Source: Hexactinellida sp. DTS-2022 (Eukaryota; Porifera; Hexactinellida). From it: 64,000 nucleotides of DNA. The stretch covers positions 1,240,001 to 1,304,000 of the forward strand of contig JAPNXP010000009.1 of NCBI GenBank assembly GCA_028753945.1. The letters run 5' to 3'. The notes below the pieces were generated by a model, which was given only the letters and a program-made list of their open reading frames with translations, ran no database searches and was not told the DNA's origin. Position numbers and translations under genes: made by a program. Of the stretch, positions 1 through 64,000 are shown piece by piece (the first letter of the stretch is position 1; each line of letters begins with the position of its first letter).

Positions 1-2430
1 GAGCCGGAGTATGGAGATGACAGCAAGCCTCTCGTCCAAACAGGGAAAGAAGGCTTTGAATTGGAACCAATGAACCAAGCTAACAAAAGTCTCGAGTTGC
101 AGAGTCCTATACTGTCTTTCGTAGATCAGCCAACGCTGATAGCTGATGAGCCAGAAGAAACAATGTTCTCGCACACGCGAATGGAATTAATTCGCCAAGA
201 GGAAAAGACAATGGTTGTCGCAAAGGATGAGTCTGAATCTTCTTTACAGGGAGTAACGTACCAGAATAATTTACGAAATATCCAGGTCTCTTTTAAGCTG
301 ATGGGTCTAATGTGTGACGGGCAGCAGAAGTTCCTACAGGATTACTTCCGTGAACAGCCGGACAATCCCGAGAATATCAACATGGTTATTAAAACAGTCA
401 ACTTCCTCAAGATATTCTACACGGACATCAACCAGGACAACATCAACCTTGTTGAGGAGGTATTCAGATCCCTCACCGAATTCGTCAGTGGAAACTTCGA
501 AAACCAGACTGATGCGTTTGGAGCTAAGATAATGGACGTGATTAATCGAATTTTCCAAACCGCCACTTTTAAACTTTGCTCCCTGAATGATATGGTAAAC
601 TTGTATGACGCTATTATCCGCTTTCTACAAGTAATAGTCGAAGAGACGAGTCTACAAACAAAGAATCTCGCTAGAGACCTGTACAGCGTGCTGGACGTGA
701 GCAGTGTGCACCAGGTGATTGCATTGCTCTACGAAATCCGGTGCGACAACTGTTTAGACAATAAACTCCGTGAAACGGCTGATGATGACATGTTCCGTCT
801 CTATCACTTTATCATCCACCTACGCGATTTTGATGCTATTCTAAACTTGGAAGATAGCTCCCGCATTATCCCACAGGAGAAGATAGACCCGGAATCGGTA
901 CTCAGAGCTTGGAACTATTGTTTACACCACTCAAAGTCCGTTGAGATTACCTACATAACCGAAGACAAAATTCCAATCCTAAATAAGGTGCATTTCCAAA
1001 GTCTCGATTCTGGCACACTATCAGAAGATGTGAGGGAGATTGTTAAATGGGATATCAACCGAGACTCGGCCGAGGACAAACTCAGAGATTTCCTCGATTG
1101 GTTTAAAGCTGTCAAGATAGACCAAAGCTACAGTTACAAACTGAGAAACACCATAGGCATAAAATATTATTTGAAGTACCAAACTTTCCGAAAATACTTT
1201 TTCTTGTTCTGGACCCTCATCCTCAATATCTTCTTACTGGCTACATGGCACTCTCCTTGTGTCTCTGTTGGTACTTCCACTGTTAACGGTACAATCATTT
1301 ATGAATGTAATGACCAGACTCCTAACGTGAGTCTCATCCCACCAATCCTACCCGTAGTCCCATCATGGTATTTCCTCGCATTCTTTCCATTGGGAGCGAT
1401 TCACCTCCTCCTGGCTCTCGATCTGCTGATTTTGTTCTACCTCGTGAACGCAGTTAACTTTTATATTCCATCTATCTTCTACAGCGTGATTCCAGTTGGA
1501 TTCGATAAGAGGAACTTGCGGATAAAGTGGAAGGTGGCTCCGGAGAGACGATACCTCCAAATAAACTTTTTCGGATCAAAAGTTGTATTTATTTGGATGA
1601 TATTTCTTTCTTCTGTGCTTTCCCTTCCTTTCCGCGGCTACTTCTACCCTATTTCTCTTCTCTTCATTTTGGAGAGGAGTGACATTCTCCGACGCGTGCT
1701 GCTCGCGGTAACCAAAAATGGAAAATCTCTCATTTTTGTTGCGATTTTCGGGTTCATAGTCATCTACATTTTCTCTGTGATCGGCTTTGCTCTCTTCTAC
1801 CAGCAAGCACAATCAACAATAGAACCTGATAACCCGAATTATGTCTTCTGTCGCACCCTATATGAATGCTTCATCAGCATTGGCAGGTGGGGTCTAATTG
1901 AAACAGTAGCAGTCATTCTCCCTCAGAGGACAATGAATTTCGTTGGAGAAATAGATCGTATTATCTACGATCTGTTATTCTTCATCATTATAACTGTGAT
2001 CGGATTGAACATTGTGTTTGGTATCATTGTGGATACCTTCTCCGAACTGCGAGACGAGAAGTACTCTCAGGAAAAGGATATGAAGAGCGTCTGTTTCATT
2101 TGTGGGATCGAGAACTACTTGTTCGACCGCAAGGGCAAAGGTTTCAAGGTTCACGTCAAGCATGAACACAATATGTGGGACTATTACAGCTTCTTCCTTT
2201 ACCTAGACAGCGTAGACCCCAGCGATCATACTGCTACCGAAAGTTTTGTGTTCAAGAAATTAGAGGAAAATGAGACAGCCTTCTTCCCGCAGAATTCAGC
2301 TCGATCTATCACAGTTGAAGAAGACGAGACAGCCCAAGAGCTCAGCACACTTGTAAACAAACTCGAAGAGCAATCGAATCAACTCAAGGAAATCTTGAAC
2401 AGAGTAAAGAAACTCGAGAAAACTAACTAG
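1..2430 (+). CDS. IP3 receptor-like calcium channel, C-terminal part (5' end outside window)
   Basis: The frame is open from base 1, so the gene continues upstream; the stop is at 2428-2430. The N-terminal part of what is visible is a RIH-associated region (motif NLRNIQVSFKLMGLMCDG, about 268-321). Several membrane segments follow (about 1190-1250, 1366-1470, 1570-1650, 1720-1800), then a pore region, then the last membrane helix (IIYDLLFF...NIVFGIIVDTF, 1957-2040). After that comes the linker zinc finger typical of IP3 receptors (CFIC...H...HNMW, 2092-2178) and a C-terminal coiled coil. In known IP3 receptors this part forms the ER calcium-release pore. The helix following the pore and the zinc finger are close to the family. 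The usual GGGVGD-type filter is absent: after the conserved Cys and Trp-Gly-Leu the sequence reads ETVAVILPQR. Ryanodine receptors are excluded by the short length between the RIH-associated region and the membrane domain. No intron is visible. Family assignment is sure; ion selectivity is not predictable. Confidence 0.93.
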   Translation, partial: EPEYGDDSKPLVQTGKEGFELEPMNQANKSLELQSPILSFVDQPTLIADEPEETMFSHTRMELIRQEEKTMVVAKDESESSLQGVTYQNNLRNIQVSFKLMGLMCDGQQKFLQDYFREQPDNPENINMVIKTVNFLKIFYTDINQDNINLVEEVFRSLTEFVSGNFENQTDAFGAKIMDVINRIFQTATFKLCSLNDMVNLYDAIIRFLQVIVEETSLQTKNLARDLYSVLDVSSVHQVIALLYEIRCDNCLDNKLRETADDDMFRLYHFIIHLRDFDAILNLEDSSRIIPQEKIDPESVLRAWNYCLHHSKSVEITYITEDKIPILNKVHFQSLDSGTLSEDVREIVKWDINRDSAEDKLRDFLDWFKAVKIDQSYSYKLRNTIGIKYYLKYQTFRKYFFLFWTLILNIFLLATWHSPCVSVGTSTVNGTIIYECNDQTPNVSLIPPILPVVPSWYFLAFFPLGAIHLLLALDLLILFYLVNAVNFYIPSIFYSVIPVGFDKRNLRIKWKVAPERRYLQINFFGSKVVFIWMIFLSSVLSLPFRGYFYPISLLFILERSDILRRVLLAVTKNGKSLIFVAIFGFIVIYIFSVIGFALFYQQAQSTIEPDNPNYVFCRTLYECFISIGRWGLIETVAVILPQRTMNFVGEIDRIIYDLLFFIIITVIGLNIVFGIIVDTFSELRDEKYSQEKDMKSVCFICGIENYLFDRKGKGFKVHVKHEHNMWDYYSFFLYLDSVDPSDHTATESFVFKKLEENETAFFPQNSARSITVEEDETAQELSTLVNKLEEQSNQLKEILNRVKKLEKTN

Positions 2431-2657
2431 TAATTTTTGAACTTTTATCTTGTTTTAGTTTTGAGTCGTTATTTACGTTTTAGGTCGTGTTTTTGAACCC
2501 AGTGGTAATATCCCATTCTTCGTAGGTTTTAGCATCTGCTAATTGGAATTAGTTAAATTATTTTATTGTATAATGTATTAATGTATGATGACGTAAATTG
2601 AGATTATTATTATTTTTATTCATGCGAGGGATATAAATATAATTGTTTGTGGTGTAA

Positions 2658-2754
2658 ATGTTGCAGTGTATTAGCGAACTTAGTGAGTACGCGTACACAC
2701 CATTTAAGTTTGGTGTGTACGCGTACTCATTAAGTTCTCTAATACACTGCAACA
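2658..2754. repeat. Near-perfect palindrome (45-nt arms, short loop)
   Basis: The left arm starts ATGTTGCAGTGTATTAG and the right arm is its reverse complement, with only two mismatches over about 45 nt and a loop of about 7 nt. Each arm contains the self-complementary core TACGCGTA. It looks like a fold-back or MITE-type element or a recent inverted duplication. Target-site duplications were not obvious. Confidence 0.85.
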
Positions 2755-2884
2755 TAAATACAGTCAGATCTTAATGTGAATTTTTTTCGTCTGCTTAATA
2801 TGACAAACAATTTAATATGAAGCTAAAAATTTGATCCTAAATTAACAACCTACATAGAGTTTGTTTAAGTTGAGTTCTCTTATT

Positions 2885-3104
2885 CAGGGCCATAGCCACC
2901 AAAATCAAAGTGGTCAGGTTAATTTGACCAATCTGACAGAGTGGTCAGGTTAATTTGACCAATCTGACAGAGTGGTCAGGTTAATTTGACCAACCTTATC
3001 GAGTTGTAAGGTTAATCTGGCCAACAGGAGAGAGTGGTGCCATATTGGGAAATTAATCAACCAAAAGTGGTCAGGTTCAAACCTGACCAGTGGCTACGGC
3101 CCTG
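2885..3104. mobile_element. MITE-like element with 15-bp terminal inverted repeats and TTATT duplication
   Basis: The left end is CAGGGCCATAGCCAC and the right end is GTGGCTACGGCCCTG, inverted repeats with one mismatch. The element is flanked directly by TTATT on both sides (2880-2884 and 3105-3109), a likely 5-bp target-site duplication. The interior carries about three copies of a 31-bp unit starting GTGGTCAGGTTAATTTGACC (2910-2940, 2941-2971, 2972-3002). No transposase frame is present, so it is non-autonomous. Confidence 0.8.
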
Positions 3105-3392
3105 TTATTATAAAGTCTCTCTATTATGAACACAATTTTTGGTCCCATTTATTTACATGAAATAAATTTCATGAAATTCATTTTGATGAGATTACGCTAC
3201 ATGAGGTTGAATTTCATGAAATTGCATTTCTTATCAATGAATTTCTTGTTTATGAATTTCATGAACTCGAATTTCTTGTGAATCTATTTCGCCAAGCACG
3301 AAGGGTTCTTTTTGCAGATTACACAATTTATTTACGGCTGGACCTGCAGAGATTAATTTATTTTCTTTTTCATTCAGACCCAGTTCTTTCTG

Positions 3393-3992
3393 ATGCATCA
3401 CTCAACTGGAATTTGCAAAGTCGATCCTGAGGATATCTATGAGAACGTGACGTCAATCGACCGCAACAGAGCTCAGCAGCAGCTCGGCTACAGCTCCTAC
3501 AACGCCACTCTGCTCATGCCCCCGTGCGCCCCTCCCCCCGCCTCGCAGAAGAGTATCGAGCTAGCTGAGCTCTTTGAGGACCTCGCTCGATACAAGCGCG
3601 ACAACAAGGCTCTGAGAGATAAGCTAGAGTGGACCAACACCCGGTATGAGGATATTGTCAGGGAAATGCAGGCTAAACTGTTTGTGCTCGAGAAGGAGAG
3701 GGAGTCTGCCGCTGAGTTCCGGACTTTCGACGCCCCGATGTCTCCCCCCGCCCAATCCGAGGAGCTGAAGCGGTCCCGAGAAGAGTCTCTGAATCTGAAG
3801 GCAGTGCTCGTCACCTACGAAGAGGACGTGCGGAATATCAACAAGCAGCTCTCCGAGTGCCAGCGGGCTAAGAGCATCCTCTCGCGAGAGACGCAGGAGC
3901 GAAATGATATGATAAAGCGGCTGGAAGACGAGGTGGCCTCTCTCTCCTATCTGCTCAAAGACTGCGGAGCCGGCAGAGACGGACCGATATAG
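3393..3992 (+). CDS. Coiled-coil protein of unknown function (199 aa)
   Basis: The 199-residue frame has codon use and GC content like its neighbours. Residues 1-50 are low in structure and Pro-rich near 45-53. From about residue 55 to 190 the sequence is strongly heptad-like and charged, as in a dimeric coiled coil, with a Pro-containing break near 115-120 (MSPPAQSEE). The second coil (VTYEEDVRNINKQLSECQRA) weakly recalls the coiled coils of the ABIN/optineurin/NEMO group; this is an impression, not an assignment. A pyrimidine-rich acceptor-like stretch ending in CAG lies just before the start (3371-3380), and the frame stays open up to it, so a 5' exon or a trans-splice site is possible. 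A real gene is likely; function is unknown. Confidence 0.7.
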   Translation: MHHSTGICKVDPEDIYENVTSIDRNRAQQQLGYSSYNATLLMPPCAPPPASQKSIELAELFEDLARYKRDNKALRDKLEWTNTRYEDIVREMQAKLFVLEKERESAAEFRTFDAPMSPPAQSEELKRSREESLNLKAVLVTYEEDVRNINKQLSECQRAKSILSRETQERNDMIKRLEDEVASLSYLLKDCGAGRDGPI

Positions 3993-4259
3993 ACTGCAAT
4001 TCTATGTTATATCAGGTTACTTTTTATTGGTTGTTAATTTGATTAATGGTAAGCCCAAATTTGTGTTTATTTGATTTGTGTGTATAAATTTCTTGAATTA
4101 ATTTTTCATATTTGCTATCCATATACGTGTGTATATATAGTGCAGTGATGCTCAACATGAGGCCTGCGGTCCGGAATATGTAGATTCATTTCCACCTGTA
4201 GTATTATACAGGGGTGAGTGTATATGTTGTGGCCTACTGTATATTACTACAGATAGCGT

Positions 4260-6323
4260 ATGGATGAGAAGGTAGATATTGTACAGCTGAACGTAGGGGG
4301 GCGCAGGTTCACGACCTCCAAGCAGACGCTCACGTGGATTCCTGAGTCGTTCTTCGTGAGTCTCCTGAGTGGGCGGATCCCGTCAATGCGGGACGAGGTA
4401 GGCGCCATATTCATCGACCGAGACCCGGACCTGTTCGAGGTTATTCTCCACTTCATGCGCACTAAAGAGGTCAGCCCCAAAGACCGCAGCATCCGGAACC
4501 TGCGAACCGAGGCGGAGTACTACGGGCTGCAGCCGCTGACGATCCGTCTGAATCTCTGCGACGAGTTGGAGCGGTCGCTCTGCGGAGACATCCTCTTCTC
4601 GGGGATCATGCACCCGCGGGACTTCGTGTCCGACCAGGACTCGGTCTCCTCGGCGCAGTCCCGCTCCGCCGACGCCGGCAATCCGGTCCTGGCCATGACC
4701 AGCTGCGGGAACTGGGTGGGCGTGGCCTACGCGCACCACGTGTGCTGCTACGCACTGGAGGAGAGCCTGGGGTGGCAGCGCGGGTTCTACTCGCCCCTCC
4801 TCTCCAAGCCGCCGGAGAAGATCTGTCTCAACACCAAGGGCCACCTCATGCTAGCCGCATCCTTCGGGAACGAAATAAAACTGTGGAACTGCAAACCGCA
4901 GGCGCAGCAGGTGGAGATCGGCACGTTCGACCTCAAGAGTCCGGTTAGCGCCCTCTTCTTCATCGGGCCGCAGCTGGTGGCCATCAGCAGCGCGGGCAAG
5001 GTGGGCGTCTGGCACTACAGCAACCAGAACTGGACCGCCCAGGGGGTCTACGAGATAACCAGCTACACCTCCGTGGGCTCTCTGCTGGTCTGGGGCTCCT
5101 CCAACGGAATTATTAACTCTATAGACGTGCAGAAGTTCCCTCTGCGCATGAGCGATAACGACCTGCTGATAGTCGAGCTGTTCAACGACCCGCTGCACGA
5201 ACCTCCGACCGCCATGAGCGTGTTCGGGAACCCAGGCGCCGGCAACGTGCGGAACAGCTGGAGCGACGTGGAGTCGATCGGCCGCTGGCTGGAGGTGGCC
5301 TACGGGACCAGCAGCGGCAAGATTAGGATCGTGGTGCAGCACCCGGAGAACTTCGGACACGGGTTCCAGATAGTCCAGACCCTCACCGTGCACACCAGCC
5401 AGATATACACCATGTTCCTCGGAGAGAAGCACCTCATTTCGGTGTGCGCGGACCTGCACGTGAGGACCTGGCGACTCACGCGGTTCAGAGGTCGCCTGGC
5501 CACCCAGCCGGGCCCCACGCCCCTCGCGTGCTACCGACTGCTCTCCCTCGACGCGGGCGTGCGCGCCCCGCTCTGCTCCAGCCAGGGGCCCTTCGGGGAG
5601 CTGGACAACCAGCAGGTCTTCCTGCAGAAAGTGGTGCCCGACACCAACACCATCTTCGTGCGTCTCTCCGCCACCGGCGCGCGCGTCTGCAAGATCCAGT
5701 CGGTGGACAGCAGCAACATAACTGCCTACTACGTGCACGAGTGCGAGGCGCTGGGGAGACTGGGGTACCGCCCCAGGAAGTTCGTGTTTACCGGACACGC
5801 GAACGGGAGCGTCCAGCTGTGGGACCTGACACACACCCTCAACACTCTCAACGAGACTCCTGCCGACAGCGCGGAGGGGGGCCCCGACCAGTCCGAGCTC
5901 TTGGACCTCCTCAAGCACTGCGACCTCTCCGCCTCGCGCTCCTCCAGTCGCATGACGTCACTCAACGCCTCTCCCACTCCCTCCGCGCTCAGCCTCCGGT
6001 TCCAGCTCCGGCCCGCGGGCCCCGCCAGCGCCCCCCTCCACAGCCCGCTCCTCAGGAGAGCGTCCTCTCTGCACTGCGTCGCGGCCCCCAGCCCGCCCCA
6101 GCGACAGCCCTACCTCCTCACGCGCACCGACTCCTCCAGCAACTCCAGCGTGTACACGGACGAGCTGCCCGTGCCGGACGGAGCCCCCCATACGGTGGCG
6201 CCCTCCCCGCTGGAGCCCATATACTCCCAGGACGCCAGCTCGCCACTCACGGACGCCGACACGCCCACCAGTGAGCCGCACTTCGACCTATTCACTCAGG
6301 AAAATAGTAATTCAGATGTATGA
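4260..6323 (+). CDS. BTB/T1 and WD-repeat protein, KCTD3/SHKBP1 family (687 aa)
   Basis: The protein starts with a BTB/T1 tetramerisation-type domain (residues about 4-100, motif VQLNVGGRRFTTSKQTL and a typical DRDPDLFEVILHFMRT). A degenerate WD40 beta-propeller covers about residues 125-540. The tail from about 545 is rich in Ser and Pro, low in complexity, and has PxxP stretches. This order and length match the KCTD3/SHKBP1 family. In mammals KCTD3 associates with the HCN3 channel and SHKBP1 with SH3 adaptors; which one this represents cannot be decided. The frame is intronless and strikingly GC-rich compared with flanking DNA, which also creates long meaningless antisense frames. The start codon at 4260 gives a Met directly before the BTB fold. 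The stop is only 78 bp before the next start codon. Confidence 0.93.
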   Translation: MDEKVDIVQLNVGGRRFTTSKQTLTWIPESFFVSLLSGRIPSMRDEVGAIFIDRDPDLFEVILHFMRTKEVSPKDRSIRNLRTEAEYYGLQPLTIRLNLCDELERSLCGDILFSGIMHPRDFVSDQDSVSSAQSRSADAGNPVLAMTSCGNWVGVAYAHHVCCYALEESLGWQRGFYSPLLSKPPEKICLNTKGHLMLAASFGNEIKLWNCKPQAQQVEIGTFDLKSPVSALFFIGPQLVAISSAGKVGVWHYSNQNWTAQGVYEITSYTSVGSLLVWGSSNGIINSIDVQKFPLRMSDNDLLIVELFNDPLHEPPTAMSVFGNPGAGNVRNSWSDVESIGRWLEVAYGTSSGKIRIVVQHPENFGHGFQIVQTLTVHTSQIYTMFLGEKHLISVCADLHVRTWRLTRFRGRLATQPGPTPLACYRLLSLDAGVRAPLCSSQGPFGELDNQQVFLQKVVPDTNTIFVRLSATGARVCKIQSVDSSNITAYYVHECEALGRLGYRPRKFVFTGHANGSVQLWDLTHTLNTLNETPADSAEGGPDQSELLDLLKHCDLSASRSSSRMTSLNASPTPSALSLRFQLRPAGPASAPLHSPLLRRASSLHCVAAPSPPQRQPYLLTRTDSSSNSSVYTDELPVPDGAPHTVAPSPLEPIYSQDASSPLTDADTPTSEPHFDLFTQENSNSDV

Positions 6324-6401
6324 TATTATATTGCATTAGTATAATTATTCGTTCTACTCTAAAGCGTTTGCTCCTATTTATATTCAATGTGACTAGCAAC
6401 C

Positions 6402-6791
6402 ATGCCTAACTCTGGAATGCTGGATCACATTCGCTACAAAACGCCGACTATGAACTTCAGTGGTTTAGGCTATGACGTCAGCTGGCTCCCCTCCAAGCCG
6501 CACTCCACGATGGGCTACCACACGCCGCGTCCCTCCGCCAAGTACTCCAGACACCGGAGCGCGATATTCACACCTGCGAACCCGCCCCCCACCGCCCGGA
6601 GCTTCTCCTCCCCAATCGGCACGGTCCGGCAGTCCCCGGGGCACAGTCTCATCGGACAGATGCGGAATAACGATCTGTCTCCCTTCTTCACTCTCGGGAA
6701 GATCACCTGCGGCTACTACTACGACCGCGGCACTGACCATCGGAAGATACTAACTGGATTAAGCGCTACCAATACAGTTAAGTGGAGATGA
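6402..6791 (+). CDS. Small Ser/Pro-rich protein of unknown function (129 aa)
   Basis: The 129-residue frame is rich in Pro, Ser, Thr, Tyr and Arg, with no predicted membrane segment or classic domain. Repeated short aromatic/Pro patterns (SWLPSKPHSTMGYHTPRPS) and the small basic character resemble microtubule-inner or sperm-tail proteins in general style, but I cannot match a family. The start is preceded by an AG at 6394-6395. Only 78 bp separate it from the upstream KCTD3/SHKBP1-like stop, with no AATAAA in between, so both may share a primary transcript. Confidence 0.6.
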   Translation: MPNSGMLDHIRYKTPTMNFSGLGYDVSWLPSKPHSTMGYHTPRPSAKYSRHRSAIFTPANPPPTARSFSSPIGTVRQSPGHSLIGQMRNNDLSPFFTLGKITCGYYYDRGTDHRKILTGLSATNTVKWR

Positions 6792-7041
6792 CATTTCGTG
6801 TAATATTATTAATGGCACATCTACAGTTATTAATTAGCCTCACCCCAGTCACTCTACTAATTATTTCCCTATTTTACTAAATCTACCCACCCTATTTATT
6901 TGTATTATATTTATTGTTGTTTAATGATAACACTTCTTAGTATTGCTTGTGGAATTTTATCGCAGTTCAGGTTGAATTTACTTATCGGACGCACCTAATT
7001 AGATTTGCTCCTGTATACGTAGTTATAACTGAGGTCGGTTG

Positions 7042-7200
7042 ATGGGAAAGAAGAAAGCTACTATTCTAGTGCGACTGATTAGCCTCGCCGGCACGGGACT
7101 ATTCTACACCCTCCGGAGAATGAGAGTGGACCCCAAGCTAAACGCAATCATGTATGATCGTAGAGTTAGAGCTAGGGTATTGTTCTCTGAGAAGAAATAA
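7042..7200 (+). CDS. MRPL33: Mitochondrial ribosomal protein bL33m (52 aa)
   Basis: A 52-residue frame, easily missed because of its length. It reads MGKKKATILVRLIS, then AGTGLFYTLRRMR, and ends DRRVRARVLFSEKK. The pattern (basic N-terminus, ILVR, Ser-x-AGTG, then a basic stretch and a tail of type V-x-R-VLF-x-E-x-K) is that of bL33, a small protein of the large mitochondrial ribosomal subunit near the E site. The length fits the family (about 50-65). The start is the first ATG of the frame, with an AG upstream at 7032-7033. No intron. Spacing to the next gene is 221 bp. Confidence 0.88.
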   Translation: MGKKKATILVRLISLAGTGLFYTLRRMRVDPKLNAIMYDRRVRARVLFSEKK

Positions 7201-7421
7201 TAACAAATATAATTAATTTCGCCGTACTTATTAAATATACTACCCAAAAATCGACAATACTAATTTCACTTTCTACGGGTACAAATTATAACCATTGTTC
7301 GGTATCAGAATGTTCTGCTATAAAGAAAATGTGCTTTTGGTATAAATTGTGTTATGAATAACATAAGAAACTGAGATTTCAAATAATATACAAATGATTT
7401 ATACGTTAGCCTCTAATTATA

Positions 7422-8471
7422 ATGAATTCAAACAAAACTCGAAATTTTCGTTATTTTAAAGAAGCGAGCTCTGATAAACGAAACCATAATTCACAACACA
7501 ATAATAACAGCAAACACCTAACAAAGAATAATATTCAAAAATCTAAAAAAACGAAGACAAGAACGAGATCCTTGAAGAAGCAGATCCACGACACTCAGCG
7601 TCTCTTATTCAAGAACATTCTCTCCGCGGAGGCCGCCAAGTCTCAACAGGCGAAACTTGAGCAACTTAGGAAGTCCTATTCCGAGGAGAGTCGTGACAGA
7701 AGCAAGAAAAAGAGAGTCAAGAGATATAAAGGAATCAAGTTCTTTGATTCTAGAAAAGTTTTGAAGAAACTCAACTTGCTTGATAATTCGATAGATATAC
7801 CTGAACACACTAATGCATTAGAACTTGCTCAGTACAAACGCTACCTGAACTATATCACGTACTACCCAGAGGATAGAAAATATATTTCTCTGTTCCCAAA
7901 CTCGGAGCGACTAGACCCTAATGCCCAGACTCAGCTGGACGCTCTGCTCCAGGAGACTAACTCCCGGGTGGAGCAGGGACTGTATGCCGACGCGTGGACT
8001 GCTCACGTCGCTAAAGCGCCTACGGATACTGCACGCAGCTCTAAAGCAGAAACATCAGATAATACAGAAGTCCCAGCTGAGCAAACAGCTGATCTAACGC
8101 CATTACCTATGTTCATTCCAATTGATACAAACGGTAGTCAGTCTCCGAAGAAGGAAGCTAAATCATTGAAAAAGCGAACCAGTAAGTTGTCTTCTCCTAA
8201 AGGTGTAGACGCCTCCCAACTAGATCACCCTGCCCAGGTAGAATCAATTCATGACACCAGCATACCTGAAATGGAATGTGGAGAAGATTTGAAATGTGAT
8301 AGTTTCTTTTTCTTTGACACAACTGGCAGCAAAATTGATGCTAGGTTATTCAAGAACCGTCCTCAGAAAAGAAATTTTCAAGATACAAGAATTCCGAAAC
8401 CAAGTTCAAAACACTCAAAACACTCAAAATACAATACAAGACGCTCAGATCAAAAAAGAGGTCAGTCCTAA
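7422..8471 (+). CDS. EFG1-like rRNA-processing protein (349 aa)
   Basis: Residues 1-45 are basic and Asn/Lys-rich. Residues about 46-170 match the Efg1 family: RSLKKQIHDTQRLLFKNI, a Lys/Arg-rich coiled helix, YKGIKFFDSRKVLKKLNLL, and the diagnostic end YLNYITYYPEDRKYISLFP. In yeast Efg1 is a nucleolar factor of the small-subunit processome acting on pre-18S rRNA. The C-terminal half (about 190-349) is low in complexity, acidic/Ser-rich and then basic (PSSKHSKHSKYNTRRSDQKR), and has no counterpart I recognise; it is probably disordered. Intronless, codon use mixed to AT-rich. Confidence 0.78.
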   Translation: MNSNKTRNFRYFKEASSDKRNHNSQHNNNSKHLTKNNIQKSKKTKTRTRSLKKQIHDTQRLLFKNILSAEAAKSQQAKLEQLRKSYSEESRDRSKKKRVKRYKGIKFFDSRKVLKKLNLLDNSIDIPEHTNALELAQYKRYLNYITYYPEDRKYISLFPNSERLDPNAQTQLDALLQETNSRVEQGLYADAWTAHVAKAPTDTARSSKAETSDNTEVPAEQTADLTPLPMFIPIDTNGSQSPKKEAKSLKKRTSKLSSPKGVDASQLDHPAQVESIHDTSIPEMECGEDLKCDSFFFFDTTGSKIDARLFKNRPQKRNFQDTRIPKPSSKHSKHSKYNTRRSDQKRGQS

Positions 8472-9049
8472 GAAAAGATGTAATTCTATACTTTCTAGTG
8501 TATTATGGTATTTTATTGTGCAATTGACACATTGTTCTCACACAATAGGTATGAATTATCCTATTATATTTAAGATGATTGATTGAACGCAAACTGTTCA
8601 CTGGAGAACTTGGCCCTGGGGTACACAATATGGTATTTTTTATAATTTTTGATGACAATTTTTTGATATCAAATTTCACAGAATTTATAATTTTCTCAAT
8701 TTGAGTAACTACTTAATTAACTGGTTTAGGTACCATACATTCATCGATATATATGTTGTTGGCGAAATTGAGTCTCATTTTGGACTGAAACTCAATTCGC
8801 CTGCGACATATACATATACCAACATTACAAAATGGTTTGACAAAAAACTAGACATGATGCTTAAATTTTCAAGATTTCAAAATCTGCATTAAAATTTTAA
8901 CTAGAAAATGTTCTTCCAAAACAATCAGCAAGTGAAAAAGTATTTTTCGCAGGTCTGTGTTATAATACTTAATCGCAGGTCTGTGCTTCAATACTTAGTG
9001 CTTTTGTAAAACTATTCATAACAATACACAGTTTGCCTAGACAGCTAGG
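8472..9049. other. Intergenic DNA with a hairpin and a short tandem duplication
   Basis: AT-rich spacer. An imperfect inverted repeat sits at about 8745-8815: GGCGAAATTGAGT pairs with ACTCAATTCGCC, extended by TATATATG/CATATACATA. A 26-bp tandem duplication starting TCGCAGGTCTGTG lies at about 8947-8998, just upstream of the basigin-like gene; both copies carry an acceptor-like CGCAG. No coding sequence is seen. Confidence 0.65.
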
Positions 9050-9964
9050 ATGGTATTCTCTACCGTATTACTAAGTCTCCTGCTGCTACCAACCGTGATA
9101 TCTCAGACAATCTCGCTCGATCCCGCCGCGCCCCCGAAACTCGAGGACCGTGTGACCATGTCCTGCACTGACAGCCTGACAACAGCTGACGCCCACGTTT
9201 GGAGTTTCAGCCAGCAGATGGGAGAGGGATTTACGAACCTCACAGTCGGTTACGAGCTCTCTAGCACGTCTACCAATGGTAATATAACCACGTCATGGAC
9301 TCGCCTTTTCGTCCTGCCCATAGCTGGCACCTACAGGTGCGAGTCTCTTTTGAATGGGAGTCCTGTGGGCAACAGTACCCAACTTCTCATTTCACGGATT
9401 ATTTACAAAGGGAAATACGACGTAGAGGCCTATAATCATAACGCTACCTTCGAAGTATTGTGTCAGTTCCAGTCCGCCCCCCCTGGCCTCTCCCTGTCGG
9501 CCTCCTGGTGTTACCAGCCCTACACGTACCCCTCTGTGGACACATCCAGCTGCAACGCTCTTCCCAACAACTCTGAGGTTCTGCCTATTTCCCCTACGCA
9601 GAGTCTGACTAGCAGCAACATATACATGTCCATCGTTATGATTACAAATGTAACGATAGCCAGTGCAGGCGTCTACCGATGTTCGCTGTCGAATGGATTC
9701 TACAATTACAGCAGGGATGTGCGCCTGAGAGTGAGAGACCACATAGAGATCCTGTGGCCAGCTATCGGCATTACGGTGCAGGTTGTTATCATAGCTATAT
9801 TCATACTTATGAACTACATATGGGACTCCTATAAGGATAAACAGAAGAAGATCGAGAGAGAGAAGAAAGAGAACCAGAACATCGTAGCGACCTCACCCAT
9901 TGAGTCACCTCTGGAAGATGAGGGACAGTCTAGTCAACATTTGATCAAAGTTGTCCCTACTTAG
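9050..9964 (+). CDS. Basigin/neuroplastin-like Ig membrane glycoprotein (304 aa)
   Basis: Signal peptide at residues 1-19 (MVFSTVLLSLLLLPTVISQ). Two Ig domains follow, about 28-115 (Cys...Trp...GTYRCE) and 125-228 (Cys...Trp...AGVYRCS). One membrane helix begins at Trp236-Pro237 (WPAIGIT), with a short, strongly charged cytoplasmic tail (KDKQKKIEREKKE). Several NxT/NxS sites lie outside. The Trp-Pro-x-x-Gly-Ile opening of the helix and the basic tail are the signature of the basigin group, whose members chaperone monocarboxylate transporters to the plasma membrane. The conserved intramembrane Glu of basigins is replaced by Gln (residue 244). No intron. A generic two-Ig adhesion protein is the alternative. 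Confidence 0.75.
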   Translation: MVFSTVLLSLLLLPTVISQTISLDPAAPPKLEDRVTMSCTDSLTTADAHVWSFSQQMGEGFTNLTVGYELSSTSTNGNITTSWTRLFVLPIAGTYRCESLLNGSPVGNSTQLLISRIIYKGKYDVEAYNHNATFEVLCQFQSAPPGLSLSASWCYQPYTYPSVDTSSCNALPNNSEVLPISPTQSLTSSNIYMSIVMITNVTIASAGVYRCSLSNGFYNYSRDVRLRVRDHIEILWPAIGITVQVVIIAIFILMNYIWDSYKDKQKKIEREKKENQNIVATSPIESPLEDEGQSSQHLIKVVPT

Positions 9965-10221
9965 TTAGCACTATCTATTTGATTCTTTTCTTATATTATT
10001 ACTCCTGTGTATTAGGTTGTTCTAGCTGTACTATTGTATATTTGACATGTTGCTATATCTATCATACCCCTATATCCCATCGATTATCCTTTGTCTTAAT
10101 ATTTATATTTATGTCCTTGATAACTATTCGATATAAGTACCCTAATGTATGTTCTTGGCGAAAATAATACGTATTGTAATTTCACCATTTGAATATATTC
10201 TCTAACTTAAGTTACAGGTGA

Positions 10222-13200
10222 ATGGCCTCAGAAATATTGGATCTGCAGCCAGATTGGCAGTTGGCCCTCAGTGAGAGAGCGCCCTCTCTCTGGGTGTCCT
10301 ACAGACAGAACAAGTCAGCTGCCATAGAAGAGGAGCTGCTTAAGCCGACTTACTCGGGTGGGAGCGTGACTGCTATATCAGGTAGCACAAGTTTTGATGT
10401 GTCCTTCGATCCTAAACAGAGACATCGTATCGCGGTTACTCACACCCCTTCGAAGGCCCGTTGTGAGTTTGTGTCGCCTCAGGATAGCTTGTCTATCCAC
10501 AGACGGTGGGTCAACTGCCTGGCGCTGTCCCCGAGCGGGGGCCTGGGGGTCTCCTGTTCGGAGGCGGGCCAGCTGAGTGTGTGGGAGGCTGGGACCGGCA
10601 GGGTGCGTAGAGAGCTCTCGGGACACCTGGGGGACGTGTACACCTGCGGTTTCTACCCCTCGGGGGAGGTGGTACTCTCGGGGGGGTCCGACTTCCGACT
10701 GAGAATCTGGTCCGTGGCAGACGGCAGCTGTCCCCGCGTCCTGACCGGACACACGGGCCGAGTGACCAGCACTGAGGTCCTGGAGCGGGGGAGGAACGTC
10801 CTCTCGGGGTCTCTGGACGGCAGCGTGAGGCTCTGGGACTGTGGGACCGCTACTTGCGTTGCGCTGCTCGCTCAGGTAATTATGCTGTCTTGTATTGCTT
10901 CTCTTGTTACCAACAAATGTTTCATAATAGACACACACTTAGTGTAGCATTGGGACCTGTTCCTCAATAGAGACTGGATATAGTTTTAGAAATAGACTTA
11001 TTTGAACGCTATCTATTATCAAGCCACAGTAGCCACTAGTAGCTAAACTGTTGCTCCAATTTATATTTGACATCTATTATAATTGTAGCTGAAATCATTG
11101 ATCAGCCGAATAACAAAGCTAAAACTGGTTCGTCAGTGCACCTCATTACAACTCGACTTGTTTTACATATGAATATTGCATTTATTTTATTATTAACTAA
11201 ATATTTATGAGAATTCCTTTACCTGTATATCTCCGCTGGCTGCTCACTAGCTATAGCTTAGCGCCCAATGGCTACTCCTCAGAGGTTCCCGCACTCCGAC
11301 CCGACACAGAAGTCCAGACAGCCGGCCCCAACCGCTCAGAAGCAGAAGGGCAGCTATCCGAAGGCCGCCGCGCTCTACGGGGGCCAGAAGAGCTCCCCTA
11401 CCTCGCGGCGCACTCAGCCCGCCCACTCCTCTCCCAAGCAGTCCCCTCCCAAACAGCCGCAGATCCATGGTCCCGCTCACAACTCCTCTCTCGCCTCCGA
11501 CACAGAGTCTCTCACCTTACAACCGAACTCTCTCTCGCCGAAGCAGCCGCCCTCCCCGGACCCGCTTGTCCCTTCTCACTCCCTCCCCACGCCCCCCTCT
11601 CGAAGTGACGTCACTCCCTATCCCCCGCAGGAACACTTCGCTTCTTCGAGCGACCAGTTCATCCCTTCTCAGCAATCAGCTGCTCTTCATCAAATGCCTA
11701 TTGCTATGCCTCAGCAAAGTATTACTATGCCCCAGCAAAGTATTGCTATGCCTCAAATGCCTATCGATCTACCTCAACACTCTATTACTATGCCTCAACA
11801 AAGTATTGCTATGCCCCAACAATATATTGCTATGCCTCAAATGCCTATCGATCTTCCTCAACAATCTATTGCTATGCCTCAACAAAGTATTGCAATGCCT
11901 CAACAATCTATTTCTCTTCCTCAAATGCCTACTACTCTCCCCCAAATGCCTACTGCTCTCCCCCAACAATCCGTTTCCACTCACGTCTCCCCTCCCGAGC
12001 CCCAGGCCGGCCCCTCCTCCCCCTCCCAGTCCGAGCCGGACAAGAAGCCGCCCGGGGATCTCTCTCTGGTGGACTGGAACGAGTACTCATTCCTAGCCTG
12101 CTTTCAGGTCGAGAGGAAGATTGGAAAGGGACAGTTCAGCGAGGTGTTTCGCGGGAAATGCATTCCTCTGAACGCAGTGGTTGCTGTGAAGAAAGTCCAG
12201 ATATTCGACATGGTGGACGCGAAGGCGCGCAACGACTGCATCAAGGAGATAGACCTGCTGAAGCAGCTCAACCACGCCAACGTCATCCGGTACCTGGCCT
12301 CCTTCATAGAGAACAACGAGCTCAACATCGTGCTGGAGCTAGCGGACGCAGGGGACCTGGCGAGGATGATCAAACACTTCAAGCGACAGCGGAAACTCAT
12401 CCCCGAGAGGACCATCTGGAAGTACTTCCAGCAGGTGTGTGCGGGCCTGGACCACATGCACAGCAAGCGGATAATGCACCGAGACATAAAGCCTGCGAAC
12501 GTGTTCATTACGGTTACAGGCGTGGTCAAGCTGGGGGACCTGGGGCTGGGGCGGTTCTTCTCCTCCCAGACGATGGTCTCCCATTCCTTAGTGGGCACGC
12601 CCTACTACATGAGCCCCGAGAGGATCAACGAGGTCGGCTACAGCTTCCGGTCTGACATTTGGTCCCTGGGGTGTCTGCTCTACGAGATGGCTGTCTTCCA
12701 GAGTCCCTTCTACGGCGACAAGATGACGCTCATGCTGCTCTGCAAGCGGATCGAGAAGTGCGACTACCCGCCCCTCCCCACGGACCTGTTCACGCCGGAG
12801 CTGCGGCAGCTGGTAAACCTCTGCGTGCAGGCGAAGCCGGACGACAGGCCCGACTCGGGTCAGGTCCTGGAGGTCGCCATCTTCATGAACAGACGCATGC
12901 TCCGCCCCTCTCACCCCCCCGCCCCCGCCCCCGCCCCCGCCCAGACATAGCCGAACTAACCAGACGGCTAACTGATCTACGGACTATCCTTATATTTTCT
13001 GACTCCAACTATTCACTTATTATTTATAAGTATACTATTATCTTGCAGGCCACTACAATAGGGGATAACGTCTATTGTTATAATACAATATTGCACTATT
13101 ACACACTGGGATGAACAATTTATACTCTCGTGACTCGTACAAATTGCTTTCTGGTTAAATTGTATTAATCCATGGTATTGCCGTATACGCTATCTAGTAC

Positions 13201-13733
13201 AGTCTCTCCTCTAGCTTGACTCTAAAGTTAACAGCATCTCTCTCGTCTCTTCCAGCCTCGCCTCGGATTCAGCAGCTGATGATCTGGAGACGGGAACAGC
13301 TGGGAAGCTGGTGGCAGCTGGCTGCGAAAGCGGGAGTCTGAAAGGGATATCTATCCCAGACCGGGAGCAGGTGTTTAGCTTCAAGCTCTCCTCTCCCGTA
13401 AACTGCTGTCGCTTCTTGTCAGAGACAGCTGTCTGCTGCGGCTGTGATGACGGGCTGTTCGCGCTTTTCGACATTAGGCAGTCTGCGCCCCTGCACCTTA
13501 TACACCATTCTAACTCGCGAATTCTGTCACTCACACACAATGGCAACAACATTGTTGTGGGCAGAGGTGACGGAACAGCTGAGGTGTTTAGTTCCTGGGA
13601 GTCGCAGTCCCCTGTTCTCTCCCAGAAGCTAACTGGTCCCCTGTGCGACCCCCTCTCCTGCGTGGCCTATTCCCACCCGCACATATACACTGGCTGTAGG
13701 GATGGGATAGTCAGGAAATATAAGCTCGAGTAA
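10222..13733 (+). CDS. PAAF1: Proteasomal ATPase-associated factor 1 (PAAF1/Rpn14-like), two exons
   Basis: Exon 1 is 10222-10875 (donor CAG|GTAATT) and exon 2 is 13215-13733 (acceptor CTCTAG|CTTGAC, phase 0), giving 390 residues, the usual PAAF1 size. Exon 1 carries the N-terminal region and WD repeats ([53 protein letters not shown]). Exon 2 carries the remaining blades and the diagnostic end [20 protein letters not shown]1/Rpn14 binds Rpt subunits and chaperones assembly of the 19S proteasome base. An acceptor at 13255 would break the frame; 13214 keeps it and adds residues that align with the family (SKVNSISLV). The 2339-bp intron holds the whole NEK6/7-like gene on the same strand. A polyadenylation signal AATAAA follows at 13836. 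Confidence 0.92.
11268..12950 (+). CDS. NEK6/NEK7-like mitotic kinase with long repeat-bearing N-terminus (560 aa)
   Basis: The kinase domain (residues about 278-545) is very close to NEK6/7: [70 protein letters not shown]. Catalytic Lys, HRD and DLG residues are all present. NEK6 and NEK7 act in spindle and cytokinesis control downstream of NEK9. They are normally about 300 residues with almost no extension. Here about 275 residues precede the kinase: a Pro/Ser/Gln-rich stretch, then a repeat of [15 protein letters not shown] units (residues about 142-235). The tail ends in Pro-Ala repeats. The ATG at 11268 opens the frame and the extension is in frame without stops. The gene lies wholly in the PAAF1 intron, is intronless and GC-rich. 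Confidence 0.93.
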
Positions 13734-14254
13734 CAAGTACGTATATTATCTGAGATTTGTAATTCTGATTATTATTATTAGTTATTATCACAGGTTATTT
13801 TGCTTGATCTAGATTTATCTTTTTTTAGATTACTAAATAAAATTATACTAAGTACAGTTTTTTATTTAACAACAGCATTTAGATATTATACATAACTTTG
13901 TGGAACTAAACAATTTTCTCAGAAGATCATTCAAGATATGATACTTGTGTTAAGCTTATTAAGCATGATGCATTTGCTTTTAATTCAGAATGTTAGACAA
14001 AACTAGTAGTTTTTTCTCATAGATCATTTTATCCAATCTAAAATTAAATTGGACTAAACACGATCTCATATTACGTGTTAGTCAATTGCTTCGACAAATA
14101 TGGTTTTCAGTTTTGACTACAACAATTACGCAACTATACGTAGGTCATTCATTCGTCACTATACTATTCTACCACATTATTACATAATATTTTGAAGGCT
14201 TTTTGGCCCAAAAGCTTTACTGAAATATCGTTACACACTCTTTAGCAATATTCA
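13734..14254. other. Intergenic DNA between PAAF1 and ASNSD1
   Basis: AT-rich spacer. It contains the PAAF1 polyadenylation signal AATAAA at 13836. An AG (CTTTAG, 14239-14244) lies 10 nt before the ASNSD1 start. I looked for an upstream frame like the mammalian ASNSD1 uORF and saw none. No other feature. Confidence 0.6.
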
Positions 14255-16078
14255 ATGTGTGGCATTCTAGTTCTGTTGCTCTCCCCTCCCTCCCGCTCCG
14301 TGAGCAGCCTCCCGCCGGAGCTCCTAGATACGCTGTGTCGGTCCCTCGAGAGACGGGGACCGGACGCCACCGGGGAGAAGAGGGTCGAGGTGCCGGGGCC
14401 GGGGGGAGAGTACCTCCTGCGGTTTCTAGCGACCCTCCTGCACATGAGGGGCAGCGAGCCTGTTAGCCAGCCGCTGCAGGACAGTAATGGGAATCTGCTT
14501 CTCTTTAACGGCGAGATATTCGCAGGACACGAGGTAGGGGAAACGGAGAATGACTCGCTTGTTCTGTTTACTGTGCTGGCTTCTTGTCGCGAGTCTGAGC
14601 ACCTGCTGAGGAATATCGCGGTTATTAGAGGCCCGTGGGCACTCGTGTTCTGGCGAGAGGGCGAGAGAGAGCTGTGGTTCGGTAGAGATATATTCGGAAG
14701 AAGAAGTCTGTTGATCGCTCGTAACACTTCATCTGGTGTCCCGTTAGTTATTTCCTCTACTGGTTACCAAGCGGTAGGATTGGAATTTATGGAGTTACCA
14801 GCTGTCGGTTTGTTTTGTCTGAAACTAGGCGCTGCGGGGTCTCCGGACCTCAAATGCTACCCTTGGATGGAATCCGACGGGACTAGCATCGCCAACCGAG
14901 AAGGGACGTTGGAAGCAGTCGCTAAGTTAGAGAAACACATTTGTCTAAAGATTGAAATAATCTGTTCCTCTGTGTTCCTTAGCATGATTCCTCCTTTGAA
15001 CAGAACTCTGTCTGTCCCCTCTCTCGCTGGCGCTTGTTCTCCTCTGGACACCGCGCCTCTGCTAATATGCAGCAAAGCTGTTCAGCTATTGGAGGTGCTG
15101 CAAGAGGCCGTTAGACTAAGGGTGTGCCACAGGCCATGGGTTAGCAAACAGATTTGTAGGATTCCTATTTCTCCACAAGTTCCATTAGATTGCACCGATG
15201 GATTTGTTAAATCTAAGCCACTGACACCTCTGCTGCAGGGCACAGCTCGGGTGGGGGTGCTATTTTCCGGTGGATTGGACTCCGCTGTTCTCGCGGCTCT
15301 GGCAGATAGAGCTCTGCCCGTTGGAGAGGAAATTGATTTGATTAATGTGTCTTTTGTAAACCCAGCTGATCTTGTTAGCGCGAGCTCTTCCTTGTCTCAT
15401 GACAGAATAAACGGACTTGCGTGTCTCGCTCAGCTCAACCCGAGCAGGCAGTGGAACTTCGTATCGATAGACACCAGTCTGGAGGAGCTGAGTCGGGTCA
15501 GAGAGGAGCGGACTGCACAGCTCATATACCCACTGACTACAGTTATGGACGACAGCATCGGGACCCCCGTCTGGCTGGCGGCGAGAGGCGAGGGGAATAT
15601 GCGGCGGCTTGGAGCGGGTGTCTCTGTCGCGTATCAGTCTAGCGCTAGGATATTATTGGTGGGGATGGGGGCAGACGAGCAGCTGGGGGGGTACGCGAGA
15701 CACCGGAGGCTGTTCGAGCAGGGGGGGCGGGGGAGACTGCTGGACGAGATAGAACTGGATCTGAGGAGAATCTCCTACCGCAATCTTGGGAGAGACGACA
15801 GGTGTATTTGTGATCATGGCAAAGAGGCAAGGTTTCCATTTCTAGATGAAGAGGTCGTGAGTTTTCTGCAGCAGCTGTCTCTTGATGAAAAAATGGATCT
15901 GTCTCTTCCCAGGGGGGTCGGCGATAAGAAACTGCTGAGGGAGGCAGCGAGGATCCTAGGCTTGGAATTGTCGTCTGTGTTACCGAAAAAAGCGATTCAA
16001 TTTGGGAGTAATTTTGTTAAAATCACCGGTAGCAATAAATTCCATGCAGGGGAAGAGTTTAAATTCCAGAAAAAGTAA
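14255..16078 (+). CDS. ASNSD1: Asparagine synthetase domain-containing protein 1 (607 aa)
   Basis: The protein begins Met-Cys-Gly-Ile, the N-terminal nucleophile Cys of class II glutamine amidotransferases, followed by RGPDATGEK, LLLFNGEIFAGHE and LWFGRDIFGRRSL. The C-terminal synthetase-like half has the PP-loop motif FSGGLDSAVLAALAD (Ser338-Ser343), VGMGADEQLGGYARHR, and DEEVVSFLQQL. The combination GRD-FGRRSL with the amidotransferase half fits ASNSD1, not the canonical asparagine synthetase. Whether ASNSD1 makes asparagine is not established. The start is fixed by the catalytic Cys at residue 2. Intronless; length close to the family (about 640). Confidence 0.93.
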   Translation: MCGILVLLLSPPSRSVSSLPPELLDTLCRSLERRGPDATGEKRVEVPGPGGEYLLRFLATLLHMRGSEPVSQPLQDSNGNLLLFNGEIFAGHEVGETENDSLVLFTVLASCRESEHLLRNIAVIRGPWALVFWREGERELWFGRDIFGRRSLLIARNTSSGVPLVISSTGYQAVGLEFMELPAVGLFCLKLGAAGSPDLKCYPWMESDGTSIANREGTLEAVAKLEKHICLKIEIICSSVFLSMIPPLNRTLSVPSLAGACSPLDTAPLLICSKAVQLLEVLQEAVRLRVCHRPWVSKQICRIPISPQVPLDCTDGFVKSKPLTPLLQGTARVGVLFSGGLDSAVLAALADRALPVGEEIDLINVSFVNPADLVSASSSLSHDRINGLACLAQLNPSRQWNFVSIDTSLEELSRVREERTAQLIYPLTTVMDDSIGTPVWLAARGEGNMRRLGAGVSVAYQSSARILLVGMGADEQLGGYARHRRLFEQGGRGRLLDEIELDLRRISYRNLGRDDRCICDHGKEARFPFLDEEVVSFLQQLSLDEKMDLSLPRGVGDKKLLREAARILGLELSSVLPKKAIQFGSNFVKITGSNKFHAGEEFKFQKK

Positions 16079-16380
16079 ACGACTATTCATAAACCACTTT
16101 TATTACAATTTCTACTGAGTTCAGTTCAAATCGATTATATTTGTGACCAGTGTATAATTTCAGTTCTAGTTGATTTGAATGTTCTTGTTTTTCTAAGATC
16201 ATCACTTGTATAGTTATTTCTCCTTAGGAATTACCATAAATTTCCTTTCTATATTTATATGCTTTGTCCAATATACGTATAAATAGATAGCTCACAACTA
16301 TTCTAAAACAATTTCTGCACAAGAAATACATCTTACTTTCTACACTTTCAATTTTACAAAGTAAATAACATTTTATTCAA
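16079..16380. other. Short intergenic spacer
   Basis: About 300 bp of AT-rich DNA between ASNSD1 and the TRIM gene. It contains the palindromic motif TATACGTATA (16272-16281), about 100 bp before the TRIM start, which recurs elsewhere in the window. Nothing else is seen. Confidence 0.5.
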
Positions 16381-17880
16381 ATGGCAAGTTGTCGCGACAT
16401 TGTTCCTGACGGTATTACAAGTGGAACCCGTCCCACCCCCCAGACGCAGGCGGGCGCGAGGGACTGCTCCATTTGCTATCAGCCGATGACCTCAGAGGAG
16501 TTCAAAATCCCTCGCCTGTTGACCTGTGGACACACGTTTTGCACTGAGTGCATAAGGTCTATATACACCATCTCTTCTGACGCATACTCGTATAGACGGA
16601 GAATGGAGAGGGAAATCCTATGTCCCCACTGCAAGACCCCGTGCGTTATTCCTGATGGAGACGTTACGAAATTATCAAAGAATTATATTTTATTGGATAT
16701 AATTTCTGAGCAGCCTAAAATAAAGATAGACCCAGAACGTATTACCTGCAATATCCATAATATTGTGAAGAAGTCCTATTGCTTCAACTGCCAGGAGCTC
16801 GTGTGTCCCTACTGTCAGATGACTGATCACCAGGGCCACAACTGCGAGATCACCATAGAAGCTATAAAGGTATTTCTGACCGACTTTAAGCAACACGAAG
16901 AGAGATTGGAAGCCTACGCCCAGCAACTGAAGTCCGCAAAAGATAAGTTCCAAGCCACTCTGTACCGTCTGAAGGAGAACCAGAGGGAGGCCTCGCACCA
17001 TATAAACCTGAGGTTCACGGCTATCATCGAAGAGGCTTCTAAATGGAAGAATATCAACATTCGCAAATTGGATGATATAACGAAGGAGAGGGAGGATATA
17101 CTAGAGCAGCAGATAGATAGTCTGAATGATGTCATAGACGAGACCGAGAGGAAACTCGAGCTGGCGCGTCGGATCACATCTCCTCAAAACGAGGAGGAAT
17201 TCTTTGTGCACCACAACGACATTGTTAAGGACAGCAAGGTGCTCATCAGCAAGGAGCTGGGCCTGCAGCCGCTGGTCCACGAGCATATCGAGTGGCGAGT
17301 AGACCCAATCAACCACATTATAGATTTCCTCAATAGAATTGCTTTTGTAAATGAAGATGCTAATCCCGCTCCTCTCAAGTCACCTCCCCAATCTCTCGAT
17401 TCTGAGGTTCCTCCTGCCCAGCAGCCAATTCCCATGCCACAGGCAGCTCCGCAAAACCTTCTTCACCAATCTGCGCCCCCGATCCCGAGCACACCCACAC
17501 CGGTTATCAGCCCCTATGTGGCCGTCCGTCCGCACGCCCACGCTGTACACACTTACCCCCATTCGTTTCCTAGCGCTGCCGAGATCACCAGCGAACCAAG
17601 CCGGGGCTTGGGGACAAATAAAAATAGAAACAATATTTATGACAATATACGCAATCCACATATGCTGTCCCAAAATCGGTCTCGATTACACCACGGCATC
17701 GCTTTGGACCCCAGTGTACCCATTAACCATCGTCCCACCGTGCTCGGGAACATGGTGCCGGCTCCCAATGAGCCCGTAGGCCCTAACCTCTATCAACACG
17801 GAGTGGGCTATCACGGGATTTACGATAACGTTCCACATACTAGTCAACCTCCAATCCCTCCTGATGATACAAATATGTAA
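16381..17880 (+). CDS. TRIM/RBCC protein with RING, B-box and coiled coil (499 aa)
   Basis: RING finger at about residues 33-86 (CSICYQPM, CGHTFCTECI, CPHCKTPC), one B-box type 2 at about 120-160 (CNIHNIVKKSYCFNCQELVC, DHQGHNC), and a long coiled coil at about 165-265. The remainder from 315 is Pro-rich and disordered, with no SPRY, NHL or filamin domain. RING-B-box proteins of this type are ubiquitin E3 ligases, with the coil giving antiparallel dimers. The tail holds two similar tyrosine motifs, NIYDNI (Tyr420) and GIYDNV (Tyr481), of the Y-x-N form bound by Grb2-type SH2 domains when phosphorylated; that use is inference. The intronless frame starts at the first ATG. The exact ortholog is unclear. 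Confidence 0.9.
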   Translation: MASCRDIVPDGITSGTRPTPQTQAGARDCSICYQPMTSEEFKIPRLLTCGHTFCTECIRSIYTISSDAYSYRRRMEREILCPHCKTPCVIPDGDVTKLSKNYILLDIISEQPKIKIDPERITCNIHNIVKKSYCFNCQELVCPYCQMTDHQGHNCEITIEAIKVFLTDFKQHEERLEAYAQQLKSAKDKFQATLYRLKENQREASHHINLRFTAIIEEASKWKNINIRKLDDITKEREDILEQQIDSLNDVIDETERKLELARRITSPQNEEEFFVHHNDIVKDSKVLISKELGLQPLVHEHIEWRVDPINHIIDFLNRIAFVNEDANPAPLKSPPQSLDSEVPPAQQPIPMPQAAPQNLLHQSAPPIPSTPTPVISPYVAVRPHAHAVHTYPHSFPSAAEITSEPSRGLGTNKNRNNIYDNIRNPHMLSQNRSRLHHGIALDPSVPINHRPTVLGNMVPAPNEPVGPNLYQHGVGYHGIYDNVPHTSQPPIPPDDTNM

Positions 17881-18372
17881 TATGTCATTATCTCTTTCCC
17901 TATTCTACTTACTTGTCCTCCTTTATACAAAATATTATTATTTGATACTATTGTGTTCAAGTGTTCTCCTGCGTTGCATAATGGCTAACTTTGCTAATGC
18001 TGGCTGATATTAGGAATATTAATTATGCAGACATTGTATCTGTTTGTCTATTAAATTGTACATATTTAATATACTTATGACTCCTTTCCAAACAGTATTT
18101 AGAGATTGTTATATTTGTGTTTCTATTTCTTGTCTCAACAATTCCATAGTTTGTATTTCTTGTTTCTGGGCCGGGATAGCTCCACAGCATACACTAAATT
18201 TAAACTGTTTCTCAATTGTTCCAAATTGAATTGTGGTTAATTTACAAGAAAGCATTATTCCCTATTGTATTATTTGTACGTACAGTATTACATTATGAGA
18301 GCGTGCGAATGTGTGTGTATTCTGATATATTAGGTATACTCTAGGACTCTATTTCTCTATCCGAACAAACAA
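17881..18372. other. Intergenic spacer before the UIF-like gene
   Basis: AT-rich DNA without a supported gene, containing the 3' end of the TRIM transcript and the presumed promoter of the UIF-like gene. No repeat or regulatory site could be identified with confidence. Confidence 0.5.
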
Positions 18373-21300
18373 ATGGATCTCTCCTTAGGTAAGTATAGAG
18401 TGTGATACTAACTCCTAATGTTCTATCAACTCCCTATTGTGTAGATGACGTAATCAGCAATAAACAACGAATGGGCAGATACCCAAATAGCTCTGCAAGA
18501 GGTCGGGGGAGAGGAAGGGGGAGGGGGAGCATCAGAATAGGACAGAAGGAGTACAAAACTCTTACAATTAAAAAGGTGTTTATTTTGTACATTTGCCAAT
18601 ATACGTATAATTAATTTAATATAAACATATACACTAACAGAGCAAACTGGCGGGTGTGGACTTTTCCACGAGTTCTTCCCGAGATGATAATACGAAGCCA
18701 TTGATTGTATCCAGCTCTACACCCGGGAAGCGTTATTTCTCCGCTGTAAGTAATTAGTTATTCCTTCAGCTAATCACTAGACATTATTGCTTATTATACG
18801 TACTATATACAAACCTATTGTTCGCGGTCGTTTTGCGACGGATCACTTAACCACTACATGGTCTCTCTTTATTTATTAATAATACCTCTATGTTAGTCAT
18901 AGCAAGTTATTACAACATAACAACAAGTCAACCACAAAACAAAAACTTACTGTACATGTACTACAAATTGTGTCGATATTGCGTATTTGCCTACTATTTC
19001 CGTCGTATTATCTCAATTCCTAATTATTTAAGCTATAATTCAATCGCAATACGACTTTATTTATTTTTAATACACCATTGAATATCTTTCGTGACTCTGT
19101 ACACTACGCTGCCTTCAAAAGATATAACGATTAGCGCCACTAACCCTATAACCAAGGTGTACCTCAGTGTAGGCAGGAACTGGGAGCTGTAGAGATAGCC
19201 GTGTGTCCCTTTAGCGCTTATTGCTATGATATGTAACTCTGCTTGGTTAACTAAGTCCAGCACGTTATTCTTTCTGGATGATACGAACCCCATTAGCTCA
19301 TCTGGAAATCTGCTGAATGTATCTGTAAATCCAGATACTCCGTCTATAGCTAGCCACGTGCAAGATATTAGTATCAAATAGGTTGCATACTGTTTCAACA
19401 AAAAACGCGCTTCCAGTTGCCACAGTTCCTTCAGTAGGTTTCCTTCTGCGAAAAACAAACGCACTATAATAATACTGCCCATACCCAGCAAGGAACACAG
19501 GATATTGAGCGTAATTATGGCTCTGAACTTATCACAATATTCGTTGATTCTCGCAACTATTTCAAAGTATCCCTCTTTAATCCACGCTGTGTTGGGAGAA
19601 ACTATCAAATTTGTGAAGGTTGATACTGAATTCAGTGTGATATCAGTCTCAAGTTTTACGCACGCAACCCTACACAACAAGCAGACAATCACAGGTGAGA
19701 AATATCGCTGCGGAGCGTTAATGGCTCTTAATACTTCGGATATTCTACACACATAATTCGGCCAGTGTCTTTCAATTTCGCATTGTATACTATTCCCTTC
19801 TGCGGCTAGTGTTAACACAAGGAGGAGTATTAATACGCACTGCCATAGCATAGTGAATATACTTCTGCACGAGGCCGCGGGCTTGAATTTGATGCTACTT
19901 CTGACACTGTTCCTCACAAACTCGGAGTTCTGGGAATTCCAGACAGAGGTCCTGTTTCTACGAGTGCTCATTATAAGTCTGTGCGGGGTTATGCCATTCC
20001 TCGATGTATGCGAGTAATAGAACAGGAAGATGAGACTTGATAGAGATATTAAGTCGTAGCCAGCCTCCCACAAGTATATATAAACCTCCGTGGATCCGGT
20101 AGCACTCGCTTGGCTGCTGATTAACCGAAATGTATTGTTACAAAATGTGGGAACAATTAGGAAACTTGTTCTTAGAACCACAGTTGTCACCATCAATGCA
20201 AGCGAAATAATTTGACAAATTACCTCGCAGACAATGCAGATAATATAAGTTTTTCGGGATTTTTCTGAGACTACAGAACTTATGAAACTGAAGGTAATTA
20301 AGTAGAAAAGATATGCGAACATTCTCTGCGGCAAGTCTATAACGAAGCTCAAACCTTCCCTATTATTTCCCCATTCCAGACCGAGATCTTCATCTTCTTG
20401 TTCACTGTTGGAGTTGGAATGATTGCTATGCAGTAAACTCTCCAATCTGGGGTTACTAGCGACCTCTCTTGTAGCCATTTAACTAACTGTATAATTCAGT
20501 TATTATACTGTGAATAGTCCGTTATTTGTATTACTCCAATAATTGTAATCATAATCTCTATCCATAATATAATACATATACTCTATCTCAAGTTTCTTTT
20601 GTCAATTCAAGAATTATATTCGAATGACATCATCTATCAAAGCAGTTGCTCAGAATGATATGTTGGTAACGGTTACGGATTGATTATAATTATCTTTAAA
20701 TTACAAACCACTTCTCGATTATCCATCCTGCTAAATTTGTTAGATTATAATCAGTGATATAATTCTCCTAAACAATTGATTACACTGGTATACTTAATTA
20801 ATATTTCTGATGTGTTTAGATATTAGTTGAGAAGCTCTAATTATGATTCTTTGGTTAATTTTGTTTGTTTGATTTAGAGTGACTCGGATTACCAGTACCA
20901 GCGCCCTACTAGCTTCAATAACCGAGGTTTTAAAAGGAGATCTCAGTCTAATATTCAGAACCGAATTGGTGAAGGTAGCTCGAGTAGATCTAGGCAAGAC
21001 GAGGACAATACAAGCCAGTTGAACCGTGGGAGGGGGGCGAATAGAAGGAACAGAGGATCACTAGTAAATCTCAATAAGTAAATAATATAAAATTTTATAT
21101 AAAGTTATTTAAGTTCATGACTCAAATCCTGTAATGTACTTTAGAACAGTTCCCCGTGTGGGCAGTAATGACCGTGGATTTAAAGGCCTCGCTTCTAATA
21201 GCAAAAAGATTAGAGCGTATTCTACCGGATACCTGAAATCGCCCTCTAAAAACAGAGAACTTATTAATCAGCACATTGAGTTGAGTCCGCCAAACTACTC

Positions 21301-24300
21301 CAAAGGAAGGTTGTATTTTGTTATACTTATTTGTGTTATATTTGATGTTTAATTTCTGTCTAGAGGATTCCGTGGGACCCGAGGCGGCCGCATAAGTGGA
21401 CGAGGCAGAGACACGCGGAGCGGATTTAACAAGTCATTTGACTCCGAACAAGATGAGGCCAACATACAGGTTACCTTCTCAAATCCAAAAGCAGCAATTA
21501 AGTATGCAGTATACTCTAACAGTTCCCTTATAATATATAATGACTATTTATTCTAGAATTTGTGTTATAATGTAGGTCAGCACGTGTTACGGACTATGGA
21601 CGCAGCAGCAAGGAACCGACATCTTCGAAACGTGTCTCCACCAATGCTATTTCCGATCCAGGAGAGCATCTTTTTATTTCAGTTCAAAATGAGAATGCAA
21701 GGGTAACTCATCATGACTTGTTATGTCAATTGTCCGCTTATTCCCCCAACCATAACTGAACATTTATACTTGACAGTTTTTACTGTTCTTAGATCCTACC
21801 AAGGGGGGCATTCTCTAAAGTGACTCTATATATTTGTATTTGAAGAAATGTGTGAATCAACTGCATTGATCTCCCATTTTCAAAACAGCAAATATTTATT
21901 CCTTTCTTCATCAATTATTTACTGAGATCGGTGAAATCATTTCTCAAACCAACATCCTGGAATCATACCGCAACCGCATTAATATTGGAAATTTGGCACA
22001 GACATTAAATTTAATGGACATATGGAGTTAGAGGATTCGTTTTCATATTTCTGATTCCACGTACGGCATAATTTCTTATATTTCTAATACAACCCTGCAA
22101 CCATTCGTCTATTCAATTAGAGAGCAATTCACTTGATTTTGAACGCTATTAGCTCTAGAATGAAATCTTTTGAACTGTAAAAGAAATGGATAACTACTCT
22201 CATAGTACTCTGTCACCATCCTTCCTTCCTATTCAAATGCAATATTAATACAAGATGCATCAATAACAGAAATAGAGTGACTTGGCATACGGACATCTAC
22301 TTGTGACACTCATTATAATAATCTCAACAACCTATCTCTTCAGATATTATCCGACAAGCAACGAGTCAACAGAAATCATTGATGTTAATTGTATCCAATT
22401 TAACAAACATTGTTAACCGTTTTTGGAACAATTTAGTGTTGAATACAGGCACGCAGATGTACCACATTTACATGATACAGGTTTTTCTGAATATTTTTAA
22501 TCAATATTTGTAAAACAAATCAATTGAATATATCTTACTATAGATCTACAAATTAATCACATTTCAGACTTCACTGATTTGAACTGTTTGCTTACGGCTT
22601 ACTTTGAAATATTCAATACTCATTTTCCAGAAAGAAGCTGATTTTCAATATTACTATGAAATATCCTAACTGAAAGGAAATCATTTCTTGCAATTTTATT
22701 GTTCTGATGCTGCATTATTATATTTATTTCAACGAACTATGCTGTAAGGATGTCTTGAATGTTTGGAGCATCTCTCATGAATCAATTGATTTTGATGCTT
22801 CCTTCGAATTCATATTTTGCAGGAACGTACCTTGAAGATGGCAAATAGTTCCTTGGACGAACTATCAGTCCCAGATTTTATGTGGTTAAATTAAAGAGAA
22901 CTGTATATACTCGCCAGTAACATGCCCAGATATGGGCTCAGGAATGAACGTATGATGCATTTCTGCTTAATTATCTACTCGATTTTCTCAATTATTATTA
23001 ACTCCAGATGAATACCAACTCTCAGGTTTATCCAATATTACCCATCAAACACATACCCACTTCAGATTATCGTTCATGAGAACAACGAAGTTTGATTCAT
23101 TCTCATTCTCATTCTCAGCTCGCTTGGGCCTTTCTTTATTTCTTTTCTTCGTTGGAAAGCATTGTCAATTTTGATTTCTGTTAGTTTGAGTACATTGGTT
23201 GCTCTTCGCTTTTCACCTCGCTCATCACTGATTAGCTAGTCACTTACTACATGAATATCGCATTCCATTCCATTCCACGCATTAAGAAGATATTAATTAT
23301 TAGTTCACTCAATAAATGACTTCTAACAAATCGCCATTGTTCCGCCCCTCTCGCTCTTGTTATTTTCTTAAAATTTGTTTGTTTTCAGGACAAACAATAG
23401 TATTAATTAACTTGTTATGCCAATATTAGATTATCTAATATACGTATAATAGGTTAATATTTAATATATAATATCTAAATCTAGAATACAAAGGGATAGT
23501 ATAAGTCGAATAGTCTGTAAGATCTAATAGCTTACTTGATTGTTCTGTATACATATGTTGAATCAGGTTGAATCATGATTCATGATTCAACAAATGATTC
23601 AACAAATTGAATCAGGTTGCCAAGTTCAAATGTACATACGTTAGAACTTAGAACTGTATATATCTATTAAGCATTCTAATCGGCCTCTTAGGAACTTATA
23701 GGCCATTGTCCAGGCTGCATTAATATTGCACGTACCGTATTTATTCGAATAGTAGCCTAGGCGATTATTGTTTTTTAGGACATTTTCTGACCAATAATTT
23801 TTGTGACTTTTAGAGAATATCACATGTAGATACAATTTATTTAGTAAGTCGGTTGATAATTGTATTGCGACTAATATTAGATAAAGAAATTTGCTCAGGG
23901 TACCGGTAGTAAATTTGTATTTGCTAATTTGGGGGGGATATTATTGGAGGTAGGCGATTATTCGAATAGGGGCTACTATTAGAGTATATACGGTATATCA
24001 CCAATTTTATTATAATTTCTATACCTAATTTCCTCTATGCCATTGTGTACGTACTAACGAGAGTCTACTCAGAATTAATGACATAAATAATAACAACTAT
24101 CTTTTGCATCTTACAATGGTATTACAATACACTGGGATAGACCATTAAGCTAATAATATTTGTTATGTTCCTTGTCTTTACTTCTAATCTTAAATACCTA
24201 AAAATTTTTGCTTTCTTCGATTGACAAGAACCAAGAATCGTTATATGAAACTCAGAAATTAATTCAGATATTTTAAGCGGCAACAAGAGATATTATAAAT

Positions 24301-26441
24301 TCCTTTTTCCTTCATATGCCTTCAAAGTTCAAACAATTCTCTCACTCCACCAATACAGAGTTAAATATTTGGGATAAGACCTCAAATATTATTTGGAAAT
24401 AAATTCCAAATCCTGTAATCAGAGCCGGTCACAGGATCTGGCCAGCCCGGCTGCCCGGGAAAGTTTTAAATGTCTACAGCACAACTTCCAATTGAATGGA
24501 AACAATTTCTACATACAAATAATGCAGTTCAACTCAGGGCTTACCCCAAGGCGGTTCCAAGGCAATCGATAGCTAAAACCCTGGGGCCGGGACCGGGAAA
24601 ACCTCTAAACCCGGGGCAATTATCCCCCTGCAACCGCCGCGCCACTGCCCGAAATACTAATTAACGTATATGTTGGATCAGCTCACTAATAATTAACAAT
24701 AAAGCACGCTTCAACCATGTATGATGTATCTGAGTAAAATTACGGACTTCAGAGAAATCATTTACCCCATTCCTCATGCCTGCCCAATATACGCAACCCA
24801 TATCTCATGAGTAACAGTTAACGAAAAATAGCTAAAGGAATGTCTACTCTTGCCATCACCAAACTTTCCTGAATACAGAAAATATTTTCATGTGCTCTGC
24901 TAATCCCTGTTAGTAATAATGGATAATATTATTTTCAGATTCAGATCAAAAGGAAAGTACATTGCTTAGCACGTATTATCAAGTAATTTACCGAAATAAT
25001 CTTATGGTGTAAGATATGTCTAAAACCTCCAGGTATTATATAATATTACCTGTTACATCACAGCATCTACACAATATTAGTAAGCACATTTGGACTACAC
25101 AACCACAAGTAATATTATTACAGCAAATCTTTAAAATTTCAGTATAGAGTCAATTCCTCTCAACATGCTTAACCCATGGATATTAGCATTATAAGAAGTA
25201 TCATTTGTAACAGTAGAAAATTCCTTATTCTGTATACAGCGTATTCTACTATTAGCTATTCCTACGAGCTGTATTTCCATGCTATGGAGACAGTGCTCGG
25301 AAAATATCATAGTTTGTTGAAGGATAACAACCACAACATTGCAACTCACATTTGATTGTAACTTCGTAAGCAACGTAGACAGCAAACCCAAAATTCCACT
25401 TTGAATTTACAAAACCTATTTACATATCAGATAAAATATGTATCTTGACCGGCTACCAACCAATTGATCTGTCGAGTATTAAGAGGATGTATTTAGCTAT
25501 TGTACAGTAGACAGAGACTATGGAAGTTTGGACTCCCATTCTTTGTGATTATTTCCTCTGAAATGTTCCTACAATTCACTTATAATTTTATGCTGCAATA
25601 TGCTTAAATTTATTATTATTTCGGTTCCTCCTCTTCTCAAACATACTCAAACAGAATTCTGGAACAAAATGAACTATCTTCACAAATAAGAAAAGTCTTA
25701 ATATTACTATCAGTTTGCTACAACTGCTAGTACCAATCTCTTTGAGCTTAACAAGCACTGCCTCAGTAACTGTGAACTTCATAAGGCAAAATTCGATTTG
25801 AAAACTCGAATTCACTCTCCTTATTCAACAACTTGATTGATATGAAATAATTATCTTCCACTTATCCATTGAAAAATAATGAACAGAAACACTCAAACAA
25901 ATTTCTAAGAAAATTAACTTCATCGCAAAATCTGTCCCATTCAATCTGTCACCCAATTCCAACCACTTATACTTATCAAGCTTCAAGGTATCCCTATTGT
26001 CTATACTCTACAGCAACGAAACGCTAATTACAACAAGATTCACAATATTACCGGTAACAATTAAATTATATAATTTTGAGTTCCACTTACAGATTCTTCT
26101 AAGAATGTACGTTTATTATTATAAATACACTTGGTTGTTATTATTCCAATAAAGAAGTTATGTAATTACATGCCACTTAAACAGATGTTCATATTTTACT
26201 CTTCTATCAATTCCTTGTTCCATTAGCCTCTCTTCTCTTCCTTTAGTCGTACGTACCGGAAGGCGTTGAAATCGATCCTTCTTTCATCACTCACAAGGTT
26301 AGACTACAAATATTAGAGATTTTGATCCTAATTATATGCTTTTTATTCTATTAGACTTCAACCAGCCTTAACGAGAGGTTTTCTCAAGGCTTGTCCTTCG
26401 AAGGGAAAGAACGGATTATTCAGAAGCACTCGATGTACTGA
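18373..26441 (+). CDS. UIF/FYTTD1-like mRNA-export adaptor, nine exons (339 aa)
   Basis: My model joins 18373-18388, 18445-18575, 18641-18745, 20878-21077, 21145-21309, 21364-21501, 21576-21702, 26247-26297 and 26355-26441. All junctions are GT-AG and in frame, giving 339 residues. The N-terminus MDLSL|DDVISNKQRMG is a UAP56-binding motif as in ALYREF and UIF, followed by Arg-Gly-rich stretches ([28 protein letters not shown]). The C-terminus keeps the UIF order: an LFISV-like strand, VPEGVEID, then TSLNERFS. There is no RRM, which excludes ALYREF. UIF recruits UAP56 and NXF1 for nuclear mRNA export. Intron 3 (2.1 kb) holds an opposite-strand membrane-protein gene and intron 7 is 4.5 kb. A possible alternative last exon lies at 22823-22894. 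The first exon supplies only five codons, so computed gene calls may miss it. Confidence 0.78.
19057..20478 (-). CDS. Multi-pass membrane protein, possibly gustatory-receptor-like (473 aa)
   Basis: A 473-residue intronless frame with a hydrophilic, acidic N-terminus (about 1-48). At least seven hydrophobic segments follow (about 52-72, 77-105, 130-155, 205-228, 258-275, 318-345, 358-380, 437-462). A long Ser/Arg-rich cytoplasm-like loop lies at about 160-205. There is no signal peptide. The layout (no leader, dispersed helices, last helix close to the C-terminus) fits the gustatory/odorant-receptor-like 7TM superfamily, but no unambiguous motif is visible, so this is a suggestion only. The gene lies within intron 3 of the UIF-like gene on the opposite strand. 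A TATACAG precedes the start codon by 8 nt on the coding strand. Confidence 0.6.
   Translation of the reverse strand: MATREVASNPRLESLLHSNHSNSNSEQEDEDLGLEWGNNREGLSFVIDLPQRMFAYLFYLITFSFISSVVSEKSRKTYIICIVCEVICQIISLALMVTTVVLRTSFLIVPTFCNNTFRLISSQASATGSTEVYIYLWEAGYDLISLSSLIFLFYYSHTSRNGITPHRLIMSTRRNRTSVWNSQNSEFVRNSVRSSIKFKPAASCRSIFTMLWQCVLILLLVLTLAAEGNSIQCEIERHWPNYVCRISEVLRAINAPQRYFSPVIVCLLCRVACVKLETDITLNSVSTFTNLIVSPNTAWIKEGYFEIVARINEYCDKFRAIITLNILCSLLGMGSIIIVRLFFAEGNLLKELWQLEARFLLKQYATYLILISCTWLAIDGVSGFTDTFSRFPDELMGFVSSRKNNVLDLVNQAELHIIAISAKGTHGYLYSSQFLPTLRYTLVIGLVALIVISFEGSVVYRVTKDIQWCIKNK
21703..26246 (+). other. Large intron 7 of the UIF-like gene
   Basis: About 4.5 kb of AT-rich, repeat-littered DNA between exons 7 and 8. 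It contains a short palindromic cluster of TTGAATCA/TGATTCAA motifs (about 23560-23620) and a GC-rich island at about 24422-24650 that looks like a degraded transposon or SINE (several CCCGG-rich blocks). An acceptor-like CAG precedes a 24-codon open stretch with a stop (22823-22894). Small open frames at 23641-23835, 25131-25391 and 25588-25815 on the minus strand have no gene-like composition. Confidence 0.6.
22823..22894 (+). CDS. Possible alternative terminal exon of the UIF-like gene
   Basis: A TTTTGCAG acceptor at 22815-22822 is followed, in the same phase as the end of exon 7, by 23 codons and a TAA. It would end the protein with ERTLKMANSSLDELSVPDFM and a few more residues. The LDEL-type acidic/hydrophobic end is mildly like a second UAP56-binding motif. 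Only splice-site and phase arguments support it. Confidence 0.25.
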   Translation, partial: ERTLKMANSSLDELSVPDFMWLN

Positions 26442-26686
26442 AGAAATAGTATACAACTAGCTCTACTTCACACTGATACACAAGCATTTCCCTTTTACCT
26501 AATACTCCCTAAAACTCACTCATCGACTATAATATTTTATAGATTAGTATATTGATTAATAGGTTAGCGGCACTTACATATACTTAATACTACATATCTA
26601 GCTATTGTTGTTAGTGTGGGCTGTTGATACAGATCTTTACATGAACTTTTCGCTATTATCCATACTCTCAATTTTATTTATTTTAC

Positions 26687-27475
26687 CTAGGGTTCCGCAA
26701 ACTTTCATTTATATCAGGCCACATAATCTTTACTAATTTTTCCTCAGGCCGCAAACAATATAGAGAAATTTTTCTAAATTTATAACAAAACTATTAAGTT
26801 GCTGTAATAAGGGAACTATACTAATTTCTAAGCAAAAAGTGCATAAAGGACCGGACTCTAGTCAAAACTATTTACTAGTACATTAATCAGTGTGTATATG
26901 TGTACAGACCAGATTAAAAATTTGAAATGTCTCTAAGGCCACCAGGGTTGTTTGATTTAAATCAAGTGATTTAAATCATTGATTTAAATCATGATTTAAA
27001 TCAATGATTTTTATTAATAAAAATCATGATTTAAATCAAAAATCTGATTTTAATCAAAGAAGTCGGATTTAAATCAATAAAGTCGGACTTTTTTGATTTA
27101 AATCAAACTTTTTTGATTTAAATCAGATTTTTTTATGTCTATTGTTTTTTGCGAAAAAGAAAGAAATACATTGATAATGAATCAAATTACATTGATAATG
27201 AGTCATTAACAATGTAAATAACCTATTAGCCAAATAATATACGCCAGTGTGATATAGATTGCAAAAAAAACAATTAAAATCAAAATTCTGATTTAAATCA
27301 AAAAAATCTGATTTAAATCAAAAAAATCGGATTTTTTTGATTTTTTTAAAAAAATCATGATTTTTATCAACCCTGAAGGCCACACATGATACAGATTTCC
27401 ATTGGGCTATCAGGCCACACATATGGTTGTTTCAGGCCGCATGCGGCCTGAAAAACCTAGTTTGCGGAGCCCTGA
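26687..27475. mobile_element. Outer hAT-like non-autonomous element, interrupted
   Basis: The left end GGGTTCCGCAAACT and the right end AGTTTGCGGAGCCCTG (its inverse would be CAGGGCTCCGCAAACT) form imperfect terminal inverted repeats of the common hAT type. Both subterminal regions carry AGGCCACA/AGGCCGC blocks in inverted orientation. The element is split by the inner element at 26943-27375. Flanking duplications could not be fixed, so the exact ends are approximate. No transposase is present. Confidence 0.65.
26943..27375. mobile_element. Inner hAT MITE rich in GATTTAAATC, with 8-bp target duplication
   Basis: The ends are CAGGGTTG and CAACCCTG. The element is flanked by a perfect 8-bp duplication AAGGCCAC (26935-26942 and 27376-27383), as expected for hAT insertions. 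The interior is built almost entirely of TGATTTAAATCA-type palindromic repeats and poly-T/poly-A blocks, so it can fold on itself many ways. No open frame. It inserted into an older hAT-like element. Confidence 0.88.
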
Positions 27476-27554
27476 CCTATACCAATTGGCCTTTCTTAAT
27501 TAACTCAGCATTTAGTATTATTTTATTTCGCATTGTTTTCTACCCAATTCCTCA

Positions 27555-28562
27555 ATGCCTGGTCATGAAGAATCAAATAAAATATTTACCTCGAAAAAAG
27601 TTCGATCAATAATTAGGGCCTACCTCTTCTCTAAGTTTGCAATTTTTTATATTTTACTTCTAATATATCTCCTGCTTGGGGGAGTATTCTTTCATTTTCT
27701 GGAAGGGCCTGATGAGGTTTTGAAGAGAAACGCAGCCACCGAAGAACTTTCCAAAATCCGTTCTAACGTCGAATTATTCCTAAAGTCAGTCAACATTTCC
27801 AATGATACGATTCACGGCTCGCAGGTTAATTTAGTGGGCTCTTACATAGTTGAGCTTAGCCAGAATCTGTCCACCCTAGTGTCTCAGTCTTCTTCCATCA
27901 TGAAATGGTCGTATCCCCGTTCCGTTTATTTCTCGTTCATTGCTATTACAACTATTGGCTATGGGCAGCTGGCTCCAACTACGTCACGCGGCCAAATATT
28001 CCTATGTTTCTACGCACTATTTGGAATACCAATATTCCTACTTCTCGTCACGGAGACTTCTACTCGCATGACTAACGCGTTTGACCGATTTGTCCTGAGA
28101 AGATTGAGAGATGAGAGGTACAGATGGATTGCCATAGTGATAGGGTTCATTGCTGGACTGATCGCCTTTATTTTCATCCCAGCTGGTATATTCGCGGCAA
28201 TAGAGAGTTGGCGGTACTCGACCTCCGCTTACTTCGCTTTCGTGTCTCTTTCTACAATTGGGTTCGGAGACTTTGTCCTGGCAAATAATCCGGATGCGGA
28301 CTATAACAGAGTAGAAGCTGTTGGTGAATTGTATCTCATTTCAACCATTCTGTGGTTGTACCTAGGTCTCGTCTTTATAGCTATTATCATTGAGCAGGTA
28401 GGTACTGGGATTATGAAATTGGAAAAGTATATTTCGAGATTAATTGACAGATATTTGGCAAAAAGAAGTGAAGATCAAGGCAACATATTGCAGGAAATAG
28501 TGGATACTAAGCCCCAACCCAACGATAGCGAGTTGTTACCCTCAACTACTGCTATCAGTTGA
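27555..28562 (+). CDS. Two-pore-domain (K2P) potassium channel (335 aa)
   Basis: The K2P plan is clear. First membrane helix at about 29-50 (FYILLLIYLLLGGVFF); a long extracellular cap with NxS/NxT sites at about 51-115; first pore loop ITTIGYGQLAPTT (Thr132-Gln138); helices 2 and 3; second pore loop LSTIGFGDFV (Thr234-Asp239); last helix at about 275-295; short cytoplasmic tail. K2P channels are dimeric background potassium-leak channels of the plasma membrane. The first filter is followed by Gln where Asp, Asn or His is more usual, which may bear on pH gating. Length is typical. Intronless. Subfamily cannot be fixed. Confidence 0.95.
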   Translation: MPGHEESNKIFTSKKVRSIIRAYLFSKFAIFYILLLIYLLLGGVFFHFLEGPDEVLKRNAATEELSKIRSNVELFLKSVNISNDTIHGSQVNLVGSYIVELSQNLSTLVSQSSSIMKWSYPRSVYFSFIAITTIGYGQLAPTTSRGQIFLCFYALFGIPIFLLLVTETSTRMTNAFDRFVLRRLRDERYRWIAIVIGFIAGLIAFIFIPAGIFAAIESWRYSTSAYFAFVSLSTIGFGDFVLANNPDADYNRVEAVGELYLISTILWLYLGLVFIAIIIEQVGTGIMKLEKYISRLIDRYLAKRSEDQGNILQEIVDTKPQPNDSELLPSTTAIS

Positions 28563-28974
28563 ATACATAGGTGCGAATTTATTGAAATATAGCATATTCG
28601 TACATTACTAATTTTGAAATTGTTTCTATGTTTATTTTGTATTAATTTAATAGTTTTATTAACCCATTAATATTCTTAAAACCCTTCCTCTTTTTAAATA
28701 TATATATCGTTCAAGTAGACGAACTAGTAGTATATATAGCTATTAGATTTAAATTTCACATTGCGTACTGATTCAATACCATTAGAAGGAAACCTCTAGC
28801 ATTTTAATATATAAGAAACCCCTGGATGGCGCCATAATTTTAATTTAAAAGTGTTCGTTGAACATCAGATCAGGTCATTAATTTATCTCTCGACTATATA
28901 TAGTTCAGTTTCCATTGATTACATTTATACTGTTGCAAATCCTAAGTAATCAATATTATTTCCAAACCTTGAGC
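28563..28974. other. Intergenic spacer between K2P and PAQR genes
   Basis: AT-rich spacer of about 410 bp. The reading frame of the following gene extends upstream to 28915 without ATG. No other feature is seen. Confidence 0.5.
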
Positions 28975-29928
28975 ATGTCTAATATAATGCATTGTCGTAG
29001 CCACCAAGAAAAACCTCACTCTGAAGAAGAAAAAACAAAATCTTTTTACTCGAGACTGGTCCCGTATGATCTGCTACCTATCTGGCTTAAAGACAATGAA
29101 TTCCTTCAGACTAACTACCGACCGATCAATCATTCGTATTGGAAATGCATCAAAACTATTTTCATTCTCCACACCGAAACATTAAACATATGGACACACC
29201 TAATTGGCTGTATATTTGTATTGCTAATGACTATCTCCGCACTCTATGTCCACACTTTCAAACTGTCCAATATCCAAATCCAGCTCCACTCTCTGCCTGC
29301 TGTAGATAAAATAGTGTTCTCTTTATTCGCGATCAGTGCTATATCGTGTCTACTAGGTTCTGCGGCTTTCCACACATTCTGTTGTCACTCAGAGTCAACA
29401 GCAAAGTTCTTTAACAAAATTGACTACCTAGGAATTACTATTTTAATCGTTGGCTCTTACCTACCGGTAACCTATTATGCGTTTTACTGCAGCCCTATTA
29501 TAATATGCACTTACTGCACATTGTTCGTGGCAGTCGGAGGGCTGACTTGTTATGCATCTTTCCATGACAAATTTCGTACTCGTAAATACCGCAAAATTCG
29601 TCCAATGTTGTTCACTTCTCTTGGATTCATGGGTGTGGTGCCTATAATCCACATTATTTCAGAACGAGGAATTAAAGAAGCAACAGATCGTTATGCTTTT
29701 CATTGGTTGTTATTAATGGCGTTTTTGTACATATTCGGTGCTTTCATTTACGCAATGAGGATACCAGAAAGATTTTTCCCTGGGAAATTTGACATTTTTG
29801 CACATAGCCATCAGATTTTCCACATGTTCGTGATTATGGGAATCATCTGTCACTATGAATGTGTCACCAGTACTGCTTCGTACTACTCCAGACACCAATC
29901 GATCTGTGTAGTAAATAGTGTCGATTAA
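28975..29928 (+). CDS. PAQR family seven-membrane receptor, PAQR3-like (317 aa)
   Basis: The cytosolic N-terminus leads into the PAQR signature LLPIWLKDNEFLQTNYRP and LHTETLNIWTHLIG. Seven hydrophobic segments follow, with the conserved metal-site residues: His in GSAAFHTFCCH, Asp in KIDYLGI, and the two His of AHSHQIFHMFV near the C-terminus. The words YAFYC, VPERYFPG-like (IPERFFPG) and HSHQIFH fit PAQR3 better than adiponectin receptors. Mammalian PAQR3 sits in the Golgi and retains Raf kinase. I start at the ATG at 28975; the upstream in-frame codons lack ATG, and a second ATG at 28987 is possible. Intronless. Confidence 0.88.
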   Translation: MSNIMHCRSHQEKPHSEEEKTKSFYSRLVPYDLLPIWLKDNEFLQTNYRPINHSYWKCIKTIFILHTETLNIWTHLIGCIFVLLMTISALYVHTFKLSNIQIQLHSLPAVDKIVFSLFAISAISCLLGSAAFHTFCCHSESTAKFFNKIDYLGITILIVGSYLPVTYYAFYCSPIIICTYCTLFVAVGGLTCYASFHDKFRTRKYRKIRPMLFTSLGFMGVVPIIHIISERGIKEATDRYAFHWLLLMAFLYIFGAFIYAMRIPERFFPGKFDIFAHSHQIFHMFVIMGIICHYECVTSTASYYSRHQSICVVNSVD

Positions 29929-30625
29929 TGCCACTTATTTTAGTTACTGTAGATTTAATTTATTATTTATTCTCCCACTTCATATTAGTCATTTGTTTAT
30001 GCTTATTTGTAGTCATTCAATTATTTCTTAATTTTTATTTTGCAAATTAAGACCGATATATGTTATTATCACTGAATTATGTATTAGACTTCTCTACTCG
30101 TCCAATTCGCTTTGCAATTATGTATTCTAATTGTGAGTACTTGTTGATAAAATATGCAATAATTGAGTAATAATAATGCTTGTCATAATTTCTACTTTTG
30201 TTACTAGCTAATTATGGCTATTTACAGTGTGTCTTATGATAAATCACAAAATTGGCAATAATGACATTATTATAAAGTTTTAAATCTTGAGCAGGAGTTT
30301 ATAATTTGGAACTGATGAAACTCTTAACATACGTTGATTCCTTCTACGTAAATCTGAATAAACAAATTACAAAATTGCTTCTGCCAAAATCGCTGTTTTA
30401 TAATTATTCGGCAAACTTCTTTGCGTATCATTATCAACGCAATAATTATACTTTTTATTGTTCAAGAATTTAGTGAAGTCATCCATTCTCTCAACCATTA
30501 CTTTATTATGCAACCATAAGAATCTCTACGCTGTTGAATAACCTTGGAAACACAATGGAAGTGGTTGGGTTTTTAAACTATTATTAGCCAACCATCGTAC
30601 CATTTGATATTTACTCTGAATTATT
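29929..30625. other. AT-rich intergenic spacer upstream of SNAPC4
   Basis: About 700 bp of AT-rich DNA. No repeat with recognisable ends, no coding frame and no RNA gene could be recognised. Confidence 0.5.
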
Positions 30626-33600
30626 ATGTCCACTTCAGAAGAATGCTCCCAACTTTCTCAAGACCTTTTCACCTCCATTGAGACTATCGAACAAGATTCA
30701 ATACTATCCAAAGAAGAAGAACAAATACCGAATGATCAGAATAACCTGGTTGTCTCTGACAATGTGAATTCTTCATTTATTGATCCTGTCTCCTCGATTG
30801 AGATTGTTACCACCCAACAATCCGACACACTCAACTCAACCGTTTCCTTCCAGGACTCCAACTTGCATAATAATAGCCATGCCTCATTGGACACCACCCC
30901 CGATGCCCACACCATCGACCTACCCCCCTCTTCTCCCGATGCTCTCTCACAAGACAGCCAAAACTTAGAGGAGAACGGAAGAGACATTGAGGTACTCACT
31001 ATCTACGTATATATATAGACATTTCCGTTTGTATATTATTGATTGTTTGGTAGGAGTTTCTTGATACATTCGACCCCGAGCCCAGCTCCTCTATCAACGC
31101 GCCAGATCAAGACTACAACTCCATCGACCGAGATAACTCCGAGCCCGACGACTCGTCAGATCAGGGCGACTCGGCTGAGTCTGAGATGGGCTACCATTAT
31201 ACGCCGCACACCTATGACCAACCCCCCTTCACGAAGTGAGTTGTGTATACGACCATAGTTGACACTTACAAATAATACATTGTACTTATTCAGTTACGTG
31301 CTGACTGCTCACGATCAGCTCCGCATCTGCTTGGACAAGAACCTGCAGTACCAGGCCTGGATCAAGCACCAGCTGCAGCTGATAGAGTACGTAGAAATGA
31401 AACTCCGAGAAGACCAGGAGAAGCTGCAGACCCTAGCCAAGAACGCCACCAAGGGAACGCGCGCTCAGGCTAAGAACATGATCACGCTTAGAAAGTTCTT
31501 CCCATACTTCAGGTTCGAAATTTATTTATTTATTTATTCAATGTTTAAAAATGCTGCTTAGGGACCAGAACGGGCTGCCTCCCCCCATCGACAAGTCCGC
31601 CATTAAGAACGAAGCGCACCAGTACGGACTCTACGACAAGCCCGCCTCCAAATGGACGGAGAAAGAGCGTCAGGACCTGGCCAAGGGGGTGCGCATGCAG
31701 AACCTGGAGACTTTATGTCGACCCATGATGCTGGAGCTGGAGAGCGTCACGGACGCGCGCGGCCGTGAGATCAGGCGGGAGATCGAGGCGATGAAGAGGA
31801 AACCCGACCACGAGTTAGAGTTGAACTTAGAGGGAGTCGAGTGGGATAAGTTGGCCATCGACATGACCCCTAACAGGTGTGTGTGTCTCTATTTAACCTT
31901 CTTATCTCAACGCTAATATCTTAACTACCACAGACACCCGATGGAATGCAAGTTGCAATGGATACAGATAGACCACCCCCTGGTGTCCCGCAAGAGCTGG
32001 AATAAGCAAGAGGATAAGTCTCTGCTGAAGCTGGCAAAGGAGAACAGAGAGAGAGATTGGAACACGATTGCTATGCGACTGAAGTCTAACCGAACTCCAG
32101 TGCAGTGTCTCCAGCGCTACCAGACCGCGCTCAACACGGAGCACGTGAAGCGGGAGTGGTCACACGATGACGACGAGAAGCTGAGGGTGGCGGTAGCCAA
32201 GTGCGGGGTTGGGAACTGGCAAGAGGTATGTGGCCCTCCTTTAAGTCAGGCCTGGTTCTTATAATCGTATCTCTCGATAGGTTGCTAATTTCATGGGCAA
32301 TAGCCACACGGGGGCACAGTGTCTCAATCGGTGGGACAAAACCATAAAGCCCACATTTCGGAAGGGTAAGTGGACAGAGGAGGAAGACAACCTTCTCAAG
32401 AGGGGAGTAGACATGTACGGAATTGGGAACTGGAAGAAGATAGCTTCAATCGTTACTAGTCGCACGGATGTGCAGTGTAGAGAGAGATGGGTCAACATTC
32501 TGGACCCAACTATTGATCATGGTTCGTTTTAATTAGTAATTTATTGCTCATGATATTCACATGCTCTTTAGTTTCCAAACTATACTACTGGTACTCCAAT
32601 CACAAAAGTTCATTCTATTTTTATACATGCTTAAATAAGGCGTCGTGATTATTGATTCAATGACCCTTTGCTAGTTTAACTTCCTAGTTTATGTGTGGTT
32701 ATTCTCCACAAAATCTAACCTTCGTACAAGATCAACTCTCATGTATATTTATTGTAGTGCGTACAAGATTATTCTTATGGATACGCCATATTTCTTACAA
32801 AGCCATTTGCATAAGATTCCTCAAGGAGTTTATTCCCAGTTCTATGCACGTGTACTAGCATAGTTCTATACTTAGTATATCAAGTTGGGTAATTAAATTA
32901 TATTTATGAAATCATCTTCCTTGCTGCTCAGTGATTCAGCAGAGTTCGACCCTAAGTGCGTGTCATCACCTGTACCTGTTTCTCCGTATGACAAATCGCG
33001 GCATTTGATACCACCAGACCTCAAGAATGATCTCAGCGCATCGAGAGATAATTTGTTAGATAATAGTACAGAGATTCAGTCTGCACATGATTTCTCAAAT
33101 GTTGATATAAAGTTTTTGGAAGATTTCCTTTCTTTCTCTCAGGAGTTCCGAAGGGAAACAGCTGATTTATCTCAGCATCAGGTCTCTGGGTTGGGGAAAC
33201 GCCTGTCTCACTCAGCCTCTCAGGATTTGATAAGTGGTCTCCTAAAACTGTCGAAATGGTCCCTGCCCCCTTCTGTCCTTGCGGCGTACAAGAGCATCGG
33301 CATAGAGTGCATGTTCCGGTGGCAAGCGGAGTGTCTCATGAAGCAGGACGTTCTCGTGGGTCGTAACCTGGTATACTCGGCCCCCACCAGCTCTGGGAAG
33401 ACTCTGGTAGCGGAGATGTTGATCCTGAAGAGAATCCTGGAGACCAATAAGAAAGCTCTGTACGTGCTCCCCTACGTTAGCATTGTGAGTGAGAAGGTGC
33501 TGCAGCTGCGGAAACTGCTGAAAGAGTGTGGCCTGACTGTCGGGGGGTTCATGGGGGGCTCGGCCCCCAGAGGAGGGTTCTCCAATGTGGATATTGCAGT

Positions 33601-36600
33601 GTGCACTATTGAGAAGGCGAACAGCTTGGTGAATAGACTAATCGAGGAGAAGAGTCTAGACGATTCGCTCTGCATACTCGTGGTGGATGAGATTCACATG
33701 ATCAGTGATCCGCACCGCGGGTATCTGCTAGAGCTCCTATTGACTAAAGTCAAGTACCTCACCAGCTGCGGTGACTATTCACTGCCGCACAGCTCCCTGC
33801 AAGTTGTCGGGCTGAGTGCGACTCTTCCAAACCTGGACACTCTCTCCAAATGGTTATCAGCTGAGTTCTATACAGCTGACTTCCGCCCAGTCGAACTCAA
33901 CGAGATGATACTCTGTAAGAACAAACTCTACGACACCAATCTCTCCCTCGTGCGCTCTCTCCCCGCCTCCTCAGATGTGCTGGATAACATTAAATATCTC
34001 TGCAGCGAGACTCTGCAGGCAGGACACTCGCTGTTGATATTCTGTCGCACCAAGCGCTGGTGTGAGAAAATGTGTGAGGAGATTAAGAACTTCATTAGAG
34101 ATAACCCAACTAGCTTCAGTAACTGTTTACCTGATAATGCCAGGTCCGTGAGCACGCGTCAAATGCTGGTTGAGAGCAGCAGAGAGCCAGACCCCCTGCT
34201 AATCCAGTGTCTCCCTTTCAAGGTCGGATTCCATCACGCAGGTCTCACTATCCAGGAGAGAGAAATCGTAGAAGGTGCATTCAGTAGCGGAATTCTACGA
34301 ATCCTGACAGCTACCTCAACCCTCTCCTCCGGCGTTAACCTTCCCGCCAGGAGAGTCATTATCCGCTCGCTCACACAGGTGCGCAACAGGGATGTTATAG
34401 AGCCGGTCTCGTACCGACAGATGTGCGGGCGAGCCGGCAGAACGGGGCTGGATGACTACGGAGAGTCCATCTTGGTATGCGAGCCCCACCAGCTGGAGAA
34501 AGCGCGCGCTTTGTTGAACGCAACCCTTAAGCCTGTCAACAGCTGTCTCAACACAGACAATACAGAAGTATTCCGGCACTATGCCGTTAAGCGAGCCCTG
34601 TTGGAGGTTATAACTCTCGGCGTTGTAAGAAACAGGTCCGAGGCACAAGTCTACATAAAGCATACTCTGCTGGCGACTCATTCCCAGGAATTAACCATTG
34701 AGCTCATCGTAGAAACCTGTTTTCAATTCCTCCTCGACTGTGAGTTTATCGAATACAAGCACAAACAGCCGCTAACCACAAGTGGTCTGGAGGAGGTGGC
34801 GCCCACCCAGCTGGGCTCCGCGACCCTCTCCTCCTCCCTCTCCCCGGACGAGGCACTATTCGTTATCGACGAGATAAACAGGGCCAGACAGAGCTTCGTG
34901 CTGGAGAACGATCTCCACATGGTGTACCTGGTCACGCCCATCTGTCTGCAGGACCTGTGGTCGGACGGGGAGCCCCGCTGGAAGGAGTACATGGACATGG
35001 TCGGCAAGCTGAACGCGGATATGAAGCGAGTCGCGGACCGCGTCGGTGTGAACGAGGGCTACATCACCAGGTGCATCAAGGGGAGCTGTAGGACGGATAG
35101 CGAGGGAGACCGGAAGCTGCTGGCTATACACAAGCGATTCCGCGCTGCGCTTGCTCTGAATGAGTTGGTACGCGAAGTCCCGCTGCATGAGGTTGCGCGG
35201 AAGTTTGACCTTCCAAAGGGTCAGCTCCAGAGCCTTCAGATCTCAGCTGGTACCTTTGCCGGGATGGTGACCGTCTTCTGTAAGAAACTAGGCTTTAGGA
35301 ACATTGAACTTCTTATTTCGCAGTTCCAAACGCGGCTTGAGTTTGGTATTGAGCAGGAGCTGAGTGAGTTGGTGAAGATTTCCCTTCTGAATGGGTATCG
35401 GGCACGGGCTCTCTACAATGCTGGGTTCCACAGTCTCGTTCTCATCGCAGACGCGGGAGTTGAGATAATCTCAAAAACTCTGAGAGATGCGCACCCCTTC
35501 CATCAACAGGACAAACCTGGCACAGATGACAAGAACTGGATCTCCGCACTCAGGAAGGGACTGAGTGTACGCGAGGTCGCAGCTGAGGTTATAGCTGAAG
35601 CCAAACTACTTTTGGAGGAGGACAGGGCCCTGCCCCTCCCTCCCCGCTCCCCTATTGTCCCCTCTCAGCCTATCAGCTCCGTAATTACTCCGGTCAACGA
35701 ACGGCTGAGGTCGAGTCAATCCAACAAACCTCATTTTAGGCGGGGAATAAAAAGTGATAGTATTTGTCAATCTCTGTTCTTCTCTCCTGTTGAGACGTCG
35801 CCTCCTAAGCGACTGAAGCAAGACTCACAGCTTTCTCTCGAGATACAGATCAACCCACCTCTGGAAAGTCAAGAGATTAATCCTGAAGTTAATATTCAGC
35901 AAGAAATTATTGTAAAAGAAAATGAATTTTCTTCAAGTTTGAAAACTGACTTACAATCACATAATTCATATTCCATTGGCCGAGTAGTCCCATGTTCCCT
36001 ACAGGATTCTGATGGGTTTCTGACCCGATTTGACTCTTCTCAGGATTCAGCGTTTGATTTCGGTTCGATACCACCTGATTTATCTGCTATTAAGACTGAC
36101 TTGGTTGACACTATGTCTCCAGCTGTGTCACCAATACCACATGAGAATAATACCAGTGATATTCCCAATAGCTCTGCATTAACTCCCGCACAGACTTCTG
36201 AAGACGAATTTGTTCTCTTCTACTCTCCAACTCAAACTCCGATCTTAACTCCTCCTCCCTTGTATGTTACTTCTCCAGCCAAACAAGTTAAACCAACAAA
36301 CTCTCTTTCTATCTCGAATGAACTTCTTCATCAGTCTATATTTGAGAACACGACTTTGTCTTGTGAGAAAAAGTTCAGTCTAGTTCAAGGCATATCTATT
36401 CTAGATTCCACCCTACCTACTACAGCGGAGGAATGGAATGCTGATAGAATGCAAGAATCTTTGAAGACAACTTTCGCACAAGTCAAAATGCCCGAGAGCT
36501 TAAGCCTTGCATCAATTACTCAAACAGACGTATACCCAAACTCTGACAATTTTCGAAAACTCGAAGAGAAATGTTCCACTTCACCTTTCTTTAGTTTTGC

Positions 36601-39600
36601 TTTATCAATCAAAGCCTCAAATTTATTCTCAACAAAGATAGCATCATCTCCAGTACCTCCGGACTTGCTGCAAGGAATAGCATTATTCTTTGGAGAGGAA
36701 CAAGTATTCTATTTGGAACACTCTCCTCCGATTCCCCTCGTGGAGTCCGCCTCTCTCCACGAGTTCCTATCAGTCCTGTCTCTGCGCGAGCCTCCCAGCT
36801 GTCTGGTTGCCTGGGACATTAAATCCAAACTGGTTTCCCTCCTCAAGTGCAATGTTACAATCCGTGCGTTGCTCGCGGACCCACAGCTCGCGGTCTGGCT
36901 GCACAATCCTGAGTCTGACCCCCTCCCTCTGTCCCAGCAACTAACAAACGTTCGTTATTTCCCTCGCGGCCCCGGCTCTTGGCTGGATAGACTGGAACAT
37001 GGCACTCAAGCGCATCGAGCTTGCGCGCAGGCAATAGCCTCCCTGCTGCTCATGAGGGAGCTGGAAGCGAGACTCAGGCGAGACGGAGTCTTCCAAGTGT
37101 TCCTGTTTAACGAAATGCCGGCTATTTCCAACTTCGCTGTTCTTGAGGTTAACGGGATAGGGGTGGATTCGGCTCTGCTGGACCAGAATTCGCGTCAGAT
37201 CGAGCTAGAACTTAAGACCATCTCGCAGAAGGCTCAGCTCCTCGCTAGCGACAACTTCGATCTGTCGCGGGAGTCCGAGGTAGCGCGGGTTCTATTCTCG
37301 GATCTGCAGCTGCCGGTCCCCGCCCCGCAGAGACGGGACTGCAAGTTAAAGTTCAGTCCTCGTAGGAGCAAGCGCCCCAGCACCTCCCGCGAAGTGCTGC
37401 TGGACCTGAGAGAGATGCATCCGATCGTGGACCTGATAATGGCTCACAGGAGAGAGGAGTATGCTCTCAGCAGGTGCCTGTATCCGCTCAAGAAGGCGAT
37501 TGTCCATCGCACTGGCAGGGTCTATCCCAAGAGTAGCTTCCACACCGTGACAGGGCGAGTGCTCCTGGAGAACCCAGACCTCCAACACACCCCCAGAGAC
37601 TTCGAACTACCGGAATCTGTCTCCTCTAATAAAACCACTCACAGTATGAGGAGCACTTTCAAGGCCAGCCCGGGGAATGTTCTTATATCAGCTGACTACT
37701 CACAGCTGGAATTGCGGATTTTGACACATCTGTGTAGCGACCCTAACCTGATGGAAATATTCTCTTCGCCGGGAGATATTTTCAAACTTATCGCCTCGAG
37801 TTTCTACAAAGTCCCAGCTTTGACTGTGACAGACACTCAGAGAAACAACGCCAAACAGATCTGCTATGGGATCCTGTATGGAATGGGGTCTGAAAGCTTA
37901 GCTAAAAAAATGGGCATTTCACTCGTTGAGGCCACCCAGCTTATTTCTAGCTTCAAGGATCGCTTCAAAGAAATCGATGTGTTTATGGACGGACTTATAA
38001 TCAGCAGTAGAGAGACTGGGTATGTGCGCTCTCTCTTGGGCAGGCGGAGGTACATTAAGAATATAAGCAGCAAATACTCGTACGAGTCTAGCGAGGCGAA
38101 GAGAAAAGCAATAAACACAACTATCCAGTCTTCCGCTTCGGATTTGGTTAAACTTGGACTCAACAGATTGTTCCGAGAGCTGCACCGACAGGATATCCGT
38201 GTGACTTCCTCTCCTGTCGGGGCGAGCGGGGAAGAGGTGCTGTTTTGTAATTTCCTCCATGACGAGTTAATTTTCGAAGTTTCAGAGCATTTTAAGCATC
38301 AAGCTTAATCTGCCCCTCCCTGTAGTCGTTAAGTCGGGAACATCATGGGGAAAACTAGTTCCTCTTGATGTATAATGATGTGCTATGAGTTAGTCTAGAT
38401 TTGTATTAATTCCTTCTGTACTCTGTGATATTAAATGTTAAATGCAGCCCCTGGGGCACTGCAAGAATGCTATGTTATTTGTGAGAATGTACAAACTCTG
38501 TTATCTCAATTTCAATCGTGTAATACAGTGAACTTAACTTGTTATAACGAAGTTATATCCTAGTAAACTCTTGGTTTACTTTGATATAAGCGGAGTAAAG
38601 CTATTGGTCTATATTTACTTCGTTATAACGGGAGTTGACTGTAGTTTGATTTTAATCAAATAGCTTTCCCAATTCACTTAGGTTAATTAGGCTTAAATTT
38701 CCTGTATTTATATCTAAGGTAATGCGTATAGTGTATGTGCATTCTGATAGGAAAGTGGACACGAGAGGAAGATGAAATCCTGTTGCGGTTCGTGGCTAAG
38801 TTCGGGCCTGGGAAATGGTCCCAGCTGGCCTCAGTGATGGGCTCGCGCACAGACAACATGGTGATGCGGAGGTGGGAGAAACTGAACAAGCCGGGTGTGG
38901 TGGCCAAGTACCGACTGCTGCGACTGAAAGCCAAGTTCGCGAGAGGAGCTGACAGCAAGGTCAAGCCCACCCTGGAGCCTGAGGACCTCGATGTCAGCAT
39001 CCTCCCGGAAAAAGCCAGGGAGAAGGTCAGACGGATTAAGCGATCAGCTGGTTGGTAATAAACCAATATACGTGTTAATAACGGACGCAAAGGGACTAGC
39101 CAAACTGCCGTTATGTACAGGTGCCCGTTATACGCTATGTCGTTATGTATAGGTCCCATTGATTTGTTATCGTAAAATAATGTGGGAAGCTTTTTAATCC
39201 CGTTATAGACAGGTTCTACTGTACATAGATAACATAATTATTGCGATTTAAGAATACTTTCTCAGGTAAGATCCGGAGACATAGCTCGAGGACCGCTTAC
39301 GACTGTCCCTATGAGAAAGACAGACCTTATGCCAAGCCGATCCGCCCCACGAAGAAGTACGCTACTCTCGGCCGACCCAAGGGGTCCAAGTCCCGCCTAA
39401 TCTTCCGAGAGAGCGACACGGACGTTCTGGGATCGGACATCTCGATTCTCGAAGGGGAGGTGGTACAGTTTACAGACGGTACTACTCCTTTAGTTTCCCA
39501 TACAATCTCTATACTGTATACCAACTTGTAGGCAAGGTTCCGATAAAGAAGTCGAAGTTCCGCCGGAAGCGCCGGAACCCCAGCTGCGATACGGACTCCA

Positions 39601-40585
39601 GCGACGCGGGGGAGGGCCGGGATCGCTCCAAACCGACCAAGAAGCGACAGAAGCGACAGGAGGGAGCTGCGTTAGTGGACGGCAGCGACGCAGACGTCTC
39701 TTGCTCGGACGAAGAAGCGCCGTACAAGCGGGGCGGACTGTCCGGGGCCTCCTTCCTGAGCTTCCTGCCTTTCAGAGGGGAGGCCCTGGAGCTGTTCGGA
39801 CAGAGCTTTCCCCGCTGGGACTTCCAGGCCAGGCCCCAGTTCCCAGTCATTCCCCACAAGCCTAAAGGTACCAGTATATACCCACGCACCCTAGCAGGTC
39901 AACTCAACCTCTATTTATAGGCAAACAGCGCGGCAGGCCCCGAGAGACCTTCTGGGACAAGACCTTCCCCTCCTTCCAAGAGAGTCAGATTAACAAGAAG
40001 ACCGACGACCCTACACTGGAGGCAGAAATGGCGCAGTTCCTGTCTTCCCACTCCGCTAATCCTATAATGAGTCCCCCTGCTGCCCCCCTGTCCTCCGTCT
40101 ACAGTCGCTCGCTCCCCTCTCTCCAGTCCACCTCCCCCACTGAGCCCCCCACCCCCACCTCGCCCACACTCGCGCCGAACATGGCCAGGCTCTCTCTCCT
40201 CGCCAAACGAGCTCTAGACATGGGTGTCATCAAAGGTACCCTATTATTGTTAAATCTGTTTATGACATGATGTTAATTGCATTCATTATCTCTAGAGAAC
40301 CCATACGATACCACTGGCATGAAGTCTCCAATTGACTCAACCCCCGAACCCTTCCTGTCCCCGCCCCGCAAGGAGAGCCTCGCTCAGCTGCAACAGATGA
40401 ACCTCACAGAGGAAGAGCTGCGCGCCCTACGGACGGGGGACAACCCTCACGCCATGGCTTCTGTCATCGCGAGACGCAAGTCTGTCCCCAAAAAGCTAAC
40501 CAACAGACCCAGGGCGAAGAGGAACCTCAAGAGATCCAACCCCAGAGTCGCTAATAGGAACAGAGCCAAGCGAGCTAAGATTTGA
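30626..40585 (+). CDS. SNAPC4: snRNA-activating complex subunit 4 (SNAP190), 11 exons (1022 aa)
   Basis: Exons: 30626-30991, 31054-31235, 31294-31512, 31562-31876, 31934-32225, 32281-32521, 38751-39050, 39266-39478, 39532-39867, 39921-40235, 40296-40585; all junctions are GT-AG and keep frame. The N-terminus is acidic. A conserved helical region (exons 3-4) precedes tandem Myb repeats (exons 5-7: SWNKQEDKSLL, EWSHDDDEKLR, GKWTEEEDNLL, GKWTREEDEILL, with SNRTPVQCLQRYQ). The C-terminal half is basic and Ser/Pro-rich, with KKSKFRRKRR-type nuclear signals. SNAPC4 is the DNA-binding subunit of SNAPc on the proximal element of snRNA promoters. The fourth Myb repeat starts exactly at the exon 6/7 join (codon split G|GA), which proves that the 6.2 kb intron and its guest gene are spanned by one transcript. 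Other introns are 49-62 bp, except intron 7, which is 215 bp. Confidence 0.93.
32906..38308 (+). CDS. POLQ: DNA polymerase theta (helicase + family A polymerase), frame interrupted near C-terminus
   Basis: Intronless frame of 1800 codons. The SF2 helicase has Walker A APTSSGKT (Lys165), DEIH (Asp261-Glu262), GLSATLPN and QMCGRAGRTG (about residue 505). A disordered centre spans about 880-1220. The family A polymerase has HRTGRVYP, LISADYSQLELR (Asp1597), the O-helix region RNNAKQICYGILYGMG, TIQSSASDLVK and LHDELIFEV (Asp1786). Pol theta drives microhomology-mediated end joining. The frame ends at 38306-38308, 16 residues after the start of HDEL. The missing end is found in the +1 frame at 38298-38375 (IKLNLPLPVV, KSGTSWGKL, stop TAA 38373-38375). 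The gap equals about 11-12 residues and a frame change; the junction carries an 8-nt repeat signature. The gene lies wholly in SNAPC4 intron 6 on the same strand. Either a damaged allele or an assembly error. Confidence 0.93.
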   Translation: MKSSSLLLSDSAEFDPKCVSSPVPVSPYDKSRHLIPPDLKNDLSASRDNLLDNSTEIQSAHDFSNVDIKFLEDFLSFSQEFRRETADLSQHQVSGLGKRLSHSASQDLISGLLKLSKWSLPPSVLAAYKSIGIECMFRWQAECLMKQDVLVGRNLVYSAPTSSGKTLVAEMLILKRILETNKKALYVLPYVSIVSEKVLQLRKLLKECGLTVGGFMGGSAPRGGFSNVDIAVCTIEKANSLVNRLIEEKSLDDSLCILVVDEIHMISDPHRGYLLELLLTKVKYLTSCGDYSLPHSSLQVVGLSATLPNLDTLSKWLSAEFYTADFRPVELNEMILCKNKLYDTNLSLVRSLPASSDVLDNIKYLCSETLQAGHSLLIFCRTKRWCEKMCEEIKNFIRDNPTSFSNCLPDNARSVSTRQMLVESSREPDPLLIQCLPFKVGFHHAGLTIQEREIVEGAFSSGILRILTATSTLSSGVNLPARRVIIRSLTQVRNRDVIEPVSYRQMCGRAGRTGLDDYGESILVCEPHQLEKARALLNATLKPVNSCLNTDNTEVFRHYAVKRALLEVITLGVVRNRSEAQVYIKHTLLATHSQELTIELIVETCFQFLLDCEFIEYKHKQPLTTSGLEEVAPTQLGSATLSSSLSPDEALFVIDEINRARQSFVLENDLHMVYLVTPICLQDLWSDGEPRWKEYMDMVGKLNADMKRVADRVGVNEGYITRCIKGSCRTDSEGDRKLLAIHKRFRAALALNELVREVPLHEVARKFDLPKGQLQSLQISAGTFAGMVTVFCKKLGFRNIELLISQFQTRLEFGIEQELSELVKISLLNGYRARALYNAGFHSLVLIADAGVEIISKTLRDAHPFHQQDKPGTDDKNWISALRKGLSVREVAAEVIAEAKLLLEEDRALPLPPRSPIVPSQPISSVITPVNERLRSSQSNKPHFRRGIKSDSICQSLFFSPVETSPPKRLKQDSQLSLEIQINPPLESQEINPEVNIQQEIIVKENEFSSSLKTDLQSHNSYSIGRVVPCSLQDSDGFLTRFDSSQDSAFDFGSIPPDLSAIKTDLVDTMSPAVSPIPHENNTSDIPNSSALTPAQTSEDEFVLFYSPTQTPILTPPPLYVTSPAKQVKPTNSLSISNELLHQSIFENTTLSCEKKFSLVQGISILDSTLPTTAEEWNADRMQESLKTTFAQVKMPESLSLASITQTDVYPNSDNFRKLEEKCSTSPFFSFALSIKASNLFSTKIASSPVPPDLLQGIALFFGEEQVFYLEHSPPIPLVESASLHEFLSVLSLREPPSCLVAWDIKSKLVSLLKCNVTIRALLADPQLAVWLHNPESDPLPLSQQLTNVRYFPRGPGSWLDRLEHGTQAHRACAQAIASLLLMRELEARLRRDGVFQVFLFNEMPAISNFAVLEVNGIGVDSALLDQNSRQIELELKTISQKAQLLASDNFDLSRESEVARVLFSDLQLPVPAPQRRDCKLKFSPRRSKRPSTSREVLLDLREMHPIVDLIMAHRREEYALSRCLYPLKKAIVHRTGRVYPKSSFHTVTGRVLLENPDLQHTPRDFELPESVSSNKTTHSMRSTFKASPGNVLISADYSQLELRILTHLCSDPNLMEIFSSPGDIFKLIASSFYKVPALTVTDTQRNNAKQICYGILYGMGSESLAKKMGISLVEATQLISSFKDRFKEIDVFMDGLIISSRETGYVRSLLGRRRYIKNISSKYSYESSEAKRKAINTTIQSSASDLVKLGLNRLFRELHRQDIRVTSSPVGASGEEVLFCNFLHDELIFEVSEHFKHQA
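38298..38375 (+). pseudogene. Frame-shifted C-terminal remnant of polymerase theta
   Basis: In the +1 frame relative to the main POLQ frame, the sequence codes for IKLNLPLPVVVKSG, then TSWGKLVPLDV and a stop. This is the normal last strand and end of family A polymerases of the theta type, including the Ser/Gly-x-x-Trp-Gly motif, and its length to the stop equals that of the family. No splice pair that would restore both frame and length is visible. Confidence 0.8.
38526..38641. mobile_element. TA-flanked MITE, CAGTSAACT family copy 1
   Basis: A 116-bp element with ends CAGTGAACTTAACTTGTTAT and ATAACGGGAGTTGACTG, flanked by TA on both sides. Related copies lie at 41645-42067 and 47710-47874. 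TA duplications and CAGT ends fit the Tc1/mariner-pogo superfamily. It lies in SNAPC4 intron 6, downstream of the polymerase theta gene. Confidence 0.75.
39060..39221. mobile_element. Partial TIR element in SNAPC4 intron 7
   Basis: The right end CCCGTTATAGACAGGTTCTACTG followed by TA is of the same general type as the Tc1/mariner-like MITEs of this window; internal CCGTTAT blocks repeat. A clean left end is not visible. Its presence explains why intron 7 is 215 bp while most others are near 55. Confidence 0.45.
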
Positions 40586-40964
40586 TAGCATTTTAGTTAT
40601 TATCACTAGTTTTGATTTTTACTCTAGCCTCCTTTCTTCACTTCTAGCCTAACGGACACTTGTATCTCCCCACTTTAGATTGCCTTCTTTCCACTAAGTC
40701 TACTAGTGGTACCAAGGATTAATTAAATTCGAAATTTAGGTGTTTACATTAATGTGCATGTTCTGATCATTCCTTTAGTTTTATAATATACTACAGCTTG
40801 TACCGCGTATTCTACTTGATCGTGTTTCTAATTTTATACTCCTATAACTTTCTCACTGCATTTTTATGGGATATACGTCAGTGGTGATATACAATCAGAA
40901 TATTTGAGAGACTAACACAGATCCATAGCTCCTTAGGATATTAGATTTATTTCACGCATCCACG
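40586..40964. other. Intergenic spacer between SNAPC4 and the 79-residue gene
   Basis: About 380 bp of AT-rich DNA, with a pyrimidine-rich stretch at about 40620-40700. No gene or repeat with clear ends is seen. Confidence 0.5.
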
Positions 40965-41204
40965 ATGGCTGAACCAAACAGCACCACCGCTTCCGCCGCC
41001 CTCCCCAACCCGCCGGCCTCTGAGCTGCAGACTCCCAACACGCGCAAAGTTAACAGACTCAAGTTCATGCAGCAGTTCATGAGTCCCACTGACGCAGTAA
41101 CTTCACCCTGTTCTGATAAAGTTAAACACTTCCAAGTCAAAGGCACCATCAATACTCCCTCTACAATCGTGGAAGTGCCTGAAGTTAAGTCACTGCAGTT
41201 CTAA
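40965..41204 (+). CDS. Small uncharacterised protein (79 aa)
   Basis: A 79-residue frame with coding-like composition in an AT-rich setting: GC-rich third positions, Ala/Pro/Thr-rich N-terminus, a central basic-amphipathic segment (RKVNRLKFMQQFMSPTD), and an acidic/hydrophobic end (VEVPEVKSLQF). No known domain or targeting signal is recognised. Composition relative to the surrounding DNA is the main reason to believe it. It lies 379 bp after SNAPC4, same strand. Confidence 0.55.
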   Translation: MAEPNSTTASAALPNPPASELQTPNTRKVNRLKFMQQFMSPTDAVTSPCSDKVKHFQVKGTINTPSTIVEVPEVKSLQF

Positions 41205-41644
41205 GTGCTAGCGACCCTATCGCTTCTGTTGTGTCAAGTTGATTTCCCTCGAATGAATTTTCTTGTATAATTTGAAATTCTTACTTCACATCATTTTGTT
41301 CTCTTTGTTGTGTTCAACTTGTTAGTTGATGGATTCACTTGTTCAGCTTTTCAGCTCATTTCTAATGTTAGTCCTTATTCCTCTCCTACTTCAGACCTAA
41401 GCTAGTGATCAAACCAAATTTCAAAACTACGTGTTTTAACATAACCTAATTTTAACGAGTCAGATGAATTGGTTACGAATTTGCGATAAATTTCGAAGGT
41501 ACACACGGATAAAATATTGTATAAAAATTACGTACATAGGAGCTACCAATTATCTACTAATTAAATGAATTACACCCCTTGCTTATCAACTGCTTAAAAT
41601 GCTAACACACCGAAGTAGTTACTGTGCTAATAGTAATATACATA

Positions 41645-42067
41645 CAGTCAACTCTCGTTATATCGAAGTGCTTAAACCTGTAAATTCCTTCGTTATCTCC
41701 GGATATTCTTTATAAGCGAATAATAATTAAGAGCATCCTTATATGTAGACGGTCTATGAAAGGCCAAACAAACTAAGCTAAAAATATGTAGATCGTCTAT
41801 AAATTTTGTAGACCAAAAGCCCTGCCGTCTATGGGTAATAATATTGTATGTGTAAGAAAACCTGGTCTAGAAATAGACGGTCTACATAGAAATTATTTCA
41901 ATAAATTAGAGCATCCTTATATGTAGACGGTCTATTTCTTTCTAGACGGTCTATAAAAGGCTAAAAGCCCATACAAACTAAGCTAAAAATAATTAATGTA
42001 ATTAGGGCTCTGGGGGGAAATCTTAATTTCGTTATAAGCAGGTATTTCGTTATATCCGAGTTCACTG
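41645..42067. mobile_element. TA-flanked MITE, CAGTSAACT family copy 2, with inserted second element
   Basis: Left end CAGTCAACTCTCGTTATATC, right end ATATCCGAGTTCACTG, flanked by TA. Subterminal sequence (AAATTCCTTCGTTAT at the left; CTCTGGGGGGAAATCTTAAT at the right) matches the intact copy at 47710-47874. The centre is taken up by another family with TATGTAGACGGTCTAT ends (41731-41888), followed by a partial tandem copy (41907-41990). Confidence 0.8.
41731..41888. mobile_element. Inverted-repeat element with TATGTAGACGGTCTAT ends (inside another MITE)
   Basis: Ends TATGTAGACGGTCTAT (41742-41757) and ATAGACGGTCTACATA (41873-41888). The interior word GTAGACCAAAAGCCCTGCCG recurs, reverse-complemented, in a copy at about 62765-62918. 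A partial repeat of the left end follows at 41907. Confidence 0.7.
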
Positions 42068-42100
42068 TATGTGTACCAGAACTAGCTAGCATATCTGAAT

Positions 42101-42953
42101 ATGGTTTCCAAGAGGCTAGGACGAGCCTTTACCAAGCGGGGCAGAGCAAACACCGAGACTTCCCTGCCCCCTGCCCCCACCCTCTCCCCGCTCTCGGCGA
42201 GCTACGACTTCGAGAGAGAAGTCCAGCTGGTGCATCACGTGGAGCAGGCCAGCAGGAAGCTATACAAAGACATGAAGAAGAGTTCTGACTCCGCATTCCA
42301 ACCGAACCGACAGCTCTTCCGCATTGCGCAGGATCTCAACTCGACCAGCTACCGATCTCGCAGTCTGAAGGGACTCTGCGTGGACTTCAACAACCACGCC
42401 TCCCAGCTGCAGGAGATGGGCAGGGAGATGAGAGCCGCGGAGGAGGCTATGTTCGTAGAGCCCGTCAAGAAGTTCCATAGAGTATTCCCGCATGTCAATG
42501 CGGCTATCAAGTTAGTGTGGTGTTCTATCTTTAATTAATTAACAAAACTGTTTATGTTATTTCTCAAATAGGAAGAGAGAGAGAAAGCTGGAAGATTACG
42601 AGAAGACGCAGGCAAAGCTAGACCGCCTAACCGACTCCAGCCCCCGCTACGACGCTACCAGCAGGGCAGTGCAGATAGCGAGAATGGAGTTCGAGCAGTA
42701 CGAGCAGAAGATAGCCCGAGACATGCCCTGGCTGTACGAGGAGCGTCTCGAGTACATAGAGCCTTGTGTGGATGCTATTATTCAGTCGCAGCTGGCACAC
42801 TACTCAGAGTCGGCTAGACTCACGCAGAATATGGTCGGACACCTGGAGAACCATAGTCTACAGCTGCCTGACATAGAGTACAGAGCTCTTATGGACAAGC
42901 AACTCGCGAATTTTCGCACCTTATCTATTGTCTGCCCTAGCGGCAGTACTTAG
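42101..42953 (+). CDS. BIN3: BAR-domain protein, BIN3-like, two exons (263 aa)
   Basis: Exon 1 is 42101-42510 and exon 2 is 42572-42953, with a 61-bp GT-AG intron and phase 2 join (AA|G). After a short basic N-terminus the BAR domain fills the protein: DFEREVQLVHHVEQASRKLYKDMKKSSDSA, FVEPVKKFHRVFPHVNAAIK, KLEDYEKTQAKLDRL, MPWLYEERLEYIEPC. It ends with LANFRTLSIV, as in BIN3. There is no SH3 domain, which separates it from amphiphysin/BIN1. BIN3 and yeast Hob3 bind and curve membranes and act in actin and cytokinesis control through Cdc42. Length fits the family (about 250). Confidence 0.92.
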
Positions 42954-43820
42954 AACCTAAGCAACTTCAAGGTGGGATTTGGAATTCATTATTTTCTTAC
43001 ATTTTGTATATTTATATTTCAATTTGCATTTAATTTTGAAACCTACGAGCCCTTCGGTCTCGGTCGCTTCGCGACGGATCACTCCCCACAAATGTCGATT
43101 CGCGAACTTTTACATTCGTGTTTGGCTCTACGCTCGTATAGGAGCCACTGTCACTTCAATAAGAGCATCTATTCTAGATATCTCACGACTTGACTGTATT
43201 TATACTTCTCGTGCTACTGTTGCAGGTGTTGCTATCTGTATCACAGACAGAATAGCAGATGTTTGTATGCAGGCGTTATTCTCTGTATAATCTATAGTTC
43301 CACTTATGTGAACACCTGTGTGACATACTCAAAAGAGAACATATATACAATTTACAACAGGGAATTCGCTTTTTTATTTTACACTATAAATTCTCACAAA
43401 GCAATCAATTTTTATTTCTTTATGTTAGCGATTCCCACCCTTTAAAAAAGCCCGGACAAACAAACAAACAATAATCGAGTTTTAATTAATAAAGATCTAA
43501 TTATAGACATTTCTCACTACCACATAATTATGTGCCAATTCAAATAAGGCTGAAAGGACCCTAAATCTGCCAGATTCCTTCTATTCAAAAGCGTATCTAT
43601 CGTATGGTTAATTAACATTAGAGCTAACTTGAATGGATTTACCGGTAGTGTAATGGTTCTTAGATTACCTGGCAATTGTCTTAACACTTGTAAGCTGTTA
43701 AATGGAAGACCCGGGATGATAAATTAGTAGCACTAAGTTCTTTTTCAAGTTCACGCTTATATGAGGTTGCCAGAGAGTGTGTATTTATATTTGTTTATAC
43801 TTGTTTGTTGAAGAAACTAG
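42954..43820. other. Intergenic DNA between BIN3 and ECT2
   Basis: AT-rich with a dispersed GC-rich repeat at 43045-43080 (ACGAGCCCTTCGGTCTCGG then CGCTTCGCGAC), also present reverse-complemented at about 61170-61203. At 43640-43720 there is a tRNA-like trace (TAGTGTAATGGTT, then AAGACCCGGG 60 nt later), perhaps a decayed tRNA-derived SINE; it is not a functional tRNA. No coding frame is convincing. Confidence 0.5.
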
Positions 43821-46457
43821 ATGTCTGTTGATAATGAAAATGGCCTAGACGCTCCACTTTCCAGCCATTCATTACAGCCCACAGACAAAGTGCTCTCCAA
43901 GCGAGTGAAGATACCTGTCAACTTCAACGACAAGTTCCTCTGTCTCATCAGGGAGGCTAAACTGGACCCAGACTTCCCCGGGGCAGAGAGCTACCTGCGG
44001 GAGAGGGGACTCGAGATAATCCGGTCCCCAGACGGGAATGAGTTGCCAGACACCGTACCGGACAACTCTGAAATTGTATTCGTTTTTGTCGACTTTGAAT
44101 CCACAGAGTTCTCTAACCTGTCCAAGACCGGTCTCCCCATAATCACCCCTAACGTAATCCGGTCCTGCATGCTCCGCAAGGTGGATGTCCCCTTCCCCTC
44201 CCGGCCCATGCTCAGCGCGCACATGTACGGACTCTCCGTCATATTCACGGGGTTCCGCGAGCAGGGCCGCCTGGACGACCTGGTGAAGAAGGTGCACCTC
44301 ATGGGCGGCGGCGTCCGGAAGGAGATCGGGATGGGCGTGACGCATCTGGTGGCTCACTCCGTGCTCGGCACCAAGTACCAGTTGGCGCTCTCCTTTGGCA
44401 CCTGCATGATGAGCGAGCAGTGGGTGCAGCGGGTCTTCGAGAGACGCGGCGACCCCAACGGGACCGCTCTGGACGAGGAGTTCTCTCAGTTCACCCTCTC
44501 CCCCTTCACGGGACTCACTCTCTGGTTCTGCAGCTTCTCGGCTGAGGACCAGCGCTCCATGGAGGCCCTGGCGCAGGAGAACGGAGCCCTCATCTTCCAA
44601 GAGTCCGAGGGCGCCACGACCGGCGTGGTTAGAGCCACGCACTGCGTGATGGGAGAAGTCAGCGCGGAGGCAATGCTGCGCGTGTCTCCCAAGATACGAC
44701 TCGTCAACCAGGAATGGTTCTGGGAGAGCATCCGCATGGAGGCGTGCGCCGACGACAACCTCTACTCGCTAAGAGAAAACAAGCGGCATTCGCGGAATAA
44801 GCCGCGAGCCAAGCGGCGCCGACAGTTCCGCAACAGCAACGTGTCCACCTCTCTCCACGAGGCGTCCGTGCTCACCCTCAGCCCCGCCACGCCCCTGGTG
44901 GACGTCTCCGCCTCCGAGCCGGACCCGCGCGCGGAACAGGACGCCTCCAGGCGCCACATCGCCGTGGAGCTGCTGCAGACAGAGGAGAACTTTGTCAACA
45001 TTCTCGACGTCATCATCAACTCGTTCAAGAGACCCATCGACCAGACTGAGCAGCGCGGGGGGCCTGTATTATCCGGTGAGTACAGCAAGACTATATTCGG
45101 AAACCTGGAGGACATATTCGAGACGCACAAGCAGTTCAAGCACAGTCTGGAGGAGCGCATCGACTCGTGGGACCCCAACGCGATGATCGGACAGGTGGTG
45201 CTCAAGCACGCGGAGGCTTTCTCCAAGGTGTACCCTCCTTTCACGAACTTCTACGAGCAGGGAAAGCGGACCCTGGAGAAGTGCCGACAGCAGTTCCCGA
45301 GGTTCCACGCATTCCTGAAAGTGGTAGAAGCCAAGCCGGAGTGTTTGCGCCAGCCGCTAGTGGACCTGTTAATCCAGCCGGTGCAGCGGCTCCCGCGACT
45401 AATCCTCCTGCTCCAGGAGCTCTCGAAACACACCTCTGAGGAGCACCCGGACAGCAGCATGCTCCTGCAGGCCATCTCCAAGCTCAGGAGCGTGCTGGAG
45501 TACATCAACGAGGATAAGCGGAAGACGCAGGTGCAGATGCAGATGTTCGAGATAGTGCGGGAGATCCAGGACTGCCCCCCCGACCTCCTCGCGTCGCACC
45601 GACACTTCGTGACCAAGCTGGACTTCGTGGAGCCGCAGAGCTCAGCTGACACTGTTTACACGTTCTTCCTCTTCAACGACTATTTCGAGATTGCTAAGAA
45701 CCGCGCGGGCATGGGTAAGAAGGTGGCACACGGCAAGACGCAGTATAAACACAACAAATACCTGCATCTCTCATTCGTCCAGATAGTGATTGACGTTAAG
45801 GACATGCCCGACTACACTGCTCAGAACACATTCGCTATTCTTAACGGAGTCCTCGGCACTGTGATGCTATTCCGCATTGTGCAGTCGGAGCACACCAAGG
45901 AGGAGTTCATAAAGATCCTCTGCAAGACCATCGTGGACTCGAGAGGGCTCAGCGACTCCCTGGAGGACCCGAGCGAGCTGCTCATGAGCTACACCTGGCA
46001 GCAGCTGCAGCCCTCGGTCGCCAACGAGTCCCAGGCCCGGGCGCTGGCGGGCAATAGTCCCTTCAAGCTGTCTCTCCGCCGCGTGTTCGACAAGACGAAG
46101 AAGGTACACCGGGTATTCTCTCAGAAGATCGACCGGTCGAAGCAGCAGAAGCGCACTCGCTCTAAGCTGGGGCCCGGCAGAACGGATAGCATGCTGGACA
46201 TGGCTGATGACGTCGTCTCGGAGAACTCCATGGCCACACCACACAATCTCCAACACAGTATTTCCTCCAACTTCACACCCGGTCCCATCACCAAACTCAA
46301 TTTCTGCGAAGAAGCGGATCCCAACGACTCGCTCGTCTCGCTGGCTCCCAACCTCAACTACGGAGACGTGCCTCCTTGCTCTAAGCGCGTGGCCACGAAC
46401 GAAGAGATTCTGACTAGTCAGGGCACTGAGGAACAGCCCACGACAACTCGGCTGTAG
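43821..46457 (+). CDS. ECT2: ECT2 Rho guanine-nucleotide exchange factor (878 aa)
   Basis: N-terminal BRCT-type region of three modules (about 20-310, e.g. LSAHMYGLSVIFTGFREQGR, GVTHLVAHSVLGTKYQLALS, WFWESI), then a basic nuclear signal (KPRAKRRRQ, about 328). A DH domain follows at about 374-566 (VELLQTEENFVNILDVI, GGPVLSGEYSKTIFGN, HEED-like INEDKRKTQ), then a PH domain at about 590-705 and a basic, Ser-rich C-terminal tail. This order is unique to ECT2/Pebble, which activates RhoA at the midzone for cytokinesis, the BRCT part binding phosphorylated centralspindlin. One intronless frame, GC-rich, about the usual length (human form about 880-910). Confidence 0.96.
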   Translation: MSVDNENGLDAPLSSHSLQPTDKVLSKRVKIPVNFNDKFLCLIREAKLDPDFPGAESYLRERGLEIIRSPDGNELPDTVPDNSEIVFVFVDFESTEFSNLSKTGLPIITPNVIRSCMLRKVDVPFPSRPMLSAHMYGLSVIFTGFREQGRLDDLVKKVHLMGGGVRKEIGMGVTHLVAHSVLGTKYQLALSFGTCMMSEQWVQRVFERRGDPNGTALDEEFSQFTLSPFTGLTLWFCSFSAEDQRSMEALAQENGALIFQESEGATTGVVRATHCVMGEVSAEAMLRVSPKIRLVNQEWFWESIRMEACADDNLYSLRENKRHSRNKPRAKRRRQFRNSNVSTSLHEASVLTLSPATPLVDVSASEPDPRAEQDASRRHIAVELLQTEENFVNILDVIINSFKRPIDQTEQRGGPVLSGEYSKTIFGNLEDIFETHKQFKHSLEERIDSWDPNAMIGQVVLKHAEAFSKVYPPFTNFYEQGKRTLEKCRQQFPRFHAFLKVVEAKPECLRQPLVDLLIQPVQRLPRLILLLQELSKHTSEEHPDSSMLLQAISKLRSVLEYINEDKRKTQVQMQMFEIVREIQDCPPDLLASHRHFVTKLDFVEPQSSADTVYTFFLFNDYFEIAKNRAGMGKKVAHGKTQYKHNKYLHLSFVQIVIDVKDMPDYTAQNTFAILNGVLGTVMLFRIVQSEHTKEEFIKILCKTIVDSRGLSDSLEDPSELLMSYTWQQLQPSVANESQARALAGNSPFKLSLRRVFDKTKKVHRVFSQKIDRSKQQKRTRSKLGPGRTDSMLDMADDVVSENSMATPHNLQHSISSNFTPGPITKLNFCEEADPNDSLVSLAPNLNYGDVPPCSKRVATNEEILTSQGTEEQPTTTRL

Positions 46458-47054
46458 GCAGTCTGTATCACTTGAGGAATATATAAAATCACTTGTACTA
46501 GTTTAAAGCAATTCTTCCAATCTTCTTCACAGAATGTGTGTATGTATGTATGTAATATTATTGTACTATGTGAATAGAGTCGTTTTTATGTGTGTAGTGT
46601 CCTAACTGATTTGCAATTGTGTGAACAGGTGTCAGTAATCCATGGTGTTAAATCACAATGGTAGTTGATAGCAAAACTTATTCCTAGTATGGGAGAGTTG
46701 TACCAATTAGTTAATTCGCGAATTTGAATAAATTGGATTGGGACATTGACAGTGCATCAAATTGGACTCGTTTCAAATTCACATACAAGGCAAGCCATTC
46801 GCAATTTTACTGCAAAACCGCTCTTTTCTCCCTATTATAATTAGATGCACTTTTCTTAACAATATACCTTTCAATTATTGATAATCTCGCCTTCTAATTT
46901 ATTTTAGCTACTTGCAGGTGAGTACAGCTATATGCCACTTCCCACTTATTAGCATGTGATTTGTTAACAACAAGAACAGTTTAATGATCAATTATATTAG
47001 ATCGACAGAGCTTCTTAACAACAATTTCATTATACACACATGGAATAAGCGTCC
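46458..47054. other. Convergent intergenic region between ECT2 and DCTD
   Basis: The 3' ends of ECT2 (+) and dCMP deaminase (-) face each other across about 600 bp of AT-rich DNA. No gene or repeat with clear ends is seen. Confidence 0.5.
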
Positions 47055-47997
47055 CTATGAGCTATTGATTTTCTCAAAGTTTATTTGTATAATCTTCCTA
47101 TTTGGTATGAGCTGTGAATAGTTAACTCCCGCTAAATCGAGTAGTATCCTCGAAGCCTTGACAGACACACTGTCATGTTTCTTGTCGCTGAAATAGAATA
47201 TTTTCCTTATCCCTGCTTGGATAATCAGTTTTGCACACTCATTGCATGGGAATAGAACTACGTAGAGAGTGCACTCTTTTAAAGAGGATTCGTTTCTGTT
47301 CATTATTGCGTTCATTTCTGCATGACAGACATAGGGGGTCTTATTCTCCAAAGGATTAGCTGAGTCTTTGCCCCAGGGTAGAACATCATCGCTACACCCA
47401 TTGGGCATACCATTGTACCCTATTGCTACTATCTTATTGTCCTCACTCACAATGCAAGCTCCAACCTGAAATAATTAACAATAAAGTTGTGTGTAAGTAG
47501 AACTCGGACTATTGTACCTTATGTGGAGGAATAGTTGGTACTGAATATAACCTACTTAGAGATACTTTTATTTTTCATGCACCTGGATTTGGAAAATAAT
47601 ATGTACTGTGCGAAGTCTTAAGTTACCCAGGTACGTATTCACCGAGTTCTTATATCTTATTAGAGTACTAAGACATCTATTTCATTTATGAATAATATAC
47701 TAATTATTACAGTCAACTCTCGTTATGACGAAGTGCTTGGGATCTGTAAATTCCTTCATTATATCCGATATTCGCGGATAATAATTAATGCATTTAGTGC
47801 TCTGGGGGAAATCTCCATTTCGTTATAAGCAGGTATTTTGTTGTATCCTACTTCGTTATAACGGGAGTTCACTGTAGTATTATTTATACCTGTGTGACTG
47901 GATCTTTGCTCCTTTCTGCTGACAGAAAAGCAACAGCCATAAAATACTCCTCCCAAGAAAGGTAATCGTGCCTCTTCTCATTCTGAGCTTCTGCCAT
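47055..47997 (-). CDS. DCTD: Deoxycytidylate deaminase, two exons (172 aa)
   Basis: On the minus strand exon 1 is 47997-47890 ([20 protein letters not shown]...SKDPVTQ) and exon 2 is 47465-47055 ([13 protein letters not shown]...); GT-AG, phase 0, 172 residues. Zinc and catalytic motifs are intact: CHAEMNAI (His, Glu) and PCNECAK (two Cys). The words [15 protein letters not shown] and [13 protein letters not shown] are those of dCMP deaminase, which makes dUMP for thymidylate synthesis. Length is typical. The 424-bp intron contains an intact TA-flanked MITE (47710-47874). Without exon 1 the protein would lack its first strand and helix, so a single-exon call starting in exon 2 would be wrong. 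Confidence 0.95.
47710..47874. mobile_element. Intact TA-flanked MITE, CAGTSAACT family copy 3, in DCTD intron
   Basis: A 165-bp element with ends CAGTCAACTCTCGTTATGAC and GTTATAACGGGAGTTCACTG, TA on both sides. It shares subterminal blocks with copy 2 (AAATTCCTTC; GGGGGAAATCTCCATTTCG). It is the cleanest copy and defines the family length. Confidence 0.85.
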
Positions 47998-49137
47998 ATC
48001 CCCTGCTGTTAGCTAGTACTTCTAGTTATACTGAATTGACTAAAATGCACTTGAAAGGAAAGCATTATAACCTATAGACTCAATTGCAAACTGCTTAATT
48101 ATTTATTATAAAATATACTTGCAACTAATAACTTGTAAGTTAATTAGCAAGTTCTTATATTAAATTAACAATAATCCTACTCCGAATGACCTCTCCAGAT
48201 TCTTCCAATGTAAGAATCTTATCTATAATTACAGCCATATTATTTGTTATTTATTTATTGTATAAATCTAAGATATTTAGCATAAGATAGCTAATTCATT
48301 ATACTCTAGAAATGGTTCCCTTATAAAACAGTTCCCACGACTGGTCGTCTGCTGATTTGGCAGAGTCTAGTCGCGCAATAAGTATTCAACATGTATAGTG
48401 TCTACAAGTATATTATAATTTAATTATTATATAACTGGAGTCACGAAGCTTTATTGTACGGTCTAACTCATCTCGAAATATGATTATTCATTAATTAAGA
48501 TATAATTTGAATCAATATACGAATTTGTTGTGATATCTCCATAAAAGTGGAAATGATGTAACGACGACTATGAATATATTCTTCCGGGTGCAAGGTTCGT
48601 ACTCAATTTATTCTATTATGTCTCGAATTAACACGTCTATTATGTATAATCCGATTTACAAACTTCAAACATCCGATTACAAACTTCTATTATGTATAAT
48701 CCGATTTACAAACTTCCCCAACTTACTTGGCGCCCATGTTTGTTATATGTATCAACTTTTCTAGTGCAATTCCTAGAGTAAATTCCTATTGAAGTGGACA
48801 GTATGCATAGGGTTGCCGTGAAGATAAATTCATACTCATTGTTTTCCAGGGTTTTCCTCGAATTTCCCTAATCTTAAGCAAGGTTGCAGCCGAATTATTC
48901 AATATTCGGTTGGACAATTACTATTGCCAAATAGTTGATATTCGGTTGGTTCCCGAATATCAACTATTTGTATGATATTTGGTTGAGAGACGAATATATT
49001 CGGTTGACCAAATGGTGATAAAGTTGTTCTATTACGCATTATTTATCCATAACGATATCTACATGTTCAGAATACTATACATATGTACTTCCTATTTGTT
49101 TAAATATTCGCGTTTTCAAATAGACTAGTTAGTTGAA
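47998..49137. other. Divergent intergenic region between DCTD and MPP-alpha
   Basis: About 1.1 kb of AT-rich DNA. It holds a direct repeat of about 30 bp (TATTATGTATAATCCGATTT and on, near 48640 and 48686) and a perfect hairpin: CAAATAGTTGATATTCGG (48928-48945) against CCGAATATCAACTATTTG (48953-48970), with further TATTCGGTTG copies around it. Nothing coding. Confidence 0.6.
48928..48970. repeat. Perfect 18-bp inverted repeat with 7-nt loop
   Basis: CAAATAGTTGATATTCGG and its exact reverse complement, separated by TTGGTTC. The word ATATTCGGTTG is repeated at about 48901 and 48995, suggesting a decayed inverted-repeat transposon. Confidence 0.7.
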
Positions 49138-50658
49138 ATGTACAGAAATATTCCCCGATTATCTTCGCGCATCCGCAGTGCTTACTTACATTCGATGCGA
49201 ACTTCAATTGCCCTCCCTCCTGATTATCCACAGAAGGATTCCCAAACCATTCACCCTTTTAAGCTTTCAAACCCTGAAATAACTGCCATGACAAATGGAC
49301 TGAAGGTTGTTTCGATGGAATGCTATGGTCCAATCAGTTCCATCGGTATCTTCATAAAGGCAGGTCCCAGATTCGATGTGTTCTATCCTCCTGGCACTTC
49401 CCACCTGATAAGCAAACTTGCGTTTCTGAGCACAAATAAGTTTGAGAATAGAGAACGCATCTTAGAGGTGCTGGAACCCACAGGCGGCGTGACTGACTGT
49501 CAGATGGGAAGGGAGGAGATGATATACAAGCTAATGGGGTACAGGGACCACGTGGACACCATGGCAGAGGTGTTAGCGGAGGTCGTGTTCCGTCCTCGCA
49601 TAACGGCAGATGAAATAGAGCAGGCTCGCATCCTCGTCCAGAATGATTTGGTGAGCTTTAGCATGAAGCCTGACATGGAGCCGCTGCTCACCGACTACAC
49701 TTACGCAGCTGCCTACAACCAGAACACTCTAGGGCTTCCGGCTGTGTGTCCTGAGGGAAATGTTTCTCAAATTCGGAGCGAACATATTCAATGGTATCTC
49801 TCTTCCCACTTCCGCCCCGATCGGATGGTGCTGGCAGGGCTGGGAGTGGAGCACAAAACCTTGCTAGACCTCGCAGAGAGGTACTTTGATAAGCCAGAGG
49901 TTTCCTGGGGAGAAGCCAAGGAGGAACCGGACGACTCCATCGCGCAGTACACTGGTGGCGAAGTTAGAATCGAGAGAAGCGTTCCTCCGGTCATCGGGCC
50001 TAACCCTCTCCCCAACCTAGCATACATCACTATTACTTCTGAGTGTGTTTCTTATGAAGATCCATTGTTCTTTGCGTACGCAGTTATGGACATAATGATG
50101 GGTGGTGGCTCGTCCTTTTCCGCGGGTGGGCCTGGCAAAGGAATGTACTCGCGACTGTACGCAAATGTAATGAACTACTTCACCTTCATATACTCAGCTC
50201 AATCAACTCTCCACATTCACGGTGATACGGGCATATATTCGCTATACGGATCTGCTCCTCACGAGTACTCGCGACAGTTGTGTCAAATATTGATCGACGA
50301 GCTTAAGCGCTTGTCTAACCTCCCTGGACACCTGGAGCTGAGTAGGGCTAAGAAAATGCTGCAATCTAATATGCTGATGAACCTCGAGTCTCATGTGATC
50401 ATGTTTGAGGATTTGGGCAGACAAATGTTGGTACACAATCGTTATCATAATTCTAAGGAATTATATGACCGTTTGGAAGATGTCAAGGCTAGCGAGATTG
50501 CAGAGGCTGGACGGAAACTGCTTGAGGGCAAGCTTAGCATGGTAGCAGTTGGAAAGCTTGATGCTATTCCGAGTCTTAAGGAAGTGGAAGAAGCATTTGT
50601 TAGTTCGAAGAAGCGACTGGATAACACAAACAGATTGCCTTTCAAGATATTCCCATGA
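49138..50658 (+). CDS. PMPCA: Mitochondrial processing peptidase alpha subunit (506 aa)
   Basis: An Arg/Ser-rich, acid-free presequence (MYRNIPRLSSRIRSAYLHSMR) precedes the M16-family fold. The zinc-binding HxxEH of the beta subunit is absent; the equivalent region reads GREEMIYKLMGYRDHVD. The alpha-type glycine-rich loop is intact (GGGSSFSAGGPGKGMYSRLY, residues about 322-341) and binds the presequence. The alpha subunit pairs with the catalytic beta subunit in the matrix to cleave import presequences. Full length for the family, intronless. The bc1 core proteins are excluded by the loop. Confidence 0.95.
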   Translation: MYRNIPRLSSRIRSAYLHSMRTSIALPPDYPQKDSQTIHPFKLSNPEITAMTNGLKVVSMECYGPISSIGIFIKAGPRFDVFYPPGTSHLISKLAFLSTNKFENRERILEVLEPTGGVTDCQMGREEMIYKLMGYRDHVDTMAEVLAEVVFRPRITADEIEQARILVQNDLVSFSMKPDMEPLLTDYTYAAAYNQNTLGLPAVCPEGNVSQIRSEHIQWYLSSHFRPDRMVLAGLGVEHKTLLDLAERYFDKPEVSWGEAKEEPDDSIAQYTGGEVRIERSVPPVIGPNPLPNLAYITITSECVSYEDPLFFAYAVMDIMMGGGSSFSAGGPGKGMYSRLYANVMNYFTFIYSAQSTLHIHGDTGIYSLYGSAPHEYSRQLCQILIDELKRLSNLPGHLELSRAKKMLQSNMLMNLESHVIMFEDLGRQMLVHNRYHNSKELYDRLEDVKASEIAEAGRKLLEGKLSMVAVGKLDAIPSLKEVEEAFVSSKKRLDNTNRLPFKIFP

Positions 50659-51862
50659 TCTTTGCGTGTCATTATAGATTTAAATATAGTCTATCAAATT
50701 AAATCTATCACCAATATACTTTTAATTTTATGGGAAATAACCATATCGGAATAACGGGAAATGTGTCTACTTATCGCATATTATTGTCTAATATCATAAT
50801 TTTCAATAACTTAATATGTAATTAATAAGTTCAAATACTTAATTTCTGTAAAAAGAGATCAAATGTTTCAATTATATTGCAATTAATTATCTACAGTTAT
50901 GTAGAGCTAATCCAATTACAGAGGCTGAAAGAGATTAAAGTATGCTGTAATTTGCCTTCTTGATATTTGCAATTATACATAATTTACACTACTTAGCAAG
51001 CAAGTTATCGCCACATGTTATTGTGAGTTGGACATTCCAGGAAATTGATACACTTGTAATTAAAGTATCCGACTGACTTTGAATTTAAAAATTTCAAGTG
51101 TTTCGTTGTAATTAGATACTTTTGAGATGTTTCCTAGGATATTTTAATCTTATTTTAGTACATTTTGATATTATATTTTGTTAGTGGCAAATTAGTCGCA
51201 AAAACAAAATATTAACAAATCCTGGTATATTAAGGTTGTACAACCAGAATTATTTATTCTCTTATTAATATTACTACGTACACTCAAACCTCCCTTTTAT
51301 CCGGGTACTGTCGTCCGGAGGGTGCCCGTAACTGGGAATTTCCCGGATCTTAGAAATACAACGGCTGATACATTTACATGTGCAATCCTAAAGTGCTACT
51401 CCATATTTTACAGATTCATTCAAAAATAAAACTGATGTTTTTAACGGGTTGTGGATAATATAAGATATGTATTTGTTATATAATTTTGTCATTAAACTCC
51501 ATTAATGGTAAAATAAATACATATTTAGCTTGGTTTCACACCAATAAGGGTGCCCGTATTTGAGAGGTCCGCATCTCGGAGGTTTGAGTGTACTTCTGAA
51601 ATTGGAATTTTTCATATTTCAAAATGAAATGTACGTATTAGTATAACTTTTAATCGGTCGCACATTCAAGTTGATTGTCACAAGATTTGTTCTCTATTCA
51701 GTAGAAACCATTAACATTATGGCTGAAGGCTTCCATTAACTCACATCTATGTAGGTAAACTTTCATATGCATTCATCTCTTTCGTATATTCTAACTTCCA
51801 CCAATTGGAATATAAGGGAGATTTATTCAGAATAGTGCATTACAAGTCCATTTAATAAGATA
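50659..51862. other. Intergenic DNA with one TA-flanked MITE
   Basis: AT-rich spacer of 1.2 kb, with the inverted-repeat element at 51281-51590 (listed separately). No coding sequence. The start of the protease gene lies about 270 bp downstream of the element. Confidence 0.6.
51281..51590. mobile_element. TA-flanked MITE with CACTCAAACCTCC ends
   Basis: Left end TA|CACTCAAACCTCCC, right end GGAGGTTTGAGTG|TA, perfect inverted repeats over about 13 bp. Subterminal GGGTGCCCGTA blocks occur near both ends. No reading frame. TA duplication suggests a Tc1/mariner-type origin. Confidence 0.8.
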
Positions 51863-53017
51863 ATGGTTGGTTTTGCATACTGCGTTTCTATTTTCCTCAT
51901 TTTCACTGCCCAAGTCCAGAGTGCACCCGAGGGGAGGGTCCATCTATACAGAGGGAGTGGGCAACAGGACACATTGGAGGCGGTACAGAAACACCTCTCT
52001 TCTGTGTATACGAGATATAACTCTGATTCAGAAACTCTCCAGGATTATATGGACACTCAGTACTACGGACCTATCAGTATAGGCACGCCTCCGCAATCGT
52101 TCAAAGTTGTTTTTGACACTGGATCAGCAAATTTGTGGGTACCTTCCAAGAGAAATTATCTGTTCTGCTTAGCTTGCAAATTCCACTCAATGTATAGCTC
52201 TGATGATTCGACTAGCTATGTTTCCAATGGAACTTCTATGTCCATTCGCTACGGTACTGGAAAAGTTGGAGGGATCATCAGTTATGATAACGTTTCTATT
52301 GCTAGCTTGATGGTGAAAATGCAGGGGTTTGGCGAGATGTACAAATTGTCGTTTATACCATTCGCATTATCTAAATTCGATGGAATTCTCGGTATGGGAT
52401 TTCGTTCTATTTCTGTCCTAGGATTGGAGCCAGTATTTGTTAAGATGGTTCGTCAGAAGGTGATCAGTCTTCCAGTCTTTGCATTTTGGCTTCGCCGCGG
52501 TTCTAACTCCAACTACGGAGGGGAACTTCATTTGGGCGGAATTGATTCCAGCAGATTTACCGGAGACGTCATCTATGCTAACTTAACAAGTCAGACCTAT
52601 TGGCAGTTCTCGATGGGCGCGGTTCTGGTTGGCGGTGTGAGCATGGGCGTGTGCAATTATGGTTGCCAGGTCATTGCTGACACCGGAACCTCTCTCATAG
52701 TCGGGCCCAGTAGCGAGATAGCCTACCTCAACGCTAAACTGGGAGCCAAAAGGAATCTCCTGGGCCAATACTATTTCAACTGTAATTCTGTATCAAGCCT
52801 CCCAAGTGTGAGTTTCGTTATTTCTGGCAATCGGTTTACTCTATCGCCTGACGATTACATCATGAACATAAGAGGTATCTGTTTAAGCGGATTCTATGGA
52901 CTTGATTTGCCACGCCCGCTTTGGATCCTAGGAGACGTATTTCTGACTAAATATTATACCATTTTCGATATGAGTTCTACTCCCCCACGAGTAGGTTTCG
53001 CAGTAAGCGCGTACTAG
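51863..53017 (+). CDS. Secreted or lysosomal pepsin-like aspartic protease (384 aa)
   Basis: Signal peptide at residues about 1-20 (FAYCVSIFLIFTAQVQSAPEG), then a short propeptide and the two-lobed pepsin fold. The two catalytic motifs are intact: FDTGSANLWVPS (Asp85) and ADTGTSLIVGPSS (Asp273). The flap region IRYGTGKVGG keeps the flap Tyr, and the end reads ILGDVFLTKYYTIFD. The length fits cathepsin D-like enzymes. Several NxS/NxT sites are present. The propeptide seems short compared with cathepsin D (about 30-40 residues). Intronless. Cathepsin D, cathepsin E or a gut pepsin cannot be told apart here. Confidence 0.93.
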   Translation: MVGFAYCVSIFLIFTAQVQSAPEGRVHLYRGSGQQDTLEAVQKHLSSVYTRYNSDSETLQDYMDTQYYGPISIGTPPQSFKVVFDTGSANLWVPSKRNYLFCLACKFHSMYSSDDSTSYVSNGTSMSIRYGTGKVGGIISYDNVSIASLMVKMQGFGEMYKLSFIPFALSKFDGILGMGFRSISVLGLEPVFVKMVRQKVISLPVFAFWLRRGSNSNYGGELHLGGIDSSRFTGDVIYANLTSQTYWQFSMGAVLVGGVSMGVCNYGCQVIADTGTSLIVGPSSEIAYLNAKLGAKRNLLGQYYFNCNSVSSLPSVSFVISGNRFTLSPDDYIMNIRGICLSGFYGLDLPRPLWILGDVFLTKYYTIFDMSSTPPRVGFAVSAY

Positions 53018-54652
53018 TTCAGCATATGCTGAAACATCCAGAGTGCTTCGTATTTGTAAGTTTTACTTGTCCATCTGTTCTGATAAACAGTTGCTTCGAC
53101 ACCTGTAAAAAGCTTTGTGTATTCATTCAGTAGAGTCAGGTGATCCCTCGATCTCACTTGCTTAACTTCCTATATACACACTAATTCTTGTCCTTGTAAA
53201 TTACACAAACTGACTCAGTTGGACATCTGATAAATTATTGTAGTTTCTTGTGTTATATGTCGGTTATTCTGTAAGCTTTATTTGATATGTTTATCAATCT
53301 AGATAGTATTAAATGATCGTATATATTACATACTTATTGATACAGAGAGAGCATGATACACCGCTCCTGATGGTTTGGATAACGCTAATTTAATAATAAC
53401 TTATTTCTTAGAAATTGTTATTCTATTAGACTCATGAACTTATGAAGGATAACATATCGCCTTTGAATGAAATCTTTATAAACTTTAACAATACATCAAT
53501 ACTAGTTGATTCGATTATAGAAATTAGTACTAAGCGACTTCTGTATATAAGGAATACTTGGGAAAACTTAGTATTAATTTATGCTTTATATTAGTATCCC
53601 TCACGACTTTCAATAATGTTGACTCAATTCGCATTTCGCATTTACAATTCAGTTATATATTATTTACACAATTTTTAAGACCTTTATGTAATATTATTGT
53701 ATAGTGTGTACACAGTACATTCATTTTTCGCCTGGTATCTAGGTTTATTCATTAGCAATCCTCAATATTACCCTGTACTTTGACCTCGGGTTATTGCAGA
53801 ATAATCCTGGTTTTACCACTCAGATGGTTAATATTATAATAATTCTTTGTAAGACATAGTTATAACTTATAACACAATTAATCCGCATCAGGATGTTTAA
53901 CTTGCGTCCTGTCGAATACAGATGGTCCAGTTAATTAGTTATTAATACATGCGCATGCGTATGCATGCTACGAGAGTCATTAGCAATAATTATACTAAAT
54001 GGATTAACATCATTTTACGATACTAAGCTATTTATGTTCGAATAATAACATAAAGTTCGTTAGCTTGTTCATTTGTAGTTCTCAACAAATGCAGTGTGAC
54101 TATGCAATTGTTATCGAATGCTTTTTGATAGCACAATCTTGTAACAGCAATTCATTGGTATATTTGCATTTTTGAGGTTGCTATTATTTAATTATATTTA
54201 ATTAAATACAATTAATTTAGTTTACATGCACAATTGTTTTGTCCAGAATTAATTGGAAAGACTATAATAACTAAAGTCCATATATGGTTTGAGAAAGATC
54301 TATCGATTAGCTGAGCTAAATAGTGAGATTATGCACAGCTTGCGGTAACGTGCAACCGTGAAACAAGTAGTGGAAGACGGTTTCGGGAAAAATTATCAAT
54401 TTATTCATACGGTATTTGCAAAAATGTGTCTAACATTTTAATATCACGTTGTAGGTTGATAGATAATGATAGTATAGATTAGATTTACGTATTCACCTTG
54501 CTTACTTAACTACACCTCCATTGACCCTCTAATACTAGCAGAATTGCAGAATTTATTGAAGGGTAAGACTGCGAAACTGCCTTGTTAAAGCTACAGAGCG
54601 AGCTTGTCCAATTAAATTATGCTATCTAAATTTCAGGTAAAATACTATTAGC
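53018..54652. other. Large AT-rich intergenic region
   Basis: About 1.6 kb without a convincing frame, repeat end or RNA gene. A short alternating run (ATGCGCATGCGTATGCATGC, near 53949) is locally palindromic. Otherwise I see nothing in it. Confidence 0.5.
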
Positions 54653-55735
54653 ATGTGGAGTTGGTTAGTTGGAAATGTAAATACTTTGACTGAAAGTGTG
54701 CAGAGTAAGATCTCAAATTCAGGGTACGGTATTGAGGCCAACGCTCCCTCTCCCAGCGAGACAACTGTAGTTAGAGAAGAGTCCACCTCTGACCCTGTTG
54801 TAGACGCAAGCAATAATCAGAGTGATTCCAGCGAGCACGAACTAGACTCTACGGAACCAGAAAGCAAGCAAACAAAAGTTGTAGTTTCCGAAGAACAGCC
54901 TCCCCCTGAAATTGTAATTGATAAGCATTCAGAACCAGAGGACCTCAGTACCTTACTGCCAACTCTTAAAGAAGTGACAAATTCCGGATTGAACGCATTT
55001 TCCAGCGGACTTAATAGTATATTGACTGACGTCACAGGGGCTGTTAAATCAACAAAACTTGTATCAGAGTTTCTCAGTGAAGAAGAACAGTTCAAAAAGA
55101 AGAAAGATGTTACGGATTTGGTTCAAACAAATGCTACACCGCCTTGGTACGGATATAATGAAGCCGAAGAAATTAAGACTCAAATTCTTGAGATTTCCTC
55201 CAGTCGCAGAAACCTCCTTAGAGAACCACCGCCAGGATCTACATTCCAGTTCTCTCTCGACAATTGCTTCGGACAAGCCATGCTGATGCTTTCAGAAGAT
55301 TCCCAACTCAAGCAGATTCGCTTCGTCTTGGTTCCAACTCAAATATCAGAAGAGGCCTTTTGGCGCAACTATTTTTACCGCGTGCACCTAATTAAGCAGT
55401 CAGTGCAGCTAGGATCTCTAAAGCGCGAGGAGAAGGAAACAGGCACTGAAGGGGAGTCTACCAATCCCACTTCAGTAGCGACGGATGAAATAGAGCCGGA
55501 TGAATTTGTTTCCGACGCTCTAGACATCCAGAGCAGCTCTTCGCAACAGCTGACAGAAGAAGAGCTGAACCAACTCAAGCTAACAGCCACTCCGACCAGT
55601 AAGCCTGGGAAGCCTCGGGAGGAGCTGGCTCTGGATGAGGCGATTGACCAAGAACTTAAAGATTTCAATCCTGATGACGTCAAAGATGAGGACTTTGACT
55701 ATGCTGACTTTGAGAATTTGTTGAAAGATAATTAA
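54653..55735 (+). CDS. SYAP1: Synapse-associated protein 1-like BSD-domain protein (360 aa)
   Basis: Short aromatic N-terminus (MWSWLVGNVNTLTES), an acidic low-complexity stretch (about 30-100), a helical segment (about 105-150), then TPPWYGYNEAEEIKTQIL and RRNLLREPPPG. The BSD domain covers about residues 200-255 and ends with the diagnostic FWRNYFYRVHLIKQS. After an acidic linker comes EFVSDALDI, with an acidic C-terminus. The PPW, R-N-L-R-x-PP-G and FWRNYFYRV words together match SYAP1 rather than BSDC1. SYAP1 has been linked to Akt1 phosphorylation by mTORC2. Intronless. An AG lies shortly before the start. Confidence 0.9.
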   Translation: MWSWLVGNVNTLTESVQSKISNSGYGIEANAPSPSETTVVREESTSDPVVDASNNQSDSSEHELDSTEPESKQTKVVVSEEQPPPEIVIDKHSEPEDLSTLLPTLKEVTNSGLNAFSSGLNSILTDVTGAVKSTKLVSEFLSEEEQFKKKKDVTDLVQTNATPPWYGYNEAEEIKTQILEISSSRRNLLREPPPGSTFQFSLDNCFGQAMLMLSEDSQLKQIRFVLVPTQISEEAFWRNYFYRVHLIKQSVQLGSLKREEKETGTEGESTNPTSVATDEIEPDEFVSDALDIQSSSSQQLTEEELNQLKLTATPTSKPGKPREELALDEAIDQELKDFNPDDVKDEDFDYADFENLLKDN

Positions 55736-57122
55736 GTACTAAGTATTATTTTATATAGTGTTATATGAAGTGCATAGTGCATGCCTACCTGTTACACCGA
55801 GAGATAAATAATTCAAACTTATTTATATTTTGATGAAGATACATGTTCTCAAACAGAGTTATATCAATTCTAATTCATTCACGCATTTATATTCCTTTAT
55901 AATTGGAAATTAATTTAATAATTGTACTCTCCTTATGCAGCGGACTTTATTGAGTACGAATACACGATAACATTACTTCGGTTAGTTTCTGTTCCGGTCT
56001 TAAATTTAAATATAATTTTGTTCGAGTTTGTTGAGGAGCTGATGAGAGCTACAAAATTGAATACTAACTTAAGGGTACAAAATATTAAGTGGCGCATTCA
56101 AGGGGTTTGAGGGGTCTAGAAATACCACTGGGTTATTAACGTGAACAGACATTAATTAAATATAGTCAATTCACTGAATTACAGTTTTAAATTATCGACC
56201 TTGGAATCTAAAGGGCTGCTAACTTTAATTATTTTGTAATTCTAGCACCTGTATTATACACGAATTACTGAATACACGTAGTACACATATTACAAATACA
56301 TTAACACACTATTAATATATTTGGATCATTGTTTCATAATGATTAAACCTTTGAAATTCCTTCATATGCACTTGTTGTTACGATCATATTTTAGAATTAC
56401 ATATCAACCACTTCCTACATATCTCTTTAACGCGCATATTTGGGAATTGGGATCAGCTATTTTCACCTTAAAAAAAAATCAAAATTATAATATTATCTAT
56501 AAGAATTTACTTATCCACCGATCATCGGCGTTTGTATTAAATAACCTGGCTAGTTTCTACCGAGATGTTTTTTTTATAAACATAAAAACACAATCGGTGG
56601 AAAGTAGCCAGGTTTTTTAATACAAACGCAAACGCCGATGATCGGTGGATAAGTAAACTTCATCTATAATAATCTTGTGAAAAATATTTCTATAAGGAAT
56701 TGTTTTGTTTAGAGAGATATCGTTATCATCTCGATGATTGAAAATTATTTCTTTCATTAAATTTCCCTATTGATCTTGCAGATCCGATACATTAACATGA
56801 ATCATCAATTAATCATTCAAAATACTTCAAACCACCAAACGCTGTGTTGTGGTGCATGGTAATGTCATTAAGTTAATTAAGCATGTAGTAACTTAATATT
56901 ATTATTTAATATGTGTAGTATAAACTTCTGTTTGCCTAATTTCGGCGGCGTAATTATATTTTGAGTTACTCCTAATTAATTACTTAATTGTCCTATATTC
57001 AGAAACTTTACAGCTGAAATTATCAGTTGCAGCTGTTGCAGTCAAACTAATTTATTTAGTAAGTTTATGCAAGGAGTCCTAGGTAATTTAAACTAATTTT
57101 CAAACAACTCCACACAATTTAT
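55736..57122. other. Intergenic DNA with a hairpin element
   Basis: AT-rich spacer. It includes the inverted-repeat element at 56509-56654 (listed separately); the open frame at 56321-56620 runs through it and is not a gene. No other coding sequence is seen. Confidence 0.6.
56509..56654. mobile_element. Fold-back MITE-like element (about 146 bp)
   Basis: The ends are a perfect inverted repeat: ACTTATCCACCGATCATCGG and on to CGTTTG on the left, with the reverse complement at 56629-56654. Pairing continues inward with gaps (ATTAAATAACCTGGCTA against TAGCCAGGTTTTTTAAT). The centre is T/A-rich. No reading frame; target duplication not clear. Confidence 0.75.
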
Positions 57123-58568
57123 ATGTCAAGGGATCATAAAGCCCATATTGTCTTGAACAGTAGCGGTGTACAGTCCATCTCAGATACTAGAATTCCATCT
57201 GTTTCATTCCTTGGAGAAATACAACTAGACAAATTCAAGGATGAATTACAAACGAGTGACAATTTAATCTATGTACCACGTTTGATCAGCCTGCTAGAAG
57301 AAAGGTACAACTATACTATTGCTAAGGAAATAGAGCATGCTGCGAAATCACTTGACTCCTCTGATAAATTAACTGTAGAACAGGTGGAAGCTCTTCTTGC
57401 GCCTCAGAAAAATCAACTTTGGGTTAAATTTGGTCGTCAGAACAACTATATGCCCAAATCTGAGGAAGATATCATGCTTGCATTTAAATCCTTTGGACTA
57501 AACTTTTCATTGACTGAGGCGAAATACTTCAAGAATAAGATGAATTCTAGGGGCGAATTTGTGATCGGTATGAATGATTGGAGGGAATTCTTGTTGCTTC
57601 ATCCTTACTCGATAGATAAGATTAAAATGGATATCTGGAAGGAGCATGCGTCTTTCCTAGATATCGGAGAGGATTTTCTTATACCAGATGATTTTTCCGA
57701 ACAGGAAAAGATATCCGGATTTTGGTGGCGTCAACTAGCGTCTGGAGCTGGCGCTGGCATTGTGTCTCGTACCTGCACTGCCCCGTTGGACAGATTGAAA
57801 GTTCTGATGCAAACTCAGTCCCTGATGGAGCGGAAGCTTAAGCTGCTGGAGGGCTTCAGAGGCATGCTGGCTGAGGGCGGAGTCCTCTCCCTATGGAGAG
57901 GCAATGGAGTTAATGTACTCAAGATAGCGCCTGAGACCTCTATTAAGTTCTACGCTTACGAAACTGTCAAATCACTTATCAATGAAAATAGGTCAGAAAT
58001 TACAGTTGGACAGAGGTTCCTGGCAGGTTCTATTGCCGGCCTCATAGCCCAGACAGCCATCTACCCATTGGAAGTCGTGAAGACCAGACTTGCTATCGCT
58101 TACAACAATCAGTACGCTGGGCTATGGGACTGTGTTGGTAGGATTATGTTCCATGAGGGTGCGAGAGGTTTCTTCAAAGGGTGGGTGCCAAATATGCTTG
58201 GTATACTCCCCTATGCAGGTATCGACCTCGCAATATATGAAACATCAAAAAATGCATATCTCAAGCGCTACCATCCAGAAAACAAAGGAGATCCAGGGGT
58301 GTTACTTCCCGTCGCATGCGGCACATTTTCTTGTACCTGTGGGCAGTTGTGTTGCTATCCTCTCTCTCTAGTGCGCACTCGCTTACAAGCTCGCGTAACC
58401 AACAAAGTTTCAATGTTGCAGGTATTCAAGGAGATTCTACATACGGACGGGGTACTTGGGTTGTATAGGGGTCTCTATCCGAACTGCCTCAAGGTTATTC
58501 CAGCGGTGAGCATCAGCTACCTGGTGTACGAGAGACTCAGGACAGGTTTGGGCATTTACCGGGAGTAA
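57123..58568 (+). CDS. SCaMC-type mitochondrial carrier (SLC25A23/24/25-like) with degenerate EF-hands (481 aa)
   Basis: The C-terminal part (about residues 200-478) is a complete mitochondrial carrier with three repeats and signature motifs PLDRLKVLMQ (Pro221), PLEVVKTRLA and PLSLVRTRLQ. The wording VSRTCTAPLDRLKV, LWRGNGVNVLKIAPE and IPAVSISYLVYE is that of the ATP-Mg/phosphate carriers. An N-terminal regulatory domain of about 190 residues is present and ends with the family's FLDIGEDFLIPDDFSEQEK. Its EF-hand loops have lost nearly all acidic ligands: FGRQNNYMPKSEED and MNSRGEFVIGMNDW stand where D-x-D/N-x-D loops are expected. The carrier exchanges ATP-Mg for phosphate across the inner membrane, normally switched by calcium. 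A polyadenylation signal AATAAA lies at 58817. Intronless. Confidence 0.93.
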   Translation: MSRDHKAHIVLNSSGVQSISDTRIPSVSFLGEIQLDKFKDELQTSDNLIYVPRLISLLEERYNYTIAKEIEHAAKSLDSSDKLTVEQVEALLAPQKNQLWVKFGRQNNYMPKSEEDIMLAFKSFGLNFSLTEAKYFKNKMNSRGEFVIGMNDWREFLLLHPYSIDKIKMDIWKEHASFLDIGEDFLIPDDFSEQEKISGFWWRQLASGAGAGIVSRTCTAPLDRLKVLMQTQSLMERKLKLLEGFRGMLAEGGVLSLWRGNGVNVLKIAPETSIKFYAYETVKSLINENRSEITVGQRFLAGSIAGLIAQTAIYPLEVVKTRLAIAYNNQYAGLWDCVGRIMFHEGARGFFKGWVPNMLGILPYAGIDLAIYETSKNAYLKRYHPENKGDPGVLLPVACGTFSCTCGQLCCYPLSLVRTRLQARVTNKVSMLQVFKEILHTDGVLGLYRGLYPNCLKVIPAVSISYLVYERLRTGLGIYRE

Positions 58569-60102
58569 GCAGATTATAGTGTCTTTCATATTCCAATTGT
58601 AATTAAATACAGCACAGTTGGAAATGATACAGCAGGGAATTGTTATGAACTTTTGAATTACACCTAGACTCTGATTGCAATTAATACTTTGAAATCCAAT
58701 TCTCTTCGATTAGTATAATTTCAATTTTTCAAATTTAAATAACTGACATATAAAATTGCTATTTTTTGTATTTTATTTGCTGTGGGCACAGTGCCGCAAA
58801 ATGGTCAAAATGTGGAAATAAAGCTATTTCTATTAATTCTAAGAGTAAAACTTTTTATATTAAATGGAATTATTCACTGCACAAAGTCACATGAGTCAGT
58901 CAGGTTATTTTATTATGATTTATGAACATTCAAGGGACCAAAATTATGTGCATAATAGAGAGACTTCATAATAAGCGAACTCAACCATTTTTCATTTTCT
59001 TTAATTTTGACGAAAATGCCCCCCCGGACCAATTTTATAGGGGAACTAGCTATTTTCGTCAAAACAGCCCAATTTCTTATGTTTAATATATTTAAAAGTA
59101 TAACTTATTCACTTATAAAATAAAATTGCCCGCGTAGACACTTTAAACAAATTCATTACTTTTTAAAACTATTTTCATTTTAATAGCATACTAATCGTCC
59201 AATATAGATATTTTAAGGAAATCAATGGAATTTGGTTTTCCAGATAAATTCACACAAAATAATTTCAAGTTTGAGAAATAACAAACTCAAAAATGATAAA
59301 ATTTTCAGTAAAAACTTACAAATTCTAATTGGAAAATGAAATATAAGAATTTACCATATTGTAAATTAATTAACTACTTAAAATACTTAGGTATTTGAGA
59401 CATAAAGGAAGAAAGCTAATTTACACATGTTGCGGCACTGTGGTGGGTTTCAATATAACGTCCTTACAATAACTAGCTCACTTCATTGCGTCACCAGTTG
59501 ATCGAGACCACTATCAGGAGTTCAATTTTTCCAAACATGCCATTTAACCTAAAATTTAACCTAAAACTATTTCGTTAAATCGAGACAAATTTCTCGACTA
59601 ACTTGTCGGTTTCAATTAGGCTATAATATAAAGAATAATTAATCGATGCTTTAATTAGTATTCAGATCATAAGCCTTGTTACTCTGGTAAATTCACCATC
59701 ACCACACTGTGGTTATTTACATATTATGCCAGTAATATAACTATGAAAATTAAATGTCCACATCTTGTTTATTACTTTGAAGTAAAGGTATCTTCTATAA
59801 TGGAAGTAAAGGCAAGTTAAAAATATACGTACATATCTAACTTGTAGCAAATCTCCCTTTTATTGTGCTAAAGATTGCTTTCAACGCAAAATTAGTATAT
59901 TTGGCTACATTTGTGATATTTCTGATCACATCATTATAGCTTTGTCTACTAATTTCTTTGGGGATGCAGAATTTTGCAAATATGCATGAACAGCACAACT
60001 ATACTGTACCCGGGAAAAAGTTTTCGACCGCCCAACATTTTCCTTTTGAAATAGTACAACAATAGTAGGCCAAAGTTCAATGTATAAAAACTTTATGACA
60101 TA

Positions 60103-60271
60103 CAGTGGAGCCTCCCATAACGGACACTCCAAATAGCGGACAACCTCTAAATAACGGACAACCCTCGTGGCACAGATTTATTTATTTAGCATATGTCTAA
60201 TAGAAAAGCAACCTCTAAATAACGGACAACGGTTCCGGTCCCAAGGTGTCCGTTGTTCAGAGGCTCTACTG
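60103..60271. mobile_element. TA-flanked MITE with CAGTGGAGCCTC ends
   Basis: Left end TA|CAGTGGAGCCTCCCATAAC, right end GAGGCTCTACTG|TA. Internal units CCTCTAAATAACGGACAAC are repeated at about 60145 and 60211. 169 bp, no frame; Tc1/mariner-like by its TA duplication. Confidence 0.8.
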
Positions 60272-60602
60272 TATTGCTATTTTGAATTCAGATTCGTATT
60301 CTACGCATCTGATGAATTAGACAAGTTATTTACGCATTCTACACCTGTTCCCATCTCTCCCATAGTGGAAATTTGGAAAAGTGGTGCATAGTGGCACAGG
60401 ATGATAATTTTTACCAAATCAAAAAGGGATTGAATTGAAAGCTATGCACAGAATACGAATTTGTAATCGAAATAGCAATATCTCATGTAATTTGAATACA
60501 CTATCTTCCATTGTTATACCTACAATAATACTATTTTCAATGGGAAAATGTTGGGTGGTCCAATACTTTTGTCCGAGTAGTATATAAAAAGCACAATTAT
60601 TG

Positions 60603-60655
60603 TGTTTGTGTGTTTATTTGTGTGTTTATTTGTGTGTTTATTTGTGTGTTTGTCC
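60603..60655. repeat. 12-bp microsatellite
   Basis: About four head-to-tail copies of TGTGTTTATTTG, the first and last imperfect. It is in non-coding DNA. Confidence 0.85.
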
Positions 60656-61978
60656 AGAATTAATAGGAAATACCATAAGTCTAGAGATCTGAAAATTGGC
60701 ATGCAGGGCCAGGGGTAATTTTACTTGCTGACAACGATCTATTGGTTTTCTAAACTAAATAACGGGATAATGACGTTATAAAGGCACATATTTGGGAATA
60801 ACTCAGTGTTTATCCGATTCGCCCACAATTTAGATGGCAAGACAACATGAAATGAGACACGTATACCGATTTATGGGTTTATGACTTCACCTGGAAACTA
60901 ATTGGGATGTCACATTCTAAAATATATTCCATTGCGTGTTTCTTTAAATTCACTGCACATATTGAGGTTTGGTGATTCCTACTCCACCTGCATGATTTAA
61001 GTTTAGTTAGTCTATTAGTGATTTATTAATAGCATACAGATATGCATCAGTTTAGATATTTAGATATGATAAGTGTTCATACTTTCCACTTCACAGTTCC
61101 ACTTCACAGTGGGTAAGGCTGCAAAGCGGCCGTTAATTGTATTACGTAAGTGTCTACTACAATCAAACAAAGGTCGCGAAGCGACCGCGACCGAAGGGCT
61201 CGTTTATATAATATAATAATATATTATAAATTAATAATATCTACTATTAAAACACAAGCCTGGGTATATATGTGTATATATTTGTTTGTATGTTACGAGT
61301 TGATTGAAGAAAGTGGACGGTTTCCAAATGTGATTTTTGGCATATAGGGGTAACTTTTGGCACCTGCCAACAAGTTGAGGTTTCCACTCAAAATTCCTCA
61401 CACCTCGACAAGTTATGACGTCATTGTCACATTTCGAGAAACCTTAAAATTCACTTAATCGCACATAATTGGCGCCCTCTAAGAGATAAAAATCTAAAAA
61501 TTTAATAGAACATATACATTAATGATACGGACACGTTGGTCACACCAGATCCCCAATATGCTTACTAATTATCGCATGGTGACGTAATCACTAAATTTCA
61601 CATTGTTAAATTTGACTATTTTAGGCCTATTTACGCTTTATAATCAATATTAGGAGTATATAAACCACACCAACCGCGAAGCGGTTGGTGTGTGGTTGTG
61701 TTCTGCCGCGAAGCGACCTAGCAAGCGAAGCGCGCTAGTAATATATTATTGCTCAACTGAACTATTATACAATATTATTGCCAGTTTAATGGAAACTTTA
61801 CAATCTTTATGAATAACTATTAAATATTTAGTATCATGCGTTTTCATTGGGTAATGCTCTTAGCTTATTCTCTTTGTATCCCAACTTACTAACACTCCAG
61901 TTAAATAGTTTAAAATTTAATTATGTCAGTATACTCTGAAATTCAATTAATAACATATTTCCAACTGATATTTAACAA

Positions 61979-62332
61979 CTAGTTATTCATTTGATGTTTC
62001 CAGCGACACTCCATTTCTACAAGCATGTTGTAGCATTCTAATTTGGCTTTTGTTTCCTCTAGTTCTTCTACTTCTTTTCTTAGAGAGTGATACTCGTGCA
62101 TTAATTGATTTTTCTGATCAACTAAATAGTACATGGATTCTTTGACTTTTCTTCTACTGTCTTTGCCATATTGTTGTCGTTTCATTTTCCGCCTCATTGA
62201 CTTTAACTCTTTTACGTAACTTGAAGACATGTTCGAGGTTTCGATTCTCTTGTTCAGCTCTTTAATATCCAAATTCTTTATTTCTTCGTCCGTGAACATA
62301 TAATCGTACTCATAATCGTATTTGTGTGCCAT
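61979..62332 (-). CDS. Divergent small-Maf-like bZIP protein (117 aa)
   Basis: After an acidic N-terminus comes FTDEEIKNLDIKELNKRIE, which matches the extended homology region unique to Maf proteins. A basic region (KSMRRKMKRQQYGKDSRRKV) and a leucine-zipper-like coil (LVDQKNQLMHEYHSLRKEV, LEETKAKLECYNMLVE) follow. The length fits small Mafs (about 150), which dimerise with CNC factors. The basic region departs from the Maf consensus: the invariant bZIP Asn (Maf word KNRGYAxxCR) is replaced, reading KRQQYGKDSR; the family Tyr and the last Arg remain. No transactivation domain. Intronless and AT-rich. A divergent, perhaps non-DNA-binding, Maf is the best reading. Confidence 0.7.
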   Translation of the reverse strand: MAHKYDYEYDYMFTDEEIKNLDIKELNKRIETSNMSSSYVKELKSMRRKMKRQQYGKDSRRKVKESMYYLVDQKNQLMHEYHSLRKEVEELEETKAKLECYNMLVEMECRWKHQMNN

Positions 62333-62764
62333 CTTATTTGATTTTAATTTATGTGTTTAAATTCTTTTTGGAAAGAATATACTGTTATTACCCTGAATTC
62401 TAGCCTTTTATACTTGCTGAACTGCTACACATATGTTTCGATATATTTATAATTTATACAAACTGGCCTGTAGCATTTTTATTATCGCTTGATGTAATAT
62501 ACGTTACAATGGTTAACAAATTTACGAGGTTTAGAGCATCATGCTTATGTGTTGTTCCTTTCTCTAAAACACCTACATTTGCTCCAATGAACCACCCTCT
62601 ATTGCAGTATTGTAAGTAAGTATTCGTAAGATTATGTATGTAGCTTTCTACATACGAATACGCTTTCTAATTTGTTGTTAATTTGAGCAGAGCAATATAT
62701 CCTGTTTAACGAGATGCATTACTGATTTACGTTATATCAGAGAAATAAAAGATTAAAAAACTTG

Positions 62765-62918
62765 TATGTAGACCGTCTATCTCTTAACCCAGTTTTTTAC
62801 TTAATTACTATTAACCATAGACGGCAGGGGCTTTTGGTCTACAGAATTTATAGATGGTCTACACATTTTTGCTTATTTTGTATAGGCTTTTATAGACCAT
62901 CTACAAATAAGGAAGCTC
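62765..62918. mobile_element. Second copy of the TATGTAGACGGTCTAT element (inverted)
   Basis: Begins TATGTAGACCGTCTAT and ends ATAGACCATCTACAAATAAG. The interior CGGCAGGGGCTTTTGGTCTA is the reverse complement of the interior of the copy at 41731-41888. Confidence 0.75.
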
Positions 62919-63381
62919 CTAATACAATTGTATGTGATTTATCTATTTTTGATGAGATATTGAGATATCTTAGCATTTATTATTGGTTCTTGATCTCAGT
63001 AATAGCGCTTTATCTTATAACTATTGTTCAGTTAGCTTCATCTCTGGGATAATAGGGGTGAAGTGCATCCTCATTTCCAAATTACTTTAATTAATTCGGA
63101 TGGGAATGATATTTGATGTTCTCAATTCACGCAAGGTATCAAATGTAAATATACTATTCCACTTATTGCAATTATTTTATGTCTTATAATCAGTTAATAC
63201 ACTTAATTAAGCTGTGAAATTAGTTGATTTGAAATTTTCAAGCAAGAAGTCAAAATATTTTGTACTGTAGTCGGTCCACTATATACCACACTCCTAATTA
63301 AATATAATTATCCAAATTAACCAAATAAAATACAAAAAAAATTTCCTGAGGAAAAAACTGTTAGTTTTTCATACAGTAGAT

Positions 63382-63789
63382 CAGGGGTGGCCAAATGCGG
63401 TCCGCGATACACCTCAGTGTGGCCCGCAGAGCCTCAAAATGAGAATGAGTAATATGTACAGTGGAACTTCAGAATTACAACCATATTGCTAATAGCATCC
63501 TATTCTTGTAGGATTTCAAATTTTGAAGAATAATAAATAATACTAATGACAAATAGTAACAATCTAGATCCAATAGTATAAATTTATACTATTGGATCTA
63601 TTTGTCATATAAGTACGTAATATTATTTGTAATTATTCAAAATTTGAAATCCTACAATGAATAGGATGTTATTAGCAATATGTTCGTAATACTGAGTATA
63701 AAACAAGGGGCACTTGGATAAGTGAGGCCCGCCGAGTTCTTCAAATACCTAAATGTGGCCCGCAGGGTGCAAAAGGTTGGCCACCCCTG
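63382..63789. mobile_element. hAT-type non-autonomous element with near-perfect 8-bp duplication
   Basis: Ends CAGGGGTGGCCAA and TTGGCCACCCCTG are perfect inverted repeats of the hAT type, with subterminal TGTGGCCCGCAG blocks in both halves. Flanks are CAGTAGAT (63374-63381) and CATTAGAT (63790-63797), an 8-bp duplication with one change. The interior is a second, long imperfect palindrome (about 63472-63690). Confidence 0.85.
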
Positions 63790-64000
63790 CATTAGATTAA
63801 TGCCTCCCAATAATAATGACAAGCAATACGTTTACTGAATAAGCAAAATCTATAATAATTAGAATCAAATTAAATTTGCATCGTGCCTAATATGAATCAC
63901 ATTCTCCAAATTCTGTATACTAACTTGTCTTTTCCAAAGCAATAAATTATGTGTTTGCATATTGTCCAGGTTGATCCCTTCATATGATTAAATTCACCAA

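Follow-up and report, generated by a model that had tools for sequence, protein, structure and literature searches.

The first gene in the 64,000 nucleotides of Hexactinellida sp. DTS-2022 DNA analysed here (hereafter, the window) is, as far as sequence comparison goes, an IP3-receptor paralogue by descent that is devoid of the defining pore feature of an IP3-gated Ca2+ channel, reading TVAVIL (within ETVAVILPQR) where IP3 and ryanodine receptors carry GGG[V/I]GD. The motif by which such a channel is recognised is equally absent from two full-length paralogues on another contig (C8) of the same genome, and all three genes are conserved under purifying selection next to filter-bearing receptors elsewhere in the genome. 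On balance, and by a slight preference, we read the three proteins as non-conducting subunits or scaffolds derived from an IP3 receptor.

Frame 1 is open from the first base of the window to a stop codon at 2428-2430, in agreement with the continuous frame claimed in the original prediction, and the gene, at about 1234325-1242430 of G000:C18, begins ~5.7 kb upstream of the window. With the upstream sequence added, the open frame extends to 2704 intron-free codons, and its first ATG, which has an in-frame stop codon immediately 5' of it, gives a protein of 2701 residues. Searches against Pfam matched RIH_assoc (E 6.5e-21) and Ion_trans (E 4.8e-12) in the part of the gene within the window and, over the cut-offs, all five of Ins145_P3_rec, MIR, RIH, RIH_assoc and Ion_trans in the full-length gene. 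The solved structures closest to the full-length protein were chains of ITPR2, ITPR1 and ITPR3, followed by ryanodine receptors (253.7 bits vs. the ITPR2 chain and 170.4 bits vs. the best ryanodine receptor chain); the part within the window likewise had IP3 receptors first and ryanodine receptors next. Ryanodine receptors are marked by RyR and SPRY repeats and a length of about 5000 aa; these repeats were absent among the Pfam hits of the 2701-aa window gene. By these sequence marks, the gene belongs to the IP3 receptor family by descent, not to the ryanodine receptors. The positions of its main parts are listed in Table 1.

Table 1. Parts of the filter-less IP3-receptor-like gene that lie within the window (window coordinates).
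Feature	Position	Strand	Basis or remark
3' part (809 codons + stop) of single-exon IP3-receptor-like gene	1..2430	+	whole gene = 2701 codons
RIH_assoc domain	265..555	+	Pfam PF08454
S5 helix	1696..1797	+	helix borders by alignment
Cys + pore helix (CRTLYECFISIGRW)	1849..1890	+	alignment
ETVAVILPQR at the place of the filter	1900..1929	+	GGGVGD columns 1903-1920 (TVAVIL) if ungapped
S6 helix IIYDLLFF...NIVFGIIVDTF, Phe/Ile gate positions kept	1960..2049	+	alignment
C2H2 zinc finger CFIC...H....H	2092..2169	+	
Acidic, Leu-rich C-terminal tail, putatively coiled-coil-like	2326..2427	+	read from sequence

HMMER and MAFFT agree on the order of the pore, i.e., Cys, pore helix, ETVAVILPQR, S6 and C2H2 zinc finger (window gene vs. 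IP3 receptor: CRTLYECFISIGRWGLIETVAVILPQ). Aligned without gaps, T-V-A-V-I-L (1903-1920) falls on GGGVGD and the second Gly of the filter is Val or Ile in the three genes; HMMER deletes two glycines, placing T..VAV on G..VGD, and the same two-residue gap in one of the C8 copies places T..IGQ on G..VGD. That is, judged from the alignments, the glycine run and the Asp of the filter are gone whichever of the two is used, so the central claim of the original prediction, that ETVAVILPQR has replaced the filter with loss of both, is confirmed. The prediction had also described the surroundings of the filter as conserved throughout; this is correct for the Cys, S6 and the zinc finger but not for the Trp of Trp-Gly-Leu, as RWGL, among the sequences compared, is restricted to the three filter-less genes, the IP3 receptors showing QGL, QGM or SGF at this place. 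The pattern [WF]GLI[EN] recalls the TRPC filter; a 76-residue pore query, taken to E values up to 10, found IP3R or RyR chains in 30 out of the 30 matches listed and no TRP channel among them, and we keep the idea of a TRPC-like filter as a lead.

With the window protein as query, the genome from which the window comes (18 contigs, 112.4 Mb in total) yielded eight matches, representing seven genes (two pieces on contig C13 were counted as one), and a search with RIH_assoc gave eight matches to the same seven. Ins145_P3_rec was detected in five of these genes; the receptors on contigs C15 and C11 escaped it, probably owing to N-termini spread over short exons, since tblastn with ITPR2 finds both N-termini in pieces. 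The two C8 paralogues are single-exon genes in opposite orientation, separated by about 50 kb, with TIGQFI and TIAQFI in the filter columns. Each shares 51% identity with the window gene and matches four of the five IP3R domains in Pfam, with RIH (PF01365) not reaching E 0.001. A second, canonical receptor in the same genome, which the original prediction had proposed to look for, was found: multi-exon IP3 receptors with a filter are present on C15 (GGGIGD) and on C11 (DGGIGD, a drifted filter). The other two genes are ryanodine-receptor-like, one on C10 with a drifted filter (GGGVSD) and one on C13 (best match an RyR3 chain, E 1.2e-89) with no GGGxGD. Overall, the strict filter is found in one of the seven superfamily genes, a version one position off in two, and none in four.

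The drifted filters of these other receptors (C11, DGGIGD; C10, GGGVSD) are at loci L007:1399-1671 and L004:1447-2886. The C13 gene (L006:1462-3678, minus strand; about 40.8-43.1 kb of G000:C13) has LLGQIPGGTLNLSERF as its pore, keeps the zinc finger and much of S6, and apparently represents, from its sequence, a second and separate loss of the filter. Ryanodine receptors have been reported for Oopsacas in excerpts of PMC10280926.

Alternatively, the filter might be missing from the window gene because of an assembly error, a hidden exon, a frameshift or decay into a pseudogene, the first two of which the original prediction had named as capable of overturning it. We regard this possibility as barely credible. 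The same loss is found at two further loci, both on another contig, and hence is not an assembly slip, and the open frames of the three filter-less loci are 2639-2704 codons long. A rough search based on a simple consensus score found no frame-keeping GT-AG intron spanning the filter, and all three paralogues lack GGG, GGxxGD and G[GA][VI]GD in their reading frame, the matches in other frames lying elsewhere; a GGGxGD shifted to another part of the frame, for which the prediction had allowed, is accordingly not there. A 40-base intron-like GT...CAG stretch over the filter (1887-1926, GTGGGG...CTCAG) was also considered and rejected, since excising a number of bases not divisible by three would disrupt the frame. 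As to decay, whole-gene comparison of the window gene with the C8 copies by the Nei-Gojobori method, with no confidence limits and at high dS, gave pS of 0.82-0.83 and pN of about 0.32. Synonymous sites are thus almost saturated although the proteins have stayed conserved, and therefore these are functional genes rather than decaying pseudogenes, which the open frames and a pN well under pS rule out; the constraint that the prediction had seen in the window gene is real, given its full length and this evidence of purifying selection. By the same method, and with the same caveats, dN/dS in the pore loop (41 residues) was 0.17-0.21 for the window gene vs. the C8 copies and 0.27 between the C8 copies, for which it was 0.48 overall, 0.16 from S5 to S6, 0.36 in S6 plus zinc finger and 0.69 in residues 2290-2440, where few sites differ.

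Within the pore module, identity in all three proteins was 85% in S5, 79% in S6, 74% in the linker and zinc finger, 70% in the P-S6 linker, 64% in the pore helix, 59% in the S5-pore loop and 43% in the filter stretch, making the last the lowest of the seven parts and about as conserved as the protein on average (45.5%). S5 and S6 rank among the best-conserved regions of the protein, and stretches near residues 190 and 1351 are equally well kept. The replacements in the filter stretch are conservative (E/D, V/I, A/G, I/F and L/I), and the [E/D]T that precedes it and the PQR that follows it are kept in all three proteins. It follows that the place of the filter is the least guarded part of a well-guarded pore, which argues against a new, finely tuned filter, and also that it is not free to drift, being kept at about the protein average.

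These data bear directly on whether the pore has been rebuilt, with the E/D (1900-1902) and the next Thr acting as a selectivity ring of a non-selective or monovalent ER cation channel or counter-ion channel. We find this rather unlikely. The [E/D]T shared by the three proteins would suit such a ring, as would the strong conservation of S5, S6 and the gate (the Phe/Ile positions of S6, which we take to be the gate residues) and the T-I-G-Q of one C8 copy, which lies on (G)V-G-D under HMMER-style gapping; however, the stretch that would have to select ions is the least conserved in the module, hydrophobic residues occupy the place of the Gly and Asp, and an AlphaFold2 model of the pore (11-row alignment; mean pLDDT 54.2, pTM 0.31) is of low confidence, with the filter loop under pLDDT 50, and too weak to interpret. 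Non-conduction is the reading that we prefer because modest conservation at this place is the reverse of what is expected of a working filter, and because a single filter change suffices in mammalian receptors: Ca2+ release fails in IP3R1 D2550A, according to excerpts of PMC6700175, and IP3R2 G2498S and changes of IP3R1 Gly-2506 are described as dead pores in excerpts of PMC7939385. G2498S puts a Ser at the second Gly of the filter, the position that is Val or Ile in the three genes in the ungapped alignment. Hence, of the roles that the original prediction had considered (altered selectivity, absence of conduction, or regulation of a normal paralogue), absence of conduction is favoured over altered selectivity. 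The setting that all three roles presuppose is in place: filter-bearing IP3 receptors in the genome, a full-length gene under purifying selection and a loss that three genes share. Two observations nevertheless count against non-conduction in a scaffold: S5 and S6 are not obviously needed at such high conservation by a mere scaffold, and the filter stretch is still kept at the protein average, with conservative changes and with its acidic residue and Thr retained.

The ligand sites were compared in an alignment against an ITPR2 chain, with a numbering of the IP3-contact residues and positions of the Ca2+ site that we assume to be the accepted ones. In the alpha domain, all three filter-less genes keep the contacts K508, R511, R568 and K569, with R504 changed to K and Y567 to S; in the beta domain, the TTxR motif (R269) is lost, and R265 has an Arg opposite to it in the HMMER but not in the MAFFT alignment. 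Because the IP3-contact residues are partly lost, the filter-less proteins are predicted to bind IP3 weakly or not at all. Of the two acidic residues of the Ca2+ activation site in RIH_assoc, one Glu is kept and the other is Asp, and the Thr of that site is Ser in the window gene and Cys in the C8 copies, so that these proteins may still sense Ca2+. By contrast, the C15 receptor retains the R...R of the beta domain and RQKLIRE and YRKNQ of the alpha domain, so the genome has one normal-looking receptor, and the C11 receptor has lost the beta-domain arginines with its filter present, so this loss is not special to the filter-less clade. In excerpts of PMC7939385, IP3 binding is reduced by R269W, which alters the TTxR motif, and tetramers that contain a pair of R269W subunits are mostly non-functional, whereas a tetramer in which two G2498S subunits are combined with two normal ones retains significant function; therefore, a dead filter alone need not be dominant. 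Proteins weak in both the filter and the ligand site could thus act as a brake through the ligand site, or as a scaffold.

Phylogenetic placement was assessed with three trees (9 rows, 111-150 columns), in all of which the three filter-less genes form one clade (support from 100/98 to 100/100). The clade stands apart from the ryanodine receptors with support of 99/98 in the tree that had only 58 residues of C11, of 99/99 in the tree without the filter columns, for which a warning of long branches meeting applies, and of a weak 60/47 in the tree in which C11 was complete and the filter columns were retained; its branch is long (0.9-1.9) and its position among IP3 receptors is not settled by these trees. 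IP3R-B is a receptor type described for Capsaspora and invertebrates, which Alzayady reportedly treated in 2015. If the three genes descended from that ancient lineage, the filter loss would be one step in a long-standing loss of IP3-gated release, an origin that we deem improbable. An affinity to IP3 rather than ryanodine receptors, the long branch and the partial loss of IP3 contacts all fit it, IP3R-B being described as unable to bind IP3 in excerpts of PMC9113742; but the trees took in no IP3R-B sequence, the split from ryanodine receptors weakens to the value given above with the filter columns and full C11, and the idea concerns descent, not function, fitting a non-conducting and a rebuilt pore alike.

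The three filter-less genes are free of introns and the C15 and C11 receptors match in many separate pieces, which is suggestive of a retrogene origin of the former, and only suggestive because the genome seems intron-poor in general. For instance, very long single open frames elsewhere in the window (32897-38308, 43821-46457 and 4257-6323, plus strand; by eye, a helicase-polymerase of the POLQ type, ECT2-like and KCTD3-like, with BTB_2 the one Pfam-matched name) make this genome look unusually intron-poor, and excerpts of PMC10282587 report an abundance of single-exon genes in the glass sponge Aphrocallistes. The window further contains a 473-aa hydrophobic, apparently multi-pass membrane protein (19057-20478, minus strand), gustatory-receptor-like in looks only and with no Pfam match even at E 1, and a two-pore-domain K+ channel-like gene in one open frame (27516-28562, plus strand; Ion_trans_2 match), whose filters are GYGQ (first) and GFGD (second). 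GYGD would be usual in the first of these. Just 3' of the IP3-receptor-like gene are a hairpin with 45-base arms and a 31-base tandem array (2658-2755 and 2909-3038), with copies of the hairpin in at least three other places and of the array on at least 14 of the 18 contigs, based on the 40 of 1288 candidates that were scored.

Under the non-conducting reading, this clade of IP3-receptor paralogues, which kept the domain layout, gate helix and zinc finger and lost the selectivity filter, would form IP3-receptor-shaped subunits without the usual passage of Ca2+ that may work as regulators or scaffolds. Such subunits could assemble together with filter-bearing receptors in the same cell and dampen their activity, or, alternatively, anchor ER contact sites or partner proteins; according to excerpts of PMC6700175, pore-dead IP3R1 and IP3R2 still support ER-mitochondria contacts. 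Non-conduction, assembly and regulation are what we infer for the clade, and co-assembly with the C15 receptor (35-38% identity to the clade over the pore and C-terminal region) is hypothetical. For the broader account, in which a duplicated IP3 receptor gave rise to a conserved family with a replaced filter and a kept gate (dominant-negative or scaffold, or else an ER channel with a displaced acidic ring) and one of the two ryanodine-receptor-like genes lost its filter separately, we see even chances. A conserved, full-length, filter-less family makes it possible to ask directly what the rest of the protein does without carrying Ca2+, with the roles of scaffold, IP3 or Ca2+ sensor and brake on normal receptors as candidates; should the pore still conduct, it would offer a second solution to permeation on the IP3R frame.

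No animal IP3-receptor family without the filter was announced in the titles and abstract beginnings searched, a scope that leaves most subscription journals outside. Scanned with the three-protein alignment, neither IMG/VR viral contigs (33 pattern matches) nor GTDB contigs (160 pattern matches) yielded a relative; IMG/VR and GTDB are viral and prokaryotic, so this result is uninformative on other animals. Compared to ITPR1-3, the window clade is alike in size, in the order of the Ins145, MIR, RIH, RIH_assoc and Ion_trans domains, and in the pore module, S6 gate residues and C2H2 zinc finger, but has no GGG[V/I]GD, has lost or altered beta-domain IP3 contacts, and has Ser or Cys for the Thr of the Ca2+ site; unlike the filter-bearing IP3 receptors of its own genome, it has no introns. 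With IP3R-B it shares an IP3-receptor-like make-up and, as predicted from its contact residues, poor or no binding of IP3. MCUb, a model for a paralogue that makes a mixed channel less active, belongs to an unrelated channel, and its likeness to the clade would be functional only. The filter motif is called conserved in metazoan receptors in excerpts of PMC3213138, and a conserved GGGXGD is reported for parasite homologues in those of PMC3194816. Paramecium has filter variants, and its CRC-VI group consists of IP3R/RyR-family proteins practically without similarity in the filter region (PMC3213138, excerpts), much like the window clade; however, CRC-VI is from a ciliate, whereas the window clade is from an animal and is made up of full-length copies that exist beside filter-bearing receptors. 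Finally, the D2550A and G2498S mutants, as the excerpts portray them, resemble the window clade in having a changed filter and an otherwise intact protein, but these are single laboratory or patient mutations, whereas the window clade is a conserved natural gene family.
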